Of a DNA stretch of 64,000 nt, positions 1 to 64,000 are shown piece after piece. Each line of letters begins with the position of its first letter. Positions within the stretch are counted from its first letter, which is position 1. Source of the stretch: Lentzea alba (GTDB lineage: Bacteria > Actinomycetota > Actinomycetes > Mycobacteriales > Pseudonocardiaceae); NCBI RefSeq assembly GCF_011067745.1, contig NZ_JAAMPJ010000008.1, positions 124,001-188,000 of the forward strand, read 5' to 3'. Under the pieces are notes generated by a model that ran no database searches, had not been told where the DNA came from, and saw only the letters and a list, made by a program, of their open reading frames with translations. A program made the position numbers and the translations under genes.

Positions 1-597
1 CTCGGACCGGATGATGACGTCCTGCTCGGCCTGGATCGTCGCGACGATGTCGCTCATCTGGCCGGTGCGCGACTCGTTCAACGCGGCGAGCAGCGTCGCC
101 TCGCCGGTCAGCGACTCGCTGCGGGTCACGTCGGCCGAGTTGATGTCGAGCACCTCGTCGTCGAGGCCGATCACCTTGCGCGAGCGCGTCCGCAGGTGCC
201 GGCGCCGCCGCACGCCGTCGGGCGAGGCCGCGGTGGCGAGGTAGAACGGCCTGGCGGCGGGTGCGCGCCAGTCCATCAGCAGCGGCTCGTATTCCTTGTC
301 CTCGTCGAAGAGACCGATTCGGCCGATGTAGAAGCGGTCACCGTTGTGAAAATCGAGCCGGCCGAACGCCAGGCCGTTCTCCACCGCGCTGTACTGAGCC
401 AATTGATCCGTGTACATGGCGACGGAGGTGTCTCGCTCGGACCGCATCTGGTGCGTGCCGCCAGTTTGTCGCAACGATTGTGCGAGTCGTTTCGACGTCT
501 GTTCGCGGAGGTCGTCGAGCCGGCCGTACAACATGGCCACGTATTCCTGCTCCGGCTCCATTTCGGCGAGCCGGAGGTCATCGGAGGGGCTTGACAA
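1..597 (-). CDS. HelD/HelR-like RNA polymerase recycling motor, N-terminal part (cut by window edge)
   Basis: About the first 199 codons are visible before the gene leaves the window at a codon boundary. The segments MLYGRLDDLRE and EPLLMDWRAPAARPFY, followed by a conserved ASPDGVRRRRHLRT stretch, are typical of the N-terminal region of actinobacterial HelD/HelR, a superfamily 1 helicase-like ATPase. In this family the protein binds RNA polymerase, pulls it off DNA and, in HelR members, gives tolerance to rifamycins (family knowledge). The ATPase motifs lie outside the window. The start is uncertain: TTG at 597 has GAGG four bases upstream and gives an N-terminus MSSPSDDLRLAE; ATG at 561 lacks a visible ribosome site. 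A rifamycin-associated element would be expected upstream if it is HelR, but I cannot confirm one by eye. Confidence 0.85.
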   Translation of the reverse strand, partial: MSSPSDDLRLAEMEPEQEYVAMLYGRLDDLREQTSKRLAQSLRQTGGTHQMRSERDTSVAMYTDQLAQYSAVENGLAFGRLDFHNGDRFYIGRIGLFDEDKEYEPLLMDWRAPAARPFYLATAASPDGVRRRRHLRTRSRKVIGLDDEVLDINSADVTRSESLTGEATLLAALNESRTGQMSDIVATIQAEQDVIIRSE

Positions 598-620
598 CTT
601 GCCTCATTTCTCGATACAAT
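591..620 (+). promoter_or_regulatory. Near-consensus sigma70-type promoter facing right
   Basis: TTGACA at 591-596 and TACAAT at 615-620 are separated by 18 bases, a rare match in DNA this GC-rich. It points rightwards, away from helD and antisense to the marR gene, with no evident reading frame directly downstream. It overlaps the helD start region, so a transcript from it would begin opposite the helD leader. It could drive a short antisense or small RNA, or be a chance match. Confidence 0.35.
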
Positions 621-705
621 ACGGCGTCGAATTCCGAATCCTCGGCCGTATGCAGTTAATTAAACACTGCCTGCCCGCACCCCGTCCCGCGTGAGCGCAG
701 ACTGT

Positions 706-1134
706 CTAATCTACACGCATATCGGCGTGATGCAGGTACGCCTTCCGCAGCAGTGTGGTGAGTTCAACGCGCTCCTGCGTCGTCAACGGCGCCAGCAACT
801 CCTCTTCATGTGCCCGAGCCGCGTCCAGGCGGTCGCGTAGTGCCTCTCTGCCCGCGTCGGTGATCGCCACGGTGAACCGTCTCCGGTCCCGGTCGTCCCG
901 TTTGCGCTGGGCGAACCCCTGCCGTTCGAGATCGTCGAGCACCGACACCAGGTCGCTCGGGTCCATCCGCACCCCGTCGCTGATCCGCTTCTGCGCCACC
1001 GCCTCCTGGTCCACCAGGAACGCCAGCACCGTCACGTGAGGGCCGCGCAGGCTGTTGCGCGCGAGCCTGCGGGCTTCCCTGACCAGCTGGAGCATCAGGT
1101 AGCTGGGGAGATGCAGAAGCTGATCAATGCTCAT
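706..1134 (-). CDS. MarR family transcriptional regulator
   Basis: A 142-residue protein starting MSIDQLLHLPSY. It has the MarR winged-helix layout: an N-terminal dimerisation helix, a recognition region around HVTVLAFLVDQEAVAQKRISDG, then the wing segment DDRDRRRFTVAITDAGR. MarR proteins usually repress a neighbouring efflux or detoxification gene and respond to phenolic or drug-like ligands (family knowledge). ATG at 1134 is chosen because homologues begin about here; a TATGCT hexamer sits just upstream, so the mRNA may be nearly leaderless. A longer reading frame to 1260 is open but starts in poor sequence. The divergent neighbour is a small membrane protein, which is a plausible target. 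Ligand unknown. Confidence 0.88.
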   Translation of the reverse strand: MSIDQLLHLPSYLMLQLVREARRLARNSLRGPHVTVLAFLVDQEAVAQKRISDGVRMDPSDLVSVLDDLERQGFAQRKRDDRDRRRFTVAITDAGREALRDRLDAARAHEEELLAPLTTQERVELTTLLRKAYLHHADMRVD

Positions 1135-1269
1135 GTAGTCAGCATAGAAAAGATCTGTCCCCCGATCGTGGATAGCGCTGCGTGATGAACGCGCCTGGAC
1201 CAGCGCCGTGCGGGTGAGCGTTGGGGTGACGTTTCTCCGCAAACCACCTGGAGGCGGCATGGTGGGGGT

Positions 1270-1872
1270 ATGACGCGTGCGGAGATCGTCCGGCTCGCCC
1301 GTTGCGTGGTGCGCCGGCCCAGGTGGCAGCTCGTCGTGGCGGTCCTGCTCTCCGCGTGGACACTCGCGTGGGTGCTGGGCCAGCTCGCCGAGCGCCCTCT
1401 CACTCCGCTCGGCGTGCTCGCCTGGACCGGCATTCCGCTCGATTCGGCATCCCTATGGGCGCGCGAACGCGTCGAGATCCTCGCCTGGTTCGCGACGATA
1501 GGGGGTCTGAGCTGGGCGGCCACCACCGAACGAGGTCAGCTGCCGGCGCTCGCGGGCTGGTTCGCGGTGCTGGTCGCGGGGGAAGCGGCGGGATACCAGC
1601 ACGCGGTCCAGCGGGCGATGCTCAGCATGGTCGTGTTCCTGGTCATCCTCGCGGCCGTGTCGCTCACCGGGCGGCGCGCGTTCGTCGTCGACCGCGTCGC
1701 CGTCATCCCCAAGGACGTGCTGCGCGCCGGCATCACGGCCGCCGTGCTGACCGCCGTCGTCCCCCTCATCGCGCCCGGTCTGGCCCTGACGCGTCTCATT
1801 AGGCCCTATGTGACGAAACCGCCGCGGCCGCTCAGGCGGGTTGACGCACCCCTGCTGCGGGAAACCGGATGA
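1270..1872 (+). CDS. Multi-pass membrane protein of unknown function
   Basis: A 200-residue protein with roughly four to five hydrophobic segments: WQLVVAVLLSAWTLAWVLG near residue 19, AGWFAVLVAGEAAG near 93, MLSMVVFLVILAAVSL near 116 and ITAAVLTAVVPLIAPGL near 155. The C-terminus is basic and proline-rich. ATG at 1270 follows GGTGGGGG. I do not recognise a family. It is divergent from the MarR gene and may be its target, but nothing in the sequence fixes its role. The last codons overlap the longest possible form of the next small gene. Confidence 0.7.
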   Translation: MTRAEIVRLARCVVRRPRWQLVVAVLLSAWTLAWVLGQLAERPLTPLGVLAWTGIPLDSASLWARERVEILAWFATIGGLSWAATTERGQLPALAGWFAVLVAGEAAGYQHAVQRAMLSMVVFLVILAAVSLTGRRAFVVDRVAVIPKDVLRAGITAAVLTAVVPLIAPGLALTRLIRPYVTKPPRPLRRVDAPLLRETG

Positions 1873-1873
1873 C

Positions 1874-2092
1874 GTGAACGACTACCTGCCACCCCCGGCG
1901 CCCCCGCGCAGTGCGCTGACACTGCGGTTGTGGCTCGCCGGGTTCGGGCTGGTCTTCAACTCGGTCGCCGGGTGGCTGGCGCTGCGAGCTGACCTCGTCT
2001 GGCTCGGAATCGTGCTTTTACTACTCGCCTTGGTTTGCGTTGTGGACTTCGGTTGGGTAGTTCACCGCAAACGTCGTGGCGATCCTGGCTGA
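1874..2092 (+). CDS. Small two-helix membrane protein, DUF6343-like
   Basis: About 72 residues from a GTG at 1874, immediately after the stop of the upstream gene; an in-frame ATG at 1841 would give 83 residues. The core RSALTLRLWLAGFGL followed by a second hydrophobic segment LVWLGIVLLLLALVCVV resembles small actinobacterial DUF6343 proteins, which have no known function. The C-terminus HRKRRGDPG is basic and probably cytoplasmic. It sits in a tight pair with the preceding membrane protein. Confidence 0.6.
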   Translation: MNDYLPPPAPPRSALTLRLWLAGFGLVFNSVAGWLALRADLVWLGIVLLLLALVCVVDFGWVVHRKRRGDPG

Positions 2093-2129
2093 AACCTGTC
2101 GGGAACCTGTGCTTGGGCACATCGCTCGT

Positions 2130-2813
2130 ATGGATAAAGATGTTCGTGTGCATGAAGACCCGGCCAAAGGCAGATTAGCCAGGGTGATGCGTCGACAGCC
2201 GGTGCAACAGCGTGGCGCGGCAACTGTCTCCGCGATCCTTGACGCTTGCGCGAGCCTGCTGAACGAATACGACTACGACGACATCACCACGGCGCGCATC
2301 GTCGATGTGGCCGGCGTACCCATTGGTTCCTTCTATCAGTACTTCCCGGACAAAAGGTCCGTTGTGCACGCTTTGGCACTTCGCGGGATGGAGACCTATC
2401 TCCGCGAGGTCGAGGGGCTGTTCGCCGATGATCTGATCGCGGACACGTGGCGCGAGGCCATGACCCAGATCATCAGCGTGTACCTGAGGATGCTGACCGA
2501 GGTGCCGGGCTTCGGGCGGGTGCGGTTCAGCGACATGCTGGACAGCCACCGGCTCGACTCCAGCGTCGACCAGTACGAGCTCATGGCGGAACGGCTCGCG
2601 GAGATGTTCGTCAACCGGTTCGGCGCGCACGGCGACGCCCCGGTGACGCTGACCTTCCGGATCGCCGTGCAGACCGCGGACGCGCTGTTCAAGCTCGCCG
2701 AACGGGTCGACGAGGACGACCGCGCGTACGTGGTCGGCACGGCGAACGAACTGCTCGCAAGCATGCTGGGATCAGTGCTGGAGGCGCCCCAGGAACGGGC
2801 TCAGAGACCGTAG
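2130..2813 (+). CDS. TetR family transcriptional regulator
   Basis: The helix-turn-helix is at about residues 30-75, with TTARIVDVAGVPIGSFYQYF as the classic TetR signature, followed by a long helical ligand domain of about 150 residues. TetR proteins are dimeric repressors released by a small ligand. Three in-frame starts are possible (2076, 2130, 2187); 2130 leaves a normal length of about 227 residues and no start has a strong ribosome site. The end overlaps the convergent flavoprotein gene by 13 bases, so the two are transcribed toward each other. Target unknown. Confidence 0.85.
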   Translation: MDKDVRVHEDPAKGRLARVMRRQPVQQRGAATVSAILDACASLLNEYDYDDITTARIVDVAGVPIGSFYQYFPDKRSVVHALALRGMETYLREVEGLFADDLIADTWREAMTQIISVYLRMLTEVPGFGRVRFSDMLDSHRLDSSVDQYELMAERLAEMFVNRFGAHGDAPVTLTFRIAVQTADALFKLAERVDEDDRAYVVGTANELLASMLGSVLEAPQERAQRP

Positions 2814-4141
2814 GCCTCGAGCATCCGCAGCCAGACCTCGCTGATCGTCGGGTACGAGGGCACCGCGTGCCACAACCGGTCCACGGTCACCTCTCCGACG
2901 ATCGCGACGGTCGCCGAGTGCAGCAGCTCGGCCACGTCCTGACCGACGAACGTGACGCCGACCAGCGTCCGCGTGCGCTCGTCCACGACCATCCGCGTCC
3001 TGCCCTTGTACCCGTCCGCGTGCAGCGACGAGCCGGCGACCGCGATGTCGAGGTCGACCACCTTGACGTCCCGCCCGGCCTTGCGCGCTTCCTCGGCGGT
3101 GTGCCCGACGAACGCCACCTCGGGATCGGTGAACACGACCTGCGGCACCGCCACGTGGTCCGCCCACGCCTGGCCGGCCGACCACTGCTTGGGTTCGAAC
3201 CCGCGTGAGCGCTCCAGGATCGCCGTGCCGACCGCGCGTGCCTGGTACTTGCCCTGGTGCGTCAGCAACGCACGTCCGGTGACGTCACCCGCCGCGTACA
3301 GCCAGCGTCCGTCCACACCGGACACCAGGCCGGAGTCGTCGATGGTCAGCGGCTTGCCGTCCTTGGTCGCTGGCACGCGTCCGGTGGCGACGAGGATCTC
3401 CGACCCCTTCAGGACCCGGCCGTCCTGCAACGTCAACGCACCCGGCGCGACAGCCGACGCACGGGCGCCCAGCAGCACCTCGACGCCGTCGGCCCGCAGG
3501 CCCTCGACGACCAGCGGCCCGACGAACTCCTCCAGCCGCGGCAACGGCCGGTCGCCGGACACCACCAGCGTCACCTTGGACCCGAGCCGCGCCCACGCCT
3601 GCGCCATCTCGACGCCGACCACGCCACCGCCGAGCACCACCAGCGAGTCCGGCACCTCACGGGCAGACGTGGCCTCCCGCGAAGTCCACACGGGAGTGTC
3701 CGCGATGCCGTCCAGCGGCGGCATCTTCGGCACGCTGCCGGTGCACACCACGACGGCCTGACGCGCCCGGTACACCTCGTTTCCGACGGTGACCTCGCGT
3801 TCGCCGGTCACCTCGCCGTCACCGCGGATGACGTGGATGTTCTCCGACTCCGCCCACTTGACCTGGCCGGAGTCGTCCCAGTTCGAGGTAAACCCGGTGC
3901 GCCGCGCGAGCACTTCCTTCGGGTCCAGCGAACCCGCGTTCACGCCCTGCACGCGCTGGGCGGCCGCGAGCGCGTGACCGGGCCGGAGCAGCGCCTTCGA
4001 CGGCATGCAGGCCCAGTACGAGCACTCGCCGCCGACCAGCTCCTTCTCGATCATGGCGGTGGACAGGCCACCCGCGGCCGTCCGCCAGGCCACGTTCTCA
4101 CCAACAGGGCCACCACCGATGACGATGACGTCGAAGTCCAT
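2801..4141 (-). CDS. FAD-dependent pyridine nucleotide-disulfide oxidoreductase
   Basis: About 446 residues. The N-terminal FAD-binding fold shows VIVIGGGPVGENVAW, then GGECSYWACMPSKALL, which holds the redox-active CxxxxC pair of the dihydrolipoamide dehydrogenase/mercuric reductase family. A second Rossmann segment VVLGGGVVGVEMAQ near residue 170 binds NAD(P)H, YAAGDVTG contacts FAD, and the C-terminal dimerisation domain ends with HAVPSYPTISEVW, containing the catalytic His-Pro region. No pyruvate or 2-oxoglutarate dehydrogenase genes adjoin it, so a general NADPH-dependent quinone, thiol or metal reductase is more likely than lipoamide dehydrogenase. ATG at 4141 is preferred over GTG at 4150; neither has a clear ribosome site, and the gene may be leaderless. 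Confidence 0.88.
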   Translation of the reverse strand: MDFDVIVIGGGPVGENVAWRTAAGGLSTAMIEKELVGGECSYWACMPSKALLRPGHALAAAQRVQGVNAGSLDPKEVLARRTGFTSNWDDSGQVKWAESENIHVIRGDGEVTGEREVTVGNEVYRARQAVVVCTGSVPKMPPLDGIADTPVWTSREATSAREVPDSLVVLGGGVVGVEMAQAWARLGSKVTLVVSGDRPLPRLEEFVGPLVVEGLRADGVEVLLGARASAVAPGALTLQDGRVLKGSEILVATGRVPATKDGKPLTIDDSGLVSGVDGRWLYAAGDVTGRALLTHQGKYQARAVGTAILERSRGFEPKQWSAGQAWADHVAVPQVVFTDPEVAFVGHTAEEARKAGRDVKVVDLDIAVAGSSLHADGYKGRTRMVVDERTRTLVGVTFVGQDVAELLHSATVAIVGEVTVDRLWHAVPSYPTISEVWLRMLEAYGL

Positions 4142-4154
4142 GGCAGCCACAGTA

Positions 4155-4319
4155 GGCGCTGCGCCACGGGTCCGTGTTCGCGATAGCCGGGGCTGAGGCG
4201 GCCCCTGGCGGCACGGGCGGCTGACCCGAATACAACACCGGTATGCGGGTCAGCCGCCCGCACCACCAGAAACCACCTCAGCCGCGACTCTCATCGAACG
4301 AGACCCGTGGCGCAGCGCC
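4155..4319. repeat. Nested inverted-repeat element, 165 bp
   Basis: The outer arms GGCGCTGCGCCACGGGTC (4155-4172) and its exact reverse complement (4302-4319) are 18-bp perfect inverted repeats. Inside are further complementary pieces: GTTCG (4176) with CGAAC (4295), GGCTGAGGCGG (about 4190) with CCACCTCAGCC (about 4273), and a central 14-bp perfect hairpin GGGCGGCTGACCCG (4215-4228) with its complement at 4246-4259. Most of the interval between the VOC gene and the flavoprotein gene can therefore fold on itself. It may be a large terminator, a structured leader RNA or a non-autonomous mobile element; no transposase is nearby. Confidence 0.75.
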
Positions 4320-4327
4320 TGCGCGTT

Positions 4328-4687
4328 CTAGGTGAGCCACACGAGGCAGAAGGTGTGCCCGACCGGGTCCGCGTAGACCCGGAAGTTGTCGTCGTCGTCC
4401 TTCTGCACCAACCGTGCGCCGATCTCCAGCGTTTTCTGTTCCGCTTCCTCGATGTCTTCGACCAGCACGTCGAGGTGGAACTGCTGCGAGCCGTGCGGAT
4501 CGGGGAACGTCGGCGGCTGGTACTCAGGTGCGAGCTGGAACGCGATGCGCGTGCCGGAAGCGACGATCACCACCCAGGTGTCGTCCTCACCGGCGAGGCG
4601 TTCGGCGCCGAGCAGTTTCTCGTAGAACGACGCCAGCTCGGAGGGGTTCGGGCAGTCGAGCACGACAGAGCGAAGTTGTCCGACCAT
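4328..4687 (-). CDS. VOC (glyoxalase/bleomycin resistance fold) protein
   Basis: A 119-residue single VOC unit with the two beta-alpha-beta-beta-beta halves: MVGQLRSVVLDCPNPSELAS with FYEKLLG in the first, QQFHLDVLVEDIEEAEQ in the second, ending DPVGHTFCLVW. The His and Glu-like metal-ligand positions are partly present (FHLDV, GHTFCL). Members include glyoxalase I, dioxygenases and antibiotic-binding proteins; this short actinobacterial type usually has no assigned substrate. ATG at 4687 follows AGAGGGTGGAGGG. It lies 12 bases downstream of the end of the next membrane protein gene on the same strand, so the two are probably co-transcribed. Confidence 0.85.
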   Translation of the reverse strand: MVGQLRSVVLDCPNPSELASFYEKLLGAERLAGEDDTWVVIVASGTRIAFQLAPEYQPPTFPDPHGSQQFHLDVLVEDIEEAEQKTLEIGARLVQKDDDDNFRVYADPVGHTFCLVWLT

Positions 4688-4699
4688 GCCCTCCACCCT

Positions 4700-5938
4700 C
4701 TACCGGGTGGCGGGCAGCCGCAACGCCTGCTTGGCAATCGGGTCAAGCGCTTGGTCCCCCGCGCCGCCGGACCAGATCACGAACGCCAGCTGCACGTGGC
4801 TGCCCTTCACGCCGCTCGCGAACGCCGCGTTCTGCAGCGGTTTGCCGTCCGGCCCGTGCACGCCGCCGGACCCCGGCAGGGCGACTACCGACAGCAACGC
4901 CTTCGCGCTCGGTGAGTCGAGCAGGTCCAGGTCCGCCACCAGCACGGTCGCCGGCTTGCCCTGCACCGTCGTCTCGTAGGTGGCGCGCAGGAGCTCCGCG
5001 CACTCGTTCGCGATCAGCCACGCCTTGACGTCCCCGAACGCCTGCGCCTGGCAGTCCTTGTCCTTCTTGGTCTCCTTCGGCACGAACGTCGTGCCGTCCA
5101 CGACCACCGTCGTCGGCTGCGGCACCGTCGGTGCCGTCGTCGCCCCGTTCGCGTTGTCGTCCCCGCCGGACAACAGGGTCATCAGCCACACCAGCAGGAC
5201 CAGCGTGATGATCGCGACGGCGCCGAGCCCCGCCAGCGTCCTGGTCTGCAGCAAGCGTTTGCGCGTGATCTTCGGCCGGGCCTGGACCTTGGGGATCAGC
5301 ATCGTGCTGGCGGACGCGAGATCGGGGGAGACCGCGTCGCTGAAGCCCTCGGCGAGCAGGGCCCGCGCGTCCGGTGGTGTGCCGGTGGTCTGCAGGATCG
5401 CGAGGAGTTTCACCGCGTGGTCGGCTGTGCAGGGCACCGTCGACGTCGCGAGCTCACGAGCCGCGGTGAGCACAGTGGACGGTTTGGGGTGCAGTACGCG
5501 CACGCCGCGGTTGAGGTCGACGGTCGGCTGGACGACCTGGCTCACGAACGGGCCGACCGCCACGACCGTGCTGACCGGCAACGGCTCGGCGCGCATCGCC
5601 TGGATCCGCTGCGCCACCGCGGTCGCCGCCGCCACGGCCTCGGCCGCGGGGTTCGGCGCGCCGTCCTGGCTGACGAGCGGCCAGCCGTCGATCTTCCACT
5701 GACCGCCGAGCGGCGCCTCGAGCTTCACCGCGGGGTCGGGCAGGTCGACACCGACGATGACCAGCACACCCTTGGGCAGCACCACGATCGCGTCGAGCGG
5801 CATGGGGCAGTCCGGTGGCTGCACGCCGATCAGCGCGACACCACCCAGAGCTTGAGTACCCGCGCCGCAGGCCGTGAGGGCGGCGCGGACGTCCGCCCCA
5901 ATGGCCGAAGGCTCAGCGCCCAGACGGATCAGCCGCAC
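4700..5938 (-). CDS. Single-pass membrane protein with degenerate NERD-like N-terminal region
   Basis: A 412-residue protein. Residues 1-130 include DAIVVLPKGVLVIVGVDLP, which resembles the core strand of actinobacterial NERD-like domains but lacks the expected Lys, so nuclease activity is doubtful. One membrane helix lies at about residues 237-258 (VAIITLVLLVWLMTLL), followed by a Thr/Pro-rich linker and an outside domain of about 130 residues ending LAFVIWSGGAGDQALDPIAKQ. GTG at 5938 follows AAAGGTAGGG. I do not recognise a characterised homologue. It is the first gene of a probable pair with the VOC gene. Confidence 0.7.
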   Translation of the reverse strand: MRLIRLGAEPSAIGADVRAALTACGAGTQALGGVALIGVQPPDCPMPLDAIVVLPKGVLVIVGVDLPDPAVKLEAPLGGQWKIDGWPLVSQDGAPNPAAEAVAAATAVAQRIQAMRAEPLPVSTVVAVGPFVSQVVQPTVDLNRGVRVLHPKPSTVLTAARELATSTVPCTADHAVKLLAILQTTGTPPDARALLAEGFSDAVSPDLASASTMLIPKVQARPKITRKRLLQTRTLAGLGAVAIITLVLLVWLMTLLSGGDDNANGATTAPTVPQPTTVVVDGTTFVPKETKKDKDCQAQAFGDVKAWLIANECAELLRATYETTVQGKPATVLVADLDLLDSPSAKALLSVVALPGSGGVHGPDGKPLQNAAFASGVKGSHVQLAFVIWSGGAGDQALDPIAKQALRLPATR

Positions 5939-6081
5939 GAGTCCCTACCTTTCCGCACGGGGGGACACGGTAGCGGTCCGGGGTCATTCCGATGCAGCCA
6001 GTCGAGACGTTGCGTGATGCCCGTCACCGATAAGTGGATCACTCGTTAGATGGATTGCCTGCCTAAGTTCACGGAGGGTCC

Positions 6082-7422
6082 ATGTACAAACGCGCCGCCC
6101 TGTTCGCCGTACTGCTCGTGGCCGCCTCATCCCCTGTCGCGACGGCCGCGCCGACCTCCACGGTCTACGTCCACGGGACCGACATCGCCGCCGCCGAACA
6201 GGCGGTGGCGGCCGCCGGCCTGCAGAAGCTGACCAGTTTCCGCAAGATCGGCGTGGTCGCCGCGCGGGGTGACTCCACGCGGATCTCGTCCGCCCGCGCC
6301 AAGACCGGGGTGACGCGCGTCGAGGTCCAGAAACCGATCAAGTTCCTCGGGTCGACCTCGCACACCGCCACCCGCGGCCTGGACGCCCGCAACAGCCTCG
6401 GGCTCACCGGCGCGGGCGTGTCGGTCGCCGTGATCGACTCCGGCGTCGACCCGACGCACCCCTCGTTCGGCGGCCGGATCGTCCGCAACCTCAAGAGCCT
6501 GTGCCTGGACGGGGCGTCGGACTCCAGCTGCATCGTGCCGGTGCCGAACTTCGTCGACACGGACACCACGTCGCTGGGCGGCCACGGCACCCACGTCACG
6601 GGCATCGCGATCGGCGGTGACGTGCAGACCACCGGCGGCCCGGTGATCCGCGGCGCGGCGCCGGGCGCGAAGGGCGTCGTGATCTCCACCGGTGCGGCGA
6701 TCCTCATCCTCGGCGCGGACGCCGCGCTGAACTGGGTGCTGGAGAACCACAACGCTCCGTGCGGGGCCGGTGTCCCCGCGTCGACCTGCCCGCCGATCAA
6801 GGTGATCAACAACTCCTACGGGCCGTCCGGCGGCGGCGCGTTCGACCCGGAGTCGGTGACGGTCAAGCTCCAGCGCCAGCTCGTGGCCGAAGGAGTCGTC
6901 GTGGTGTGGGCGAACGGCAACGACGGTGGTGACGGCTCGGCGAACCTGTCGAACCCGCCCGGCACCGACCCGACGCCCGGCGTGATCTCGGTGGCCTCCT
7001 ACAACGACCAGGGCACCGGCAGCAGGGACGGTGCGCTGTCGGACTTCTCGTCGCGCGGTCTCGCCACGAACTCCGCGACGTGGCCGGACATCTCGGCACC
7101 CGGTGAGAACATCACCTCGTCCTGCCGCCTGTACCTGCCGATCTGCGCGACCGGGCTGGACCCGCAGAACGGTCCCGGACTGCTCGACCTGGGCACGTTC
7201 AACACGATCAGCGGCACGTCGATGGCGGCACCGCACATCGCCGGCATCGTCGCACAGCTGTTCCAGGCCAAGCCTTCCGCGACGCCCGCCGACATCGAGC
7301 GCGCGCTCAAGTCGACGGCCCACAAGTACGGCACCGGTTACCAGCCGGTCGGGCCCTTCACCTCGTCGTTCGACAAGGGAACGGGTCTGGTGGACGTCGT
7401 CGCCGCGGTAAACGTCCTGTAG
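6082..7422 (+). CDS. Secreted subtilisin-like serine protease (family S8)
   Basis: A 446-residue preproprotein. A Sec signal peptide covers MYKRAALFAVLLVAASS with a likely cut after ATAA; a short inhibitor-I9-like propeptide follows to about residue 100. The catalytic triad is visible as Asp119 (VAVIDSGVD), His168 (GGHGTHVTG) and Ser380 (GTSMAAPHIAG), with the oxyanion Asn in INNSYGP. ATG at 6082 follows GGAGGG. It is monocistronic with a hairpin downstream. Substrate unknown; in filamentous actinomycetes such proteases process extracellular peptides or scavenge protein. It lies 4 kb from the lanthipeptide locus, so a role as leader peptidase is conceivable but unsupported. Confidence 0.95.
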   Translation: MYKRAALFAVLLVAASSPVATAAPTSTVYVHGTDIAAAEQAVAAAGLQKLTSFRKIGVVAARGDSTRISSARAKTGVTRVEVQKPIKFLGSTSHTATRGLDARNSLGLTGAGVSVAVIDSGVDPTHPSFGGRIVRNLKSLCLDGASDSSCIVPVPNFVDTDTTSLGGHGTHVTGIAIGGDVQTTGGPVIRGAAPGAKGVVISTGAAILILGADAALNWVLENHNAPCGAGVPASTCPPIKVINNSYGPSGGGAFDPESVTVKLQRQLVAEGVVVVWANGNDGGDGSANLSNPPGTDPTPGVISVASYNDQGTGSRDGALSDFSSRGLATNSATWPDISAPGENITSSCRLYLPICATGLDPQNGPGLLDLGTFNTISGTSMAAPHIAGIVAQLFQAKPSATPADIERALKSTAHKYGTGYQPVGPFTSSFDKGTGLVDVVAAVNVL

Positions 7423-7434
7423 ATCACGATCGCG

Positions 7435-7492
7435 CATCACTCGGCCGGGGAGATCGGGACTTATGGCCTGTATCTGCCCCGGTCGGGTGATG
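7435..7492 (+). terminator. Long-loop hairpin after the subtilase gene
   Basis: CATCACTCGGCCGGGG (7435-7450) pairs with CCCCGGTCGGGTGATG (7477-7492) with two G-T pairs, enclosing a 26-base loop. It lies 12 bases after the protease stop. There is no U-run, as is common for actinobacterial terminators. Confidence 0.5.
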
Positions 7493-7622
7493 ATCGAGCT
7501 GGTTCTTATGGCGGACATGGCTCAAGTCAAGGCAGAATGCAGCGAACGGGATTTCATGGAGATCACCTCACTCGGCAAAGGCGTAGGGGAAGACGTCCCT
7601 CGTCGAGTAGCGGAGGTCAGCA

Positions 7623-8126
7623 GTGAGCACCCGTGGCAGCACCAGTGGCGTGGTCTACGTCCACTCGTCGCCGTCTGCGGTCTGTCCGCACGTCGAGTGG
7701 GCGATCTCGGGCACCCTCGGTGTCAGAGTGGACCTCAGGTGGGCAGCGCAACCCGCGGCACCAGGCCAGTTGCGCGCTGAATGCGCATGGACCGGAGACG
7801 CCGGCACCGGCGCGAAACTCGTGGCTGCGCTGCGCGCGTGGCCAATGCTTCGCTTCGAGGTGACCGAGGAACCGTCACCTGGTCAGGACGGCGAACGCTT
7901 CTGCTTCGCGCCGGTTCTGGGACTGTGGCACGCCCGCACCTCGGCCAACGGTGACATCGTGGTCAACGAGGACCAGCTGCGTGCGCTCGCGGTCAGGGCC
8001 CGTGGCGGGGAGTCGTTCGCGCACGGTGTGGACGAGCTGCTCGGCGCCGCGTGGGACGACGCCCTGGAACCGTTCCGCCGCGCGGGCGACGGCGCGCCGG
8101 TCACCTGGCTGCACCGTGTCGGCTAA
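7623..8126 (+). CDS. DUF3145 family protein
   Basis: A 167-residue soluble protein recognised from the start GVVYVHSSPSAVCPHVEWA and from LRFEVTEEPSPGQDGERF, both strongly conserved in the DUF3145 family, which is nearly universal in actinomycetes and of unknown function. GTG at 7623 has GGAGG eight bases upstream. It ends 30 bases before the convergent ABC exporter gene. Probably a housekeeping gene marking the left border of the lanthipeptide locus. Confidence 0.93.
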   Translation: MSTRGSTSGVVYVHSSPSAVCPHVEWAISGTLGVRVDLRWAAQPAAPGQLRAECAWTGDAGTGAKLVAALRAWPMLRFEVTEEPSPGQDGERFCFAPVLGLWHARTSANGDIVVNEDQLRALAVRARGGESFAHGVDELLGAAWDDALEPFRRAGDGAPVTWLHRVG

Positions 8127-8156
8127 CTGGATCTGTTAGTCCTGAGTGGACCCCGC

Positions 8157-9875
8157 TCACCGTTTGGGCAGCGGGGTTTCCTCGTGGTGGGTGGGATCCC
8201 AGGCCAGCATGAGCTGCCCGTAGAGCGGCGACGTCTTCAGCAGGTTCTCGTGGGTGCCCAGCAACGGCTTGCCGCCGTCCATGACCAGCACGCGGTTTGC
8301 CCGCAGCGCCGAGCTCAACCGGTGTGCGATCACCACGAGAATTCCTTCCCGTTCCGCGAAAGCCCGCTCGACGCGCGCTTCCGCGGCCGGGTCCAGGTGT
8401 GAGGTCGCCTCGTCGAGGATCACGACGCTCGCGGACGTGACGTAGACCCGTGCGAGCGCGAGAAGCTGGGCCTCACCAGCGGAAAGCCCCTCGCCGGCGT
8501 GACCGAGCGCGGCGTCCAGACCGCCCAGCCGGTTCAGAAGTGCTGTGGCGCCGACCTTCTTCACCGCTTCGGTGAGATCCTCGTCGGTCACCCACGGCGC
8601 GAGCAGGGTGAGATTTTCCCGCACGGTGCCGGTGAAGAGGTACGTCTCCTGCGGAATCAGCGCGATCGCGTGGTGCCTGATCGTCGGGGCGACCAAGTCG
8701 ACCGGGGCGCCGCCGAACAGGACGCGGCCGTTGTCGGGCGGCATCAGGCCGGTGAGCAGACTGGCCATTGTGGACTTGCCGATGCCGGAAGGCCCGACCA
8801 CGGCGAGGTGGTCGCCGGGGCGCAGGTCCAGCGACAGGCCGCGCAGCACCGGTTCCGCGTCCGGGCTCCAGCCGAACGTGACGTCACGCAGGGCGAATTC
8901 GCCGTTGGACGGAACTTCCTCGCCGACTTCCGTGCGTGTCTGCGGTGCAGCTTCTTGAAGTCGTTTGAGCGCAACCATGAGACGCATGACGACCGTGCTG
9001 GTGGTGCGCGCGAGGCCGTGCAGCGCGGGGTTCACGCTGTTGGTGAGGTACACGACCGCAGCCAGCGTCGCGCCTTCGGTGAGCTGGCCGGACGCGACCA
9101 GCGGGGGAGCGAACGCCACGAGCAGCACGATCGGTGCGAAGCCGCCGATGGCGATCACCGTGGCGCGCAACGAGTTCGCCCAGGCGACCGTGATCGTGGC
9201 GCTGGCCTGCTGGTTGATCTGCGTGGCGATGTCTTCGTACGCCTCGTCGGACGCGTCGCAGGCGGCGACGTCTCGCAGTCCGGTGAGCACCGCGCCGGAC
9301 GCTTCGGCGGTGCGCTCGTCGGCCATCACGGCGTCGCGCTGGCGTTTCGCCAGTGACGGAAGCATGAGGCCGAAGAGCACCAGCGCGGCCACGATCGGGA
9401 GCACGACCAGCCAGATCAACGCGGCCGCCGTGGTCGCGAGGCCGATGAGCGCGGCGATCGTGGTGACCAAAAGGGCACGAGCCTGGACGAGCACACCGGC
9501 GGTGGCGTCGCGAACCACCTCGACATGCCGGGTGATCATGGCGACCGCGCTGGCGTCCGGGGTCCTGCGGTGCGTCGGGTCGTTCAGCACGCCCTTGACG
9601 ATCCGCGTGACCAGGGCGTCGCGCATGGGTTCGACGACGTCGCCGAGCCGGGCGAACACCTGTCGCTGGCCGAGCGCTCCCACCACCGCGAGCGCGGCGA
9701 ACGCGAGCAGCCACAGCACACCGGCCAGCGGGTTTCCCGCTGCGAAGCCCTTGTCGACGGCCGTGCCGACGAGCTTGCCGCTGAAGAACGCCGGTACGCC
9801 TTCGAGCATCGACCAGCCGAGCAGGATCAGGACACCTCTGCGGTGTCCGGCCAGCGTGGAGAGGTAGAAACGCAT
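8157..9875 (-). CDS. ABC exporter half-subunit, lanthipeptide export (RamB/AmfB-like)
   Basis: A 572-residue fused membrane/ATPase protein: six-helix exporter domain at about residues 10-310, ATPase at about 335-560. Walker A is GPSGIGKST, Q-loop LIPQETYLFTG, signature GLSAGEAQLLALARV, Walker B VVILDEATSHLDP with the catalytic Glu, and switch His in VIAHRLSSA. There is no C39 leader-peptidase domain. The start is ATG at 9875, sharing one base with the stop of the upstream half-subunit (TGATG), which implies translational coupling and a heterodimer. With its partner it should export the modified lanthipeptide across the cytoplasmic membrane. Last gene of the lanthipeptide operon. Confidence 0.92.
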   Translation of the reverse strand: MRFYLSTLAGHRRGVLILLGWSMLEGVPAFFSGKLVGTAVDKGFAAGNPLAGVLWLLAFAALAVVGALGQRQVFARLGDVVEPMRDALVTRIVKGVLNDPTHRRTPDASAVAMITRHVEVVRDATAGVLVQARALLVTTIAALIGLATTAAALIWLVVLPIVAALVLFGLMLPSLAKRQRDAVMADERTAEASGAVLTGLRDVAACDASDEAYEDIATQINQQASATITVAWANSLRATVIAIGGFAPIVLLVAFAPPLVASGQLTEGATLAAVVYLTNSVNPALHGLARTTSTVVMRLMVALKRLQEAAPQTRTEVGEEVPSNGEFALRDVTFGWSPDAEPVLRGLSLDLRPGDHLAVVGPSGIGKSTMASLLTGLMPPDNGRVLFGGAPVDLVAPTIRHHAIALIPQETYLFTGTVRENLTLLAPWVTDEDLTEAVKKVGATALLNRLGGLDAALGHAGEGLSAGEAQLLALARVYVTSASVVILDEATSHLDPAAEARVERAFAEREGILVVIAHRLSSALRANRVLVMDGGKPLLGTHENLLKTSPLYGQLMLAWDPTHHEETPLPKR

Positions 9876-11491
9876 CACTCGCCCCCGGTGAACACAGCGC
9901 GGTAGTCCTCGTCGTCCCACAGCTCGGCGTGGGTGCCGGTGCCTCTGACCCGGCCGTTTTCCAGCCACACCACGACATCGGCCCGTGCCGCCGTCGCGGG
10001 GCGGTGCGTCACCACGACCCGTGTGCGGCCGGGCAACGCGGTGGTGAGCGCCTTGTCCACTTTGGCCTCGGTCACCGTGTCCAGACTCGCGGTGGCGTCG
10101 TCGAGCACGAGGACCTGCGGATCCCGCACGATCGCGCGCGCCAGGCCGATCCGTTGTGCCTCACCGCCCGAGAGCGGGGCGTCGGAGAGCGGGGTCTCGT
10201 ACCCCTGCGGCAGGCGGATCAGCGCGTCGTGGACCTGCGCGGCCACCGCCGCGTCGCGCACCTGGATCTCGTCCGCGTCCGTTCCGTACCCGATCGAACG
10301 ACCGATCGTCGTGCCCAGCAACGCGGGACGTTCGAAGGCGTAACCGACCTGGCCGTCCCGCGCGATGTCGCCGTCGTCCACAGCGGACAGTCCGCCGAGC
10401 ACCGCGGCCAGCGTCGACTTGCCCGCTCCGGAGCTGCCGACGACCGCGGCGAACGCGCCTTCGGGGATCGTGAGGCTCACGTCGTGCAGGACGCCGTTGA
10501 TGCTGACGTTGCGGAGTTCGATGCTCCCGTCGGAGGGCTGGGGGGTTGGTCGAGGTGCCGGCGGGGTGTCGAGGACCTCGGCGATCCGGGTGGCGGAGGC
10601 ACGGGTGCGTTCCAGCGCGGTGAGCTGCGGGATCTGCCCGACGATGCCCATGCCGAGGGCGGTGTAGCCGAGGGCGGCGAGCACGTCACCGGTGCTCAGC
10701 CTGCCCTGGAGGATGCCGAACCCGGCGGCGACGAGCACGGCCAGTTCCACGGCCGGCAGCAGGAGTCCCGCGCGCCACATCATCTTCGCCTGGGTGCGCC
10801 ACATGCCGCCGCCCGCCGCGGCGAGACGGGGAAGTGGCTGCAACACCCGGCCGGACTCGCGGTCGGCGATGCCCGCGGCGGCGATCGTGTGCCGGCCGGC
10901 CACCGCGTCGACCAGGCGGGCCGAGATCTCGCCGGAGACCTCCTGGTAGGCCAGCACGTCGTCGGCGGTGAGCTGCATGTGCGAGCGGACGAGGAGCATC
11001 GCCAGCGGCACGCTGACCGCGAACACCGCCGCGAGCCGCCAGTCCAGCAACGCCAGCGCCACGACCGAGCCGACCGAGGACACCGCGGCGATGATCAGGG
11101 ACATCACGGTGACCACGACACTGCCCGCGTTGCCGCAGTCGCCGGTCAACCGGCTCACCGAGTCACCCGCGGCGAACCGCGGCGGATGGCCGAGCGCGAG
11201 CAGGTGGCGGGAGAGGCGTTTGCGCAGCCACGCGGTGGCGCGGGCGGTGATGCTCGCGGCGAGCACGATGCCGATCGCGTCGCCGATGATCTCGGTGGCC
11301 GCGAGCAGCAGCAGCCACAGGACGGTGACCAGCACGAACGTTCCGCCCAACGCCATGTCGACGGCGCCTGCGAGCGCGGTGGGGAGCAGCAGACCGGCCG
11401 TGGTGGCCACAGCGGCGTTGAGCAGCAACAGCCACGGGCGCACGTCTCGCCGCACGACGGAGAACAGCAGAGCGTCACCGGGTTTGGCCAT
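9875..11491 (-). CDS. ABC exporter half-subunit, lanthipeptide export (RamA/AmfA-like)
   Basis: A 538-residue exporter half-subunit: transmembrane domain at about residues 15-300 and ATPase at about 325-530. Walker A GSSGAGKST and signature PLSGGEAQRIGLARA are good, but Walker B reads VLVLDDATASLDT, with Asp in place of the catalytic Glu, and the Q-loop Gln is replaced (YAFERPALL). That is the pattern of the degenerate site in heterodimeric exporters; the complementary site would use the Glu-bearing partner with this signature. ATG at 11491 follows CCGGAGGAAC. It is separated from the precursor gene by two hairpins that could lower its expression relative to the peptide. Confidence 0.92.
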   Translation of the reverse strand: MAKPGDALLFSVVRRDVRPWLLLLNAAVATTAGLLLPTALAGAVDMALGGTFVLVTVLWLLLLAATEIIGDAIGIVLAASITARATAWLRKRLSRHLLALGHPPRFAAGDSVSRLTGDCGNAGSVVVTVMSLIIAAVSSVGSVVALALLDWRLAAVFAVSVPLAMLLVRSHMQLTADDVLAYQEVSGEISARLVDAVAGRHTIAAAGIADRESGRVLQPLPRLAAAGGGMWRTQAKMMWRAGLLLPAVELAVLVAAGFGILQGRLSTGDVLAALGYTALGMGIVGQIPQLTALERTRASATRIAEVLDTPPAPRPTPQPSDGSIELRNVSINGVLHDVSLTIPEGAFAAVVGSSGAGKSTLAAVLGGLSAVDDGDIARDGQVGYAFERPALLGTTIGRSIGYGTDADEIQVRDAAVAAQVHDALIRLPQGYETPLSDAPLSGGEAQRIGLARAIVRDPQVLVLDDATASLDTVTEAKVDKALTTALPGRTRVVVTHRPATAARADVVVWLENGRVRGTGTHAELWDDEDYRAVFTGGE

Positions 11492-11532
11492 CGGCTGTTC
11501 CTCCGGAGGTCATGAGGGCGCATCATGAGCGA

Positions 11533-11605
11533 GGGCCCGACAGCTGGCCGGCTGCCGGGCCCTGCAGTTGGCGGGTGAGCGGCATACTTCGCCTATGCCG
11601 CTCAC
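11533..11605 (-). terminator. Two hairpins between precursor and exporter genes (probable attenuator)
   Basis: Read on the minus strand after the precursor stop, the first hairpin is GTGAGCGGCATA/TATGCCGCTCAC (12 bp perfect, 7-base loop, 11575-11605). The second is GGGCCCG/CGGGCCC (11533-11539 with 11556-11562) enclosing CAGC/GCTG. Hairpins here commonly let only part of the transcription continue into exporter genes, giving excess precursor (known from lantibiotic operons; inference here). Confidence 0.65.
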
Positions 11606-11633
11606 TCACCGCGGTGTTTCAGTTAGGCGCAGA

Positions 11634-11795
11634 TCAGCAGGCCAGCAGGCTGACGGTGCTGTGCGAGCAGGGGAGCAGCAGCGACGCGTTCGACGCGGTC
11701 GTGGAGCCGCCGCCACCGCCGCCGCCACCCGACGCCATCGCGTTGCTCGGCGCCTCGGGGGTCTCGAGCTCCTGCATGTCGAGGATGAAGCCCAT
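11634..11795 (-). CDS. Class III lanthipeptide precursor, SapB (RamS)-like, with octaglycine linker
   Basis: A 53-residue peptide. The leader starts MGFILDMQELETPEAP, matching the (I/L)-L/F-D-x-Q leader recognition motif of class III precursors, then reaches eight consecutive glycines (residues 23-30). The core contains SNASLLLPC (Ser35, Ser38, Cys43) and STVSLLAC (Ser46, Ser49, Cys53), two S-x2-S-x(3-4)-C units as in SapB, each able to form a lanthionine or labionin. The ASLLL segment is shared with SapB, the surfactant morphogen that lets Streptomyces raise aerial hyphae. ATG at 11795 has AGGAG at good spacing. It lies 40 bases after the synthetase gene, all codons are in frame across the Gly run, and there is no overlapping alternative gene. 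Confidence 0.93.
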   Translation of the reverse strand: MGFILDMQELETPEAPSNAMASGGGGGGGGSTTASNASLLLPCSHSTVSLLAC

Positions 11796-11835
11796 GACAA
11801 TCTCCTAATTTCGAGGGATCGATCTGTGTTTACTG

Positions 11836-14400
11836 CTACCGGTCGGTGAGAACCGGCGTTCGTGAGCCCAGGAAGGGCAGTGGTGGCAGGCCGTCCACAG
11901 TGGACGCGATGGCGAGCAGAACGCCCGCGCCGCCGGTGTTGAGGTCCATGGAGAGCCGGCGCAGCTGGACGCCGGGGAACGCGATCCCGGCACCGAAGCG
12001 CACGGCGTGCCAGCCGAGTGCTCGCAGGTGCGTTTGCACCGAGCGCTCCAGCTGTTCGTCCGGCCGGTGCCGCGTCGCGTGGGCGAGCGTGGCCATCAGA
12101 CCGGCCCTGCCCAGCGTGAACGCCGGCTGGATGACGAACTCGCCGGTGCAGCCGCTGAGCAGTTCGGGCAGCTTCTCGACGCACGGGCGTTCGGGAGCCA
12201 CTGCGGCGAACTCGGTGAGCGCCAACGCGATGCCCGCGCCGCCGATGCCGACGTACGGCAAGCTCCGGAACGTGCCGTCCCGCACCTGCAGCGAACCGTC
12301 CAGCGCGACCATCGTCTCGGCCAGGTCGCGTTCGAGCGCCTGCTCCGCGAGCTTGAGCCAGCGTCGTTCGGTGGTGTGGCCGAACATCCGCAGGAAGAAC
12401 AACGCGGGTCCGGACCAGCCGTGCAGCAGGCCGGCCTTCGCCTTGTCACCCGGTCCGGGTGCGTCGGCCAGCTGCTTGGCGAGTCGTTCGGCGAGCTCCT
12501 CGGCCTTGACCGCGAAGCCGTCGTCCTGGCGGGTGTCCGCGAAGTGCAGCAGGTTGAGCCCGATGCCGGACAAACCCGCGCTCAGCCCGTGGTCCTGCGT
12601 GGTCGGAACGAGCGCGGCGTAGCTCTCGACGAGTTCGGTCGCGAGGTCGTGATGGCCGAAGTTCTCCAGCACGTGCGCGATGCCGTGGGCGCCGACGAAG
12701 AACCCCGCCTGCTTCGGCGGATCCTTCCGCACGGCCTTGATCAGCCAGTCCTCGTGCTCGGCATAGCGGCCTTCACCGCTGACGTCGAGGGCGTGCAGCA
12801 CACCGGCCGCGCCGTACCCGAAGCATGTGCCGCCGACCTCGAACTGCTCGATGTCGCCGGGGAACAGCCGGTCCGTCCGTTGTGGAGTCGCGCTGTGCAG
12901 GATCGCGGTGGCGATCTCCTTGCGCACGACCGTCCAGTCCGGGTTCTCCTCGTCGAACTGCGTGAAGGCCGGGTCCGACGGCGGGTCGACGCGCGGCCTG
13001 AGCACGTCGATGATCGCCTGGCCGTATTCGTCGCTGAGCCCGAAGCGTTGCTGGATGACTTTGACGTGCTGGGGGAGTTTCGCGGGTGCGAGCTCCAGCA
13101 CCGTGTTGAGCGGCAGGAAGATCCACAGCTTGAGCGCCGCGAGCGGGTGCTCGTCGATCTCGAAGCCCTCGCGGTCTTTGGGCGCCTGGAAACCGGGGGC
13201 GCCGAGCGTGGGCCGGTGCACGTCCTCGATCGTGGACGACAGCTCGAAGTCGATCAGCGAGATCTCGTCGTCCTCGTCGACCAGGATGTTGAGCGTGTGC
13301 AGGTCGCCGAACACGACCCCGCGCTCGTGCACCCGTGCCATCAGCTCTTCGACCTTGCCGACGAGATCGAGCGCGCGTTCGCGGTACTCGGCGAGCTTCT
13401 CGTCGTCGGTGTCCTTGTGCGTCAAGGGGTAGTTGTGGCCGAGCCACTGCCCGAGCGAGCGGCCGGGCATGAACTCCATCGCGACGAACAGGTGCTCCCA
13501 CTCGATGAAGCGGTCGTACACCTCCGGCACGCCCTTGACGCCCTTGAGCTTGGTGAGGATCTCGTACTCGCGCTCCAGCCGTGCCACGGCGTCGCGGCCC
13601 TCGCGGTCGAGCCCGGCGTGCGGCCGCGCCTCCTTGAGCACGACCTCCTTGCCGTCGCTCTTGCGGGTCGCCAGGTAGACGCCACCACCGTTGGAGAAGT
13701 GCAGTGAATTCTTGATCTGGTAAGGGAACTGCTCGGGGTCGCCGGCGTTGCGCTCGGCGAGGTGCGGCGCCAGGAACTCCGGCAGCTCGACCCACTCCGG
13801 CACGCTGAAGACCGGCCTGCGCTTGTCGGCGACGAGCTCGCCGTCCGGCCCTTCGATCGCGAGCACCTGCTGACCGTCGATCTCGAGCCACTGCTCGGAG
13901 AACCCGCCGTAGCGCACGTACAGCGGTCCCTTGCCGAACCGCAGGTCGCTGAGGACGTAGGCGCCGTGCTCGCCGTCGAGGATCGCGCCGAGCTCGGTGC
14001 AGATCTGCCGGAGCTGGTCCGTGTCCGTCGGGTAGATCGTGATCAGCTTGCCGCTGCCCTCGCGAGGTGCGTACTTCGAGTTGCGGGCCAGCACGATCGA
14101 GATCGTCGGCAGGTACTTGAACGGGATCCGCCGCTCGACGCAGTAGTCGAAGGTGGCCTTGAGAACCCTGGCCGCGTTGTCGAGACCTGCGGAGACGTGA
14201 ATCTTCCAGCCCTGCTTCGGCAGCTGCACCCCGTGCGGGTGCAGGTGCCTCCACACATTGCGCTCGACCTGCACCCAGTCGACGGGCAGTTCGGGCAGCT
14301 CACGCGAAAAGTCGTCGCCTGGGAGGTCGCTTTCGGTGCTGCTCTGCAGATCGTAGAACCGTCGATCTGCGAAGCAGAACGCCTCGTATCTGAGGTCCAC
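11836..14400 (-). CDS. Class III lanthipeptide synthetase LanKC (RamC-like)
   Basis: An 854-residue cytoplasmic enzyme. Residues 1-190 are the phosphoSer/Thr lyase region (starts MDLRYEAFCFADRRFYD, as in RamC). Residues about 200-490 are a Ser/Thr-kinase domain with VVLKEARPH (ATP Lys), FGDLHTLNILVD (catalytic loop) and LIDFE in the Mg-binding position. Residues about 510-854 are a LanC-like cyclase with the repeated Gly motifs AHGIAH, GLSGIGLN and LLHGWSGPALF, but without the Cys-Cys-His zinc ligands of class I/II/IV cyclases, which defines class III. It phosphorylates, eliminates and cyclises Ser/Cys residues of the precursor. GTG at 14400 is chosen because GAGGAGGG lies eight bases upstream; a longer frame to 14475 has no ribosome site. 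Confidence 0.95.
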   Translation of the reverse strand: MDLRYEAFCFADRRFYDLQSSTESDLPGDDFSRELPELPVDWVQVERNVWRHLHPHGVQLPKQGWKIHVSAGLDNAARVLKATFDYCVERRIPFKYLPTISIVLARNSKYAPREGSGKLITIYPTDTDQLRQICTELGAILDGEHGAYVLSDLRFGKGPLYVRYGGFSEQWLEIDGQQVLAIEGPDGELVADKRRPVFSVPEWVELPEFLAPHLAERNAGDPEQFPYQIKNSLHFSNGGGVYLATRKSDGKEVVLKEARPHAGLDREGRDAVARLEREYEILTKLKGVKGVPEVYDRFIEWEHLFVAMEFMPGRSLGQWLGHNYPLTHKDTDDEKLAEYRERALDLVGKVEELMARVHERGVVFGDLHTLNILVDEDDEISLIDFELSSTIEDVHRPTLGAPGFQAPKDREGFEIDEHPLAALKLWIFLPLNTVLELAPAKLPQHVKVIQQRFGLSDEYGQAIIDVLRPRVDPPSDPAFTQFDEENPDWTVVRKEIATAILHSATPQRTDRLFPGDIEQFEVGGTCFGYGAAGVLHALDVSGEGRYAEHEDWLIKAVRKDPPKQAGFFVGAHGIAHVLENFGHHDLATELVESYAALVPTTQDHGLSAGLSGIGLNLLHFADTRQDDGFAVKAEELAERLAKQLADAPGPGDKAKAGLLHGWSGPALFFLRMFGHTTERRWLKLAEQALERDLAETMVALDGSLQVRDGTFRSLPYVGIGGAGIALALTEFAAVAPERPCVEKLPELLSGCTGEFVIQPAFTLGRAGLMATLAHATRHRPDEQLERSVQTHLRALGWHAVRFGAGIAFPGVQLRRLSMDLNTGGAGVLLAIASTVDGLPPLPFLGSRTPVLTDR

Positions 14401-15002
14401 CGAAATTCCCTCCTCGACCGTTTTGCGATTTCGTTGACGCCGAATATTCCCGCACAATTCGGCGGCTATGGCCAATCCGCCATTCGAGGTATATGGGTAC
14501 CCTGTTCGTGTCCGAATGATGCAGGGTTACCGGTGCGTATGTGACGCTTTGTGACGAGGTTTGGAGCCATCTCACCCGCCTGCGAGGTTTGCTGATTGGC
14601 CAGTCAACGCACCTGTCTTGGTGTTTTGCTAAACGGGACTGTATCGTTCAGTTTCGGTGCGTGCCGGTGAGCTGCGATATTCCAAGTCGATCTCGACGTA
14701 TAGTTAGGGGTGGGCAACCGTCATGTACGCACTGTGTTCCGTACTCTTTTCGAGTGAAGCCAAAAATGGCTGCCAATGCGTGTTTGATACGACCGATCGG
14801 CGGTAGGCGCTCGCCCGAAGGAACCCATCCGGAGTATGGGATTGCGCCTCTGCATTTGTGTATCAATCATTGTCTTGCTACATGCAAGTTGCATCTGCGT
14901 GGAATATAGTCTTTCGGCTGAAGTTTATGTTTTGATGTAACAGGCGCGGTTTTGTGAGCGGCCCTCTGCTGTGCGGTGCCCGGTGCGGGCTAGGCTGCGG
15001 GG
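14401..15002. promoter_or_regulatory. AT-rich intergenic region upstream of the lanthipeptide operon
   Basis: No convincing gene. By hand count 14641-14940 is about 50% GC, against roughly 70% around it. Nearest the synthetase gene, TGTGACG is repeated at 14540-14546 and 14550-14556, exactly 10 bases apart, as expected for two regulator subunits on one face of the helix. The promoter of the lan operon must lie here. The small frames in it use codons unlike the neighbouring genes. At the far end TAGGCT (14990-14995) is a likely -10 for the rightward gene. Confidence 0.6.
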
Positions 15003-15575
15003 GTGGGGAGCGTGGCTAGCCGCTGGCTGGTGCCGGCCGTGGTGGTGATCACCGGCGCCGCGGTGGCGGCCGGGATGGTGGGGCGGACGATCTACTCACG
15101 TCCCGCGGAGGCGAAGGGGTCGCCGGTCGTGCCGTCTTCGTCCGTTGCCGGGCCGTTGCCGGGGTCCGCGGAGGTTCGCTTGAGCCCGGACGCGTTCACA
15201 CATCCCGATCGGACCGCGGTGCAGACGGTGCTGCAGAAGTACTTCGACTCGATCAACGAGCGGGACTTCGCCGGGTGGCGGTCGGTGGTGTCGGCTCAGC
15301 GGGTTGCCACTACTCGGGAGGCGGCTTGGTTGGCCGACTACGAGACCACCCGGGATGGCGGGATGGTGGTGCAGCGGGTCGAGTCTGATGTGGTGGGGCG
15401 GCGGTTGCGGGTGCTGTTGTCGTTCGTGTCCACTCAGGACGTTGCCAAGGCTCCGCCTTTGGTGCCGGAGCGGTGTGTTCGGTGGCGGGTTGTTTATGTG
15501 ATGGTGTGGGAGGGTGGGGAGTTGAAGGTGGATCTGGCGCCTGAGAGTCGGACTCCCCAGATGGAGAAGTGTTGA
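15003..15575 (+). CDS. Membrane-anchored protein with NTF2/SnoaL-like outer domain
   Basis: A 190-residue protein with one N-terminal helix (WLVPAVVVITGAAVAAGMVG), a Ser/Pro linker to about residue 58 and an outside domain of about 130 residues beginning VQTVLQKYFDSINERDFAGW, which reads like the first helices of an NTF2-like fold. Function unknown. GTG at 15003 would be leaderless behind TAGGCT; GTG at 15012 has GGGGAG just upstream, so either start is possible. It lies between the lanthipeptide and fatty-acid loci with no obvious link to either. Confidence 0.7.
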   Translation: MGSVASRWLVPAVVVITGAAVAAGMVGRTIYSRPAEAKGSPVVPSSSVAGPLPGSAEVRLSPDAFTHPDRTAVQTVLQKYFDSINERDFAGWRSVVSAQRVATTREAAWLADYETTRDGGMVVQRVESDVVGRRLRVLLSFVSTQDVAKAPPLVPERCVRWRVVYVMVWEGGELKVDLAPESRTPQMEKC

Positions 15576-15718
15576 GGGGTTGCGCAGGGTTGCGTTGTGG
15601 GGCGCGGCTTTGAGGGTGGTTGGCTTGCGGGCGGCTTGATGGCACGAATCGTGACGGGACCACCCCACCGGAACCGCACGAGTTTCAGTCAGCTCGGCTC
15701 CGCCGTCGCCTCAAGCAC

Positions 15719-15752
15719 AACGCCCCGGCCCGCTGGTGCGGGCCGGGGCGTT
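15719..15752. terminator. Bidirectional terminator between the membrane protein gene and fabF
   Basis: AACGCCCCGGCCCGC (15719-15733) and its exact complement (15738-15752) form a 15-bp stem with the loop TGGT. It lies 12 bases beyond the fabF stop and serves the fab operon; it can also stop transcription from the left. Confidence 0.88.
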
Positions 15753-15763
15753 GTGGGGGTGGG

Positions 15764-16999
15764 TCAGGCCGGAGTGAAGGCCAGTGCCACGTTGTGGCCG
15801 CCGAAGCCGAACGAGTCGTTCACGGCGGCTTCCAGCTTGATCTTGCGGGGTTCGCCCGCGACCACGTCCAGCGTGACGGCCGGGTCGAGGTTCTCCAGGT
15901 TCAGCGTTTGGGGAACCACGCCGTCGCGGATCGACAGGACGGTCACGATGGCTTCTACTGCGCCTGCCGCGCCCAGGAGGTGGCCCAGGGCGCCCTTCGG
16001 GGCGGTCAGGACCGGGTGGTCGCCGATCGCCTTGCGGATTGCCACGGTTTCCGCGACGTCGCCCACCGGGGTGGAGGTGGCGTGGCAGTTCACGTGGCCC
16101 ACGTCAGCCGGGTCGATGCCGCCGGAGCGCAAGGAGGCGGCGATCGCTCGGGACTGGCCCACGCCCTCGGGGTCCGGGGCGGTGATGTGGTAGCCGTCGG
16201 CCGAGGTGCCGATGCCTGCCAGGCGGCCGTAGATCTTGGCGCCTCGGGCTTCGGCGAACTCGCGGCGTTCCAGGACCATTACGCCCGCGCCTTCGCCCAG
16301 GACGAAGCCGTCGCGGCCCGTGTCGAACGGGCGCGAGGCCTTTTCCGGCTCGTCGTTGCGGGTGCTCATGGTGCGGGCCTGGGAGAAGCCCGCCACCGGG
16401 ATTGCCGTGATGCACGCTTCCGCGCCGCCTGCCACCACCACGTCGGCTTCGCCGGACATGATCATGCGGTAGGCCCACGCGATGGCCTCTGCGCCTGACG
16501 CGCAGGCGGAGACCGGGGCGTGCACGCCTGCCTGGGCCTTGAGTTCCAGGCCCACGTGGGCTGCTGGGCCGTTCGGCATCAGCATCGGGACGGTCAGTGG
16601 CGACACCTTGCGCAGGCCCTGCTGTTCCAGGAGGTCGTCCTGGGTCAGGAGGGTGATCGCGCCGCCGATGCCGGTGCCGATGATGACGGCCAGGCGCTGC
16701 TTGTCGACGGTGTCGTCGTTGTGGCCTGCGTCGGACCACGCCTGGCGGGACGCCACGATGGCGACCTGCTCGGAGCGGTCCAGGCGGCGGGCCTCGACTC
16801 GGGGGAGCACCTCGGTCGGGTCGACGACGAGCTGTGAAGCGATTTTGACCGGCAGGTCGTACTTCTCGACCCAGTCGTGGGTCATGGGGCGGACCCCGGA
16901 CTTGCCGGCCAGGAGCGCGTCCCAGGTCGACGTGACGTCACCACCGAGCGGGGTGGTGGCACCCAGCCCGGTGATGACGACCTCGATGCCGGAAGTCAC
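15764..16999 (-). CDS. fabF: Beta-ketoacyl-ACP synthase II
   Basis: A 411-residue thiolase-fold condensing enzyme that elongates acyl-ACP with malonyl-ACP in type II fatty-acid synthesis. The nucleophilic Cys is in PVSACASGAEA, the two catalytic His residues are in NCHATSTPVGD and KGALGHLLGAAG (with the conserved Lys), and the gatekeeper Phe region is NDSFGFGGHN. It starts with GTG at 16999, overlapping the acpP stop by four bases (GTGA). Final gene of the operon fabD-fabH-acpP-fabF, the standard order in Streptomyces and relatives. Confidence 0.97.
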   Translation of the reverse strand: MTSGIEVVITGLGATTPLGGDVTSTWDALLAGKSGVRPMTHDWVEKYDLPVKIASQLVVDPTEVLPRVEARRLDRSEQVAIVASRQAWSDAGHNDDTVDKQRLAVIIGTGIGGAITLLTQDDLLEQQGLRKVSPLTVPMLMPNGPAAHVGLELKAQAGVHAPVSACASGAEAIAWAYRMIMSGEADVVVAGGAEACITAIPVAGFSQARTMSTRNDEPEKASRPFDTGRDGFVLGEGAGVMVLERREFAEARGAKIYGRLAGIGTSADGYHITAPDPEGVGQSRAIAASLRSGGIDPADVGHVNCHATSTPVGDVAETVAIRKAIGDHPVLTAPKGALGHLLGAAGAVEAIVTVLSIRDGVVPQTLNLENLDPAVTLDVVAGEPRKIKLEAAVNDSFGFGGHNVALAFTPA

Positions 17000-17232
17000 T
17001 TGTTGCTGGTGATGTAGTTCACCGCGTCACCAACGGTCTTGAGGTTGGCCAGCTCGTCGTCCGGGATCTTCACGCCGAACTTGTCCTCAGCCTGGACGGC
17101 GATCTCGACCATCGACAGCGAGTCGATGTCGAGGTCGTCCACGAAGGACTTCTCAGCGGTGACGTCGTCGGCGGCCACACCGGCGACCTCTTCGACGATC
17201 TCGGCAAGACCGGACAGGACGTTGTCGCTCAC
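16996..17232 (-). CDS. acpP: Acyl carrier protein
   Basis: A 78-residue acidic four-helix protein with the phosphopantetheine-attachment Ser in DLDIDSLSMVEI. It carries growing acyl chains for FabD, FabH and FabF. GTG at 17232 has AAAGGGAAC upstream; its stop overlaps the fabF start, so the two are translationally coupled. Its position within the fab operon marks it as the fatty-acid ACP rather than a polyketide one. Confidence 0.97.
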   Translation of the reverse strand: MSDNVLSGLAEIVEEVAGVAADDVTAEKSFVDDLDIDSLSMVEIAVQAEDKFGVKIPDDELANLKTVGDAVNYITSNK

Positions 17233-17278
17233 TGAAGTTCCCTTTCGATTGAAACGATGGAAAAACTCTGGGTGGTAC

Positions 17279-18256
17279 TCACGGGCACCTGACCACCTGT
17301 CCCGCGTAGGACAGGCCCGCGCCGAACCCGACCATCAGCACCACGTCTCCGCTGGAGATCTCGCCCGCCGTCCTCATGTGGTCGAGCGCCATGGGGATCG
17401 AGGCCGAGGAGGTGTTGCCGGATTCGACGATGTCTCGAGCGACCTTCAGGTCCTCCCGCGCACCATACTTGCGCAGGCGCTTGGCGATCGCCTCGATGAT
17501 GCGGAGATTGGCCTGGTGCGGGGCGAAAACGTCCACATCGGACAGTTCGACACCCGCGAGTTCGGCGGCGCGGATCGCGACGGGCGCGATCTGGGTCGTC
17601 GCCCAGCGGAAGACCGTCTGGCCTTCCTGGTGGATGAACGAGTCGCGGTCGTCGATCCTGATGACCTCGGACATCTCGCCGTCCGAACCCCACGCGACGG
17701 GGCCGATGTGGTTCTCCTCGCTGGCGCCCACGACGACGGCACCCGCGCCGTCCGCGAAGATGATCGCGGTCGAGCGGTCGTCCTGGTGGGTCCAGTCGGT
17801 GAGCTTCTCCGCGCCGATGACGAGGATGTTCTTGACCGTGCCCGCGCGGACGATGTCCGACGCGGTCGCGAGGGCGTAGCAGAAGCCCGCGCACGCGGCG
17901 TTCAGGTCGAACGCGGCGGCGGCCTTGATGCCGATCTTGGTGGCGACCTGCGCGGCGGCGTTCGGGATCGTCGACGGCATGGTGCACGTCGCCACGATCA
18001 CGCCGCCGATGTCGGCCGGGGTGAGGCCCGCGTCCTCGATCGCCTTGGTGCCCGCGGCGACCGACATGTCCACGACGCCCTCGTCCTTGTTCGCGACGCG
18101 CCGGTTCACGATGCCGACGCGCTCGCGGATCCACTCGTCGGAGGTGTCCATGCGAGCGGCGAGGTCGTGGTTGCTCACCACCGTCTCGGGCTGATAGCTG
18201 CCGAGGCCGATGATGCGGCTACCCGCAGATGCTTGCGGGGCCTGGAAGGTCGTCAC
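17279..18256 (-). CDS. fabH: Beta-ketoacyl-ACP synthase III
   Basis: A 325-residue enzyme that starts fatty-acid chains by condensing acyl-CoA (branched or straight starter units) with malonyl-ACP. Cys in NAACAGFCYAL, His in APHQANLRI and Asn in SGNTSSASIP give the Cys-His-Asn triad; the C-terminal GFGAGLSYAGQVV is typical. It begins at GTG 18256, overlapping the fabD stop by four bases. A longer upstream frame is only read-through of fabD in another phase. Confidence 0.96.
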   Translation of the reverse strand: MTTFQAPQASAGSRIIGLGSYQPETVVSNHDLAARMDTSDEWIRERVGIVNRRVANKDEGVVDMSVAAGTKAIEDAGLTPADIGGVIVATCTMPSTIPNAAAQVATKIGIKAAAAFDLNAACAGFCYALATASDIVRAGTVKNILVIGAEKLTDWTHQDDRSTAIIFADGAGAVVVGASEENHIGPVAWGSDGEMSEVIRIDDRDSFIHQEGQTVFRWATTQIAPVAIRAAELAGVELSDVDVFAPHQANLRIIEAIAKRLRKYGAREDLKVARDIVESGNTSSASIPMALDHMRTAGEISSGDVVLMVGFGAGLSYAGQVVRCP

Positions 18257-19182
18257 TGATTGGCTCCAACGGTGTCGATCAGCTCGGTGACCTTCTCGAG
18301 CTGGTCGGGGGTCTTGAGGGCGAGGGTGGCGGTGCCCTTCATCGCACGCTTGGCGAGACCGGTGAGCGCGCCGGCGGGCGGCAGCTCGACCGACCCGGCG
18401 ACGCCCTTCTCGACGAGGGTCGCCTGGCAGACGTCCCACCGGACCGGGCTGGTGACCTGGGAGACCAGGCGGCTCAGCACCTCGGTGCCCTCGGTGACGG
18501 CCTGACCGTCCTTGTTGGACAGCAGCGGCATCGACGGGTCGTGCGTGGTGACTTCGGCGGCACGCGCGCGCACGGCTTCTTCGGCGGGCGCCATGTACTT
18601 CGTGTGGAACGCACCCGCGACGGCCAGCTTGCGGACCTTCGCCGTGCCCGGCGGGGTCGCCGCGAGCCCGTCGAGCGCGTCACGCGGACCGGCCGCGACG
18701 ATCTGGCCGGCGCCGTTGCGGTTGGCGGGCACCAGGCCGAGCTCCTCGAGGCGCGCGAGCACCTCCTGCTCGTCGCCGCCGAGCACCGCGGCCATGCCGG
18801 TCGGCTCGAGCGCGCACGCCTGTGCCATCGCGGCACCGCGCACACCGGCCAGGGCGACCGCGTCGTCGGCGCTGATGACGCCCGCGATCGACGCGGCGGC
18901 CAGCTCACCGACCGAGTGGCCCGCGACGATCACGTCGGCGGGCAGCTCGACGCGGCGGCGCAGCTCACCGAACGCGAGCAGCGCGAGCGCCACGACCAGC
19001 GGCTGGGTGATCGCGGTGTCGACGATCTCGTCGGCCTCCGCGGTGGTGCCGAGACGCACCAGGTCCAGGCCCGTGATCTCCGACCAGGTGCGGACCTGCT
19101 TCTCCGCCCCCTCCAGTTCGAGCCAGGGGGTGAGCATGCCGGGCGTCTGGGACCCTTGTCCGGGCGCGAGGAGTGCGATCAC
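18253..19182 (-). CDS. fabD: Malonyl-CoA:ACP transacylase
   Basis: A 309-residue acyltransferase that loads malonyl units onto ACP. It starts MIALLAPGQGSQTPGML, has the nucleophile Ser in VAGHSVGELAAA, and the catalytic His in GAFHTKYMAPA. GTG at 19182 matches the family N-terminus; no strong ribosome site is visible. First gene of the fab operon, with about 195 bases between it and the upstream regulator gene that hold the operon promoter and a perfect inverted repeat. Confidence 0.96.
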   Translation of the reverse strand: MIALLAPGQGSQTPGMLTPWLELEGAEKQVRTWSEITGLDLVRLGTTAEADEIVDTAITQPLVVALALLAFGELRRRVELPADVIVAGHSVGELAAASIAGVISADDAVALAGVRGAAMAQACALEPTGMAAVLGGDEQEVLARLEELGLVPANRNGAGQIVAAGPRDALDGLAATPPGTAKVRKLAVAGAFHTKYMAPAEEAVRARAAEVTTHDPSMPLLSNKDGQAVTEGTEVLSRLVSQVTSPVRWDVCQATLVEKGVAGSVELPPAGALTGLAKRAMKGTATLALKTPDQLEKVTELIDTVGANQ

Positions 19183-19249
19183 GTCGATTACTAAAGCTGG
19201 TGAACCCACCGGTACCCCATGCCGTAAAGAACGAAGTACGGCGATCGTG

Positions 19250-19268
19250 TTTGTAGAGACCCTACAAA
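19250..19268 (-). promoter_or_regulatory. Candidate FasR operator upstream of fabD
   Basis: TTTGTAG (19250-19256), five spacer bases, then CTACAAA (19262-19268) form a perfect 7-bp inverted repeat, 68 bases upstream of the fabD start. FasR is known in Streptomyces to bind the fabD promoter and activate the operon. Assigning this repeat to FasR is an inference from position and symmetry. Confidence 0.6.
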
Positions 19269-19376
19269 AGTGTCTGCCAGGTGAACTCAGCTCGACGTCT
19301 GCCCAGCTCAGCGGGTCACCTGGTCGTTTGGCCCTCACCCTAACGGATGTGTGCGAACTCCGTCACAGGCGGCGAG

Positions 19377-20576
19377 CTACCACAGGCCCCGGGAGCGTGC
19401 AAGGCGTCCTACAGACAAAGCGACGCGAAGCACAAGCGCGTCTCGAGCGTCATGTGCATTTCTTCCCGTCATTTCCTGAACGCGCCGAAGGCGATATCTG
19501 ACCGTGTTCGGGTGCACGAACAGCCTTTTGGCGCACGTCTCCAGCACGCCACCGACCTCCAGGAACGCGTCCACCGTCTCCAGCAGCGCGCCGCCGGCGT
19601 CCTCCAGCGGCCGCGCGACCCGGTCGACGAGCTGCCATTCGGCCTCCGGATCGCCCGCCAGAGCCCGTTCCGGCAACAGGTCGAGCGAACGGACGGGACG
19701 TGGTGCGGCCGGCCAGCCCACGACCGCCCGCAGTCCGCTCAGTGCGTCACTGGCGCTGCGGTGCGCCTCGGACAGGCTGGCCACCGTGGGCCCCGCCACC
19801 ACGGGTCCCTCGCCGAACCCCTCGGCGATGCGCCCCAGCACGTCCTCACCGGTCTCCGTCGGCCCGCCGAGCACGACCACCAGCCGGGAGCCCTGCACGG
19901 ACAGCAGCACCTGCCGTCCCGCGCGGGCGGCCTTGCTGCGCACCGAGTAGACGATCGTCGGCGGGTCCTCGCCGCCGGGATTGCCGACCAGCACGGTGGC
20001 TTCGAGCGCCGGGTCCCAGCCGAGCGCCGCGGCCCTGCTGAGAAGTGACTCCTCGGGGTCGCCACGCACGATGCCGTCCACGACCAGCGCCTCCAGCCGG
20101 GCGTCCCACGCGCCGCGCGCCTCGGCGGCCGCCGCGTAGGAGGTGGCGGCGGAGAAGGCGATCTCCCGTCCGTACCGCAGCACGCCCTCCATCAGCAGCG
20201 CGCGTTCGGCCTCGGTCGCCGCCATCGCCGGCATCCGGTCCTCGAACAGCTCCAGCGCTATCCGGACGAGCTCGACGGTCTGGCGCAGGCTCACCCAGCG
20301 GGAGATGTCCTTCGGGGCCGACCGGAAAGCGTCCGCGGTGAGCCGGATCGCCTGCTGCCGGTCGTGCAGCCACTCGACGAACCCCGCCACGCCGTTCTGG
20401 ATCAGCAGCAGCACGCTCGCGCGCTGGTCAGCGGGCATCCGGGCGAACCACGGCAACCGCTGTTCCATCTCGGACACGCTGGCCGTGGCGAGTGAGCCGG
20501 ACGCGCGTTCGATCTTGCGCATCGTGCGGGCGGAGAGGGTGGGCGGGTGCTCCTCCTTCGCCTTCGTGGTGGTCAT
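19377..20576 (-). CDS. fasR: PucR-type activator of fatty-acid synthesis (FasR-like)
   Basis: A 399-residue regulator. The C-terminal PucR helix-turn-helix is clear in CAKRLFVHPNTVRYRLRRVQ, preceded by a GGDEF-related/CdaR-like middle region. In Streptomyces coelicolor the equivalent gene (FasR) lies directly upstream of fabD and activates the fabDH-acpP-fabF operon, so position plus family identify it. ATG at 20576 has TAAGCT six bases upstream and is likely leaderless. The start region is divergent from the secreted S33 hydrolase gene. Confidence 0.9.
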   Translation of the reverse strand: MTTTKAKEEHPPTLSARTMRKIERASGSLATASVSEMEQRLPWFARMPADQRASVLLLIQNGVAGFVEWLHDRQQAIRLTADAFRSAPKDISRWVSLRQTVELVRIALELFEDRMPAMAATEAERALLMEGVLRYGREIAFSAATSYAAAAEARGAWDARLEALVVDGIVRGDPEESLLSRAAALGWDPALEATVLVGNPGGEDPPTIVYSVRSKAARAGRQVLLSVQGSRLVVVLGGPTETGEDVLGRIAEGFGEGPVVAGPTVASLSEAHRSASDALSGLRAVVGWPAAPRPVRSLDLLPERALAGDPEAEWQLVDRVARPLEDAGGALLETVDAFLEVGGVLETCAKRLFVHPNTVRYRLRRVQEMTGRNAHDARDALVLRVALSVGRLARSRGLW

Positions 20577-20699
20577 ACCCGCAGCTTAAGGCGTTGGAGG
20601 TGACATCACCGGGACGGGTGACAGATCCCGTGGAACCGTTTGAACGGCCATACCTTCGCCGCAGCAGAGGTCTTTTCGTCCGGCGCGGAGGTTTTCGTC

Positions 20700-22259
20700 T
20701 TGCGTAGGTTCCCGGCTCTTGCTCTGAGCGTGGCAGCGCTGCTGATCACGAGCACGACCGCCACAGCCGATCCTCCCGACCCTCTCGCCGAGTTCCACGC
20801 CCAACCGGTCAAGTGGGCGCCGTGCGGCGGAACGCTGAGCGAGCTGGAGTGCGCGACGCTCGTCGCGCCGCTCGACTACGCCGCCCCGGCGGGCGACCGG
20901 ATCAAGCTGATGATCAGCCGCAGGAAGGCGGCGGCGCAGGACCGCAGGCGCGGCGTGCTGTTCACCAATCCGGGTGGACCTGGGGGCTCCGGGGTCGGCG
21001 TGCCGCAGTTCCTGGCCAACTCGGAGCTCGCACAGGTCTACGACCTCATCGGCTTCGACCCGCGTGGCGTCGGCGGTTCCACAGCGCTGAACTGCCGGGC
21101 CGCACCGGCGATCGCCGAGCTGGACTCCAGGCCCGCGGACGCCGAGTTCGGCAAGTGGGCGGCCGAGGCGCGCGAGGCCGAGGAGGCGTGTCAGCGGTCG
21201 TCCGGCGGGATCCGCCAGTTCATCAGCACCGCCAACACCGCGCGGGACATGGACGTCGTGCGGACGGTGCTGGGTGAGCCGAAGATCAACTACTTGGGCT
21301 ACTCCTACGGCACCTACCTGGGCGCGGTGTACGGGACTTTGTTCCCGAAGCGCCTGGACCGCAGCGTGCTCGACTCGGCGGTGCACCCGGAGTGGATCTG
21401 GCGCGAGCAGCTCCGCCAGCAGGCCGTCGCGTACCGGCAGGACGTCGACACGTGGGCGACCTGGGTGGGGCAGCGCAACGAGAAGTTCGCGCTGGGCAAG
21501 TCGCAGGCCGAGGTGCTGGCCGAGGTCGAGAAGGTCGCCGCGAAGCTGAACACCACGCCGATCGGTGAGTACAACCGGTCTTCCTTCGACGGGGCGATGG
21601 GTGTGGGTGCCCGCTACCGTCCACTGTGGTCGGACCTGGCGGCGATCGTGACCAAGCTGCGGTCGGGGGAGAAGCCGGAGAACGCCGAGGGCGCCAAGGC
21701 CGGGCAGGTGCTCGCGCGGACCAGCCTGCAGGAACTGCGGTCCGGGGTGTTCGACACGGTCACCTGTGAATCGGCTTGGCCGACCGACCTGCACAACTAC
21801 TACGAGGACATGCGCACCTTCCGCGAGCGCTACCCGTACGGCTTCGGCGTCGTCCGTGCCGCCCCGATGACGTGCACGTTCCGCTCGTTCACGCCGCCGG
21901 AGGAGGCGGTGAAGATCGGGCGCAACGGCTACCCGGTCGGCGTCGTCGTGCAGTCCGAGGGTGACACGCAGACCCAGTACGCGAGCGGCCCGGCGATGGC
22001 GGCGCGGCTCGGGCACAACCTGATCACCGTCGTCGACGAGGGCAAGCACAGCATCTACCACGGCGGCAACCCGTGCGTCGACGGCAAGGTCAACCGGTAC
22101 CTGATCGACGGGGTGCTGCCCGGCAGCAGTTCCGAATGCGCGGGCGACCCGCGGCCGGACGTGCCGAAGGACGGTCAAGCAGGGGCGGCCCCGGCGTTGT
22201 CCGCGGACCGGATCCAGACCTACCTGGACGGGCGCGGTCTGAGCGCGGGAAGGCCGTAG
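20700..22259 (+). CDS. Secreted alpha/beta hydrolase, S33 tripeptidyl-aminopeptidase type
   Basis: A 519-residue exported hydrolase. TTG at 20700 is preferred because GGAGG lies eight bases upstream and it gives a clean signal peptide MRRFPALALSVAALLI with a likely cut after TATA. The oxyanion region is TNPGGPGGSG, the nucleophile Ser202 is in LGYSYGTYLG, and the C-terminal TAP-like domain carries the His in VVDEGKHSIYH. Family members cleave N-terminal tripeptides from secreted proteins or hydrolyse small esters. A catalytically altered paralogue is encoded at 59.9-61.4 kb. It is followed by a strong terminator. Confidence 0.93.
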   Translation: MRRFPALALSVAALLITSTTATADPPDPLAEFHAQPVKWAPCGGTLSELECATLVAPLDYAAPAGDRIKLMISRRKAAAQDRRRGVLFTNPGGPGGSGVGVPQFLANSELAQVYDLIGFDPRGVGGSTALNCRAAPAIAELDSRPADAEFGKWAAEAREAEEACQRSSGGIRQFISTANTARDMDVVRTVLGEPKINYLGYSYGTYLGAVYGTLFPKRLDRSVLDSAVHPEWIWREQLRQQAVAYRQDVDTWATWVGQRNEKFALGKSQAEVLAEVEKVAAKLNTTPIGEYNRSSFDGAMGVGARYRPLWSDLAAIVTKLRSGEKPENAEGAKAGQVLARTSLQELRSGVFDTVTCESAWPTDLHNYYEDMRTFRERYPYGFGVVRAAPMTCTFRSFTPPEEAVKIGRNGYPVGVVVQSEGDTQTQYASGPAMAARLGHNLITVVDEGKHSIYHGGNPCVDGKVNRYLIDGVLPGSSSECAGDPRPDVPKDGQAGAAPALSADRIQTYLDGRGLSAGRP

Positions 22260-22265
22260 AAATGT

Positions 22266-22300
22266 GGAAGCGCCCGACACAGAGCGTGGCGGGCGCTTCC
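22266..22300 (+). terminator. Terminator after the S33 hydrolase gene
   Basis: GGAAGCGCCCG (22266-22276) and its exact complement CGGGCGCTTCC (22290-22300) form an 11-bp stem with a 13-base loop, beginning six bases after the stop. Confidence 0.85.
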
Positions 22301-22465
22301 CTCTCCCCGGTCCCCACCGGTACTTCCACTCTGGACTGTATTGAGACAAAAATCCACGTCAGCCACCCTTTCGTGTAGCGGTGTCGAAGTTGTGGAGCGA
22401 TGTGATCCACGAAACGATCAACTGGTCGGATCTTCACTCACCGCAACTTTGTTCTAGGAGGGCCC

Positions 22466-23239
22466 GTGGGCTCGCAAATCACCGAGGGCCTGGGCCAGGC
22501 GTGGGCGATGGTCGCCACGTTCGTGCCGAAGCTGCTCGGCTTCCTGCTCGTTCTGGTCATCGGCTGGTTCATCGCCAAGGCGCTCGCCAAGGGCGTGCAG
22601 TTCCTGCTCAAGCGCGTCGGCTTCGAGAAGCTCGTCGAGAAGTCGGGCCTGAACGGCGCGATGCGCCAGTCGTCGATGGACGCGACCGGCCTCATCGCCA
22701 AGATCGTCTACTACTTCGTGCTGCTGATCGCCCTGCAGCTGGCGTTCGGCGTGTTCGGGGCGTCGAACCCCGTCAGCACGCTGCTCAACGAGGTCATCGC
22801 GTACCTGCCGCGGATCGTCGTGGCGATGGTGCTCGTGATCGTCGCGTCGGCGATCGGCACGGCGTTGCGCGGCCTCGTGACCGGTGCGCTGGGCCAGCGC
22901 TCGTACACGAAGATCATGGGCAACATCACCTACGGCTTCGTCATGGCGCTGGGCGTCATCGCGGCGCTCAACCAGCTGGGCATCGCGATCTCGGTGACCA
23001 TGCCGGTGCTGATCACCGTGCTCGCCACCGTCGCCGGCGTGATCGTCATCGGCGTGGGTGGCGGCCTGGTCCGCCCGATGCAGTCGCGCTGGGAGGGCTG
23101 GCTGAACCGCGTGCAGGACGAGGCCGCGGCCGCCCAGTCGCCGATGCCGCGCGCGTCGCAGGAGATGCCCGCCAACATGGGTGGCCGTGCCGGTGACGCG
23201 CCGACGCCGCCGTCGGGCATGCCGATGTCGGACAGGTAG
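22466..23239 (+). CDS. CmpX-like membrane protein (conserved TM helix, mechanosensitive-channel related)
   Basis: A 257-residue protein with about five hydrophobic helices: LLGFLLVLVIGWFIAKALAK near residue 23, IVYYFVLLIALQLAFGVFG near 77, IVVAMVLVIVASAIG near 112, YGFVMALGVIAALNQLG near 150 and VLITVLATVAGVIVIGVGGG near 172. The Gly-spaced helices followed by a cytoplasmic, Pro/Met-rich tail match the conserved-TM-helix repeat family related to MscS channels. GTG at 22466 follows TAGGAGGG. Probably involved in membrane-tension or osmotic adaptation; ion selectivity cannot be told from sequence. Monocistronic. Confidence 0.85.
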   Translation: MGSQITEGLGQAWAMVATFVPKLLGFLLVLVIGWFIAKALAKGVQFLLKRVGFEKLVEKSGLNGAMRQSSMDATGLIAKIVYYFVLLIALQLAFGVFGASNPVSTLLNEVIAYLPRIVVAMVLVIVASAIGTALRGLVTGALGQRSYTKIMGNITYGFVMALGVIAALNQLGIAISVTMPVLITVLATVAGVIVIGVGGGLVRPMQSRWEGWLNRVQDEAAAAQSPMPRASQEMPANMGGRAGDAPTPPSGMPMSDR

Positions 23240-23251
23240 TTCTTCTTGTGG

Positions 23252-23284
23252 GAAGGGGCTCGCGCGGACAGCGCGGGCCCCTTC
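23252..23284 (+). terminator. Terminator after the CmpX-like gene
   Basis: GAAGGGGCTCGCGC (23252-23265) pairs with GCGCGGGCCCCTTC (23271-23284) with one mismatch, loop GGACA, followed by TTCGTTGTTG. Confidence 0.85.
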
Positions 23285-23366
23285 TTCGTTGTTGAGGCCG
23301 TTCTCCAGTTGTGGTCCACCACGGGCGGCGAACCTCGATGCCACGTGACGGTGGAGGAGACGTTCC

Positions 23367-24422
23367 ATGAAGGCCCTGGTGCTGTCCGGAGGCGCGGGAA
23401 CACGCCTGCGACCATTCAGCTATTCGATGCCGAAACAACTGATCCCGATCGCCAACAAGCCGGTGCTCGAGTACGTGGTGGAGAACCTGCGCGAGATCGG
23501 GGTCACCGAGATCGGCATCATCGTCGGCGACCGCGCTCACGAGATCTCCGACGTGCTGGGCGACGGCTCCGCACTGGGCGTGGCGATCACGTACATCCCG
23601 CAGGACGCACCGCTGGGACTCGCGCACTGCGTGAAGATCGCCCGGCCGTTCCTGGGCGACGACGACTTCGTGATGTACCTGGGCGACAACATGCTCGTCG
23701 AGGGCATCTCCGAGATCGCCGACGAGTTCGCGGCGGTGCGGCCGTCCGCGCAGGTCGTCGTCTACAAGGTGCCGGACCCGCGGGCGTTCGGCGTCGCGGA
23801 GGTGGACGAGAACTCGCGCGTGACGCGGCTGGTGGAGAAGCCGCAGGAGCCGCGCAGCGATCTCGCCATGATCGGCGTGTACTTCTTCACCCCGCGCATC
23901 CACGAGGCCGTGGACGCGATCGAGCCGTCGTGGCGCGGCGAGCTGGAGATCACCGACGCGTTGCAGTGGCTGGTGACGCACGACCGAGACGTGCGGGCGC
24001 GGATCTACTCGGGGTTCTGGAAGGACACCGGCAAGGTCGAGGACGTGCTGGAGTGCAACCGCGAGGTGCTGCAGCGGATGCGCACGGACGTCCAGGGCAT
24101 CGTCGACGAGGAGAGCACGCTCATCGGGGAGGTCGTCGTCGAGGAGGGTGCGCGCGTCGTGCGGTCGTGCATCGTCGGGCCCGCGATCATCGGCGCCGGC
24201 ACCCTGGTCGAGGAGTCGATCGTGGGGCCGTACACGGCGATCGGCGCGGACTGCAGGATCACCGAGTCCGGGGTGTCCGACTCGATCGTGCTGTCCGGTG
24301 CCTTCGTGCACAACGTCTCCGGCATCGAGACCTCGTTGATCGGAAGGAAGGCCCGGGTCGGGTCGGCGAAACAACACCGGCTGGTCGTCGGTGACGACGC
24401 ACATGTGGAGGTGGCGGCGTGA
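23367..24422 (+). CDS. rmlA: Glucose-1-phosphate thymidylyltransferase (long, StrD-type)
   Basis: A 351-residue nucleotidyltransferase that makes dTDP-glucose from glucose-1-phosphate and dTTP. The N-terminal signature LVLSGGAGTRLRPFSYSMPK with catalytic Arg/Lys is clear, as is YLGDNMLVEG; the C-terminal third has left-handed beta-helix hexapeptides (STLIGEVVVEEGARV), as in the long StrD-type enzymes of secondary-metabolite sugar pathways rather than the roughly 290-residue RmlA. ATG at 23367 follows GGAGGAG. It overlaps rmlB by four bases. No other deoxysugar genes adjoin it, so it may supply dTDP-sugars for glycosylation elsewhere, including the sugar-reductase gene near 59 kb. Confidence 0.94.
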   Translation: MKALVLSGGAGTRLRPFSYSMPKQLIPIANKPVLEYVVENLREIGVTEIGIIVGDRAHEISDVLGDGSALGVAITYIPQDAPLGLAHCVKIARPFLGDDDFVMYLGDNMLVEGISEIADEFAAVRPSAQVVVYKVPDPRAFGVAEVDENSRVTRLVEKPQEPRSDLAMIGVYFFTPRIHEAVDAIEPSWRGELEITDALQWLVTHDRDVRARIYSGFWKDTGKVEDVLECNREVLQRMRTDVQGIVDEESTLIGEVVVEEGARVVRSCIVGPAIIGAGTLVEESIVGPYTAIGADCRITESGVSDSIVLSGAFVHNVSGIETSLIGRKARVGSAKQHRLVVGDDAHVEVAA

Positions 24423-25393
24423 AGCTGCTGGTCACCGGAGCGGCCGGGTTCATCGGCTCGCACTACGTCCGCACGCTGCTCGACGGCGGGTACGCGGGTT
24501 ACGAGGACGCGCACGTAACCGTGCTGGACAAGCTGACGTACGCGGGAAACCGCGCGAACCTGCCGGAGACACACCCGCGGATGTCGTTCGTGGAAGGCGA
24601 CATCTGCGACCTGGAGCTGTTGCTGGAGCTGCTGCCCGGCCACGACGCGGTGGTGCACTTCGCGGCCGAGTCGCATGTGGACCGTTCGCTGACGGCGGCC
24701 GCGGACTTCGTGCTCACCAACGTTCTCGGCACGCAGACGTTGCTGGAAGCCTGCCGCCGGGCCGGCGTGTCGCGGGTCGTGCACGTGTCGACGGACGAGG
24801 TGTACGGGTCGATCGACGAGGGTGCCTGGACCGAGACGTGGCCGCTGCAGCCGAACTCTCCTTACGCCGCCTCGAAAGCGTCCAGTGACCTGATCGCCCG
24901 CGCGTACTGGCGGACGCACGGTCTCGACGTGTCGATCACGCGCTGCTCCAACAACTACGGGCCCTACCAGCACCCGGAGAAGCTGATCCCGTTGTTCATC
25001 ACGAACCTGTTCAACGGCCTTCAGGTGCCGCTGTACGGGGACGGGTCGAACGTGCGGGAGTGGCTGCACGTGTCCGACCACTGCCGGGCGATCCAGCTGG
25101 TGCTCACCTCGGGGCGGGCCGGCGAGATCTACAACGTCGGCGGCGGCAACGAGCGCACCAACCTGCAGATCACCGAGGCGCTGCTGGACCTGTGCAGCGC
25201 GGGGCCCGCGCTGGTCAAGCGGGTGGCGGACCGGCTCGGACACGACCAGCGGTACGCGCTGGACGACACGAAGATCCGCGCCGAGCTCGGTTACGAGCCG
25301 CTGGTGTCGTTCGAGCAGGGGCTGGCGGACACCGTCGCCTGGTACCGCGACCACCCGGCCTGGTGGAAGCCGTTGCGGGACCTCACGTCCTGA
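24419..25393 (+). CDS. rmlB: dTDP-glucose 4,6-dehydratase
   Basis: A 324-residue extended SDR. The NAD-binding motif is VTGAAGFIGSHYVR, HFAAESHVDRSL and HVSTDEVYGS are diagnostic for dTDP-glucose dehydratases, and YAASKASSDL gives the catalytic Tyr and Lys. The product, dTDP-4-keto-6-deoxyglucose, is the branch point for most deoxysugars. It begins with GTG overlapping the rmlA stop (GTGA), so the two are coupled. The end overlaps the convergent AlkZ-like gene by 11 bases. No rmlC or rmlD is seen in the window. Confidence 0.96.
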   Translation: MKLLVTGAAGFIGSHYVRTLLDGGYAGYEDAHVTVLDKLTYAGNRANLPETHPRMSFVEGDICDLELLLELLPGHDAVVHFAAESHVDRSLTAAADFVLTNVLGTQTLLEACRRAGVSRVVHVSTDEVYGSIDEGAWTETWPLQPNSPYAASKASSDLIARAYWRTHGLDVSITRCSNNYGPYQHPEKLIPLFITNLFNGLQVPLYGDGSNVREWLHVSDHCRAIQLVLTSGRAGEIYNVGGGNERTNLQITEALLDLCSAGPALVKRVADRLGHDQRYALDDTKIRAELGYEPLVSFEQGLADTVAWYRDHPAWWKPLRDLTS

Positions 25394-26423
25394 GCCAGTC
25401 CTGAAGGCGGTCGCACTCCTCGGCGACCGCCTTCTTCCTGCTTCGCGGCAGTTCGTCGATGTAGTCGACGGTGATGGTCTTGTCTTTGCTGATCGTCCAG
25501 GTGGCGACGACGTAGCCGTCGACGAGGACCGTCGGTTTGCCGCCGACGACCACGCCGAGCCGGTCGTCCGCGATCACTCGCCGGCGGTCGGCGTGCGCGA
25601 GCAGGATGTTGTCGAACTCGGGCAGCAGCCGGACCGGCAGCGGTGTTTCCGGGTCGGGGCGTGGCGCGTCGGGCAGGTCGAAGAGCTCCTTGCCGGCCTC
25701 GTTTCGGAACGTCACGAGCTGCGGGCGCAGTGCTTCGAACACCTCGGCGAGCTTGGTGAGGCCGGACCACTGCTGGGCGTCCATCACGGTCGCGGGGCCG
25801 AACGCCTTGAGGTAGCGCAGCACGAGCCGTTCGCGGGGCATGGCGTGCTGTTCCTGGTCGAGCCAGGTTTCGAGGGTCGTGCAGATCGCGCGGCCGCTGC
25901 GGTGCCACAGGCCACGCGGCGGGAGCTGGACGAGGGCGAGCTTGTTGCGCAGCGCGTTGCCGAGGACGGTGTGCTCGCGGTCCGGCCAGCGCGGCTGGAG
26001 CAGCTTGCCGGCGTCCGCGGTGCCCTGCGGGGCCTCGTCGAGGATCTTGCGGCCGGCTTCGGCGACCTCGTCGAGGTCGAGTCCTTCGAGTCTTTTCGCG
26101 AACGGGCCGCTTTGCAGCTCGCGGTCCAGCCGGAGCTGCATGTGCGGCCGGAGCGTGAGTGCGTCCTGCGCGCTGACCAGGTGGATCGTGCCTCGCATGA
26201 GCAGGATGCGGACGACGTGCCTGCTGACGAGCAGGTCTTCGAGCTCCTGAGGCTGGAAGTTCTGGAGCCGGGTCCACAGGCCGATGTAGGGCGACTTCGG
26301 TTCCTGCGCCTGGATGCCGACGAGACGTTCGATGGTGGCGAACGCGCCGAGGTCAGCGCGCTCGCGCAGCATCTGGCGTTCGATCAGCGCCCGGTTCAGG
26401 GCGTGCTGGCTCAGGATCCCCAT
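25383..26423 (-). CDS. Winged-helix protein of the AlkZ/HTH_42 family
   Basis: A 346-residue protein of the family that includes AlkZ (DNA glycosylases unhooking interstrand crosslinks) and YcaQ. The Gln-x-Gln motif used for catalysis in AlkZ is present as GIQAQEPKSPYIGLW (Gln38 and Gln40). Winged-helix repeats follow: VRILLMRGTIHLVSAQDAL, then PRERLVLRYLKAFGPATVMD. In AlkZ the enzyme is a self-resistance factor in producers of DNA-alkylating metabolites; most actinobacterial paralogues are uncharacterised. ATG at 26423 follows a weak ribosome site. No alkylating-agent pathway is obvious nearby. Convergent with rmlB, 11-base overlap. Confidence 0.85.
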   Translation of the reverse strand: MGILSQHALNRALIERQMLRERADLGAFATIERLVGIQAQEPKSPYIGLWTRLQNFQPQELEDLLVSRHVVRILLMRGTIHLVSAQDALTLRPHMQLRLDRELQSGPFAKRLEGLDLDEVAEAGRKILDEAPQGTADAGKLLQPRWPDREHTVLGNALRNKLALVQLPPRGLWHRSGRAICTTLETWLDQEQHAMPRERLVLRYLKAFGPATVMDAQQWSGLTKLAEVFEALRPQLVTFRNEAGKELFDLPDAPRPDPETPLPVRLLPEFDNILLAHADRRRVIADDRLGVVVGGKPTVLVDGYVVATWTISKDKTITVDYIDELPRSRKKAVAEECDRLQDWLRT

Positions 26424-26433
26424 GGGGGACAGG

Positions 26434-27528
26434 TTAGAACCTGATGAACGCGAAACCGGTGCCGTTCGGGCGTTCGCCGTCGTGCACCACGAGCAGGTTG
26501 AGCTTGCCGAGGACGATGTCGGCGCCGTCGGAGTGCTCGACGTCCTTGATCTTGAAGTCCTCGAGCGGCCGCATGTCCGCCTTGCGGTAGGCCACGAACC
26601 GCGAGTCGCCCTGGCTGGACGCGAGCAGCACGCCGTCCGCGATGGTCAGGCCCTCGGCGTCGGCTTCGAGCCACTGGCCGCCGAAGCCGGGGTCGGGGCC
26701 GTCCGCCTCGCACTCCTCGGTCTCGGGGTTGTACTTCTGCGGTGCACCCCACGAGCGGACCTTGTCGACCAGCTGCGGCTTGCCGAAGCCGTTGGCGCGC
26801 AGCGGGATGCGCCAGATGCCGACGTCCTCCTGCGCGGCGTACAGGGTGTTCGTGCGCTCGTCGATCACCATGCCCTCGACCTGCGGGCCCTCGCCGGGTT
26901 CGCCGCACACCGTCCACTGCTTGCCGTTCGGGAGGGTGAAGGTGCTCGGGAGGTCCAGAGTGGACACCTTCTTGGTGTCGTTGTCTTTGGTGACCTGGAG
27001 GAGCGCGATGGTGGTCTCGTTGCGCCGGCTCGTGACGACGACGTCCTTGCCGTTGACGTGCCCGGCGGCGAGGCCGTAGACGTTGTGCTGGTCGTCGACC
27101 TCTTGCTCGGTCTTGCTGAACACCGGCTTGGTGGCGGGGTTCGTGACGTCCTTCGCGCCGCGTTCGTCCACTTGGAACACCCGGACGCGGTCACGGCCGC
27201 GGTCGCTGACGAACGCCAGGTTCCCGAGGACGTCGACGTTGTTGTAACGGCCGGGCTTCGCGTCCGGCGTGGGTGGCTGCGGCGCCGGGTAGACGCCGAT
27301 CGTGCGGCCGTTCAGGTCGAACGCCGCCAAGCCGCCTTCCTTGAGCGTGCCCAGGACCACACTGCGTTCGGTGTTGCGCGGGTTCGCCCAGATGGCCGGG
27401 TCGTCCGCGTCGGCGGGCTCTTCGAACGTCTGTGTGACCACCGTTGGGGTGATCACCGGCGTAGTTGGTCCAGAAATCGGCCCGGTGAGGAACAAAGGCA
27501 CGAGCGCCAGTGCTAGGGAAGGTGACAT
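26434..27528 (-). CDS. Secreted beta-propeller phytase (3-phytase)
   Basis: A 364-residue exported protein with a signal peptide MSPSLALALVPLFLTG and a six-bladed propeller. The Ca-binding and catalytic signature segments DDPAIWANPRN, LNGRTIGVY, NNVDVLG, EVDDQHNVYGLAAG and WLEADAEGLTI are those of Bacillus-type alkaline phytases, which release phosphate from Ca-phytate outside the cell. ATG at 27528 is the start giving the signal peptide; TACGTT just upstream suggests a nearly leaderless transcript. Divergent from pnuC. Phosphate control is likely from family behaviour, but no PHO box is evident. Confidence 0.9.
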   Translation of the reverse strand: MSPSLALALVPLFLTGPISGPTTPVITPTVVTQTFEEPADADDPAIWANPRNTERSVVLGTLKEGGLAAFDLNGRTIGVYPAPQPPTPDAKPGRYNNVDVLGNLAFVSDRGRDRVRVFQVDERGAKDVTNPATKPVFSKTEQEVDDQHNVYGLAAGHVNGKDVVVTSRRNETTIALLQVTKDNDTKKVSTLDLPSTFTLPNGKQWTVCGEPGEGPQVEGMVIDERTNTLYAAQEDVGIWRIPLRANGFGKPQLVDKVRSWGAPQKYNPETEECEADGPDPGFGGQWLEADAEGLTIADGVLLASSQGDSRFVAYRKADMRPLEDFKIKDVEHSDGADIVLGKLNLLVVHDGERPNGTGFAFIRF

Positions 27529-27583
27529 GGTGGCAACGTAGGAAACGCCGGTATACGGCAACTGAACCTCGGGGGAACATGCC

Positions 27584-28207
27584 GTGTGGTACGAGGTGGG
27601 ATTGACGATCTTCGGCCAGAAGATCGCGTACACGGAACTGGTCGGACAGGTGCTGGCGCTCGCTGTCGTGTTCCTGGCGCAGCGCCGTTCACTCTTGACC
27701 TGGCCCGTTCAACTGGTCTCGGTGGCCTTGCTCTTCACCGTCTACCTGTCCGCGCACCTCGGCGGCCTCGCGACCCGTCAGGTCGTCGTGGGCCTGATCG
27801 CCGTGTACGGCTGGTACGCGTGGGTGCGTCGCCGTGACCCGGTGTTCGGCGTCGTGGTGCGGGCGGGCTCGTGGCGTGAACGCGCTGCGGTGGCGGGCGT
27901 TTTCGTCGTCGGCACAGTGGCGTTCGCGCTGGTGCTCGATGCGTTGGACGCCTCGTGGGCGCCGTGGCCGGACGCCGCGATCTTCGTCGGCACGATCCTG
28001 GCCTTCGCGCTGCAGGGCCTGGGCCTGGTCGAGTTCTGGCTGGTGTGGCTGGTGGTCGACGCCGTCGGCGTGCCGCTGCAGATCCAGTCCGGCCTGTACT
28101 TCAGCGCGTTCGTCTACCTGATCTTCGCGGGCCTGGTGATCCACGGTTTCATCGACTGGACGCGTACCGCCCAAAGGTTGACAAAGGCGGCAAAGTCTCC
28201 TCTATGA
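27584..28207 (+). CDS. pnuC: Nicotinamide-type vitamin transporter PnuC
   Basis: A 207-residue protein with about seven membrane helices, starting VGLTIFGQKIAYTELVGQ. The ligand-stacking segment AVYGWYAWVRRRD matches the WxxW-like motif of PnuC-type carriers, which take up nicotinamide riboside by facilitated diffusion driven by phosphorylation inside. GTG at 27584 follows GGGGGAAC. No NAD riboswitch structure is visible upstream. It overlaps the next gene by four bases (ATGA), so the two form a transcription unit, an odd pairing of a vitamin carrier with a secreted peptidase. Confidence 0.88.
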   Translation: MWYEVGLTIFGQKIAYTELVGQVLALAVVFLAQRRSLLTWPVQLVSVALLFTVYLSAHLGGLATRQVVVGLIAVYGWYAWVRRRDPVFGVVVRAGSWRERAAVAGVFVVGTVAFALVLDALDASWAPWPDAAIFVGTILAFALQGLGLVEFWLVWLVVDAVGVPLQIQSGLYFSAFVYLIFAGLVIHGFIDWTRTAQRLTKAAKSPL

Positions 28208-29376
28208 GGGGACTGATCGCACTACTGGCAGCTGCTTCGTTACTGGTGCCTGTTCCCGCGCTGGCTGCTCCGGAGCCGCCGCGGACCGGGTTCGAACTCA
28301 CCGGCAACTGGACCACCGAGGCCGAGGAACAGGCCTACCTGCGCGCCACCGGACTCCCCGTCTCGACGATCGGGACGACCGCCCAAGGCCGTCCCGTCCA
28401 ACTGGTGCGCGTCGGCCCGTCGTCGGCCCGCACGGTCGTGCTCTTCATCTGCTCGCAGCACGGCGACGAGCCTGCCGGCCGCGAGGCGTGCCTCATCCGC
28501 ATGCGCTCGCTGCCGCGCTCGTCCTCGGTGACGTACCTGTTCGTCCCGAACGCCAACCCGGACGGCCGCGTTCTCGACACCCGCGGCAACTCCGACGGCA
28601 TCGACATCAACCGCGACCACCTGCTGCTGCGGTCGGCCGAGGCCCGCGCGATGGCCTCGGTGATCCGCGACTGGAAGCCCGACGTCATCCACGACCTGCA
28701 CGAGTTCGGCCCCACCGCGCCCTACTACGTGAAGGACGTCCTCTGGCTGTGGCCGCGCAACCTCAACGTCGCCGACGGCGTGCACTCGTTGTCCGAGACG
28801 CTGTCCCGTTCGTACATTCGTCCGTCGGTCGAAGCCGCCGGCCGCACCTCGGGCGTCTACGGCATCTACGTCGACCCGGTGACCGGCGAACCGATCCGTC
28901 AGGTGGCTGGTGACCACCAGGAGCGCATCCTCCGCAACACCGGCGGCCTCAAGCACGGCATGGGGCTCTTGGTCGAGACCAACGTCGACGGCACCCCCGT
29001 CTACCGCGTCGACTCGCACCTGAAGGCTCTGGACGGCACCCAGTCGTTCGTGCGCGATCGGCGTGCCGCCATCGAGGCCGCCAACGCCGCGTCGCGTTCG
29101 GTCCGGACCGGACCGCTGTACTTCGGCGGCGCCGACAACCAGGCCCCGGACCCCTCGGACGTCCTGACGACCCCACCGTGCGGGTACGTGGTGACCGGCG
29201 CCCAGTACCGCGAGGTTTCCGACGAACTCGCCCTGCACGGCATCAAGTCGCAGTACCTCCGCGGCGGTGACCGCATCGTGCCGCTGAAGCAGGAGGGCCG
29301 CGCCCTGGTCCCGCTGTTGCTGGACGCCCGCGCCGACGGACCGCTCCTGGCAGCCCAGCCCGCAGCCCAGTGCTAG
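28204..29376 (+). CDS. Secreted zinc carboxypeptidase (M14 family)
   Basis: A 390-residue exported metallopeptidase. ATG at 28204 overlaps the pnuC stop and gives the signal peptide MRGLIALLAAASLLVP. Zinc ligands are seen in QHGDEPAGRE (His and Glu) and the second His in VIHDLHEFGP; PNANPDGRVLDTRGN with DINRDH gives the substrate-carboxylate Asn-Arg region. The putative catalytic Glu would be in GMGLLVETN. M14 members remove C-terminal residues from peptides or cut cell-wall peptides; which one cannot be told. A large hairpin follows. Confidence 0.9.
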   Translation: MRGLIALLAAASLLVPVPALAAPEPPRTGFELTGNWTTEAEEQAYLRATGLPVSTIGTTAQGRPVQLVRVGPSSARTVVLFICSQHGDEPAGREACLIRMRSLPRSSSVTYLFVPNANPDGRVLDTRGNSDGIDINRDHLLLRSAEARAMASVIRDWKPDVIHDLHEFGPTAPYYVKDVLWLWPRNLNVADGVHSLSETLSRSYIRPSVEAAGRTSGVYGIYVDPVTGEPIRQVAGDHQERILRNTGGLKHGMGLLVETNVDGTPVYRVDSHLKALDGTQSFVRDRRAAIEAANAASRSVRTGPLYFGGADNQAPDPSDVLTTPPCGYVVTGAQYREVSDELALHGIKSQYLRGGDRIVPLKQEGRALVPLLLDARADGPLLAAQPAAQC

Positions 29377-29403
29377 CCCTCTGACCTGCACTTTCTCCAC
29401 CGG

Positions 29404-29445
29404 ATGCAAAGGACGTTTGCGGTCGTCCGCAAACGTCCTTTGCAT
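29404..29445. repeat. Palindromic repeat, copy A (also an efficient terminator)
   Basis: ATGCAAAGGACGTTTGCGG (29404-29422), loop TCGT, then its exact complement (29427-29445): a 19-bp perfect stem 27 bases after the M14 peptidase stop. The same sequence with compensatory changes recurs at 52.3 kb. As a terminator it lacks a U-run; as a repeated palindrome it resembles REP-type intergenic elements. Confidence 0.85.
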
Positions 29446-29447
29446 AA

Positions 29448-29475
29448 CCAATATATTGGCGCACTGATATATCGG
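29448..29475. promoter_or_regulatory. Tandem ATATAT-centred palindromes (candidate operator)
   Basis: CCAATATATTGG (29448-29459) is a perfect 12-bp palindrome and CTGATATATCGG (29464-29475) a near-perfect one, with centres 16 bases apart. The second 12-mer recurs exactly at 52388-52399. Such AT-cored paired palindromes are rare in GC-rich DNA and suggest a protein site or part of the neighbouring repeat. Confidence 0.45.
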
Positions 29476-29569
29476 TTGTGTGCGCCCCGCGCAGGCCGGC
29501 TGAACGGCAATCTGGAGCCGTGAGCCTGCTCCGGCTGACAAGAAGTCCGTTGATCCCGTCCTGCGTCCG

Positions 29570-30262
29570 TTGGTGGTGTTCGCATGGGCGGCGGTCGCGT
29601 TGTCCATGACCGTCGGGGTCGGCACGGGAGGGCTGTTCGCGCTCTGGCTCGCGACGAGGCGTCAACGGTCAGCGGAGCAGACGCTGGTGCTCCAGCGCGA
29701 GGTGTCGACGACCACAGTTGTCGACAGCGCCGAGCGTCGCATCACCGAGCAGTGCAGCAAGGCGATCGAGCAACTCGGCCACGAGAAGGCAGCGGTGCGG
29801 CTGGGAGCGATCTATTCGCTCGAACGCCTCGCTCAGGAGCACGTCGGCCACCGGCAGACTGTCGTCGACGTCTTCTGCTCGTACCTCCGGTTGCCGTTCG
29901 AGCCGCCAGAGCCGGACCTGCCGGCAGGTCCGGACAACGCGAAGATCCGCGCCGAGCTGGAGGTGCGGCGCACGATCCAAGCCATGTTCTGGGAGCACCT
30001 GGGTGATCCTGACCAGCGGGCTGTGGAGCCGAAGCGCTGGGCGGACATGGATTTGAATCTTTCCCGCACGACGTTGGTCAACCCGATGCTGCGGTCGCTC
30101 GCAGTGCGCAGCTTGAACTGGGAGAACGGCGTCGTCCACGGGAACGCGGATCTCTCCCGCTTACGAGTCACAGATTTCGCGCAAGTTGGACGAGTCCTGT
30201 TCCACGGCGAGGTCAGCTTCGCCACCTCACGCGGACTGCGGCATCTTCGTGATCATGAATAG
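29570..30262 (+). CDS. Membrane-anchored pentapeptide-repeat-type protein, apparently shortened
   Basis: A 230-residue protein: one N-terminal helix (FAWAAVALSMTVGVGTGGLF), then the segment AVRLGAIYSLERLAQEHVGHRQ and a YLRLPFEPP block found ahead of the repeats in actinobacterial pentapeptide-repeat membrane proteins. The region DMDLNLSRTTLVNPML begins the repeat coil, but the protein stops after about six coil units with an atypical tail ATSRGLRHLRDHE, so it is probably truncated or frameshifted near 30200. The start (TTG 29570, GTG 29573 or 29576) is uncertain because no ribosome site is visible. Function of the family is unknown. Confidence 0.65.
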   Translation: MVVFAWAAVALSMTVGVGTGGLFALWLATRRQRSAEQTLVLQREVSTTTVVDSAERRITEQCSKAIEQLGHEKAAVRLGAIYSLERLAQEHVGHRQTVVDVFCSYLRLPFEPPEPDLPAGPDNAKIRAELEVRRTIQAMFWEHLGDPDQRAVEPKRWADMDLNLSRTTLVNPMLRSLAVRSLNWENGVVHGNADLSRLRVTDFAQVGRVLFHGEVSFATSRGLRHLRDHE

Positions 30263-30281
30263 CGACCTCGAAGGAGCGTTC

Positions 30282-30515
30282 GTGAGCGAGGGCCTCAAGA
30301 CGTCGCACGGTCAGATGATCGACTGCTCGTTTCGGGTGCGGCCGGAACGACATCCGGAGGTGATCGTGTTCGACGACATCGCTGACGCCGACACGATGTT
30401 GCGGAACATGGCCGAGCACCTCAGGCGGGATCCAGCCGCATTGACCGGCGGGCGGGCTCCCGAAACGCCGAGGGGCCGCCCCGTCGAAGCGGAACGGCCC
30501 CTCAAAGGGCTCTGA
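30282..30515 (+). CDS. Small hypothetical protein
   Basis: A 77-residue frame starting at GTG 30282 with GAAGGAG six bases upstream. It contains a regular-looking segment MIDCSFRVRPERHPEVIVF and then a Pro/Arg-rich tail that overlaps the aceE terminator, so the C-terminal third is probably not conserved. I recognise no family. An in-frame ATG at 30255 overlaps the previous gene. It could be a detached fragment of a longer gene. Confidence 0.4.
   Translation: MSEGLKTSHGQMIDCSFRVRPERHPEVIVFDDIADADTMLRNMAEHLRRDPAALTGGRAPETPRGRPVEAERPLKGL
30470..30503 (-). terminator. Terminator of aceE
   Basis: GAGGGGCCG (30470-30478) and CGGCCCCTC (30495-30503) form a 9-bp stem with a 16-base loop, 16 bases past the aceE stop. 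It also lies inside the 3' end of the small rightward frame. Confidence 0.8.
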
Positions 30516-30518
30516 GAG

Positions 30519-33278
30519 CTACGCCAGGCCCGCGTCGCCCGTGGACGGCCCCGCGGCCTGCACGTCGTCGATGCGGTACTTGCGGGCGGCCTCGACGACC
30601 TTGGCCTGGTCCACCTCGCCGCGCTTGGCCAGGGCGGCCAGCGTGGCGACGACGACGGACTCCGCGTCCACCAGGAAGTGGCGGCGGGCGGCCGGGCGGG
30701 TGTCGGAGAAGCCGAAGCCGTCCGTGCCCAGGGTCGTCATGTCGGTCGGGACGTACGGGCGGATCAGGTCCGGGATCGCCGACGCCCAGTCGGACACGGC
30801 GACCACCGGGCCCTGCACGTCCTTCAGCACCTGCGTCACGTACGGCACGCGCGGCTCGGCGTCCGGGTGCAGCAGGTTGTGGCGGTCGGTGTCGACGGCG
30901 TCGCGGCGCAGCTCCGAGTACGACGTGGCGGACCACACGTCCGCGGAGACGCCCCACTCGTCGGCCAGCAGCTGCTGGGCCTTGAGCGCCCACGGGAGGC
31001 CCACGCCGGAGCCGAGGATCTGGGCACGCGGGCCACCGGTCTGCGGGCCCTCCTGGTAGCGGTAGAGGCCGCGCAGGAGGCCCTCCACGTCCAGGCCCTC
31101 CGGCTCGGCCGGCTGCACGTACGGCTCGTTGTAGACCGTCATGTAGTAGAAGACGTTCTCGGCGTTCTCGCCGTACATCCTCCGCAGACCGTCCTTGACG
31201 ATGTGCGCCACCTCGAACGACCACGCCGGGTCGTAGGCGATCACGGCAGGGTTCGTGTGCGCCAGCAGCAGCGAGTGGCCGTCGGCGTGCTGCAGGCCCT
31301 CACCGGTCAGCGTGGTGCGGCCCGCGGTGGCGCCGAGCACGAAGCCGCGCGCCATCTGGTCAGCCGCCGCCCACAGGCCGTCGCCCGTGCGCTGGAAGCC
31401 GAACATCGAGTAGAAGATGTAGATCGGGATCATCGGCTCGCCCTGCGTGGCGTAGGACGTGCCGACCGCCGTGAACGACGCCGTGGAACCCGCCTCGTTG
31501 ATGCCCTCGTGCAGGATCTGGCCCTGCTCGGACTCCTTGTAGGCGAGCATCAGGCCGGCGTCCACCGAGGTGTACGCCTGGCCGTTCGGGTTGTAGATCT
31601 TCTGCGTCGGGAACATGGAGTCCATGCCGAACGTGCGCGCCTCGTCCGGGATGATCGGGACGATGCGCGGGCCGATCTCCGGGTCCTTCGCGAGGTCGCG
31701 GACGAGCCGGACGAACGCCATCGTCGTGGCGACCTCCTGCTTGCCGGAGCCGCGCTTGATGCCGTCGTAGACCTTGTCGCCCGGCAGCACCAGAGCCTTG
31801 GACTTCGTGCGGCGCTCCGGCACGAAACCGCCGAGCTGACGGCGGCGCTCCAGCATGTACTGGATCTCCTGCGAGTCCTGCCCGGGGTGGTAGTACGGCG
31901 GCAGGTACGGGTCCTTCTCGAGCACCTCGTCGGAGATCGGGATGCGCAGGCTGTCCCGGAAGCCCTTGAGGTCCTCCAGGGTCATCTTCTTCATCTGGTG
32001 CGTCGCGTTGCGGGCCGCGAAGTGCGGGCCGAGCGAGTAGCCCTTGATGGTCTTGGCGAGGATGACGGTCGGCTGGCCGACGGTCTCGGTGGCCGCCTTG
32101 TAGGCCGCGTAGACCTTGCGGTAGTCGTGGCCACCGCGCTTGAGGTTCCACACCTCGTCGTCGCTCATGGCGTCGACGAGCGCCTTCGTCCGCGGGTCGC
32201 GGCCGAAGAAGTGCTCCTTGATGTACGCGCCGTCGTTGGCCTTGTAGGTCTGGTAGTCACCGTCGGGCGTGGCGTTCATCAGGTTGACGAGCGCGCCGTC
32301 GCGGTCGGCGTGCAGCAGCGCGTCCCACTCGCGGCCCCAGACGACCTTGATGACGTTCCAGCCGGCGCCGCGGAAGAACGACTCCAGCTCCTGGATGATC
32401 TTGCCGTTGCCGCGCACCGGGCCGTCGAGACGCTGCAGGTTGCAGTTGACCACGAACGTGAGGTTGTCGAGCTGCTCGTTCGCGGCGATCTGCAGCAGGC
32501 CGCGCGACTCCGGCTCGTCCATCTCGCCGTCGCCGAGGAACGCCCACACGTGCTGGTCGGACGTGTCCTTGAAGCCGCGGTCGCGCAGGTAGCGGTTGAA
32601 CCGCGCCTGGTAGATCGCGTTCATCGGGCCGATGCCCATGGAGACCGTGGGGAACTCCCAGAAGTCCGGCATCAGGCGCGGGTGCGGGTACGACGGCAGG
32701 CCGCCACCCGGACCGGCGTGCGAGTACTCCTGGCGGAAGCCGTCGAGCTGGTGCTCGGACAGCCGGCCCTCGAGGAACGCGCGCGCGTAGACACCGGGGG
32801 AGGCGTGGCCCTGGATGAAGACCTGGTCGCCGCCACCGGGGTGGTTCTTGCCGCGGAAGAAGTGGTTGAAGCCGACCTCGTAGAGCGAGGCGCTGGACGC
32901 GTACGTCGAAATGTGTCCACCGACACCCACACCCGGCCGCTGCGCGCGGTGCACCGTCATCGCGGCGTTCCAGCGGATCCACGCGCGGTAGCGGCGCTCC
33001 ACCTCCTCGTCACCGGGGAACCAGGGCTCCCGCTCGGTGGGGATGGTGTTCACGTAGTCCGTGCTGGTCAGCGAGGGCATGCCGACGTGGTTCTCACGCG
33101 CACGCTCCAGCAGACGCAGCATCAGGTACCGGGCCCGCTGCTGACCGCCACCCTTGAGCACCTCGTCGAACGACTCGAGCCACTCGGACGTCTCTTCGGG
33201 GTCGATGTCCGGCAGGTGCGCGGCCATGCCGTCGCGAATGACACGTACCCGCTCGGGGCCGGTGTTCTGCGGGCTCAA
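30519..33278 (-). CDS. aceE: Pyruvate dehydrogenase E1 component (homodimeric)
   Basis: A 919-residue thiamin-diphosphate enzyme that decarboxylates pyruvate and passes the acetyl group to lipoyl-E2. The ThDP motif [15 protein letters not shown] and the N-terminal catalytic His region [20 protein letters not shown] are clear, and the length fits the E. coli/actinobacterial AceE type. TTG at 33278 is chosen because GAGGAGACACC lies directly upstream and it gives the usual N-terminus [16 protein letters not shown]; the longer frame to 33332 has no ribosome site. Divergent from the DUF3052 gene, an arrangement I recall from other actinomycetes. Product feeds acetyl-CoA to the fatty-acid operon; lipA at 47 kb makes the E2 cofactor. 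Confidence 0.97.
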
Positions 33279-33597
33279 GGTGTCTCCTCGGCTTCGTTGG
33301 CGGTACCTCGCGTGGCCCGGAAACCGTGCCACGCGCTCCTATCGTTGTCCTTGCGCGACGACTTCGTCACCGCTACTGATCGGTAGTTCTGGATCGTGTC
33401 GCTCACGCGCGCGCGATAAGAGGTATGTAGAGCGTGCCTCATGCCGGTCCGGGGATCTCCACAGGGGTCCCTGTTACGGCGTGTCACGTGGTCAACAGTT
33501 GCGCCGGAGGTAGCTGACAGTGTTCGCTAGCGCGAGTAACGGACTTCGGCGGCAGTCTTAGGGCTGTCGCTCTTGCGTAGTTGGAGGAGTGAAAACC
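33279..33597. promoter_or_regulatory. Divergent promoter region between aceE and the DUF3052 gene
   Basis: No gene here. Two promoters must lie in it, one each way. I see no strong -35/-10 pair or large inverted repeat. TTAGGG near 33558 is a possible -10 for the rightward gene, and the sequence near 33480-33520 is mildly AT-rich. Confidence 0.4.
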
Positions 33598-34029
33598 GTG
33601 GTCGCCGCGGAAGACGCCGGCAAGATCGGCGTCGCCGAGAAGCTCGGGATCGAATCGGGCATGGTCGTCCAGGAACTCGGCTGGGACGAGGACGTCGACG
33701 ACAACCTCCGTGCCGCAGTCGAGGAGCAGATCGGGGGCGACCTCCTCGACGAGGATGCCGACGAGACTGTGAGCATCGTGCTGCTCTGGTGGCGGGAAGA
33801 CGACGGTGACCTGGTCGACGCCTTGCTGGAAGCTACCGGCGTGCTCGCCGAGGACGGCGTGATCTGGGTTCTCACCCCCAAGACGGGCCGCCCTGGGCAC
33901 GTCGAGCCGAGCGACATCGCCGAGGCCGTGCCCACGGCGGGCCTCTCGCAGACCTCGAACATCAGCGTGGCCGACGACTGGGCCGGCACCCGCCTGGTGT
34001 GGCCGAAGTCCGCCAAGGCCAAGCGCTGA
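33598..34029 (+). CDS. DUF3052 family protein
   Basis: A 143-residue acidic soluble protein with the family segments AEKLGIESGMVVQELGWDED, VSIVLLWWREDDGDLVDALL and GVIWVLTPKTGRPGHVEPSD. DUF3052 is near-universal in actinobacteria with no assigned activity; the fold resembles a degenerate methyltransferase-like domain. GTG at 33598 is preferred because GGAGGAG lies seven to eight bases upstream; GTG at 33589 would be too close to it. The AhpE-like gene follows 86 bases later on the same strand. Confidence 0.92.
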   Translation: MVAAEDAGKIGVAEKLGIESGMVVQELGWDEDVDDNLRAAVEEQIGGDLLDEDADETVSIVLLWWREDDGDLVDALLEATGVLAEDGVIWVLTPKTGRPGHVEPSDIAEAVPTAGLSQTSNISVADDWAGTRLVWPKSAKAKR

Positions 34030-34115
34030 CGTCCGGCCGGCTGACATAGGGTTGATCCACGGGCGCTTTGGCGTCGCCCGTGGTTCGTCCTGGTCAACCG
34101 GAGGGGTCTGTTTTC

Positions 34116-34580
34116 ATGGCGGTCGAGGTCGGTTCGGAAGCCCCGGACTTCACGCTCAACGACTACAACAAGCAGCCTGTGACGCTGTCGTCGTTCCGCG
34201 GCGCGAAGAACGTGCTCCTGGTCTTCTACCCGTTCGCGTTCAGCGGCATCTGCAACGGCGAGCTCTGCCAGCTCCGCGACGAACTCGCGACGTACGAGGA
34301 CGAGAACGTCCAGGTGCTGGGTGTCTCGGTGGACTCCCCGTTCGCCCTGAAGGCCTGGGCGAACCAGGAGGGCTACCAGTTCCCGCTGCTGTCGGACTTC
34401 TGGCCGCACGGCGCCGTCGCGCAGGCGTACGGCGTGTTCAACGAGGCCGTGGGCATGGCGCTGCGGGGCACGTTCCTGATCGACACCGCCGGTGTCGTGC
34501 GCTTCGCCGAGGTGAACGCGCCGGGTGAAGCCCGCGATCAGGACGCCTGGAAGAAGGCCGTGGCCTCGCTCAAGGCATGA
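34116..34580 (+). CDS. Peroxiredoxin, AhpE-like
   Basis: A 154-residue thioredoxin-fold peroxidase starting MAVEVGSEAPDFTL. The peroxidatic Cys46 is in FSGICNGELCQL, with a second Cys at 51, and the conserved Arg is in MALRGTFLID. AhpE-type enzymes reduce hydroperoxides and peroxynitrite using mycothiol/mycoredoxin or thioredoxin in actinobacteria (family knowledge). ATG at 34116 follows GGAGGGG. It is downstream of the DUF3052 gene and ahead of tRNA-Val, with a terminator hairpin between. Confidence 0.94.
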   Translation: MAVEVGSEAPDFTLNDYNKQPVTLSSFRGAKNVLLVFYPFAFSGICNGELCQLRDELATYEDENVQVLGVSVDSPFALKAWANQEGYQFPLLSDFWPHGAVAQAYGVFNEAVGMALRGTFLIDTAGVVRFAEVNAPGEARDQDAWKKAVASLKA

Positions 34581-34591
34581 TGTAGCTGTAC

Positions 34592-34613
34592 CCCCGCGTC
34601 TTCGGGCGTGGGG
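34592..34613 (+). terminator. Hairpin between the peroxiredoxin gene and tRNA-Val
   Basis: CCCCGCG (34592-34598) pairs with CGTGGGG (34607-34613) with one G-T pair and an eight-base loop containing TTCG. It ends only three bases before the mature tRNA, so it could also be part of the tRNA leader. Confidence 0.6.
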
Positions 34614-34616
34614 TTG

Positions 34617-34691
34617 GGGCGTGTAGCTCAGCGGAAGAGCACTCGGTTTACACCCGAGCGGTCGCAGGTTCGATCCCTGTCGCGCCCACCA
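34617..34691 (+). tRNA. tRNA-Val, anticodon UAC
   Basis: The full cloverleaf is visible: acceptor GGGCGTG with CGCGCCC, D-arm GCTCAGCGGAAGAGC, anticodon arm CTCGG-TTTACAC-CCGAG with TAC at 34649-34651, T-arm GCAGG-TTCGATC-CCTGT, discriminator A and encoded CCA at 34689-34691. It reads GUA and GUG valine codons. Confidence 0.97.
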
Positions 34692-34745
34692 CATGTTCTT
34701 GTTTCCGCCCTCTCGCTGGTCGCGATGGGCGACGCTCATCGGCTT

Positions 34746-36164
34746 TCAGTCGGATCGATGAGCGAGATGGAACTTCACGTTGGACGGGTCCGCAGTCAGC
34801 TTTACGGAACCCCACACATTGATGCTCAAGCTGAAAGTGTCCGAGTCCGCGGCCCCGCGAGACCGCGCGTTTTGTATGGTCTCGAAGACCGTGCTGGCCG
34901 GCATGTCCACCGTGAGCGTGCCGCCGTCCGTCAAGAACGAAACATCTGTCGACCGCCAGGTAGCGTTGCCGCCACTGGAAATGGTGATCGATGCAGGGGT
35001 GTCTGCTGGTTCTGATGTGTCGGAGCGCGAACGGATCCGCGTTGGCGTTTTGAGGCCCCGGAGGGAGGTGAGCTCGAAGCGGAGTAGAAAGTTCCTGTCC
35101 TGCTCGTCGCCGGCGAGGTCATCGATAAAAGCCTCAATTTGTCGCAAGGTCGCCCGCTGGCTCGTGTCCAGTCGTAGTACTTGCTGGTCTTCTGCAACCC
35201 GTGCCGCGAGGACCTTCTCGAACAAGCCGTCGAGCTGGAACTTGTACATCTCCCGAACCGCGCGCTTGCTTCGTCGCGACTGGACGGCGGTGGGGTCAAG
35301 CCTGACGAACTGCGGCGACCAGTCCTCGTTGAACCGGATGAACCCGCGCGGTAGCGGCAGCTTCCGGTTTGCGAACGGGTTCCAGAGCTTTGGGTAGTCC
35401 GGGAAAACCGGCGCATGGTCTCGTGACTCTGGTGGAGCTACTTCTTCGGCGAAGATCTGGTTGGCTCGCTTCTGGAACTCTCCGTACTCTGCTTCGTCGG
35501 TGAGGACGACGAGGACCACGTTGTGAGGCTTGCGGGTCCGCACAACCTGGCGGAGCTCCCACAGTGTGCCTTCGCTGGTGCCTGTTGTGAGCAAGATGAG
35601 CCGTGCGTCCTTGACCAGCGAGCTGACGATCTGCTGCCAGCCGTACATGGGGAGATACAGGCGGGCCGCACCCGGCTGGGGAAGCCGGTCGTCAGGTTGC
35701 CCGACGGCGATAAGACGGCCGAACAACTTGAAAGCGTCCGCCAATCTCTCCTCCACCGTCATCGTGCTGGCCCTTCCGAAGACAACCCTGCCCTGCTCCA
35801 TCATTGCCCCGACCGCGTCGGATGCGAATGGCCTCAAGTACAGCACGTACGGTTCTTCCTTGGCGGATTTCAGGGTGCGCAGGACGGGGACGCTGTGCCT
35901 TCGGCCATGACGTCTCAGCATGCGGCTGAAATTGTAGCCGAGGATGCTGGCAGCGAAAAGCGCGAGCGCAATGAGAAAAGATTCGCCGGGGTCATTGTGA
36001 AGAAATGGGTTGGGGAAGACGGCCTGGCCCAGGTTGCGCGACGCCCCGAAGAACATGATGGTCGACAGGGGAAGCAGCACGAGGCCGATGAGGCGTAGGG
36101 ACCACCCCATGAGCCTGTTCTGGCGCCGCCGTGGAACACCAAAGGGGATTTCGTCGTCCTGCAT
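34746..36164 (-). CDS. Two-helix membrane protein with TIR-like cytoplasmic domain
   Basis: About 472 residues. Two helices lie near residues 18-41 (LRLIGLVLLPLSTIMFFGA) and 62-83 (SFLIALALFAASILGYN). The cytoplasmic part begins EEPYVLYLRPFASDA and contains GRLIAVGQPDDRLPQPGAAR, DARLILLTTGTSEGTLWELRQV and VVLVVLTDEAEY, an alternating strand/helix pattern reminiscent of TIR/SLOG-type sensing domains. The C-terminal 80 residues form a predicted beta-rich domain (TFSLSINVWGSVKL). I know of many uncharacterised bacterial proteins with this layout but no proven function. ATG at 36164 follows GGGAGAAGAG. Divergent from the next gene. A link to signalling or defence is only a guess. Confidence 0.7.
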   Translation of the reverse strand: MQDDEIPFGVPRRRQNRLMGWSLRLIGLVLLPLSTIMFFGASRNLGQAVFPNPFLHNDPGESFLIALALFAASILGYNFSRMLRRHGRRHSVPVLRTLKSAKEEPYVLYLRPFASDAVGAMMEQGRVVFGRASTMTVEERLADAFKLFGRLIAVGQPDDRLPQPGAARLYLPMYGWQQIVSSLVKDARLILLTTGTSEGTLWELRQVVRTRKPHNVVLVVLTDEAEYGEFQKRANQIFAEEVAPPESRDHAPVFPDYPKLWNPFANRKLPLPRGFIRFNEDWSPQFVRLDPTAVQSRRSKRAVREMYKFQLDGLFEKVLAARVAEDQQVLRLDTSQRATLRQIEAFIDDLAGDEQDRNFLLRFELTSLRGLKTPTRIRSRSDTSEPADTPASITISSGGNATWRSTDVSFLTDGGTLTVDMPASTVFETIQNARSRGAADSDTFSLSINVWGSVKLTADPSNVKFHLAHRSD

Positions 36165-36325
36165 GGTGTAGCTCTTCTCCCTCTTCACCTGGGCACGCGG
36201 CGAGGTCGGGTCGGCGCGCTCTCGGGCCTGGAGCATGTCGACTGGGAGTGTCCGCGGCTGCCGAAAACGCCTGTGTCAGCCATTCAGCAGCCAGGCAGAT
36301 GAGTTAAGGCGGAAGCACCAGCACC

Positions 36326-36347
36326 GTGATGACCTGGAGGTCGTCAC
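36326..36347. promoter_or_regulatory. Imperfect palindrome in the divergent promoter region
   Basis: GTGATGACCT and AGGTCGTCAC, separated by GG, form a 10-bp inverted repeat with one G-T position, midway between the divergent genes starting at 36164 and 36455. Possible shared operator. CATACT (36443-36448) is a likely -10 for the rightward gene. Confidence 0.35.
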
Positions 36348-36454
36348 TCCCACGCATCGCCCAGGCGCTGGTGCCGGCTTGGCGGCGCTCGACGAGCTCA
36401 TCGACTCTTCGACGAAGTCGACCAACCGTTGGCCGGGCCGTGCATACTCGGCGC

Positions 36455-37750
36455 GTGGCGAGTGAAGCTCTGGTCGGCGTTGTCGCGGATGAACTCGATC
36501 GAATGGCACGACGTGACGGCGACAGCTCGCTCGAGTTGCCCGAACTGCGGAAGATCTGGGCACGATCCCATTCCGGGGAGTGGGACGGGGCGGCCGCGGA
36601 ACGCGTGCTCCGTGATGGCATCGAGGCGCTCGACGGGCCGTTCGGGAAATTGAGCAGGACCGAAGCGGCGCTGATTCTGTTCAACCTGGACGCGCACGCG
36701 GAGCCCGAAGCCGATTATCCGGCCGTGCTGGGCCGGTTGGGGCGCATGGCCGGAATTGCCGGTGACGTCGCGATTCGGGCGCGGACGGGCGAGCTCAGGC
36801 GGTCGCTGGCCGCGGTTCTGGTCGGCCAGGACATTCGCATCAAAGTGGAATCGCGCGACAACGTGGCGTCGTTGCTGGCCAATCTGGACGCCGTGGAGGC
36901 GCCGGCCGGGCGCAGGCGCGTGGTCAAACCTGCCACCGCAGCTGTCGCGCTCGTCAGCGCCGTGGTCGTGGTGGTCGGCGCCACGCTCGTCGTCGCGAAG
37001 CTGGTGAGGAGCGGCGGGCCGAATGAGGGTGGCGACCTCAAGAGCACGTCGGCTTCGTCGGAGCCGGTGAAGATCCAGAACGTCACGGTCTTCCAGAACC
37101 GCGTCCGGGATTTGCGCTATGCGCTGTCCGAGCCGGTGGCCGAGCTGCCGCCGCCGGGCGCTCCCGCGGCCAACGAGACGGCCGAGAGCTTTGACTCGTG
37201 GTATCAGAAGCACGGCGGCACCGCGCTGGGGTCCGGGTACACCAACATCACGGTCCAGGGCAACGACAGCAAACCCGTCCACATCACCGACATGAAGATC
37301 GACGCGCAGTGCTCCGTGCCGCTCGACGGCGCGTTTCTCCAGGGGTACACGGCGGGCGGCGAACACGAGACGATCAAGATCGGGTTCAACCTGGACGACC
37401 CGAAGCCCTTCCCGGAACAGATGACCACCCTCGACGACGGGCTGCAGGGAATGGGCCGCAACTACTTCTCCGCGCACACCATCGAACTCGGCCCCGGCGA
37501 GACGGAAGTGCTGACCGTCGGCGCGTACACGAAGAACAGGTACTGCAAGTTCAAGCTGCAACTCGTCGTCGCGACGGCGAACGGGACTGTGGTGCAGGAC
37601 GTGGACGCGCGGGACAAGCGGTTCGAGGTGACCGGACTGGCGCCGAAGAAGAATGCGGAAGCGCTGTATTCCGGCTATCAGAAGGTGTACCGCCAGGACG
37701 TCTCGCTTTCGTGGAAAGCCGTCGACCCGAATTCGCCGGAAGGGCCGTAG
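36455..37750 (+). CDS. Single-pass membrane protein with large extracellular domain, unknown
   Basis: A 431-residue protein from GTG 36455, probably leaderless behind CATACT. Residues 1-150 are cytoplasmic and helical (LVGVVADELDRMARRDG onward), one helix lies at about 167-193 (TAAVALVSAVVVVVGATLVV), and the remainder is outside, with an acidic, beta-rich domain (KPVHITDMKIDAQCSV, RNYFSAHTIELGPGETEVL). I recognise no family. It is followed 11 bases later by a membrane-anchored propeller-like protein and divergent from the TIR-like membrane protein; the three may act together at the cell surface. Confidence 0.75.
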   Translation: MASEALVGVVADELDRMARRDGDSSLELPELRKIWARSHSGEWDGAAAERVLRDGIEALDGPFGKLSRTEAALILFNLDAHAEPEADYPAVLGRLGRMAGIAGDVAIRARTGELRRSLAAVLVGQDIRIKVESRDNVASLLANLDAVEAPAGRRRVVKPATAAVALVSAVVVVVGATLVVAKLVRSGGPNEGGDLKSTSASSEPVKIQNVTVFQNRVRDLRYALSEPVAELPPPGAPAANETAESFDSWYQKHGGTALGSGYTNITVQGNDSKPVHITDMKIDAQCSVPLDGAFLQGYTAGGEHETIKIGFNLDDPKPFPEQMTTLDDGLQGMGRNYFSAHTIELGPGETEVLTVGAYTKNRYCKFKLQLVVATANGTVVQDVDARDKRFEVTGLAPKKNAEALYSGYQKVYRQDVSLSWKAVDPNSPEGP

Positions 37751-37761
37751 GGGCTGCTCTC

Positions 37762-39474
37762 ATGTCGCTCAAGAAATTGGTTTTCCTCACGGTCGCCGCG
37801 TGCCTGGTCGCCGTGCTCGTGACGGTCGTGGTGCTGAGGTTCGACCGGACTGGTGAGGCGGATCGGCCTGAGGCCGACCTGGCGGCTCCCGCCTATGCGT
37901 ACGCGTCGCTCACCGAACTCGTGGTGATGCGCGGCGACAAAGTGCTCACCAAGGTGAACCGGCCGTTCGACAAAACGGACTCGCTCAACAACCAGGTGGT
38001 CTGGTCTAACGACGGGAGGTACGTCGCTTTCCTCGCGGGCGCCCAGTGGCTGGGGGAGGACGTGGACAACGAACGGCTGGTCGCCGTCGACACCAAGACC
38101 GGTGACAAGCACGAGTTCCGGTGTCCGAGGTGCAGCTACATCGCCGCGGTCGGGGCCGACGAGGTCCTGGCCAACGACGGGAAGAAGTTCCGGAAGTTCG
38201 TCCTGAGCGACGCAGACCGTGCCGACGGGACCGAGCTCGACCAAGCCAAGGCCGACAAGTACCTCCGCGTCTTTCTCGCGGGCACGCGGGACCTGACGCT
38301 GACGGCCGGCCAGGTCTACACCGGCAACAGCACCTACGGAGCGAGACTGGAGCTTTTGTCGCCGGAGGGGGAGCAGCGCCTCGACGTCGGTGTGGTCGAC
38401 TCCAACATCTACATCCCCGCCACGGGCATCTCCGGGCCCACCGCGGCCGACACGACCTTCGCCATCGCGGTGCGGAACAACCCCGGCCTGTGCGAGGCCG
38501 ACTTCCCGATTCGCCTGCTGGATGCGGAAGGTCAGTTCGAGGACACCGACTGGGGCGCCGCCGCGCCGCCCGGATTCGTCCCCAACAAGGCGCAGGGGAT
38601 CGACGTGCGCGACCTCTGGTGGGACAACTCACGGACGTTGCACGCCACGATCGCCTCGTGGACGTGTGACGAGACGAAGCAGGATCACACGAGCAAGAAG
38701 GTGCTGCACTCGCCGTCCAAGCTGTGGAAGCTCGACGGACGGAAGTGGGTCCTCGAAGACGACAGCCCCGCCACGGTCGTGCGTCCGCTCAGCGACAACA
38801 GCCGTGCGGTCCTGAGCATCCCGGACTGCGTCGGCCCGGTCACGGAGCCCGACCCGCAGAGCTACTGCCACCTCGGCAAGCTGCAGGTCGTCCGGGACGG
38901 CCGGCGGACCGACGTGGCCACCGGGGTGCTGAGGGTCTACGCGCCGCCGGCGGTGAGCAGTGAGCCGCTGCCCAAGCCCGACCTGTCGGCGGTGGAGAGG
39001 CTGAAGAGCGTTCGGGTGCCGAGCCTGTGCGGGCACGCCGAAGGCACCCTGCGGGACGGGAAGCTGCCTGACATTCCGGAGTCCCAGGGATTCGTGTCAC
39101 TGGCGGCCGCGTCCGCGCCGAAACAGGCGAAAGACCTGATCGCGACCGGTGACGTCACCGGCGACGGCAAGGCGGAGATGGCCGCCGTCTTCCAGTGCTC
39201 TCAGGGCGGCGTCGGCTGGCCGGACAACGTCGTGCTCTACGACGACGGACTGGGCGTCCTGGGCCAGGTCGACCTGGGGAAGCTCTCAGCGTCGTCGGAG
39301 AAGGCCTCCGTGCAGCGACTGGAGGTGAGCGGCGGCAACTTCCAGGTCAGGTGGCAGTCCTACGAGGGCGCGGGTTCGTGCAAGAAGACCTGGAGCGCAC
39401 AGCTCAAGGTGGTGAACAAGGCGGTCGAGGTCACCGCACAGACCCAGCTCGACGGGCCCAAGGACGAGTGCTGA
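37762..39474 (+). CDS. Membrane-anchored beta-propeller/FG-GAP-like protein
   Basis: A 570-residue protein with an N-terminal helix (LVFLTVAACLVAVLVTVVVL) and an extracellular part of about 540 residues. NNQVVWSNDGRYVAFLAG and VWSNDGR-like turns resemble WD40/TolB-type propeller blades; near residue 460, IATGDVTGDGKAEMAAVFQC is an FG-GAP-like calcium loop. It has nine or more Cys residues, suggesting disulfides. ATG at 37762 follows a weak AGGGG. It is the second gene of a pair with the preceding membrane protein. No enzyme motif is visible; adhesion or sensing is possible. Confidence 0.75.
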   Translation: MSLKKLVFLTVAACLVAVLVTVVVLRFDRTGEADRPEADLAAPAYAYASLTELVVMRGDKVLTKVNRPFDKTDSLNNQVVWSNDGRYVAFLAGAQWLGEDVDNERLVAVDTKTGDKHEFRCPRCSYIAAVGADEVLANDGKKFRKFVLSDADRADGTELDQAKADKYLRVFLAGTRDLTLTAGQVYTGNSTYGARLELLSPEGEQRLDVGVVDSNIYIPATGISGPTAADTTFAIAVRNNPGLCEADFPIRLLDAEGQFEDTDWGAAAPPGFVPNKAQGIDVRDLWWDNSRTLHATIASWTCDETKQDHTSKKVLHSPSKLWKLDGRKWVLEDDSPATVVRPLSDNSRAVLSIPDCVGPVTEPDPQSYCHLGKLQVVRDGRRTDVATGVLRVYAPPAVSSEPLPKPDLSAVERLKSVRVPSLCGHAEGTLRDGKLPDIPESQGFVSLAAASAPKQAKDLIATGDVTGDGKAEMAAVFQCSQGGVGWPDNVVLYDDGLGVLGQVDLGKLSASSEKASVQRLEVSGGNFQVRWQSYEGAGSCKKTWSAQLKVVNKAVEVTAQTQLDGPKDEC

Positions 39475-39575
39475 CTCACGTTGGAACGAAAGTCGATAGC
39501 CGCGCCTCCGCCGCGGTCGCCTGCGGTAGAAACGATCGCGCACTGCGGTAGTCACGTTTCTGGAGGCTGCGACCA

Positions 39576-40775
39576 ATGTCCAACCTGCTGACCGGCGGCG
39601 ATTTGCGCGCGCGTGAGCACCATCGGATCGAGGACGACGCACGGGCAGAGGGGCCCCTGCATCCCGTGACGTTGCCCAACGGGGTCGAAGTGCAAGTGGT
39701 CACGGTTGGGCTGGAGCTCACCCGCAAGCTGTTAGCGGACCGCAGGCTGTCCAAGGACAGCGATGCGTTGCAAAAAGAGATCAAGCGTCAGCTCGCCGAG
39801 CTCGGCAGCGCGCAGACGGACCTTGCCGGGCTGTTCGGGCCGAGCATGCTCAACAGCGACAACCCGAAGCACGCGCGGTTGCGAGCGCTCGCGGTGAAGG
39901 CGTTCAACGGCCAGGCGGTGCAGGAGTTGGCGCCACGCATCGAAGAGATCACCACGGAACTGATCGACCGACTCCCGGCCAACACGGAGATCGACCTCGT
40001 CAAGGCGCTCGCCGTGCCGATGCCGTTGCACATCATCGGCGAGGTGCTCGGTGTGCCGGAGCAAGACCGCGCGCGGGTTCGCACGTTGATCGAGACCATG
40101 ATGTCGATGGACCACGAGGTCTCCCTTCCCGCGAGCGACGCGCTGGGCGGCTACTTCCACGGCTTGCTCACGGGTGGCGCGTTGGACGAGGGCTCGTTGT
40201 TCGGCGCGTTGGTTGCTGCCGACGACGGTGGTGACCACCTCACACACGACGAACTGATGGCGATGGCGTTCCTTCTGGTCGTGGCGGGACACGAGACGAC
40301 GGCGGGCCTCATCGCGAACGTCGCCCACGACGCGTTGGACAACGGGCTGTGGGAGAAGGCGGCCGCTGAGCCCGGGCTGGTGCCGGCGCTCGTCGAGGAG
40401 ACGCTGCGGCACAACTCACCGGTCCGCAGCGCCACGCACCGCATCACCACGGAGCCCGTCGAGATCGACGGCACGACCGTTCCGGAGGACACCCTGCTGC
40501 TGATCAACCTCGGCTCCGCGGGACGGTGCCCGCGGGCGCACGAGGACGCCGCGCAGTACCGGGTCGACCGCGACGCGACCGGGCACGCGACGTTCGGTCA
40601 CGGCCCGCACTTCTGTCTCGGCTCGGCGCTCGCCCGGCTGGAGGCCGAGACCGTGCTGCGGCAGCTCACCGCCCGGTTCCCGCGCACCGTCTACTCGGGC
40701 GACGAGCAGCCAGAAGTGACGGACAACGACATCATGGTCAGCCTCAAATCGCTTCCCGTGGTGCTGCGTCGCTGA
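39576..40775 (+). CDS. Cytochrome P450
   Basis: A 399-residue soluble bacterial P450. The oxygen-binding I-helix motif is VVAGHETTAG, the ExxR is VEETLRHNSPV, and the haem Cys is in FGHGPHFCLGSALARLE. The family is CYP105/107-like by these motifs. ATG at 39576 follows GGAGG. There is no adjoining ferredoxin; a 2Fe-2S ferredoxin/reductase pair at 61.5-63.8 kb could serve it, but many genes intervene. Substrate unknown, with a secondary-metabolite tailoring or xenobiotic role likely from the family. Confidence 0.95.
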   Translation: MSNLLTGGDLRAREHHRIEDDARAEGPLHPVTLPNGVEVQVVTVGLELTRKLLADRRLSKDSDALQKEIKRQLAELGSAQTDLAGLFGPSMLNSDNPKHARLRALAVKAFNGQAVQELAPRIEEITTELIDRLPANTEIDLVKALAVPMPLHIIGEVLGVPEQDRARVRTLIETMMSMDHEVSLPASDALGGYFHGLLTGGALDEGSLFGALVAADDGGDHLTHDELMAMAFLLVVAGHETTAGLIANVAHDALDNGLWEKAAAEPGLVPALVEETLRHNSPVRSATHRITTEPVEIDGTTVPEDTLLLINLGSAGRCPRAHEDAAQYRVDRDATGHATFGHGPHFCLGSALARLEAETVLRQLTARFPRTVYSGDEQPEVTDNDIMVSLKSLPVVLRR

Positions 40776-40790
40776 CCTACGCTGGCCTGC

Positions 40791-41285
40791 GTGGAGATCA
40801 TTCAAGGGGGACCGGAGCACGTCGACGTGGCCGCGCTGATCTGGGCGCACGCGGTCGCGGTCAGGGACGGCTACGACGAGGTTCCGACACTCGAACAAGC
40901 GCGTCCGGGCATCCAGAACGCGCTGAAGGACGAGCCGTCGCTGTTGCTGCTCGCGCAACAAAACGGTGAGGCGGTGGGGTTTCTCGCCGGCGGTCCACAA
41001 GAGACCGGTGTCGCCTACATCAACTACGTGGGCGTGCACCCCGAAGCGTGGGGGAAGGGTGTCGGGGAGGCGTTGCTGCGCGCGTTGCCTGATGCGTTGG
41101 TCAAGAACGGATACGGGGCGGCACAGCTGTTGGTCTACGTCGACAACGTCAGGGGTGTGCGGCTTTACGAACGCCTCGGATGGATCAAGGTCGGCGACCC
41201 TGCGCCGCATCCGCGCAACGGCCGGGTGGAGCAGCGATATTCGTTCTCGCTCGCGCAGCGGGACACGGGGCGTGAGAGCGTTTAG
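40791..41285 (+). CDS. GNAT family N-acetyltransferase
   Basis: A 164-residue acetyltransferase. The acetyl-CoA pyrophosphate loop is visible in YVGVHPEAWGKGVGEALLRA, and the C-terminal motif B is VYVDNVRGVRLYERLGWIKVG. The gene starts with GTG at 40791, 15 bases after the P450 stop; a TACGCT hexamer nearby suggests its own leaderless transcript. The acceptor substrate cannot be predicted. Confidence 0.9.
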   Translation: MEIIQGGPEHVDVAALIWAHAVAVRDGYDEVPTLEQARPGIQNALKDEPSLLLLAQQNGEAVGFLAGGPQETGVAYINYVGVHPEAWGKGVGEALLRALPDALVKNGYGAAQLLVYVDNVRGVRLYERLGWIKVGDPAPHPRNGRVEQRYSFSLAQRDTGRESV

Positions 41286-41361
41286 CCGGGGATTAGGGGA
41301 TCAACCCCAATGCGTCTGACCAGGGCTATCCCCAGGTCCATTTGAGACGTAACTTTCTTCC

Positions 41362-41655
41362 ATGTCAGTGCGCACCTTCGCCGTCGTGGTCGGCCTCGCC
41401 TTCTTGCTGGGCGGGGGAGCGATCCTGTTCGTGATGCTGGCCGTCGAGGCGCCGAACGGTGCGCTGGTTCCGTGCGGAAACGGGCTGGGCTTCGGTTTCG
41501 ACCAGCCGGCGGCCGCGGCGGTCAGTCCGGCCTATGTGGACATCTGCGCCGATTTGAGGCATCGCAGACTGCTCTGGTCGTTGCCGCTGATCGGGTTCGG
41601 GGCACTACTGCTGATCGGCTCTTTGGTCGCTCCGCGCACCTCTACCCGCCGGTAA
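41362..41655 (+). CDS. Small two-helix membrane protein
   Basis: A 97-residue protein with helices at residues 5-28 (FAVVVGLAFLLGGGAILFVML) and about 70-90 (LWSLPLIGFGALLLIGSLVA), and a loop with two Cys between them. Function unknown. ATG at 41362 lacks a strong ribosome site. The next gene starts nine bases after its stop. Confidence 0.65.
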   Translation: MSVRTFAVVVGLAFLLGGGAILFVMLAVEAPNGALVPCGNGLGFGFDQPAAAAVSPAYVDICADLRHRRLLWSLPLIGFGALLLIGSLVAPRTSTRR

Positions 41656-41664
41656 GGTCGCGGC

Positions 41665-42693
41665 ATGACGTGGATGGTCTACGGGGCCAACGGCTACACC
41701 GGACGCCTCATCGCCGAGCTCGCGGTCAAGCGCGGGGAACGGCCGATCCTCGCCGGGCGCACGCGGGAGAAGATCGAGCCGATCGCGGCCGCGCTGGGGC
41801 TCGAGCACCGCGCGTTCGACCTGAGCCAGGCGCCGGCACACCTCGAGGACGTCGACGCCGTCGTGCACTGCGCCGGCCCGTTCGCGCACACCTCGAGCGC
41901 GATGGTCGATGCGTGTCTCAAGACCCGCACGCACTACCTCGACATCACGGGCGAGATTGACGTTTTCGAGTCCATCGGGCAGAGGGACATCGACGCGCGC
42001 AAGGCCGGCATCGTGTTGTTGCCCGGTGCTGGGTTCGATGTCGTGCCCACGGACTGTGTCGCCGCGATCCTGAAGAACGCACTACCGAGCGCCACGCACC
42101 TCGACCTCGCGTTCGTCGTCGGAGGAGGAGCGAGCGCGGGCACGACCAAGACGTCCGTGGAGGCCGCCGCCGTCGGTGGGCGGATTCGCGAGAACGGCGA
42201 CCTGAAGAGCGTCCGCATCGGACACCGCAGGCGCACCGCGAACTTCCGGTCGGGGCCGCGTGAGGTGGGCAGCATCCCGTGGGGTGACGTGTCGACCGCT
42301 TACCGTTCGACCGGCATACCGAACATCACGACGTTCACGATCGTGCCCGGCGTGCTCGGACAGCTGCAGCAGCTGTTCGCGCCCGTGTTGCAGACACCGC
42401 TCGTGCAGAGCGTCGCGAAGTCCGTCGCCGGGAAGGTGAAGGGTCCCGACGAGCGCAAGCGCGCGAACACCAGGGCCGAGGTGTTCGGCGAGGCGTGGGA
42501 CGCGCGGACCAAGGTCGAATACGCGATCACCACGCCCAACGCCTACAGCCTCACCGCGGACTCGGTGCTGCGCGCCATCGGCAAGATCAACGGCGTCGCG
42601 CCCGGCTCGCACACGCCGTCCAGCGCGTTCGGCGCGGACTTCGTGCGCGAGCTCGACGGCGTGGTCGCGAGCGAGGTCCGCATCGCCGACTGA
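41665..42693 (+). CDS. Saccharopine-dehydrogenase-like (trans-acting enoyl reductase type) oxidoreductase
   Basis: A 342-residue NAD(P)-binding protein. It starts MTWMVYGANGYTGRLIAELA with an atypical Rossmann motif GANGYTG; VVHCAGPFAHTSSAMVDACL and YLDITGEIDVFE are conserved in the actinobacterial family that includes the trans-acting enoyl reductases of mycobacterial glycolipid synthesis. Substrate unknown. ATG at 41665 lies close to the preceding gene. The downstream intergenic region holds the gntR promoter and operator. Confidence 0.87.
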   Translation: MTWMVYGANGYTGRLIAELAVKRGERPILAGRTREKIEPIAAALGLEHRAFDLSQAPAHLEDVDAVVHCAGPFAHTSSAMVDACLKTRTHYLDITGEIDVFESIGQRDIDARKAGIVLLPGAGFDVVPTDCVAAILKNALPSATHLDLAFVVGGGASAGTTKTSVEAAAVGGRIRENGDLKSVRIGHRRRTANFRSGPREVGSIPWGDVSTAYRSTGIPNITTFTIVPGVLGQLQQLFAPVLQTPLVQSVAKSVAGKVKGPDERKRANTRAEVFGEAWDARTKVEYAITTPNAYSLTADSVLRAIGKINGVAPGSHTPSSAFGADFVRELDGVVASEVRIAD

Positions 42694-42696
42694 ACG

Positions 42697-42709
42697 TTGA
42701 CTGTCGACA
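42697..42709 (+). promoter_or_regulatory. Candidate GntR autoregulatory site
   Basis: TTGACTGTCGACA lies 20 bases upstream of the gntR start and contains the 8-bp palindrome TGTCGACA (42702-42709). Its ACTGTCGA core resembles the ACAGTCGA/TCGACTGT repeats ahead of the transporter gene. Confidence 0.5.
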
Positions 42710-42728
42710 TTCGGATACGATCGGAAAC

Positions 42729-43385
42729 GTGAGCACAGACGCCCTGCCGAGCCTCGACCGTTCGACCCTGCGGGAGCGGGCGCTGGTGGTGCTGCGGTCC
42801 GCGATCTTCTCCGGGCAGTACGCGCCGGGCGACCACCTCGGCGAGGTCGAGATCGCGAGCCGTCTGTCGATCAGCCGGGGCACGGTCCGCGAGGCACTGC
42901 GCCACCTCGAACAGGAGGGGCTGGTCACGGCTGGGTTGCGGGGCATGTTGCGGGTCCGCGTGCTGTCGCCGGACGAGGTACGTGAGCTGTATCGGGTGCG
43001 CGGTGCCCTGGAGGCGCTGGCGGTCACCGAGCTCATCGCGTCGCCGCGCCGGCAGGAGGCGGTCGGGGCGCTGGAAGCGGCGCTGGTGAAGCTGAACGGC
43101 GCGACCGGCCTCGTCGAGCGGATCGATCTCGACCTCGGGTTCCACGCGCTGCTCTGCGAGCTGTCCGGCAACACCATGCTGCTCAAGGCGTGGCGGCAGC
43201 TGGAAGGACCGACGCGGGTGGTCGTCATGAGTGCCGCGGCCGGACAGGACCGCGAGGTCACGCTGTCCGCTGATCATCACCGGCCGATCGTGCGCGCGAT
43301 CGAGCAGGGTGACGCGCAGGCCGCGCGGGCGGTCATCGACGAGCACATGCTGGAAGCGGCCGAGAGGCTGACCGTCCAGTCCTGA
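42729..43385 (+). CDS. GntR family regulator, FadR/FCD subfamily
   Basis: A 218-residue regulator: winged helix at about residues 10-75 with LSISRGTVREALRHLEQEGL, then an all-helical FCD ligand domain (ELYRVRGALEALAVTELI; metal-type His in DLGFHALLCELSGN, DHHRPIVRAI and IDEHMLEAAERL). FCD domains usually bind a carboxylate or sugar acid through a metal. GTG at 42729 is the start. It precedes and probably represses the transporter/transketolase/SDR operon, and similar operator motifs lie before both its own gene and the operon. Confidence 0.92.
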   Translation: MSTDALPSLDRSTLRERALVVLRSAIFSGQYAPGDHLGEVEIASRLSISRGTVREALRHLEQEGLVTAGLRGMLRVRVLSPDEVRELYRVRGALEALAVTELIASPRRQEAVGALEAALVKLNGATGLVERIDLDLGFHALLCELSGNTMLLKAWRQLEGPTRVVVMSAAAGQDREVTLSADHHRPIVRAIEQGDAQAARAVIDEHMLEAAERLTVQS

Positions 43386-43414
43386 TCACCGAGCTGATCG
43401 ATCGGGGTGGCGCC

Positions 43415-43490
43415 TCGACTGTTGGGTGTTGACAGTCGAACACTCAGACGCGCAGACTCCCTCCCAACACTCGACTGTTGACACTCAACA
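43415..43490 (+). promoter_or_regulatory. GntR operator cluster ahead of the transporter operon
   Basis: TCGACTGT (43415-43422) and its complement ACAGTCGA (43432-43439) form a perfect inverted repeat with a nine-base spacer. TCGACTGT recurs at 43471-43478 within ACTCGACTGTTGACACTC, and AACACTC/AACACT flank both. Three copies of the core within 65 bases imply cooperative repressor binding over the operon promoter. Confidence 0.65.
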
Positions 43491-43508
43491 CTGAGCAAGG
43501 AGGCTCGC

Positions 43509-44828
43509 GTGGAGAGTTCTCAGAGACTTGCCGACGGCAGCCCTCAGAAGATGCGGGTCGCCGTCGGCTGCGGAATCGGCGCGACCATCGAGACCTACGA
43601 CTTCATCGGGTTCGGGACGGCCGCCGCGCTCTACTTCGGCCACGCGTTCTTCCCGTCGTCCGACCCGCTGTCGGCGTCGCTGCTCTCGTTCGCCACGCTC
43701 GGCATCGGGTTCGCGGTACGCCCGATCGGCGGGATCATCGCCGGCCACCTCGGTGACCGGATCGGGCGCAAGCCGGTGCTGGTCGCGTCGTTGTTGCTGA
43801 TGGGCGTGGCGACGGTGCTGATCGGCTGTCTGCCCACCTACGAGACGGTGGGCGTGCTGGCCCCGGTGCTGCTCGTCGCCGTGCGCGTCGTGCAGGGGCT
43901 CGCGTTCGGCGCCGAGTGGGGCGGCGCGATCCTGATGACGTTCGAGCACGCGCCGCAGCGGCGAAAAGGGCTGTACACCGGCATCACCCAGGCAGGCTTC
44001 CCGGTCGGGTTGCTGCTCGCGAACCTCGCGTTCCTGTTCAGCGCGCAGCTGCCCGGCACGTGGGCGTGGCGGTTGCCGTTCCTGCTGTCCGCGGTGCTGA
44101 TCGTCGTCGGGATCCTGATCCGGCTCAAGATCGACGAGTCGCCGGAGTTCGAGGAGCTCAAGGAATCCGGTCAGCGCGCGAAGAACCCGCTGTGGGAGGT
44201 CCTGCGCGACGACTGGCGCAACGTGCTGCGGGCCTTCTGCCTGCGGATCGCGGAGACGGCGGGCTACGCGGTGTCGGTCACGTTCATGCTGTCCTACCTG
44301 AAGATGGGCGACGAACCGCTGGTGTCCGGCTCGCTCAGCCTGTTCGCGCTCACCACCGCGGCGGCCGTCGGCATCGCGGCGACCACGTTGTGGGGGCACG
44401 CGTCGGACCACGTCGGGCGCCGGCCGATCTACCTGCTCGGCTGCCTGATCACGCTCGCCTGGGGCGTGCCGCTGTTCCTGACGGTGAACACCGGTGCGGC
44501 GGCGCTGATCGTGGTCGCGTTCGTCATCAGCTACGCGGTCTGCCAGAACTCGCTGGCCGGGGTGCAGGGCGCGTGGTTCTCGGAGTTGTTCGACACCAGG
44601 ACCCGCACGGCGGGAGTGTCGCTGGCCTACCAGATCTCGGCGGTCGTCTCCGGGTTCACCCCGCTGATCGCGACGGCGCTCTACGCGGGCACCGGGTGGA
44701 TCGGGCCGGCCCTGCTGTTCTCCGGCTACGGACTTCTGGGACTGCTCGCCGCGACCACCACGCGCGAGACGTGGGGACCCGCCCAGCGGCAGAACGTGGT
44801 GACACGAAAGGAAGAAGCGGTTGTCTGA
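43509..44828 (+). CDS. MFS transporter, metabolite:H+ symporter (MHS) type
   Basis: A 439-residue, 12-helix carrier. The MHS start IGATIETYDFIGFGTAAAL, the loop signature GHLGDRIGRKPVLVASL between helices 2 and 3, and RVVQGLAFGAEWGGAILM are clear; WGHASDHVGRRPIYL repeats the motif in the second half. MHS carriers import carboxylates or polyols with protons. GTG at 43509 follows AAGGAGG. It overlaps the transketolase N-subunit by eight bases, tying its substrate to that pathway. Confidence 0.92.
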   Translation: MESSQRLADGSPQKMRVAVGCGIGATIETYDFIGFGTAAALYFGHAFFPSSDPLSASLLSFATLGIGFAVRPIGGIIAGHLGDRIGRKPVLVASLLLMGVATVLIGCLPTYETVGVLAPVLLVAVRVVQGLAFGAEWGGAILMTFEHAPQRRKGLYTGITQAGFPVGLLLANLAFLFSAQLPGTWAWRLPFLLSAVLIVVGILIRLKIDESPEFEELKESGQRAKNPLWEVLRDDWRNVLRAFCLRIAETAGYAVSVTFMLSYLKMGDEPLVSGSLSLFALTTAAAVGIAATTLWGHASDHVGRRPIYLLGCLITLAWGVPLFLTVNTGAAALIVVAFVISYAVCQNSLAGVQGAWFSELFDTRTRTAGVSLAYQISAVVSGFTPLIATALYAGTGWIGPALLFSGYGLLGLLAATTTRETWGPAQRQNVVTRKEEAVV

Positions 44829-45645
44829 GCGAGTGCGCCGGCTCCAGGAGTCGGCACGGCGGATCCGGCGGTACGCGCTCGACATGGGGGAGGTGCAGGG
44901 CCAGGGCTACATCGGCCAGGCGCTGGGCGTCGCCGACGTGCTGGCCGTGGCCTACGGCGATCAGCTGAGGTTCCGCCCGGACGACCCGGAGTGGGACGGC
45001 CGCGACCGGTTCCTGTTGTCCATCGGGCACTACGCCATCGCGCTGTACGCGGCGCTCGCCGAGGCCGGTGTGCTCGACGTGGCGGAGTTGCGGACCTACG
45101 GCTGTGACGACTCCCGCCTGCCGATGTCCGGGATGGCCTCGTACACGCCGGGCATGGAGATCTCCGGGGGATCGCTCGGCCACGGACTGGGCGTCGCCAC
45201 CGGCATGGCGCTCGGTCTGCGGTACCGGGGCAGCGACGCGCGGGTGTTCACCCTGCTCTCCGACGGTGAACTGGACGAGGGCTCCACCTGGGAGGCCGCG
45301 CTCGCATGCGCGCACCACGGCCTCGGCAACGTCACGGCGATCGTCGACGTCAACGCGTTGCAGGCGGACGGCCCGACTGCTGGTGTCTTGCGCACGGAAC
45401 CGTTGCTGGACAAGTGGAAGTCGTTCGGCTGGCGTGCGGTGAGGGTCGACGGCAACGACATCGGTCAGCTGGTCACCGCGTTCGACCTGCTCGCCGAACA
45501 CCGCGCCGCGCCCTCCGTGCTGATCTGCGACACCAAGATCGGCCACGGCGTGCCGTTCCTCGAAACCAGGCCCAAAGCCCACTTCATGCCCGTCGAGCCG
45601 CACGAGTGGCAGCTCGCCCGCGAGGCGCTGGAGGTTCCCGCATGA
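44821..45645 (+). CDS. Split transketolase, N-terminal (ThDP-binding) subunit
   Basis: A 274-residue subunit equal to the PP domain of transketolase. The ThDP motif is LLSDGELDEGSTWEAAL with IVDVNALQADG; GGSLGHGLGVATGMA carries the conserved active-site His. TTG at 44821 overlaps the transporter stop. With the C-terminal subunit it transfers two-carbon ketol units between sugars. Split transketolases are used in specialised sugar catabolism (for example apulose phosphate or sulfosugar routes), but the donor here is unknown. Confidence 0.93.
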   Translation: MSERVRRLQESARRIRRYALDMGEVQGQGYIGQALGVADVLAVAYGDQLRFRPDDPEWDGRDRFLLSIGHYAIALYAALAEAGVLDVAELRTYGCDDSRLPMSGMASYTPGMEISGGSLGHGLGVATGMALGLRYRGSDARVFTLLSDGELDEGSTWEAALACAHHGLGNVTAIVDVNALQADGPTAGVLRTEPLLDKWKSFGWRAVRVDGNDIGQLVTAFDLLAEHRAAPSVLICDTKIGHGVPFLETRPKAHFMPVEPHEWQLAREALEVPA

Positions 45646-46628
45646 CGACCCCGACGAAGAGGCTCACCACCTCGGCGATGATCGCCTCGTTCGCCGACGA
45701 GGGCCAGCGCACCGCGAAGGCGCCGTTCGGTCAGGCACTGGTCCGGCTCGCACAGGAGCGCACCGACGTCGTGGGCCTGTCCGCCGACCTCGCCAAGTAC
45801 ACCGACATGCACGTGTTCCGCGAGGCGTTCCCGGAGCGGTTCTTCCAGATGGGCATGGCGGAGCAGGTGATGCTCGGTGCCGCGGCGGGGATGGCCGAGG
45901 TCGGGCTGGTGCCGTTCGCGTCGACCTACTCGGTGTTCGCGACTCGGCGTGCGTACGACTTCCTGTGCCTGGACATCGCCGAACCGGCGTTGAACGTCAA
46001 CGTTGTGGGAGCGCTGCCAGGGCTGACGACCGGGTACGGGCCGAGCCACCAGGCCACCGAGGACCTCGCGATCCTGCGGGCGATGCCGAACCTGACGATC
46101 GTCGACCCGTGCGACTCGCTCGACATCGAGCAGGCCGTGCCCGCGCTCGCCGCGGCACCCGGCCCCACCTACATGAGGTTGTTGCGCGGCAACGTGCCGA
46201 CGGTGCTCGACGAGTACGACTACACGTTCGAACTCGGCAAAGCCGCGCTGCTGCGTCCTGGCCGGGACGTGCTCATGATCTCCACCGGACTCATGACCAT
46301 GCGCGCACTCCAAGCAGCGCGACAACTTGAGCGTGACCACGTCGACGTCGCCGTGCTGCACGCGCCGACCATCAAGCCGTTCGACACCGGGACGGTCCTG
46401 CGGGAAACGGCGGGCGAACGGCTCGTTGTCACCCTGGAGAACCACTCGGTGGTGGGCGGTCTCGCCGAGTCGGTGGCCTCCTGCCTGGCGTTCGCGGGAC
46501 GAGGCAGGCGAATCGTGCCGATCGCGCTGCCGGACGAGTTCCTCGCCGCGGGTGCGCTGCCGACCCTGCACGACCGCTACGGCCTGTCCGTCGACGCCAT
46601 CACCGCGCGCGTGCGCGCCGAACTCTGA
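45642..46628 (+). CDS. Split transketolase, C-terminal subunit
   Basis: A 328-residue subunit with the pyrimidine domain and the C-terminal domain. QMGMAEQVMLGAAAGMAEVG contains the catalytic Glu that activates ThDP; TTGYGPSHQATEDLAILRAM and the end domain TLENHSVVGGLAESVA are conserved. It overlaps the N-subunit stop by four bases (ATGA), so the two are made in equal amounts. See the N-subunit for pathway considerations. Confidence 0.93.
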   Translation: MTTPTKRLTTSAMIASFADEGQRTAKAPFGQALVRLAQERTDVVGLSADLAKYTDMHVFREAFPERFFQMGMAEQVMLGAAAGMAEVGLVPFASTYSVFATRRAYDFLCLDIAEPALNVNVVGALPGLTTGYGPSHQATEDLAILRAMPNLTIVDPCDSLDIEQAVPALAAAPGPTYMRLLRGNVPTVLDEYDYTFELGKAALLRPGRDVLMISTGLMTMRALQAARQLERDHVDVAVLHAPTIKPFDTGTVLRETAGERLVVTLENHSVVGGLAESVASCLAFAGRGRRIVPIALPDEFLAAGALPTLHDRYGLSVDAITARVRAEL

Positions 46629-46642
46629 GCAGGAGAGCCCTC

Positions 46643-47401
46643 ATGACCCCCATACGCACCGCTGTGATCACCGGCGCGGCGTCCGAACGCGGCATCGGCA
46701 GGGCCACGGCCCACGCACTGGCCGCGGCCGGGTGGGAGATCGCGGTCCTCGATCTCGACGAGGCCGGCGCGAAGGCCGCCGCCGACGAGGTCTCCGGTCT
46801 CCACGGCGTGCGTGCGATCGGCTTGCGCGCCAACGTGACCGATCGCGACGAGGTGGACGCCGCAGTGTCCACAGTGGAGTCGACGCTGGCACCGATCGGG
46901 GCGCTGGTGAACAACGCGGGCATCACCTCGCCGGTGCGCTTCCTCGACGTCGACGACACCGAGTGGGACCGGGTGTTCGAGGTGAACGTCCGCGGCAGCT
47001 ATCTGATGACGCGGCGGATCGCTCCGGGCATGGCCGAGCGCGAGTTCGGCCGGATCGTCATGCTGTCGTCGGTGTCGGCGGAACGCGGCGGCGGTGTGTT
47101 CGGCGGCGTCGCCTACTCGGCGGCCAAGGCCGCGCTGCTCGGGTTCTCCCGTGCGCTGGCGCGGGAACTCGGCCCGAACGGTGTCACGGTCAACTCCGTC
47201 GCGCCCGGCCTCATCGACACCGACATCACCGCGGGCAAGCTGTCCGACGAGCGCAAGGCCGTGATGGTGGCCGGCATCCCCGTCCAGCGCACCGGCGCCG
47301 TTGCCGATGTCGCCGACGTCATCGCGTTCCTGTGCCGTCCGGACACCGGCTACGTCACCGGCGCCACCTACGACGTCAACGGCGGTTCGCACATCCACTG
47401 A
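46643..47401 (+). CDS. Short-chain dehydrogenase/reductase of the transketolase operon
   Basis: A 252-residue classical SDR. The NAD(P)-binding motif is the slightly expanded TGAASERGIGRATA, the NNAG is LVNNAGITSPV, and the active site is Ser in MLSSVSAERGG with Tyr/Lys in YSAAKAALLG. ATG at 46643 follows AGGAGAG. As last gene of the operon it probably oxidises the imported alcohol or polyol to a keto form, or reduces the product. Asp in AVLDLDEAG after the second strand suggests NAD preference. Confidence 0.92.
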   Translation: MTPIRTAVITGAASERGIGRATAHALAAAGWEIAVLDLDEAGAKAAADEVSGLHGVRAIGLRANVTDRDEVDAAVSTVESTLAPIGALVNNAGITSPVRFLDVDDTEWDRVFEVNVRGSYLMTRRIAPGMAEREFGRIVMLSSVSAERGGGVFGGVAYSAAKAALLGFSRALARELGPNGVTVNSVAPGLIDTDITAGKLSDERKAVMVAGIPVQRTGAVADVADVIAFLCRPDTGYVTGATYDVNGGSHIH

Positions 47402-47437
47402 ACGCGGAAGAGGCGGGCCGGACCGCCTCTTCCGCGT
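47402..47437. terminator. Bidirectional terminator between the SDR gene and lipA
   Basis: ACGCGGAAGAGGCGG (47402-47416) and its exact complement (47423-47437) form a 15-bp stem with loop GCCGGA, directly between the two convergent stops. Confidence 0.92.
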
Positions 47438-47441
47438 GGAC

Positions 47442-48446
47442 TCAGCGGGGTGCGAGCAGGCTGGTGATCTCCTGCGACGCCGACACGGTCAGCAGGTGCT
47501 GGAGGTTCTCCGGGAGGTCCTCACCGCGCGCCTGCTTCGCCTGCGCGTAGAGGCGGCCGGCGCGGTAGGAGGAGCGCACCAGCGGACCCGCCATCACACC
47601 GAGGAAGCCGATCTTCTCGGCCATCTCCTTGTGCTCGACGAACTCCTCCGGCTTCACCCAGCGCTCGACCGGGTGGTGGCGCGGGGAGGGGCGCAGGTAC
47701 TGCGTGATGGTGATGATGTCGCAGCCCGCGTCGTAGAGGTCGTTGAGCGCCTCGGTGACCTCCTCGGGGGTCTCGCCCATGCCGAGGATCAGGTTCGACT
47801 TGGTGACCAGGCCGAACTCACGGGCCTTGGTGATGACCTCGAGGGACCGCTCGTAGCGGAACGCTGGGCGGATGCGCTTGAAGATCCGCGGGACGGTCTC
47901 CAGGTTGTGCGCGAGCACCTCGGGACGGGACTCGAAGACCTCGGCCAGCTGCTCCGGGACCGCGTTGAAGTCCGGGATCAGCAGCTCGACGCCGGTGCCG
48001 GGGTTCATCTCGTGGATCTGACGGACCGTCTCGGCGTACAGCCACGCGCCGCCGTCGGCCAGGTCGTCCCGGGCGACGCCGGTGACGGTGGAGTAGCGCA
48101 GGCCCATCGCCTGGACCGACTCGGCGACCCGGCGGGGCTCGTCGCGGTCGAGGTCGGCGGGCTTGCCCGTGTCGATCTGGCAGAAGTCGCAGCGCCGGGT
48201 GCACTGCTCGCCGCCGATCAGGAACGTGGCCTCGCGGTCTTCCCAGCACTCGTAGATGTTGGGACAGCCGGCCTCTTCGCAGACCGTGTGCAGGCCCTCG
48301 CGCTTGACCAGACCCTTGAGCTCCCGGTACTCGGGGCCCATCTTCGCCCGCGTCTTGATCCACGAGGGCTTCTTCTCGATCGGCGTCTGGCTGTTGCGGA
48401 CCTCGAGCCGCAGCAGCTTCCGACCCTCAGGTACCACAGTCACCAC
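47442..48446 (-). CDS. lipA: Lipoyl synthase
   Basis: A 334-residue radical-SAM enzyme that inserts two sulfurs into octanoyl groups on E2 and H proteins. The auxiliary cluster Cys residues are in [14 protein letters not shown], and the SAM cluster CxxxCxxC in [14 protein letters not shown]; the C-terminal Ser ligand is in [11 protein letters not shown] at 48446 or 48437 could start it; both follow the GGGTGAGG stretch. lipB is not in the window. It supplies the cofactor needed by the pyruvate dehydrogenase complex that includes AceE. Confidence 0.97.
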
Positions 48447-48631
48447 CTCACCCTACGCTGCGCCGTCGCGTGTCCGGCGTCACGCACGTCTCACCGAGGA
48501 TAAGTGCCAGAACCGGGCTTCCGGTCGAGGATTCGTTGTTCACGATCTGTTGTTAACGCACGTCGCGTCGAACATGAACAACATCGGCCGGACGAAGATG
48601 TGCGCAGCCCGGAGGTGACGACCGGGCCCCG

Positions 48632-48669
48632 CCGGCGCCTTCCCAACTCCCCCCAGGCGAGGGCGCCGG
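48632..48669 (-). terminator. Hairpin after the SDR gene
   Basis: CCGGCGCC (48632-48639) and GGCGCCGG (48662-48669) form an 8-bp stem with a 22-base loop, five bases past the SDR stop. The remaining bases up to lipA show no gene. Confidence 0.5.
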
Positions 48670-48673
48670 CACC

Positions 48674-49564
48674 TCAGGGCAGGTCGGGCGTGATGCCGGT
48701 CAACTTGATCGTGAGATCCCAGAGACGGCTCGCGGCGAGGTCGTCCCGGGCAGCGGCGGTCATCCGCGCGACGGTGGGGTGACCGCGGTACCCGTTGAAG
48801 CTGTCCGGGCCGTAGTACTCGCCACCGCGCGCGTCGGGGGACGTCGCCGCGTAGAGCTGCGGCAGCGCGCCCATCTCGACGGACTGCGAGAACAGGTGGC
48901 TGATCTTGCCGCCGATCCGCAGGAACAACGACCTGTGCGCGTCGGCCATGTTGTTGGTCAGCTCGGTGACCGTCACGCCGGGATGTGCCGCGATGGACGT
49001 GACGTCCGATGAACGGCGCTCCAACTCGCGCGCGAACAAGATGTTGGCGAGCTTCGACTGGCCGTACGAGCCGCGGAGGGTGTACGCGCGACGCTCCCAG
49101 TTCGGGTCGTCGAAGTCGATGCGGCCGTACTGGTGCGCGAGAGAGGCGACAGTGACGACGCGTGCGCCCGGACGTTGCCTCAGTGCGGGCAGCAGCAGCC
49201 ATGTCAGCGCCGCGTGACCCAGGTGGTTGGTGCCGAACTGGCGCTCGAAGCCGTCGACGGTCTTGCCGAGCGGGACGGCCATGATGCCCGCGTTGTTGAT
49301 GAGCACGTCGAGCTGGTCGACCTGCTCGGCCGCGGCGCGCACCGAGCTGAGGTCGGCGAGGTCGAGTTCGAGGACCTCGGCCGACCCCTGCACGGCTCGC
49401 CGCGCCTCTTGACCTCGTTGGACGGAGCGACACCCCATGATCACGTGGGCCCCTCTGCCCGCGAGCACCTGGGCGGTGCGCAGGCCGAGACCGGAGTTCG
49501 CACCGGTCACCAGGACGATGCGGCCGGTCTGGTCGGGGATGTCGGCTTCGGTCCAACGACTCAT
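48674..49564 (-). CDS. Short-chain dehydrogenase (retinol dehydrogenase/protochlorophyllide reductase-like)
   Basis: A 296-residue SDR. Cofactor motif VTGANSGLGLRTAQ followed by MGCRSVQRG indicates NADPH use; LINNAGIMAVP, the Ser in VVTVASLAH and YGQSKLANILFAREL supply the active site. This subgroup reduces or oxidises diverse lipophilic alcohols and is abundant in actinomycetes. ATG at 49564 overlaps the stop of the upstream 102-residue gene (ATGA). The pair is divergent from a TetR gene with two operators between, so it is probably the regulated target. Confidence 0.92.
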   Translation of the reverse strand: MSRWTEADIPDQTGRIVLVTGANSGLGLRTAQVLAGRGAHVIMGCRSVQRGQEARRAVQGSAEVLELDLADLSSVRAAAEQVDQLDVLINNAGIMAVPLGKTVDGFERQFGTNHLGHAALTWLLLPALRQRPGARVVTVASLAHQYGRIDFDDPNWERRAYTLRGSYGQSKLANILFARELERRSSDVTSIAAHPGVTVTELTNNMADAHRSLFLRIGGKISHLFSQSVEMGALPQLYAATSPDARGGEYYGPDSFNGYRGHPTVARMTAAARDDLAASRLWDLTIKLTGITPDLP

Positions 49565-49869
49565 GGAGTCATTCCTACCGTCCGGTAACTGCCGAGCGAT
49601 AGGTGTGCGTCGAGCACGGCACGCAACACCGGCTCGTCGGCGGCCAGTTCCGCGGTGACGACGTGCTCGTCCACCGGGCCTTCCAGCGCGGCGGCCTCCA
49701 TGCGGGCGGTCAGCTTGTTCTGCCAGCGGTGGTCGAGTGCCAGCAGCAGTTCGTGCAGCGATCCGAACACGTCCGGATCCACGATCAGCGGAGCGGACGG
49801 GTCGCGACGGGCGTCGCGCAGCACGGCGTCGAGCGCGTCACGGCGGCGGTAGTGGTCTGTCCAGCCCAT
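49561..49869 (-). CDS. Hypothetical protein, 102 residues
   Basis: A small helical soluble protein starting MGWTDHYRRRDALDAVL, with a central LHELLLALDHRWQNKLTARM helix and an acidic end. GTACGAGAC with GGGGG upstream supports ATG at 49869. It is translationally coupled to the SDR gene. I do not recognise a named family, though similar about 100-residue proteins commonly sit beside TetR genes in actinomycetes. Confidence 0.75.
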   Translation of the reverse strand: MGWTDHYRRRDALDAVLRDARRDPSAPLIVDPDVFGSLHELLLALDHRWQNKLTARMEAAALEGPVDEHVVTAELAADEPVLRAVLDAHLSLGSYRTVGMTP

Positions 49870-49891
49870 GTCTCGTACCCCCGGTCTCTCG

Positions 49892-49941
49892 CATACTCTC
49901 GGTATGACACGACCATACCACCGGTACGTACCGCCGGTATG
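49892..49941. promoter_or_regulatory. Double TetR operator in the divergent promoter
   Basis: CATAC-N5-GTATG at 49892-49906 and a second site with CATACC (49914-49919), the 12-bp perfect palindrome CGGTACGTACCG (49922-49933) and GGTATG (49936-49941). The repeated CATAC/GTATG ends are 22 bases apart. They lie between the divergent SDR pair and tetR and should control both. Confidence 0.75.
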
Positions 49942-49958
49942 TGAGATAGCTTTCGACC

Positions 49959-50549
49959 GTGCGAACACGACGCGCCGAGTACTCGGAGTCGACCAGGCAG
50001 GCGCTCGTCGACAGCGCGGTAGACCTCTTCACCAAACGCGGCTACGCGGGCACCTCCCTCGACGAGGTCGTCAAGCGCGCCCGCGTGACCAAAGGCGCGC
50101 TCTACCACCACTTCAGCGGCAAGCAGGCGTTGTTCGAGGCGGCTTTCACGCAGGTCGAGACCCAGTCGATCGAATCGCTGACCGCGGTGGTCACCGGCGA
50201 GGGCGACGCGTGGGAGACGGCGATCGCGGGTCTGCGCGCGTACGTCCGCAAGTGCCTGGAACCGGAGTACCAGCGGATCATCGTCCACGAGGCGCCGGTC
50301 GTGATGGGCTGGGAACGCTGGCGTGAGGCGGAAGAGCACTTCAGCTTCGGTTTGCTCCGCACGGCCGTGCAGCTGCTCGTGGACGCGGGGGAGATAGAGG
50401 ACCTGCCCGTCGAGATCATGGCCCGGCTGCTGTTCGGAGCACTCTCCGCGAGCGCCAGCACCATCGCGAGCTCGTCCGATCCGAAGCGCACCGGGCGCGA
50501 GGTCGAACGCGCGATCCTGCGGGTTTTGGAGGGTTTGCGCAAGAAGTAG
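49959..50549 (+). CDS. TetR family repressor controlling the divergent SDR pair
   Basis: A 196-residue TetR. The helix-turn-helix is at residues 25-50 with LDEVVKRARVTKGALYHHF, followed by a helical ligand pocket (EPEYQRIIVHEAPVVMGW). GTG at 49959 lies 17 bases after the operator, so autorepression is expected. TetR proteins of the KGALYHHF type commonly regulate an adjacent oxidoreductase or efflux gene. Ligand unknown. Confidence 0.93.
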   Translation: MRTRRAEYSESTRQALVDSAVDLFTKRGYAGTSLDEVVKRARVTKGALYHHFSGKQALFEAAFTQVETQSIESLTAVVTGEGDAWETAIAGLRAYVRKCLEPEYQRIIVHEAPVVMGWERWREAEEHFSFGLLRTAVQLLVDAGEIEDLPVEIMARLLFGALSASASTIASSSDPKRTGREVERAILRVLEGLRKK

Positions 50550-50615
50550 TCGAGTTCGGCCCTAGCGACCGGGCGCACCGTCGATCACCACGCGGACAAC
50601 GAGGTGGTCAGCATC

Positions 50616-51296
50616 ATGATCGAACCGGTCAACACGCGCCTGGGACTCGACGGCAAGATCGCTCTGGTCACGTCGGGAACGCACGGCCTTGGGCTCGCCA
50701 TCGCGAGCAAGCTCTGCGACAACGGCGCACACGTCATCATCACCACGTCCCCCGGCGACGTCGACGCCGAACGCGCCCTGCTCGTGCTCGGGGGCAAGCC
50801 GGGTTCGGCGTCCGTGGTGCCGCTGGACATCCAGGACGAGCACGCGGTGCGGGTGCTCCTCGAACAGGTGAAGCTGGAACGCGGTCGGCTCGACCTGTTC
50901 GTGCATCACGCGGTCTCCCCGGACATGACGCCGCTGCTGAACGTCGTGGAACCGCTCGCGAAGGCGTTCGTCGACGGTGGCCGTGTCGTCATCGCCGGCT
51001 ACACGGTGACGCCCGTGCACGGCGTGATCCGCACGCTGGCGCTGGAGATGGCCTGGTACCGGGTGGCGGTGAACGCGGTCGTGACGACCGTGATCGACAA
51101 CGGCCCGATGAACATCGACCCGGAACTGGTGGACCGGCTCGCGATCAAGAGTCCGTCCGGCCGGGTGACGCTCCCCGAGGACGTGGCGAACGCGGTGGCG
51201 CTGCTGTGCGCCGACGAGGCCGCGTGGATCCAGGGCCAGGTGATCACCGTCGACGGCGGGCTCGAACTGCTGGAGCGGTGGGGAGAGACGCGCTGA
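50616..51296 (+). CDS. SDR-fold protein lacking the Tyr-x3-Lys active site
   Basis: A 226-residue SDR-like protein. The cofactor motif is present though altered (VTSGTHGLGLAIAS) and the C-terminus VALLCADEAAWIQGQVITVDGG is normal for an enoyl-ACP-reductase-like SDR, but the segment after VVIAGYTVTPVHG runs straight into VIRTLALEMAW: the catalytic Tyr-x3-Lys and several residues around it are missing. It is probably inactive as a reductase or uses another mechanism. ATG at 50616 has GAGG ten bases upstream. It follows the tetR gene by 66 bases. Confidence 0.8.
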   Translation: MIEPVNTRLGLDGKIALVTSGTHGLGLAIASKLCDNGAHVIITTSPGDVDAERALLVLGGKPGSASVVPLDIQDEHAVRVLLEQVKLERGRLDLFVHHAVSPDMTPLLNVVEPLAKAFVDGGRVVIAGYTVTPVHGVIRTLALEMAWYRVAVNAVVTTVIDNGPMNIDPELVDRLAIKSPSGRVTLPEDVANAVALLCADEAAWIQGQVITVDGGLELLERWGETR

Positions 51297-51314
51297 ACGA
51301 TTCGCCGAGGCGTT

Positions 51315-51346
51315 CCGGTCCGGCCGATGTCCGTCGGCCGGACCGG
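51315..51346 (+). terminator. Terminator after the SDR-like gene
   Basis: CCGGTCCGGCCGA (51315-51327) and its exact complement (51334-51346) form a 13-bp stem with loop TGTCCG, followed by TTGTCTTGTT, one of the few U-rich tails in this window. The rest of 51347-51600 is moderately AT-rich and must hold the response-regulator promoter; GTCTAT (about 51432) and ATAGAC (about 51473) are complementary. Confidence 0.92.
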
Positions 51347-51600
51347 TTGTCTTGTTCATCGGACGCGATGCGGGAGTCGTATTGCCGATATGGCCGGCCG
51401 CTGGAGTTCCGCTGGTGCGTGACCGGAGTCGTGTCTATGTGTCAGCGTGCCGTGACTGGACGTCATCAGCCTATAGACGTTGTGAATTATCTCTAGCGCA
51501 TTCGGAGTAGTAAAAGGCGAGCTGCGCTCAAATGCTTGTCCGGTACGGTCACCGAGTGTAAAACTCGAAAAGTGGACAGGGGGACCGCGCAAGGGGGCTG

Positions 51601-52209
51601 ATGATGATCAGGGTCTTACTCGCCGAGGACGTGCAAATGGTCCGCGGTGCATTGGTCGCCTTGTTGAATCTCGAACCAGATATTGAGGTCGTCGCCTCAG
51701 TGGCAACAGGTGACGAAATCGTGCCCGCCGTCGCAAAGAGTCAACCGGACGTCGCCGTCCTCGACATCGACCTTCCCGGTATGGACGGCCTTTCGGCCGC
51801 GACCGTCATCCACGACACGGCGCCCGGCACGCGCACCTTGATCCTGACGAGTCTCGGCCGCCCGGGAACCCTGCGCCGCGCCCTCAACGCCAGGGTCAAC
51901 GGATTCATCCTCAAGGACGCCCCCGTCAACGAACTCGCCGACGCCATCCGCGGTGTCTCCGTCGGCCGCCGGGTCATCGATTCACAGCTGGCGCTCTCCG
52001 CGTGGGACACCGACGAGTGCCCGCTGACGCCGCGCGAGCTAGAAGTGCTCCGGCTGGCCTCCGACGGGGCGGACGCCATGGAGATCGCCACCACCCTGTT
52101 CCTGTCCGTCGGCACCATCCGCAACTACCTGACGGCGGCGACGGCCAAGCTCGACGCCCGCAACCGCGTCGACGCCGTCCGCATCGCCCGCAAAGCCGGC
52201 TGGTTCTGA
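51601..52209 (+). CDS. NarL/FixJ-type response regulator
   Basis: A 202-residue two-domain regulator. The receiver domain has acidic Asp10, phospho-acceptor Asp55 in VAVLDIDLPGMDG, switch Thr in LILTSLG and Lys in GFILKDAPV. The LuxR-type helix-turn-helix is LTPRELEVLRLASDGADAME with GTIRNYLTAATAKL. ATG at 51601 (or 51604) follows AGGGGG. The convergent histidine kinase gene is its likely partner. It has the RamR/DesR-like layout, but is 37 kb from the lanthipeptide locus, so any link is speculative. Confidence 0.94.
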   Translation: MMIRVLLAEDVQMVRGALVALLNLEPDIEVVASVATGDEIVPAVAKSQPDVAVLDIDLPGMDGLSAATVIHDTAPGTRTLILTSLGRPGTLRRALNARVNGFILKDAPVNELADAIRGVSVGRRVIDSQLALSAWDTDECPLTPRELEVLRLASDGADAMEIATTLFLSVGTIRNYLTAATAKLDARNRVDAVRIARKAGWF

Positions 52210-52230
52210 CCGCCTGATCCCCGCCTGGTG

Positions 52231-52275
52231 TTGCAACGATCGTTTGCGGTCGACCGCAACCCACAGTTGCATAAG
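52231..52275. repeat. Palindromic repeat, diverged copy C
   Basis: TTGCGGTCGACCGCAA (52244-52259) is a 16-bp perfect palindrome inside outer arms TGCAAC (52232-52237) and GTTGCA (52266-52271), then TAA. It shares GTTTGCGGTCG and TTGCATAA with the copies at 29.4 kb and 52.3 kb and lies 22 bases after the response-regulator stop. Confidence 0.65.
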
Positions 52276-52296
52276 CCCAGCTCGGAGCCCTGCCTG

Positions 52297-52356
52297 CCCA
52301 CCCTTATGCAAAAGACGTTTGCGGACGACCACAAACGTCTTTTGCATAAGGGTGGG
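52297..52356. repeat. Palindromic repeat, copy B (also bidirectional terminator)
   Basis: Two 28-base arms (52297-52324 and 52329-52356) pair at 27 of 28 positions with loop ACGA. The core ATGCAAAAGACGTTTG matches copy A at 29.4 kb; where A has GGAC/GTCC, B has AGAC/GTCT, so pairing is kept by a double change. It lies between the convergent response-regulator and kinase genes. Confidence 0.88.
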
Positions 52357-52366
52357 TTTGTGCAGG

Positions 52367-53500
52367 TCAGGGCGGGGTGGCGGGGAGCTGATATATCGGT
52401 GGGTGCGAGGGGGCCAGGGCGGCGGTCGGGATGGACGCGTGGACGTGGAAGCGGTCGCTGCCCACGTGGTGGGCGAGGAAGATGCCGCCGGCCGCCTGGA
52501 CGCGTTCGGCCTGGTTGCGGACGCCGTTGCAGTCGGAGGAGATCGGGCGGTCGGCGGCGCCGTCGTTGACGACGTCGAGCTCCACCGTGCCGGCGGCCTG
52601 GCGGACGGTGATGGCGCAGTTCTCGGCGTCGCTGTGGCGCAGCACGTTGGTGACCGCCTCGCGCAGGACCGTGGCCAGCACGGTTTCGATCGCTTCCGGC
52701 AGCGGGGCGTGGTCGAGCTCGACGCGGACGACGATGTTCGCGGCGGCCAGCATGGTCTTCGCCGAGACGGACGTGTCGGACAGCGACAGGCGGCGGTAGC
52801 TGCGGGCCAGTGCGCGCACGTCGGAAAGGGCGCGTCCGGTGATGTCCAATATATCGGCGAGATGCTCCTGGGCGCGGTCCGGCTGGTCGGCGGTCAGGCG
52901 GTGGGCCAGTTCGCTCTTCAGCTTGATCGCGCTGAGGCTGTAGCCGAGCAGGTCGTGCAGGTCGCGGGCCAGGCGGAGATGTTCATCGGGGTGTTCCTCC
53001 GCCAGCGGCGCGCAGTCCGGCTTGGGTGAGGCGAGCGGGCGGAACCCGATGATGGAGACGAGCAGGCCCGTCGCGGTCGTCGCGATCGCGGCGACCAGCG
53101 CCGAAGACGGGTGGAGCGGGGTTTGCAGGAGGGTCGTCGCCGCGACCGTCACGCCGAAAGTGGTCCAGCCCGCGATCGGCGGGAAGAGGGCCAGTGCGTT
53201 GCCGGCGACCAGACCCGGCACCGCGATCCACATGTGGCCGACCAGCAGGAACGGCAGGAATGTGAGCAGGACCTGGGTGGCCAGCGCGATGCGGCGGGCG
53301 GGTGCGTTCAGTTGGCCGAATTGGAGTGCCTGCAGTGCGAGAACTGACGTCAATGCGATGAGATATATGGCGGAATGAGTCGTTTCCCGGTCGCTCAGAA
53401 GAAGCCGCGCGAGGTCGGCCAGACAGATCATCACCGCCGTACCCACTACTGGGGCGTGGATGATCCTGCCGGGTCTCGGCGGTTCGGACGACTCATTCAC
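52367..53500 (-). CDS. Sensor histidine kinase, NarL-partner (DesK) type
   Basis: A 377-residue kinase with about five to six N-terminal membrane helices (to about residue 155), a short linker, the dimerisation/phospho-acceptor motif LARDLHDLLGYSLSAIKLK with His182, and an HATPase domain (REAVTNVLRHS N-box, DVVNDGAADRP G-box, then a shortened G2). No extracellular sensor domain is present, so the membrane part itself probably senses. It uses ATA isoleucine codons at several points, rare in this genome, each within an ATATAT hexamer. The C-terminal codons lie in sequence shared with the repeat region at 29.46 kb. Convergent with the response regulator, divergent from the SARP gene. Confidence 0.93.
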   Translation of the reverse strand: MNESSEPPRPGRIIHAPVVGTAVMICLADLARLLLSDRETTHSAIYLIALTSVLALQALQFGQLNAPARRIALATQVLLTFLPFLLVGHMWIAVPGLVAGNALALFPPIAGWTTFGVTVAATTLLQTPLHPSSALVAAIATTATGLLVSIIGFRPLASPKPDCAPLAEEHPDEHLRLARDLHDLLGYSLSAIKLKSELAHRLTADQPDRAQEHLADILDITGRALSDVRALARSYRRLSLSDTSVSAKTMLAAANIVVRVELDHAPLPEAIETVLATVLREAVTNVLRHSDAENCAITVRQAAGTVELDVVNDGAADRPISSDCNGVRNQAERVQAAGGIFLAHHVGSDRFHVHASIPTAALAPSHPPIYQLPATPP

Positions 53501-53884
53501 GATTCCCCCAAGGGAGCCGAGCTCGCTCCTCCGGCCACTCGGCGAACCCAGGGCAAATGCTAGACAGTGCGGTCCTGTCGCGGCTCAAGTTCTGAAACGG
53601 TACAGAGCATACTGCGACTGTTCATCGTCCGGGCAGATTTCGCTCAAAAGGACGAGTATTTTTCGGTTTGCTCACGAGGGGTGTTCGAGTGATTACCCAT
53701 AGGGTTTGTTTGGGTACGTCCGGCCCCGTGAATATCTCACGCCTGCAGTGGTAGTTCGCCATCTCGGAGTCGTGCCGCGCTACGTGGCGTTCGATAGCCC
53801 GCCTCAGGTGAACTTGATGGCACAACAACAGCAAGCCGCCGCTGAAACTGGACGCTGAAACTGGAACTGGGGAGGGCTCCCATC
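53501..53884. promoter_or_regulatory. Kinase/SARP divergent promoter region with 13-bp tandem repeat
   Basis: No gene. The middle (about 53600-53720) is AT-rich. GCTGAAACTGGA occurs at 53841-53852 and again at 53854-53865, a 13-base period, followed by a shorter AACTGG and then GGGGAGGG as the SARP ribosome site. Direct repeats are the usual recognition form for SARP proteins (typically 11-bp period), so autoregulation is possible although these are close to the start codon. Confidence 0.5.
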
Positions 53885-54700
53885 ATGGAGATCAAAGTTC
53901 TCGGACCGCTGGAGGCACGGGAGAACGGCATCTCGATCACGCCGAGCGCGGTCAAGCCGCGACAGGTGTTGTCCCTGCTCGCGTTGCAGGCCGGGCACGT
54001 CGTCACCGTGCCCACGCTGATCGAAGAGCTCTGGGGGGTCACGCCGCCGAGAAGCGCGCTCACCACACTGCAGACATACGTGCTCCAGGTGCGCCGTCGC
54101 ATCGAGGCGGCGTTGCCGGAGGGCAGCGCGGGTGCTGCGAAGAACGTGCTCGTCACCCGCTACGGCGGCTACATGCTCGACGTCGCGCCGGAGACCATCG
54201 ACGTGCGCAGCTACGAGCGGCTCGCCGTCGCCGGGCAGCGCGCGCTGGAGGTCGGCGACCTCGAGTCTGCGTCGCGGCTGCTGCGTTCGGCCACCGACGT
54301 GTGGCGCGGGCCGGTGCTCGTGGACGTGCAGATCGGTGTCCGGCTGGGCATGGAGGTCACGCGGCTGCAGGAGTCGCGGCTCGGCGTGCTGGAGGCCCGG
54401 ATCGAGGCGGACCTGCGGCTGGGCAAGCACCAGTCGTTGCTGAGCGAGCTGTCCGTGCTGACCGCGCAACACCCGATGCACGAGAACCTGTGCGCGCAGT
54501 ACATGCTCGCGCTCTACCGCGCTGGACGTCAGTGGCGTGCCCTGGAGGCGTACCAGTCGTTGCGCGACACCCTGATCGAGGAGCTCGGCCTGGAGCCGTC
54601 GGAGCGCCTGCGTCAGCTGCAGTGCGCGATCCTCAGCTCCGAGCCCACGCTGAACGGTCCGACGTCCGCATTTCAGCTGGAGCGTCAGCTCGCCGGTTGA
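53885..54700 (+). CDS. SARP family pathway activator
   Basis: A 271-residue regulator with only the two SARP domains: an OmpR-type winged helix at residues 1-95 (starts [44 protein letters not shown]) and the helical BTAD domain at about 100-245 ([51 protein letters not shown]). Small SARPs directly activate antibiotic gene clusters in actinomycetes. It starts the run of biosynthetic genes that continues to 63.8 kb and is followed 29 bases later by the acetolactate synthase gene. ATG at 53885 follows GGGGAGGG. Confidence 0.95.
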
Positions 54701-54729
54701 TCGGCATTCGATCGGGGAGAGCCAGAAAA

Positions 54730-56442
54730 GTGGATACCGTCACCGGTGCGAGCTCGCTGGTCCGCGCGCTCGAGGACGCCGGGTGTGAAGTGATCTTCGG
54801 CATTCCCGGCGGGGCCATCCTGCCCGCGTACGACCCGCTGCTGGACTCGATGAAGATCCGGCACGTGCTCGTGCGGCACGAGCAGGGCGCAGGGCACGCC
54901 GCGTCGGGTTATGCGCAGGCCACGGGCCGGGTCGGGGTGTGCGTCGCGACCTCGGGTCCCGGCGCGACGAACCTCGTCACGCCGCTCGCCGACGCCTACA
55001 TGGACTCCGTGCCGATCGTGGCGATCACCGGCCAGGTCAGCAGATCGGTGATCGGCACGGACGCCTTCCAGGAAGCCGACATCCGTTCCATCTCCCTGCC
55101 GATCACCAAGCACGCGTTCCAGGTGACGGATCCGGCGGACATCCCGGCGGTGATCGCGGAGGCGTTCGCGCTCGCCGCGGGTGGACGGCCCGGTCCGGTG
55201 CTGGTCGACATCCCCAAGGACGTCCTGGCCGCCACCACCACGTACACACCCGCACCCCCTGTCCGGAACCCGCGGGTCACGCCCGCGGCCAACGAGATCC
55301 GCCGCGCGGCCAACCTGATCGCCTCCTCACGACGGCCGGTGTTCTACATCGGCGGCGGAGTGGTCCGCGCTGGCGCCGCCGCCGAGCTGCGGACGCTCGC
55401 CGAACGCACCGGCATCCCGGTCGTGACCACGCTGATGGCTCGCGGCGCGTTCCCCGACTCGCACCGCCAGCACCTCGGCATGCCGGGCATGCACGGCACG
55501 GTGCCCGCCGTCGCCGCGTTGCAACAGGCCGACCTGCTGATCGCGCTCGGCACCCGGTTCGACGACCGCGTCACGGGTGTGCTGGAACTGTTCGCCCCGA
55601 ACGCCGCGGTGATCCACGCCGACATCGACCCCGCCGAGATCTCCAAGAACCGCAAGGCGGACGTGCCGATCGTCGGCGACTGCAAGGACGTGCTGGTCTC
55701 GCTGAACGCGGCCGTGCGGCGGGCCCCGGTGCTCACGTCGTGGTGGGCGTACCTCGACGGCCTGCGCGACCGGTTCCCGCTCGGCTACGACTGGCCGGCC
55801 GACGGCAAACTCGCGCCGCAGTACGTGATCGAACGCATCGGCACGCTCGTCGGCCCCGAGGCGATCTACACCGCGGGCGTCGGCCAGCACCAGATGTGGG
55901 CGGCGCAGTACGTCGGTTACGAGCGGCCGGGTTCGTTCATCAACTCCGGTGGTCTCGGCACCATGGGCTTCGCGGTACCCGCCGCCATGGGCGCGCAGTG
56001 CGGCGTGCCTGACCGCGCGGTGTGGGCGATCGACGGTGACGGCTGCTTCCAGATGACCAACCAGGAGCTCGTCACCTGCGCGCTGGAGAACATCCCGATC
56101 AAGGTCGCCATCATCAACAACGGCAACCTCGGCATGGTCCGCCAGTGGCAGAACCTCTTCTACCGCGGCCGTTACTCCAACACCGGCCTGTCCACCCATC
56201 AGCGCGTGCCCGACTTCGTCGCACTCGCCGAAGCCTTGGGCTGCGTCGGGTTGCGGTGCGCCGAGAAGTCCGAAGTGGACGATGTGATCATGCGCGCCAT
56301 GGAGGTGCGGGACCGGCCGGTGGTCGTCGACTTCGTGGTCGGCGAGGACGCCCAGGTGTGGCCGATGGTGGCCGCGGGCACCGGCAACGACGAGATCATG
56401 ACCGTCCGGGGCATCAAGCCCCTGTTCGACGAGGATCTGTGA
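54730..56442 (+). CDS. Acetolactate synthase, catalytic subunit (second copy type)
   Basis: A 570-residue ThDP- and FAD-dependent enzyme. The catalytic Glu is in [18 protein letters not shown], the FAD region in [10 protein letters not shown], and the ThDP motif is [18 protein letters not shown] with [12 protein letters not shown]. All IlvB signatures are kept ([16 protein letters not shown]). It makes 2-acetolactate from pyruvate. GTG at 54730 follows GGGGAGA. It is linked to an ACT-only small subunit and to SARP rather than to ilvC, so it likely supplies a precursor for the nearby biosynthetic cluster rather than general branched-chain amino acids. Confidence 0.93.
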
Positions 56443-56708
56443 TGACCAGACATGCGTTGTCGATGGTGCTGAGCAACGTTCCCGGCGCACTCGCCAGGGT
56501 CGTGGTGCTGTTCTCCACTCGCGGCGTCGACGTGGAGTCGCTCAGCCTCGACCCCACCGAGCGCGGCGACGTCTCCCGGATGGACGTGGTGGTGGGGCTG
56601 CCGGCCGGACGTTCTCCCGATCAGCTGGTGAAGCAGCTTTCCCGGTTGGTCGACGTGAAGAGCGTCGTGGCGGTCGCCGATCCCGCACGGGACCAGATCG
56701 GCGCCTGA
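56442..56708 (+). CDS. Acetolactate synthase small subunit, ACT domain only
   Basis: An 88-residue protein consisting of one ACT domain (HALSMVLSNVPGALARVVVL; SLSLDPTERGDVSRMDVVV), half the length of normal IlvN (about 165 residues) and closer to E. coli IlvM in size. The usual C-terminal domain, which helps activate and transmit valine feedback, is absent. ATG at 56442 shares its A with the catalytic-subunit stop (TGATG), so they are coupled. It may stabilise the enzyme while weakening feedback control. Confidence 0.92.
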   Translation: MTRHALSMVLSNVPGALARVVVLFSTRGVDVESLSLDPTERGDVSRMDVVVGLPAGRSPDQLVKQLSRLVDVKSVVAVADPARDQIGA

Positions 56709-56711
56709 GAA

Positions 56712-56755
56712 GAAGCGGCCCACCACCCCAAGCCTCCGGGGTGGTGGGCCGCTTC
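56712..56755. terminator. Bidirectional terminator after the acetolactate synthase genes
   Basis: GAAGCGGCCCACCACCCC (56712-56729) and its exact complement (56738-56755) form an 18-bp stem with an eight-base loop, between the convergent stops at 56708 and 56771. Confidence 0.95.
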
Positions 56756-56770
56756 GAATCGCTGCAGGGG

Positions 56771-57259
56771 TCACACCTTCGCGGGTGCGTGCTTCAGCAC
56801 CGCCGTCGCGTACTTGGCAAGCGTGTCGCCAGGGCTGGGACCGTTCAGCGCGCCGAAGATCTGGCCGGCCAGCGGCTGGCCGTGGCGGTCCAGGTCGGCG
56901 TGCGTCAGCGTCACCTTCGTGGTGTTCGGGCCTACGGCCTTGAAGTCCACCTTGATGAACGACGCCTTGGTGTCCTCGTAGATCGGCTGCCAGCCGGGGC
57001 CGACGCGCCACGTCATGACCAGGCGGTTCGGCGGGTCCCACTCGGTGATCGTGCCCCAGGCGATCTCCTGGCCGTCGGCGCCGGTCTCGTAGTAACGGCC
57101 GCCCACGACGGGCTCGATGGTGATGGATTGCCGATCTTGCACGAAAACGTGCTTCTCCGGCCACCAGTCGAGCGGGTGCTCCGCGAAGATCGCGAACGCC
57201 TGCTCGATCGAGCACTCGACCGTGACGGACTTGGCGACATCGGGAGTTGCCTCCGACAT
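56771..57259 (-). CDS. SRPBCC (AHSA1/polyketide-cyclase fold) protein
   Basis: A 162-residue protein with the Bet v1-like fold: VAKSVTVECSIEQAFAIF for strand 1 and helix 1, DPPNRLVMTWRVGPGW in the middle and a long C-terminal helix (GDTLAKYATAVLKH). The family covers Aha1-type proteins and aromatase/cyclases; this length and the WGTITEWDPPNRLVM motif are of the AHSA1-like group, so a cyclase role in the neighbouring polyketide genes is possible but not favoured. ATG at 57259 follows GGAGGG. Divergent from the SnoaL-like gene. Confidence 0.88.
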   Translation of the reverse strand: MSEATPDVAKSVTVECSIEQAFAIFAEHPLDWWPEKHVFVQDRQSITIEPVVGGRYYETGADGQEIAWGTITEWDPPNRLVMTWRVGPGWQPIYEDTKASFIKVDFKAVGPNTTKVTLTHADLDRHGQPLAGQIFGALNGPSPGDTLAKYATAVLKHAPAKV

Positions 57260-57411
57260 GAGCCCTCCAGGTGTGATGGACAAATCGGACCCAGCTTCCG
57301 CGAAACCACTGCACGCCAACTAGAAGCGCCCTCGAACGAGACGTCCTCCACCGGTCTTCCAGCACCGGTGTGGATCGTCGATGGCACAGATCACAGGAGG
57401 AGGGAGTCGTA

Positions 57412-57873
57412 GTGTCCCCAGTCAGCGTGCACACCTACATCGAGGTGAAGACTTTCTACGCGCTGCAGATGCGGCTGCTCGATGCGCTCGACATCGAGGG
57501 GTACGCGGCTACCTTCACCGAGGACGGCGTCACCGACCACGCCCACCGCGGCGAGAAGGTCGAGGGCAGGGCAGCGCTCATCGCCGGCGCCAACGCCGCA
57601 CTGCCGCGCTACGCCGGTGCCGCCGTGCGGCACTGGAACGACCACTACGTCATCGAAGAAGTCGACGAGAACACGCTCAACGTCTCGTACTGCTCGCTGG
57701 TCACCAGGACCGACAAGGCCGGCAACGTCACGTTCGAGCCCACGTTCTTCATCGAGGACGTGCTGGTCCGCGTCGACGGCGGGCTGCAGGCCCGGTCTCG
57801 CACGATCCACCGCGACGAGCCCTCGCCCGTCGCCATCGCCGCAGCGGCGGCGGCCAGGGAAGGAGCCGCATGA
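57412..57873 (+). CDS. SnoaL-like (NTF2-fold) protein
   Basis: A 153-residue protein: HTYIEVKTFYALQMRLLDAL helix, EGYAATFTEDGVTDHAHRG with a possible active-site Asp/His, then RHWNDHYVIEEV and SYCSLVTRTDKAGNV strands. SnoaL_4-type proteins act as polyketide cyclases or hydroxylases/isomerases in aromatic polyketide pathways, or as aromatic-ring dioxygenase small subunits. GTG at 57412 follows GGAGGAGGGAG. It overlaps the next gene by four bases (ATGA), forming an operon of tailoring enzymes. Confidence 0.88.
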   Translation: MSPVSVHTYIEVKTFYALQMRLLDALDIEGYAATFTEDGVTDHAHRGEKVEGRAALIAGANAALPRYAGAAVRHWNDHYVIEEVDENTLNVSYCSLVTRTDKAGNVTFEPTFFIEDVLVRVDGGLQARSRTIHRDEPSPVAIAAAAAAREGAA

Positions 57874-58961
57874 GCGACACCGGTCTCGTTCCGGTAGCGG
57901 AGAAGGTCGGCGCGCTCGCCGCCGAGCACGCCCAGGAAGCCGACCGGACGCGCAAGCTCGCGCCGGAGGTCGTGGCGGCCGTGCGGGAGGCAGGGTTCGC
58001 CCGGCACTTCGTCGCGAAGTCCTACGGCGGCAGCGAAGGCGGGTTCGGCGAGCTCACCCAGGCCGTCATCGCGGTCGGCGAGGGCTGTGCCTCGACGGCC
58101 TGGTGCGCGTCGCTGTCCGCGCTTTCCGCCCGATATGCCACGCATCTCCCGCAGCTGGGGCACGACGAACTGTGGGGCACCAGCCCGGACGCGTTCGTCG
58201 TCACCGCGCAGCCTCCGCTCGGCAAGGCGACGACGACCCAGGGCGGTCACCGGCTGAGCGGCCGCTGGGCGTACGTCAGCGGTGTCGACTTCGCGGACTG
58301 GGCGTTGGTCTGCGGCATGGTCGCGACCGGCGGTGAACCCGAGGCGCGCTTCTTCGCGTTGCCGCGCAAGGACTTCATTGTCGTCGAAGGCTGGGACAAC
58401 GCGGGCATGCGCGCCACCAGCAGTCACACCGTGATCGTCGACGACGTGTTCGTGCCGGAGCACCTGTCGTTTCTGCGCGCGGACTTCATCTCCGGCCAGA
58501 ACACCACGAGCGACCTGCCGGCGCACAACGCGCCGTTCCAGGCGGTCGGCGGCCTTACGTTCGTCGCTCCCGCGGTCGGTGCCGCGTACGGCGCGCTGAA
58601 CGCGGCCGTGAACGCCATGCGGGGCAAGAAGATCAACACCACCCAGGGGGTCGACCTCTGCCGGGCGTCCGCGCAGATCGACTCCGCGCGGTTCCTGGTG
58701 GAGCAGAACGCACAGGTGCTCGACGAGCGCACGTTCACGCCGAGGCTGATGGCGCGCTGCGAGCGCAACGCCGCCTTCACCGCGGACAGCCTCGTCGACG
58801 CGGCAGGCACCCTCGTCAGGGCGGCGGGCACGAGCGGGTTCAGCGAGAACTCGCCGTTGCAGCGGTTCTGGCGCGACATCGTCAGCGCGTCGAGCCACGT
58901 CGCGTTGCGGTACGAGACGGCGGTAGCGCGGACATGGCCAGCGGCGTTGATCGGCGAGTGA
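57870..58961 (+). CDS. Acyl-CoA-dehydrogenase-fold flavin monooxygenase (group D type)
   Basis: A 363-residue protein with the acyl-CoA dehydrogenase fold: N-terminal helices (AAEHAQEADRTRKLAPEVV), CASTAWCASLSAL, the substrate/flavin loop GRWAYVSGVDFADWALVCG, SHTVIVDDVFVPEHL, and a C-terminal helical bundle (FWRDIVSASSHVALRY). The catalytic Glu of true dehydrogenases is not evident, and the sequence resembles HsaA/hydroxylase-like members that use reduced flavin from a separate reductase to hydroxylate aromatic or polyketide substrates. It overlaps its neighbours on both sides by four bases. No flavin reductase is seen in the window. Confidence 0.9.
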   Translation: MSDTGLVPVAEKVGALAAEHAQEADRTRKLAPEVVAAVREAGFARHFVAKSYGGSEGGFGELTQAVIAVGEGCASTAWCASLSALSARYATHLPQLGHDELWGTSPDAFVVTAQPPLGKATTTQGGHRLSGRWAYVSGVDFADWALVCGMVATGGEPEARFFALPRKDFIVVEGWDNAGMRATSSHTVIVDDVFVPEHLSFLRADFISGQNTTSDLPAHNAPFQAVGGLTFVAPAVGAAYGALNAAVNAMRGKKINTTQGVDLCRASAQIDSARFLVEQNAQVLDERTFTPRLMARCERNAAFTADSLVDAAGTLVRAAGTSGFSENSPLQRFWRDIVSASSHVALRYETAVARTWPAALIGE

Positions 58962-59890
58962 GGCTCGGGGTCGTCGGCTGCGCGGACATCGCCCGCCGCC
59001 GGATGCTGCCCGCGTTCGCCGGACTGTCCGATGTGGACATCGTCGCGGTGGCGAGCCGGGACGGCGAGAAGGCCGGCAAGCTCGCGGCCGACTACGGCTG
59101 CGAGGCCGTCACTGGGTACGACAGGTTGCTCGGCATGGACCTCGACGCGGTCTACGTGCCGCTGCCCGCGGCGCATCACGCGGTGTGGATCGAACGTGCG
59201 TTGCGTGCCGGAAAGCACGTGCTGGCCGAGAAACCGGTCACGCCGTCGCTGGAGGAGACCGCCGACCTCGTGGCCCAGGCCAGGGAGCGCGGGCTCGTCC
59301 TGCGGGAGAACTTCCTGTTCCCGTTCCACTCCCAGCACCACGAGGTGCGCCGGCTCGTCCTCGCGGGCGCGGTCGGTGAGGTGCGGTCGTTCGAGGCTGC
59401 CTTCACGATCCCGCCCCGGCCGTCCGGGGACATCAGGTACCGCAAGGACCTCGCCGGCGGCGCGTTGCTCGACGTCGGCGTCTACCCGCTCAAGGCCGCG
59501 ATGCTGATGCTCGGCCCCGGTCTGCGGGTGCTCGGCGCGAGCCTGAAGGTCGACAGCACCTACGGCGTGGACGTCTCGGGATCGGTGCTGCTGGGGGCAC
59601 CTGGTGGCGTCACGGCGCAGCTCACGTTCGGCATGGAGCACACCTACCGGGCGAACTACGCGGTGTGGGGCAGCGAAAGCCACATCACCGTCGACCGCGC
59701 CTATGCTCCGCCGGCTGACCTCACGCCGATCGTGCGGCTCGGTGGCGAGGAGCTCTCGCTCGAACCCGACGACCAGTACACGAACGCGGCCCGCAGCTTC
59801 GTGTCCGCGGTCCGGACCGGCGGTCCCACCTCCGGCGAGTCGGTGGAGCTGGCCCAGCTCGTGGACGCGGTGAGAGACGCAGCCAGGTGA
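58958..59890 (+). CDS. Gfo/Idh/MocA oxidoreductase, NDP-hexose 3-ketoreductase-like
   Basis: A 310-residue enzyme from GTG 58958, overlapping the upstream stop (GTGA); a longer start at 58934 is possible. The N-terminal VRLGVVGCADIARRRMLPAF and VYVPLPAAHHAVWIERAL with HVLAEKPVTPS closely resemble NDP-hexose 3-ketoreductases such as KijD10 and SpnN, which reduce the 3-keto group in 2,6-dideoxysugar pathways; the catalytic Lys is in EKPV and the Tyr region is DIRYRKDL with GALLDVGVYP. It implies that a deoxysugar is attached to the cluster product. rmlAB at 23-25 kb could provide its precursor. Confidence 0.88.
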   Translation: MRLGVVGCADIARRRMLPAFAGLSDVDIVAVASRDGEKAGKLAADYGCEAVTGYDRLLGMDLDAVYVPLPAAHHAVWIERALRAGKHVLAEKPVTPSLEETADLVAQARERGLVLRENFLFPFHSQHHEVRRLVLAGAVGEVRSFEAAFTIPPRPSGDIRYRKDLAGGALLDVGVYPLKAAMLMLGPGLRVLGASLKVDSTYGVDVSGSVLLGAPGGVTAQLTFGMEHTYRANYAVWGSESHITVDRAYAPPADLTPIVRLGGEELSLEPDDQYTNAARSFVSAVRTGGPTSGESVELAQLVDAVRDAAR

Positions 59891-59937
59891 ACACGAAGAA
59901 GGGGCCCGGATCACTCCGGGCCCCTTCTTCGTGTTCA
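59888..59937. terminator. Bidirectional terminator containing both stop codons
   Basis: TGAACACGAAGAAGGGGCCC with GG (59888-59909) and its exact complement (59916-59937) form a 22-bp perfect stem with loop ATCACT. The outermost three bases on each side are the TGA stop codons of the two convergent genes. Confidence 0.95.
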
Positions 59938-61353
59938 GGCATCCGCGGGGATGTCCGGCCGCGGGGTCGAACCCGGCACGCCGATGCGTTTGTCCGGCAG
60001 CACACCGTCGACCAGGTAGGCGTTGACGATGTCGTCGAGCGCGGTGTTGCCCGCGAACGCGTACACCTCGTGGTCACCGGAGTCCTCGACGACGACCAGG
60101 TGGTGGCCGAGCCGCTCGGCCATCGCGACACCGCCCTCGTAACGGTCGTACTGATCACCGTCGGCCTGCACGACCAGCCCGACCGGGTAGCCGACCCGCT
60201 TGAGGTACGTCGGCTCCTCGAGGTTCTCGAACGTGCGGAACGCGCCGACCCACGGTTGCGCGCGCAAGACGCCGAAGCCGTACGGGTGGTGCTCGCGGTG
60301 GTAACGCATGTCGGCGAAGTAGACCTCGAGGTCGGTCGGCCACTCCGTTTCCATCGTGATGGCCTCCAGCACCCCGATCCGGAGCTCGCCGGTCGTGTCC
60401 TGCGGGCGCCACGTGCCGTTGCCCGCGATCAGCTTCTGCGCGGTGGCGACGTCTTCGGCCTTGCGCAGGTCGCCGACCAGGTAGCCCAGCGAGTCCCACT
60501 GCGCGCGGTCGGTGGCGCGCGTGCCCACGGCGCCGTCGAACAACGTGCGCAGGTGGATGGCGCCCATCTCCTCCAGCGCGGAGACGACCTCCTCGACGGT
60601 CTCCAGCACCGCGGCGGCGGATCGACCGAGTCCGAAGTGGACGTTGCGCTCGGCCGTCCACTGTGCCCACTTCTGCACGTTGCGGTACACGGCCTCGGCC
60701 TGCGTGACGAACTGCTCGCGCCACGTCCAGTTCGGGTTCACGCACGAGTCGAGCACGCTGCGGTCCAGGCGTGCCGGGAACATCGACCCGTAGACCGCGC
60801 CGACGAGCGTGCCGTAGGCGTATCCGACGAAGCTGATCCGGTCCTCGCCCAGCACGCAGCGGATGACGTCCATGTCCCGCGCGATGTTGCGGGTGGTGAT
60901 GTGCGGGCGCAGGTCGCCACCCGCCCGCGCGCACGCCAGCTCGCGCTCGCGCATGTCGATGGCGATCTGGTCGAACAGCGAGTCCGGCGGCCGCGAGTCG
61001 AACGGCGCGACGGGCACCGCGACCTCGCTGTAGAGCTTGGTGGACTCACCGATGCCGCGCGGGTCGAACCCGATCAGGTCGTAGCACGCGCGCACCTCGG
61101 CCGGGAACTCCAGCGGCAGCTTGATCCCCTCGCCGTTGTCGCCGCCGGGGCCGCCGTTCACCGAGAGCAGCACACCCCGGCGCTTGGCCGGGTTCGTCGC
61201 GCGGAGGCGGGAAAGCGCGATCGTCAGCTGAACGCCGTGCGGGTCGTTGTAGTCGCGCGGCACCGAGATGGTGGCGCGTTCGAGTCCGTCCTCCGCCGAC
61301 GGCGCGGACCATTGTGGTCGCTGTTCGTGGAACTCGTGCAGTGCGTCGGGCAC
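59935..61353 (-). CDS. S33-family alpha/beta hydrolase with Ala in place of the nucleophile Ser
   Basis: A 472-residue cytoplasmic paralogue of the secreted hydrolase at 20.7 kb. The fold is intact: oxyanion region SVNGGPGGDNG, CYDLIGFDPRGIGES, a lid (RSVLDSCVNPNWTWREQF) and a TAP-like C-terminal domain with His in DSGDHEVYAF. But the nucleophile elbow reads FVGYAYGTLVG, so the usual Ser is Ala179 (codon at 60817-60819). It also lacks the signal peptide of its paralogue. GTG at 61353 has GGAGG upstream. It lies opposite the redox and ketoreductase genes of the polyketide flank; it may bind rather than cleave its ligand. Confidence 0.92.
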   Translation of the reverse strand: MPDALHEFHEQRPQWSAPSAEDGLERATISVPRDYNDPHGVQLTIALSRLRATNPAKRRGVLLSVNGGPGGDNGEGIKLPLEFPAEVRACYDLIGFDPRGIGESTKLYSEVAVPVAPFDSRPPDSLFDQIAIDMRERELACARAGGDLRPHITTRNIARDMDVIRCVLGEDRISFVGYAYGTLVGAVYGSMFPARLDRSVLDSCVNPNWTWREQFVTQAEAVYRNVQKWAQWTAERNVHFGLGRSAAAVLETVEEVVSALEEMGAIHLRTLFDGAVGTRATDRAQWDSLGYLVGDLRKAEDVATAQKLIAGNGTWRPQDTTGELRIGVLEAITMETEWPTDLEVYFADMRYHREHHPYGFGVLRAQPWVGAFRTFENLEEPTYLKRVGYPVGLVVQADGDQYDRYEGGVAMAERLGHHLVVVEDSGDHEVYAFAGNTALDDIVNAYLVDGVLPDKRIGVPGSTPRPDIPADA

Positions 61354-61510
61354 GGTAAGACCTCCGCGTCGGTTGCGTCGGGTTGTGAGGGTCGCAAAAG
61401 GCCCTAGAGGAGGTCTCGAACGCGTTCCAGCGCGGTTCCAGGCGATCCCCAGGGCGGGTGGGCACTGTGACTGGAGTCCGGCGAGCCGATTTCCGTGGGG
61501 AGACACCGCG

Positions 61511-61834
61511 ATGGCCAAGATCACCTATGTCCACCCGGACGGGACGTCGTCGGTCGTCGACGTCGAGCCGGGCAACTCGATCATGCGGGGGGCCAAGCTC
61601 GCCGGCGTCGAGGGCATCCTCGCCCAGTGCGGCGGTGGCGCGACGTGCGGGACCTGCCACATCTACGTGGACAAGGACAACACCAGGCCGTTGCCCGCCA
61701 TGCACGACCTGGAGGACGGGCTGTTGTGTGTGACCGCGAGCCCCCGTCAGGACAACAGCCGGCTGAGCTGCCAGATCCCGGTCACCGAGGAGCTGGACGG
61801 GCTCGTCGTGCACCTTCCCGAGAAGCAACTCTGA
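61511..61834 (+). CDS. 2Fe-2S ferredoxin, adrenodoxin/putidaredoxin type
   Basis: A 107-residue electron carrier. The cluster ligands are Cys40, Cys46, Cys49 (AQCGGGATCGTCHIYV) and Cys87 (SRLSCQIPV), the C-x5-C-x2-C spacing of adrenodoxin-type ferredoxins that serve P450s and Rieske enzymes. ATG at 61511 follows GGGGAGA. It is followed by a ketoreductase and then by its likely reductase, so the three form one operon supplying electrons to a monooxygenase just outside the window or to the P450 at 39.6 kb. Confidence 0.96.
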   Translation: MAKITYVHPDGTSSVVDVEPGNSIMRGAKLAGVEGILAQCGGGATCGTCHIYVDKDNTRPLPAMHDLEDGLLCVTASPRQDNSRLSCQIPVTEELDGLVVHLPEKQL

Positions 61835-61847
61835 GGAGCGTTGAACC

Positions 61848-62624
61848 ATGACTCGACGGGTCGCCTTCGTCACGGGCGCAACCAGCGGAATCGGCCTCTC
61901 CGTCGCGGAGTCGCTCGGCGCGGCGGGCCACGCGGTGTTCGTGGTCGCGCGCGACGCGGAGAACGTCGCCTCGACGGTCAAACAGCTCCGCGAGGAGGGG
62001 TACGAGGCCGACGGCACGACCTGTGACGTCAAGTCCACAGAGGACATCCGCAAGGCCGTCACGAAGGCCGTGGAGACGTTCGGCCGCATCGAGATCCTCG
62101 TGAACAACGCCGGTCGCGGCGGCGGTGGCGAGATCGCGACGCTCGACGAGGACATCTGGACCGACGTCATCGACACCAACCTGCACAGCGTCTTCCGCGT
62201 CACCAAGGAAGTCCTGTCCACCGGCAGGATGAACCAGGGCGACTGGGGCCGGGTCATCAACATCGCGTCCACCGGTGGCAAGCAGGGCGTCATCTACGCC
62301 TCCCCGTACAGCGCGTCGAAGCACGGTGTCGTCGGCTTCACCAAGGCCGTCGGGCTGGAGCTCGCGAAGACCGGCATCACGGTCAACGCCGTCTGCCCCG
62401 GCTACGTCGAGACGCCGATGGCCGGCAAGGTGCGCCAGGGCTACGCCAACCACTGGGGCATCACCGAGGACGACGTCCTGGAGAGGTTCAACGCCAAGAT
62501 CCCGCTCGGCCGCTACTCCACCCCCGAGGAGGTCGCCGGCCTGGTCACGTACCTGACCACGGAGACCGCGAACTCCATCACCGCGCAGGCGCTCAACGTC
62601 TGCGGTGGCCTGGGGAACTACTGA
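61848..62624 (+). CDS. Aromatic polyketide C-9 ketoreductase (actIII-type)
   Basis: A 258-residue SDR strongly matching type II polyketide ketoreductases: VTGATSGIGLSVAESLGAAG, LVNNAGRGGGGEIA, the active site IASTGGKQGV with YSASKHGVVGFTK, and the C-terminal signature SITAQALNVCGGLGNY. ActIII-type enzymes reduce the C-9 carbonyl of the nascent poly-beta-ketone, fixing the first ring. ATG at 61848 follows AGGAGCG. It is the clearest marker that this end of the window is an aromatic polyketide cluster; the ketosynthase pair and ACP are not in view. Confidence 0.94.
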   Translation: MTRRVAFVTGATSGIGLSVAESLGAAGHAVFVVARDAENVASTVKQLREEGYEADGTTCDVKSTEDIRKAVTKAVETFGRIEILVNNAGRGGGGEIATLDEDIWTDVIDTNLHSVFRVTKEVLSTGRMNQGDWGRVINIASTGGKQGVIYASPYSASKHGVVGFTKAVGLELAKTGITVNAVCPGYVETPMAGKVRQGYANHWGITEDDVLERFNAKIPLGRYSTPEEVAGLVTYLTTETANSITAQALNVCGGLGNY

Positions 62625-63799
62625 TGACCGACGGTCCTGACTCGGCTGTTGTCATCGTGGGAGCCGGGCAGGCGGGGTGCCAGGCCGCGGTGTCCCTGCG
62701 AGAACGGGGACACCGCGGCACCATCACGCTGATCGGCGACGAGGGTGTGCTGCCCTACCAACGTCCGCCGCTCACGAAGGCCTACCTGCAAGGGGACATC
62801 GGGTTCGGCGACCTGGTGTTCCGCCCGGAGACCTACTACGCCGAGCACGACATCACCCTCGTGCTCGACGACGCCGCGGTCTCCGTCGACCGCGCGGCCC
62901 GGTGCGTGGTGCTGCGCTCCGGCCGTGCCGTCGGGTACGAGAACCTCGTGCTGGCCACGGGATCACGGCCGCGGCCGATTCCCGGTGCGCACACGATCCG
63001 CACCATCGCCGACGCCGACTCCGCGCGTCCTGAGGGTCGGGTGGTCGCGATCGGCGCCGGGTTCATCGGGCTCGAATACGCCGCTGTGGCAAGCGAAGCC
63101 GGGTGTGACGTCACGGTGATCGAGGCACAACCTCGTGCGCTGTCAAGGGTGTTGTCCTCGGAGACCGCCGAACACGTCGTGCAGGTGCATCGGCGGCGCG
63201 GGGTGAAGTTCCTCTTCAACGCCACCGTGTCCGAGGTGCGGCCCGGCGAGGTCGTGCTCGCGGACGGCACGGTGCTGCCCGCCGATCTCGTCGTGGCCGG
63301 CATCGGCGTGGTGCCGAACGCCGAACTGGCCGCCGAGGCCGGGCTGACCGTCGACGACGGGATCGTGGTCGACCCGTGGCTGCGCACGTCCGACCCGGCG
63401 ATCTTCGCGGTGGGCGACTGCGCGCGGTTCCACCACGGGGCGCGGCAGATCCGGCTGGAGTGCGTGCAGAACGCCGTCGACCAGGCCAGTGCGGTCGCCG
63501 CGGTCATCACCGGATCGGCCGAGCCGTACGCGCAGGTGCCGTGGTTCTGGAGCGACCAGTACGCGATGAAGGTGCAGATCGCGGGAGTCACCGACGGCCA
63601 CGACAACGTTGTGGTGACCGGAGATCCGACGACGGGCGCGTTCTCGGTGTTCTGCTTCGCCGGCGACAAGCTGCTCGGGGTGGAGTCCGTCAACAAGCCG
63701 GTCGACCACGTCCTCGCCCGGCGGCTGATCGCGGCGAACTGCCCGATCCGGCCCGAGATGGTCGCCGTCCCCGGCTTCGACCTGCGCACCGCGGCGTGA
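62624..63799 (+). CDS. Ferredoxin reductase (FAD, NADH-dependent)
   Basis: A 391-residue reductase of the putidaredoxin-reductase type. FAD motif VVIVGAGQAGCQAAVSL, the conserved PYQRPPLTKAYL, NADH motif VVAIGAGFIGLEYAAVA, and the FAD C-terminal contact IFAVGDCARFHH are all present. It passes electrons from NADH to the neighbouring adrenodoxin-type ferredoxin. ATG at 62624 shares its A with the ketoreductase stop (TGATG). Last gene of the ferredoxin/ketoreductase/reductase operon. Confidence 0.95.
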   Translation: MTDGPDSAVVIVGAGQAGCQAAVSLRERGHRGTITLIGDEGVLPYQRPPLTKAYLQGDIGFGDLVFRPETYYAEHDITLVLDDAAVSVDRAARCVVLRSGRAVGYENLVLATGSRPRPIPGAHTIRTIADADSARPEGRVVAIGAGFIGLEYAAVASEAGCDVTVIEAQPRALSRVLSSETAEHVVQVHRRRGVKFLFNATVSEVRPGEVVLADGTVLPADLVVAGIGVVPNAELAAEAGLTVDDGIVVDPWLRTSDPAIFAVGDCARFHHGARQIRLECVQNAVDQASAVAAVITGSAEPYAQVPWFWSDQYAMKVQIAGVTDGHDNVVVTGDPTTGAFSVFCFAGDKLLGVESVNKPVDHVLARRLIAANCPIRPEMVAVPGFDLRTAA

Positions 63800-63811
63800 G
63801 CCCTCAGCAGC

Positions 63812-64000
63812 TCAGCGCCGACCGCCGCGCACCACGTAAGCGGTGACACCGCTCAGGAACAGCACACCCGCCGTCCACATCGCCACCGCGTCGTCAGGAG
63901 GACACTGCGGCCACGTGAGAACCCGGCCGGACACCGACCGGGTGGGCGGCATGATCGCGCTCACGGCCCACCACAACACCGGTGCCGCGGCGGCGAACCT
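63812..64000 (-). CDS. Membrane protein, C-terminal part (cut by window edge)
   Basis: The last 62 codons of a minus-strand gene entering from the right edge. Two hydrophobic segments are seen, AAAPVLWWAVSAIM and MWTAGVLFLSGVTAYVV, separated by a short loop with PQCPPDDA, ending RGGRR. Coding phase is supported by hydrophobic periodicity and by the stop 13 bases after the convergent reductase gene ends. No family can be assigned from this fragment. Confidence 0.65.
   Translation of the reverse strand, partial: RFAAAAPVLWWAVSAIMPPTRSVSGRVLTWPQCPPDDAVAMWTAGVLFLSGVTAYVVRGGRR

Follow-up and report, generated by a model that had tools for sequence, protein, structure and literature searches.

A SapB/AmfS-family class III lanthipeptide cluster conserved in Lentzea, with a probable role in aiding aerial hyphae

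The window, a stretch of 64,000 nucleotides from Lentzea alba, carries four genes that we read, with a probability of about 0.8, as a vertically inherited class III lanthipeptide cluster of the SapB/AmfS family whose exported product would aid aerial hyphae. The sequence and its open reading frames hold a LanKC gene, a precursor gene and two exporter genes on the minus strand, in the order given by the first-pass annotation (Table 1), and this ramC-ramS-ramA-ramB-like order is seen in 24/24 Lentzea genomes. The span 8157..15002, which had been assigned to the locus, holds for its cluster part (8157-14400), whereas the remainder (14401-15002) lies upstream and is apparently non-coding.

Table 1. 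The cluster and its upstream region, with positions in the window.
Feature	Position	Strand	Basis
LanKC, class III lanthionine synthetase, 854 aa, GTG start	11836..14400	-	NF038151; PF25816 (RamC_N, lyase-like N-terminus), PF00069 (kinase), PF05147 (LanC-like cyclase)
Precursor peptide, 53 aa	11634..11795	-	NF033212 and PF19402
ABC half-exporter 1, 538 aa, RamA position	9875..11491	-	PF00664 and PF00005, motif tally
ABC half-exporter 2, 572 aa, RamB position	8157..9875	-	PF00664 and PF00005, motif tally, ATG 9875
Upstream region, probable promoter region	14401..15002	-	blocks conserved in the alignment of 24 Lentzea upstream regions

The start of LanKC is most likely the GTG at 14400, since a GTG is found in 24/24 Lentzea and a GGAGG lies at most 25 bases upstream of it in 23 of these 24, L059 being the one locus without it; the mechanically called TTG at 14475 was dropped in favour of this conserved codon. 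Half-exporter 2 most likely begins at the ATG at 9875, with a one-base overlap with the stop codon of half-exporter 1. A scan of 8000-15200 for the sigma-70 consensus gave no match. A single terminator-like match inside LanKC, where 3.4 were expected by shuffling, was disregarded, and the repeats upstream of the cluster, none of them more than a short family of two copies or a weak inverted pair, were taken as chance. The cluster is flanked by DUF3145 and by a small gene that matches no Pfam family, and a scan of ten flanking frames for a ramR-like regulator gave no regulator domain. The four genes contain no TTA codon; in most Streptomyces clusters such a codon is present in the ramR-like or the ramC gene (PMC4255298, partial text).

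The assignment to class III and to the SapB/AmfS family, already made in the first-pass annotation, is borne out by curated models for both enzyme and precursor. LanKC scores 1030.9 bits against NF038151 (cut-off 575), which is passed in 24/24 Lentzea, and the class III model is preferred to the class IV LanL model (365.9 bits, under its cut-off of 650). Among solved structures, its closest relatives are class III synthetases, with 8sao the best (E 5.7e-100). The CHG motif, a mark of the zinc site, is absent from the cyclase domain, where none of the three Cys past residue 500 is followed by HG; from its sequence, this domain would lack the zinc site. The precursor scores 53 bits against NF033212, the model of the SapB/AmfS family (cut-off 25), and 36.4 bits against Pfam RamS PF19402 (cut-off 24.3), in the comparison with RamS/AmfS families that had been proposed. 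Since it passes two curated models and recurs directly downstream of LanKC in 24/24 Lentzea, it is no chance open reading frame. A second precursor-like match in the same genome (C9, E 0.69) was weak, below cut-off, and was disregarded.

The precursor can be divided into a leader MGFILDMQELETPEAP, a variable Gly-rich linker and a core STTASNASLLLPCSHSTVSLLAC, the border between leader and core being a working division and not a known cleavage site. The leader carries the LxLQ-type motif (named in PMC7268733, partial text) with M replacing L: the window has LDMQ, and L059 and most other genera have LDLQ. As described from the first inspection, two S-x2-S-x(3-4)-C units are present, SNASLLLPC (x4) and STVSLLAC (x3). 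The amino acids of the core are identical in 22/24 Lentzea, encoded by 15 DNA versions, and all 24 retain the Ser and Cys positions of the rings. Searches of open-access text yielded no described compound with this core, which agrees, for that literature, with the earlier statement that none was known.

The precursor was found in 24/24 Lentzea genomes examined, that of the window included, and the cluster lies at one chromosomal site, beside DUF3145, in all 24. These Lentzea counts omit the second LanKC of G272 (L064), and the site and exporter-motif counts omit ten apparent duplicates (L095-L102, L109, L115) and L063, a precursor-like match with no LanKC nearby that was also left out of the LanKC identities. 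In a 2022 survey of the genus, every strain was reported to carry a class III lanthipeptide gene (PMC9120177, partial text); thus, a cluster of this class is ordinary for Lentzea and already on record. What is new here is the sharing of the core beyond the genus, the reading of the exporters as a heterodimer, a positional orthologue in L076 and the probable placing of a nearby S8 protease outside the cluster. The same core occurs in L072 and L094, from another genus, with LanKC 65 and 67% identical to that of the window, and the core of L088/L108 is quite different. Across the family the precursor is patchy (142/297 genomes). Some loci run into a contig end, and an absence at these means little. 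Relatives compared are the best 80 of 570; precursor counts exclude L064, L074, L081 and some further relatives' loci, in which the pattern gave no precursor, and non-Lentzea tallies count apparent pairs double (L065/L121, L066/L126, L071/L131, L074/L114, L087/L146, L088/L108, L090/L125).

The first-pass annotation had described two exporters. Both genes are present, but their ATPase motifs fit a single transporter better than two separate ones. Half-exporter 1 has a degenerate Walker B ending in DD and an LSGGE signature, and half-exporter 2 has an LDEA Walker B and a degenerate LSAGE signature; the DD, the LDEA and the SAGE signature are each found in 24/24 Lentzea. The pair is thus best taken for a single heterodimeric exporter, one of whose ATPase sites is degenerate. 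Outside Lentzea some loci speak against this, half 1 having DE for DD in 2/29 family loci and half 2 a normal LSGGE in 1/29 family loci and 2/51 further loci, in a tally that required hits above 38% identity and separate places for the two halves, and so kept 29/30 other family loci and, from 70 further non-Lentzea loci, 50 (half 1) or 51 (half 2).

In the mechanism that we propose, LanKC would bind the FILDMQ leader, then phosphorylate and eliminate Ser residues of the core, most likely S5, S8, S16 and S19 of its 23 residues. Cys13 and Cys23 would be joined to modified Ser to form two hydrophobic ring units of either the lanthionine or the labionin kind. The two ABC half-transporters, as one heterodimer, would export the peptide, proteases encoded elsewhere would remove the leader, and the product would most likely work at the surface of the colony, where it aids the formation of aerial hyphae. 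Relatives in Streptomyces help hyphae grow into air; by analogy with these, the peptide may be a surfactant and may be needed for aerial growth.

The rings might be of the labionin type, as in rochsin A and durhapeptin, rather than SapB lanthionines, a variant of the same explanation, not exclusive of it, to which we give somewhat less than an even chance. In L076, from a further genus, the positional orthologue lies at the same site, between lp15003 and DUF3145; its core, SRASLLLCGDSSLSLTTCN, we recognise as SapB-type, and this argues for lanthionines. SapB itself has two lanthionines, but the RamC/AmfT synthetase group yields all ring types, so that prediction is hard (PMC13380574, partial text), and both units of the Lentzea core fit S-x2-S-x(n)-C, a pattern giving either type (PMC7268733, partial text). 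With four dehydrations, the computed [M+2H]2+ values are 1102.5455 (23-residue core), 957.9819 (ASNASLLLPCSHSTVSLLAC) and 922.4633 (SNASLLLPCSHSTVSLLAC). Two lanthionines with two Dha and two labionins have equal mass; such a mass would therefore show the product but leave the ring type unsettled.

In 22/24 Lentzea, among the subset of candidates scored, the best match to chaplins falls within a long frame of 744-1327 aa and not in a small protein, and the chaplin-SapB partnership of Streptomyces may therefore not apply. The idea that most Lentzea are without chaplins was dropped; in the genome of the window the match lies within a frame of 1015 aa that has four ChpA-C stretches. A bolder version of our reading, which we hold doubtful, is that the peptide serves the Lentzea-Saccharothrix-Umezawaea line as a conserved surface morphogen that crosses genera, partnered by a giant chaplin-like repeat protein in place of small chaplins, with a core near-fixed while the enzymes diverge. 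If true, this would run contrary to the suggestion that amf-type clusters, given their divergence, might have a role in speciation (PMC4255298, partial text). Being present at one site with a nearly invariant core in all Lentzea genomes examined, the cluster offers a clean test case for general surface tools versus species-specific signals: if the core is what matters, a peptide made by one Lentzea or Saccharothrix should also be active in a different one.

The same chemistry could instead make an antimicrobial or another specialised metabolite, not a developmental morphogen, which we consider unlikely. Class III lanthipeptides have varied activities. The Lentzea cluster has been grouped with that of erythreapeptin, with mention of antibacterial properties (PMC9120177, partial text), but the core is nearly invariant within Lentzea and common to another genus at one chromosomal site, so that a housekeeping role fits better than a diversifying weapon; moreover, the cluster has four genes only, none an evident immunity gene. 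It is highly improbable that the S8 protease encoded at 6082..7422 (+) belongs to the cluster as its leader peptidase: it has a subtilase domain (PF00082), lies one gene beyond DUF3145 and is full-length in 21/24 Lentzea, but in the stretches around the cluster it is missing or partial in 3/24 cluster-bearing Lentzea (L041, L043, L057) and at 11/14 other loci of this site, in one of three genomes it adjoins DUF3145 at a site that has no cluster (G020; not seen in G001 and G034), and its best NCBIfam match, below cut-off, is a mycosin; it travels with DUF3145 and not with the cluster, and was rejected as a member.

This SapB/AmfS-family cluster extends a system best known from Streptomyces to a genus with a near-invariant core at one site. 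Compared with SapB of Streptomyces coelicolor and AmfS of S. griseus, it shares a synthetase, a precursor and two half-exporters in equal order, a precursor passing NF033212 and two S-x2-S-x(n)-C units, and it differs in having no adjacent ramR. The ASLLL stretch is shared with SapB, from which the Lentzea peptide differs in its first unit (x4, SNASLLLPC), its second (SHSTVSLLAC), the eight-Gly run ahead of the core and the Cys as last residue. The gene order of ramCSAB in S. coelicolor is that given in PMC4255298 (partial text). The erythreapeptin cluster of Saccharopolyspora erythraea is likewise of class III, and the class III gene of all surveyed Lentzea strains was reported as 75% identical to that of erythreapeptin (PMC9120177, partial text). 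Other known systems of this kind are the SapB/AmfS-type clusters of Amycolatopsis, Saccharothrix and Umezawaea; most of the loci read there keep the gene order, and their cores are related. Most Amycolatopsis cores resemble SNLSLLASC...STISLLTCH, unlike that of Lentzea, and none of the Amycolatopsis loci compared was found at the Lentzea site, whereas 8/8 loci of Saccharothrix and Umezawaea lie there.

The first-pass annotation had described a complete SapB-like class III lanthipeptide locus, and it had recognised a real one: on the minus strand, from 14400 to 8157, four genes follow one another in the order LanKC, precursor, half-exporter, half-exporter, with the precursor and the LanKC above their model cut-offs. 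The class III model gives the LanKC 1030.9 bits (cut-off 575) and the class IV model 365.9, below its own cut-off of 650; in a sequence search, its nearest relatives of solved structure proved to be class III synthetases (top 8sao, E 5.7e-100). The proposed comparison with the RamS/AmfS families was run via curated models, and the precursor passed both cut-offs, scoring 53 bits with SapB_AmfS_lanti (cut-off 25) and 36.4 with RamS (cut-off 24.3). The LanKC likely starts at the GTG at 14400, a codon found at this place in all 24 Lentzea genomes and preceded within 25 bases by GGAGG in 23 of them, and for the second half-exporter the most likely start is the ATG at 9875, which shares one base with the stop codon of the first.

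The claim of two exporters holds for the number of genes; from their ATPase motifs, they are better taken as the halves of one transporter. Throughout the 24 Lentzea, the first half has a Walker B ending in DD and the signature LSGGE, and the second has an LDEA Walker B with the signature LSAGE (23) or VSAGE (1). Outside Lentzea, the first half carries DD in all 50 named loci counted and in 26/29 other family loci (two DE, one unaligned), and a second half with the normal LSGGE was found in only 2/51 named and 1/29 other family loci. In heterodimeric ABC exporters, a degenerate Walker B opposite a degenerate signature leaves one of the two ATP sites weak and the other active. Because the first half has a degenerate Walker B and the second a degenerate signature, the two genes are best read, on these motifs, as encoding one heterodimeric exporter.

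Both the precursor and a LanKC over the cut-off are present in 24/24 Lentzea genomes, the window's own included. The window LanKC is 82-91% identical to those of ten named Lentzea loci, more than to any other named genus among the matches listed. Across 297 genomes of the family, which we take to be Pseudonocardiaceae, the precursor was matched at E <= 0.001 in 142 and over the cut-off in 140. According to a 2022 Lentzea survey, all its strains had a class III lanthipeptide gene, 75% identical to that of erythreapeptin (PMC9120177). A second LanKC passes the cut-off in six of the 24 Lentzea (G272, G277, G105, G083, G193, G007) and a weaker one occurs in two more (G204, G230); the one in G272 shares 57% identity with the window LanKC, and the 18-kb stretch holding it showed no relatives of the window exporters.

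The cluster sits between the small gene lp15003 and a DUF3145 gene in all 24 Lentzea, with a fabF relative beyond lp15003 in the 20 whose stretch shows that region (the fabF and DUF3145 labels are based on Pfam; the neighbours labelled acp, fabH, fabD and pucR are presumed from the usual gene order). The same site is occupied in 6/6 loci of one group (L070, L072, L076, L083, L088, L094) and 8/8 named loci of another (Saccharothrix 7, Umezawaea 1), counts that describe rather than test, as the groups were picked after an earlier locus comparison. They overlap at L088 and L108, which are one contig by length. The cluster was at this site in 0/87 other loci, some incomplete and some from genomes counted twice. 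In the three other family genomes examined (G020, G001, G034), lp15003 adjoins DUF3145 with nothing cluster-like between, an empty site; G020 and G001 have a cluster elsewhere (L077, L090). At the shared site, L076 combines the core SRASLLLCGDSSLSLTTCN, which we take to be SapB-type, with a LanKC that shares 57% identity with that of the window; three Micromonospora loci (L144, L145, L168) carry cores nearly identical to that of L076. Since this SapB-type core stands at the shared site, chromosomal position joins the model score in tying the Lentzea peptide to the SapB type.

The window core, STTASNASLLLPCSHSTVSLLAC, is identical in 22/24 Lentzea, encoded there by 15 DNA versions; L049 and L050 share the core STTASSASLLLPCSHSSASLLLC. 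Over all pairs of the 24, the core shows 0.167 synonymous and 0.048 non-synonymous differences per site by the Nei-Gojobori count, which books a change from one serine codon box to the other partly as non-synonymous. A codon recount gave 808 plain synonymous differences, 193 serine box switches and 176 changes of amino acid. Within the set of 22, the figures are 608, 99 and 0, and the core changes therefore stem only from L049 and L050. The first 16 leader codons show 0.245 synonymous and 0.023 non-synonymous differences per site, and the leader-core linker has 13-16 residues. At the shared site in genomes other than Lentzea, the window core recurs unchanged in L072 and L094, whose LanKC are 65 and 67% identical to the window LanKC. 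Most other shared-site cores have few residue changes, chiefly near the end; L076 has the SapB-type core, and L088/L108 (Saccharothrix sp. ALI-22-I), with site and gene order as in the window, has a quite different one, SNTASNLSLFSCWNNSTLSLLAC. The core is therefore usually retained while the enzymes drift, though there are clear exceptions.

No ramR-like gene was found adjoining the cluster; PMC4255298 reports finding ramR in streptomycetes only. The four genes include no leader protease, which is usually missing from class III clusters of Actinobacteria (PMC7268733) and from most characterised ones (PMC8960859). A nearby S8 protease gene was rejected as a cluster member, as it accompanies DUF3145 rather than the cluster, yet it is present at only one of the three empty sites. 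The roughly 600 bases upstream of the LanKC are AT-richer and contain several blocks conserved among the 24 Lentzea; no regulator site was identified in them.

The window's own genome also holds a 1015-aa frame with a putative signal peptide (by eye), ten degenerate SGNVV..P..V.GN-like repeats and four stretches matching the chaplin domain of Pfam (E 3.4e-12); it may be a giant repeat chaplin. Frames of 744-1327 aa hold the top chaplin match in 22/24 Lentzea, only this one having been read; in G182 and G051 the top match falls in a small protein, 76 and 85 aa long respectively.

Coordinates of the features discussed
Feature	Location	Strand	Remarks
LanKC synthetase	window, likely start 14400	minus	RamC_N, kinase, LanC-like domains
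Region upstream of LanKC	window 14401-15002
S8 protease gene	window 6082-7422	plus	full-length in 21/24 Lentzea
1015-aa frame	L175:2116-5163 (contig C31 near 276115-279162)	plus	possible giant repeat chaplin
Small chaplin-match proteins	L176:979-1209 and L177:894-1151	minus and plus	top chaplin matches

No paper in the open-access text contains the string SLLLPC, and no described compound with this core was found among the papers listed there; a description elsewhere is possible. The predicted rings may be lanthionine or labionin, a choice that PMC13380574 calls difficult to predict for the RamC/AmfT synthetase group; the paper also reports that the variant tested on durhapeptin's own producer gave no response. 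By analogy with SapB and AmfS, and with durhapeptin and rochsin A as reported in the same source, the Lentzea peptide would have a developmental role. To conclude, the cluster is an ordinary one: it adds a member, undescribed in the text searched, to a well-known family, and a cluster of this kind had already been reported for the genus.
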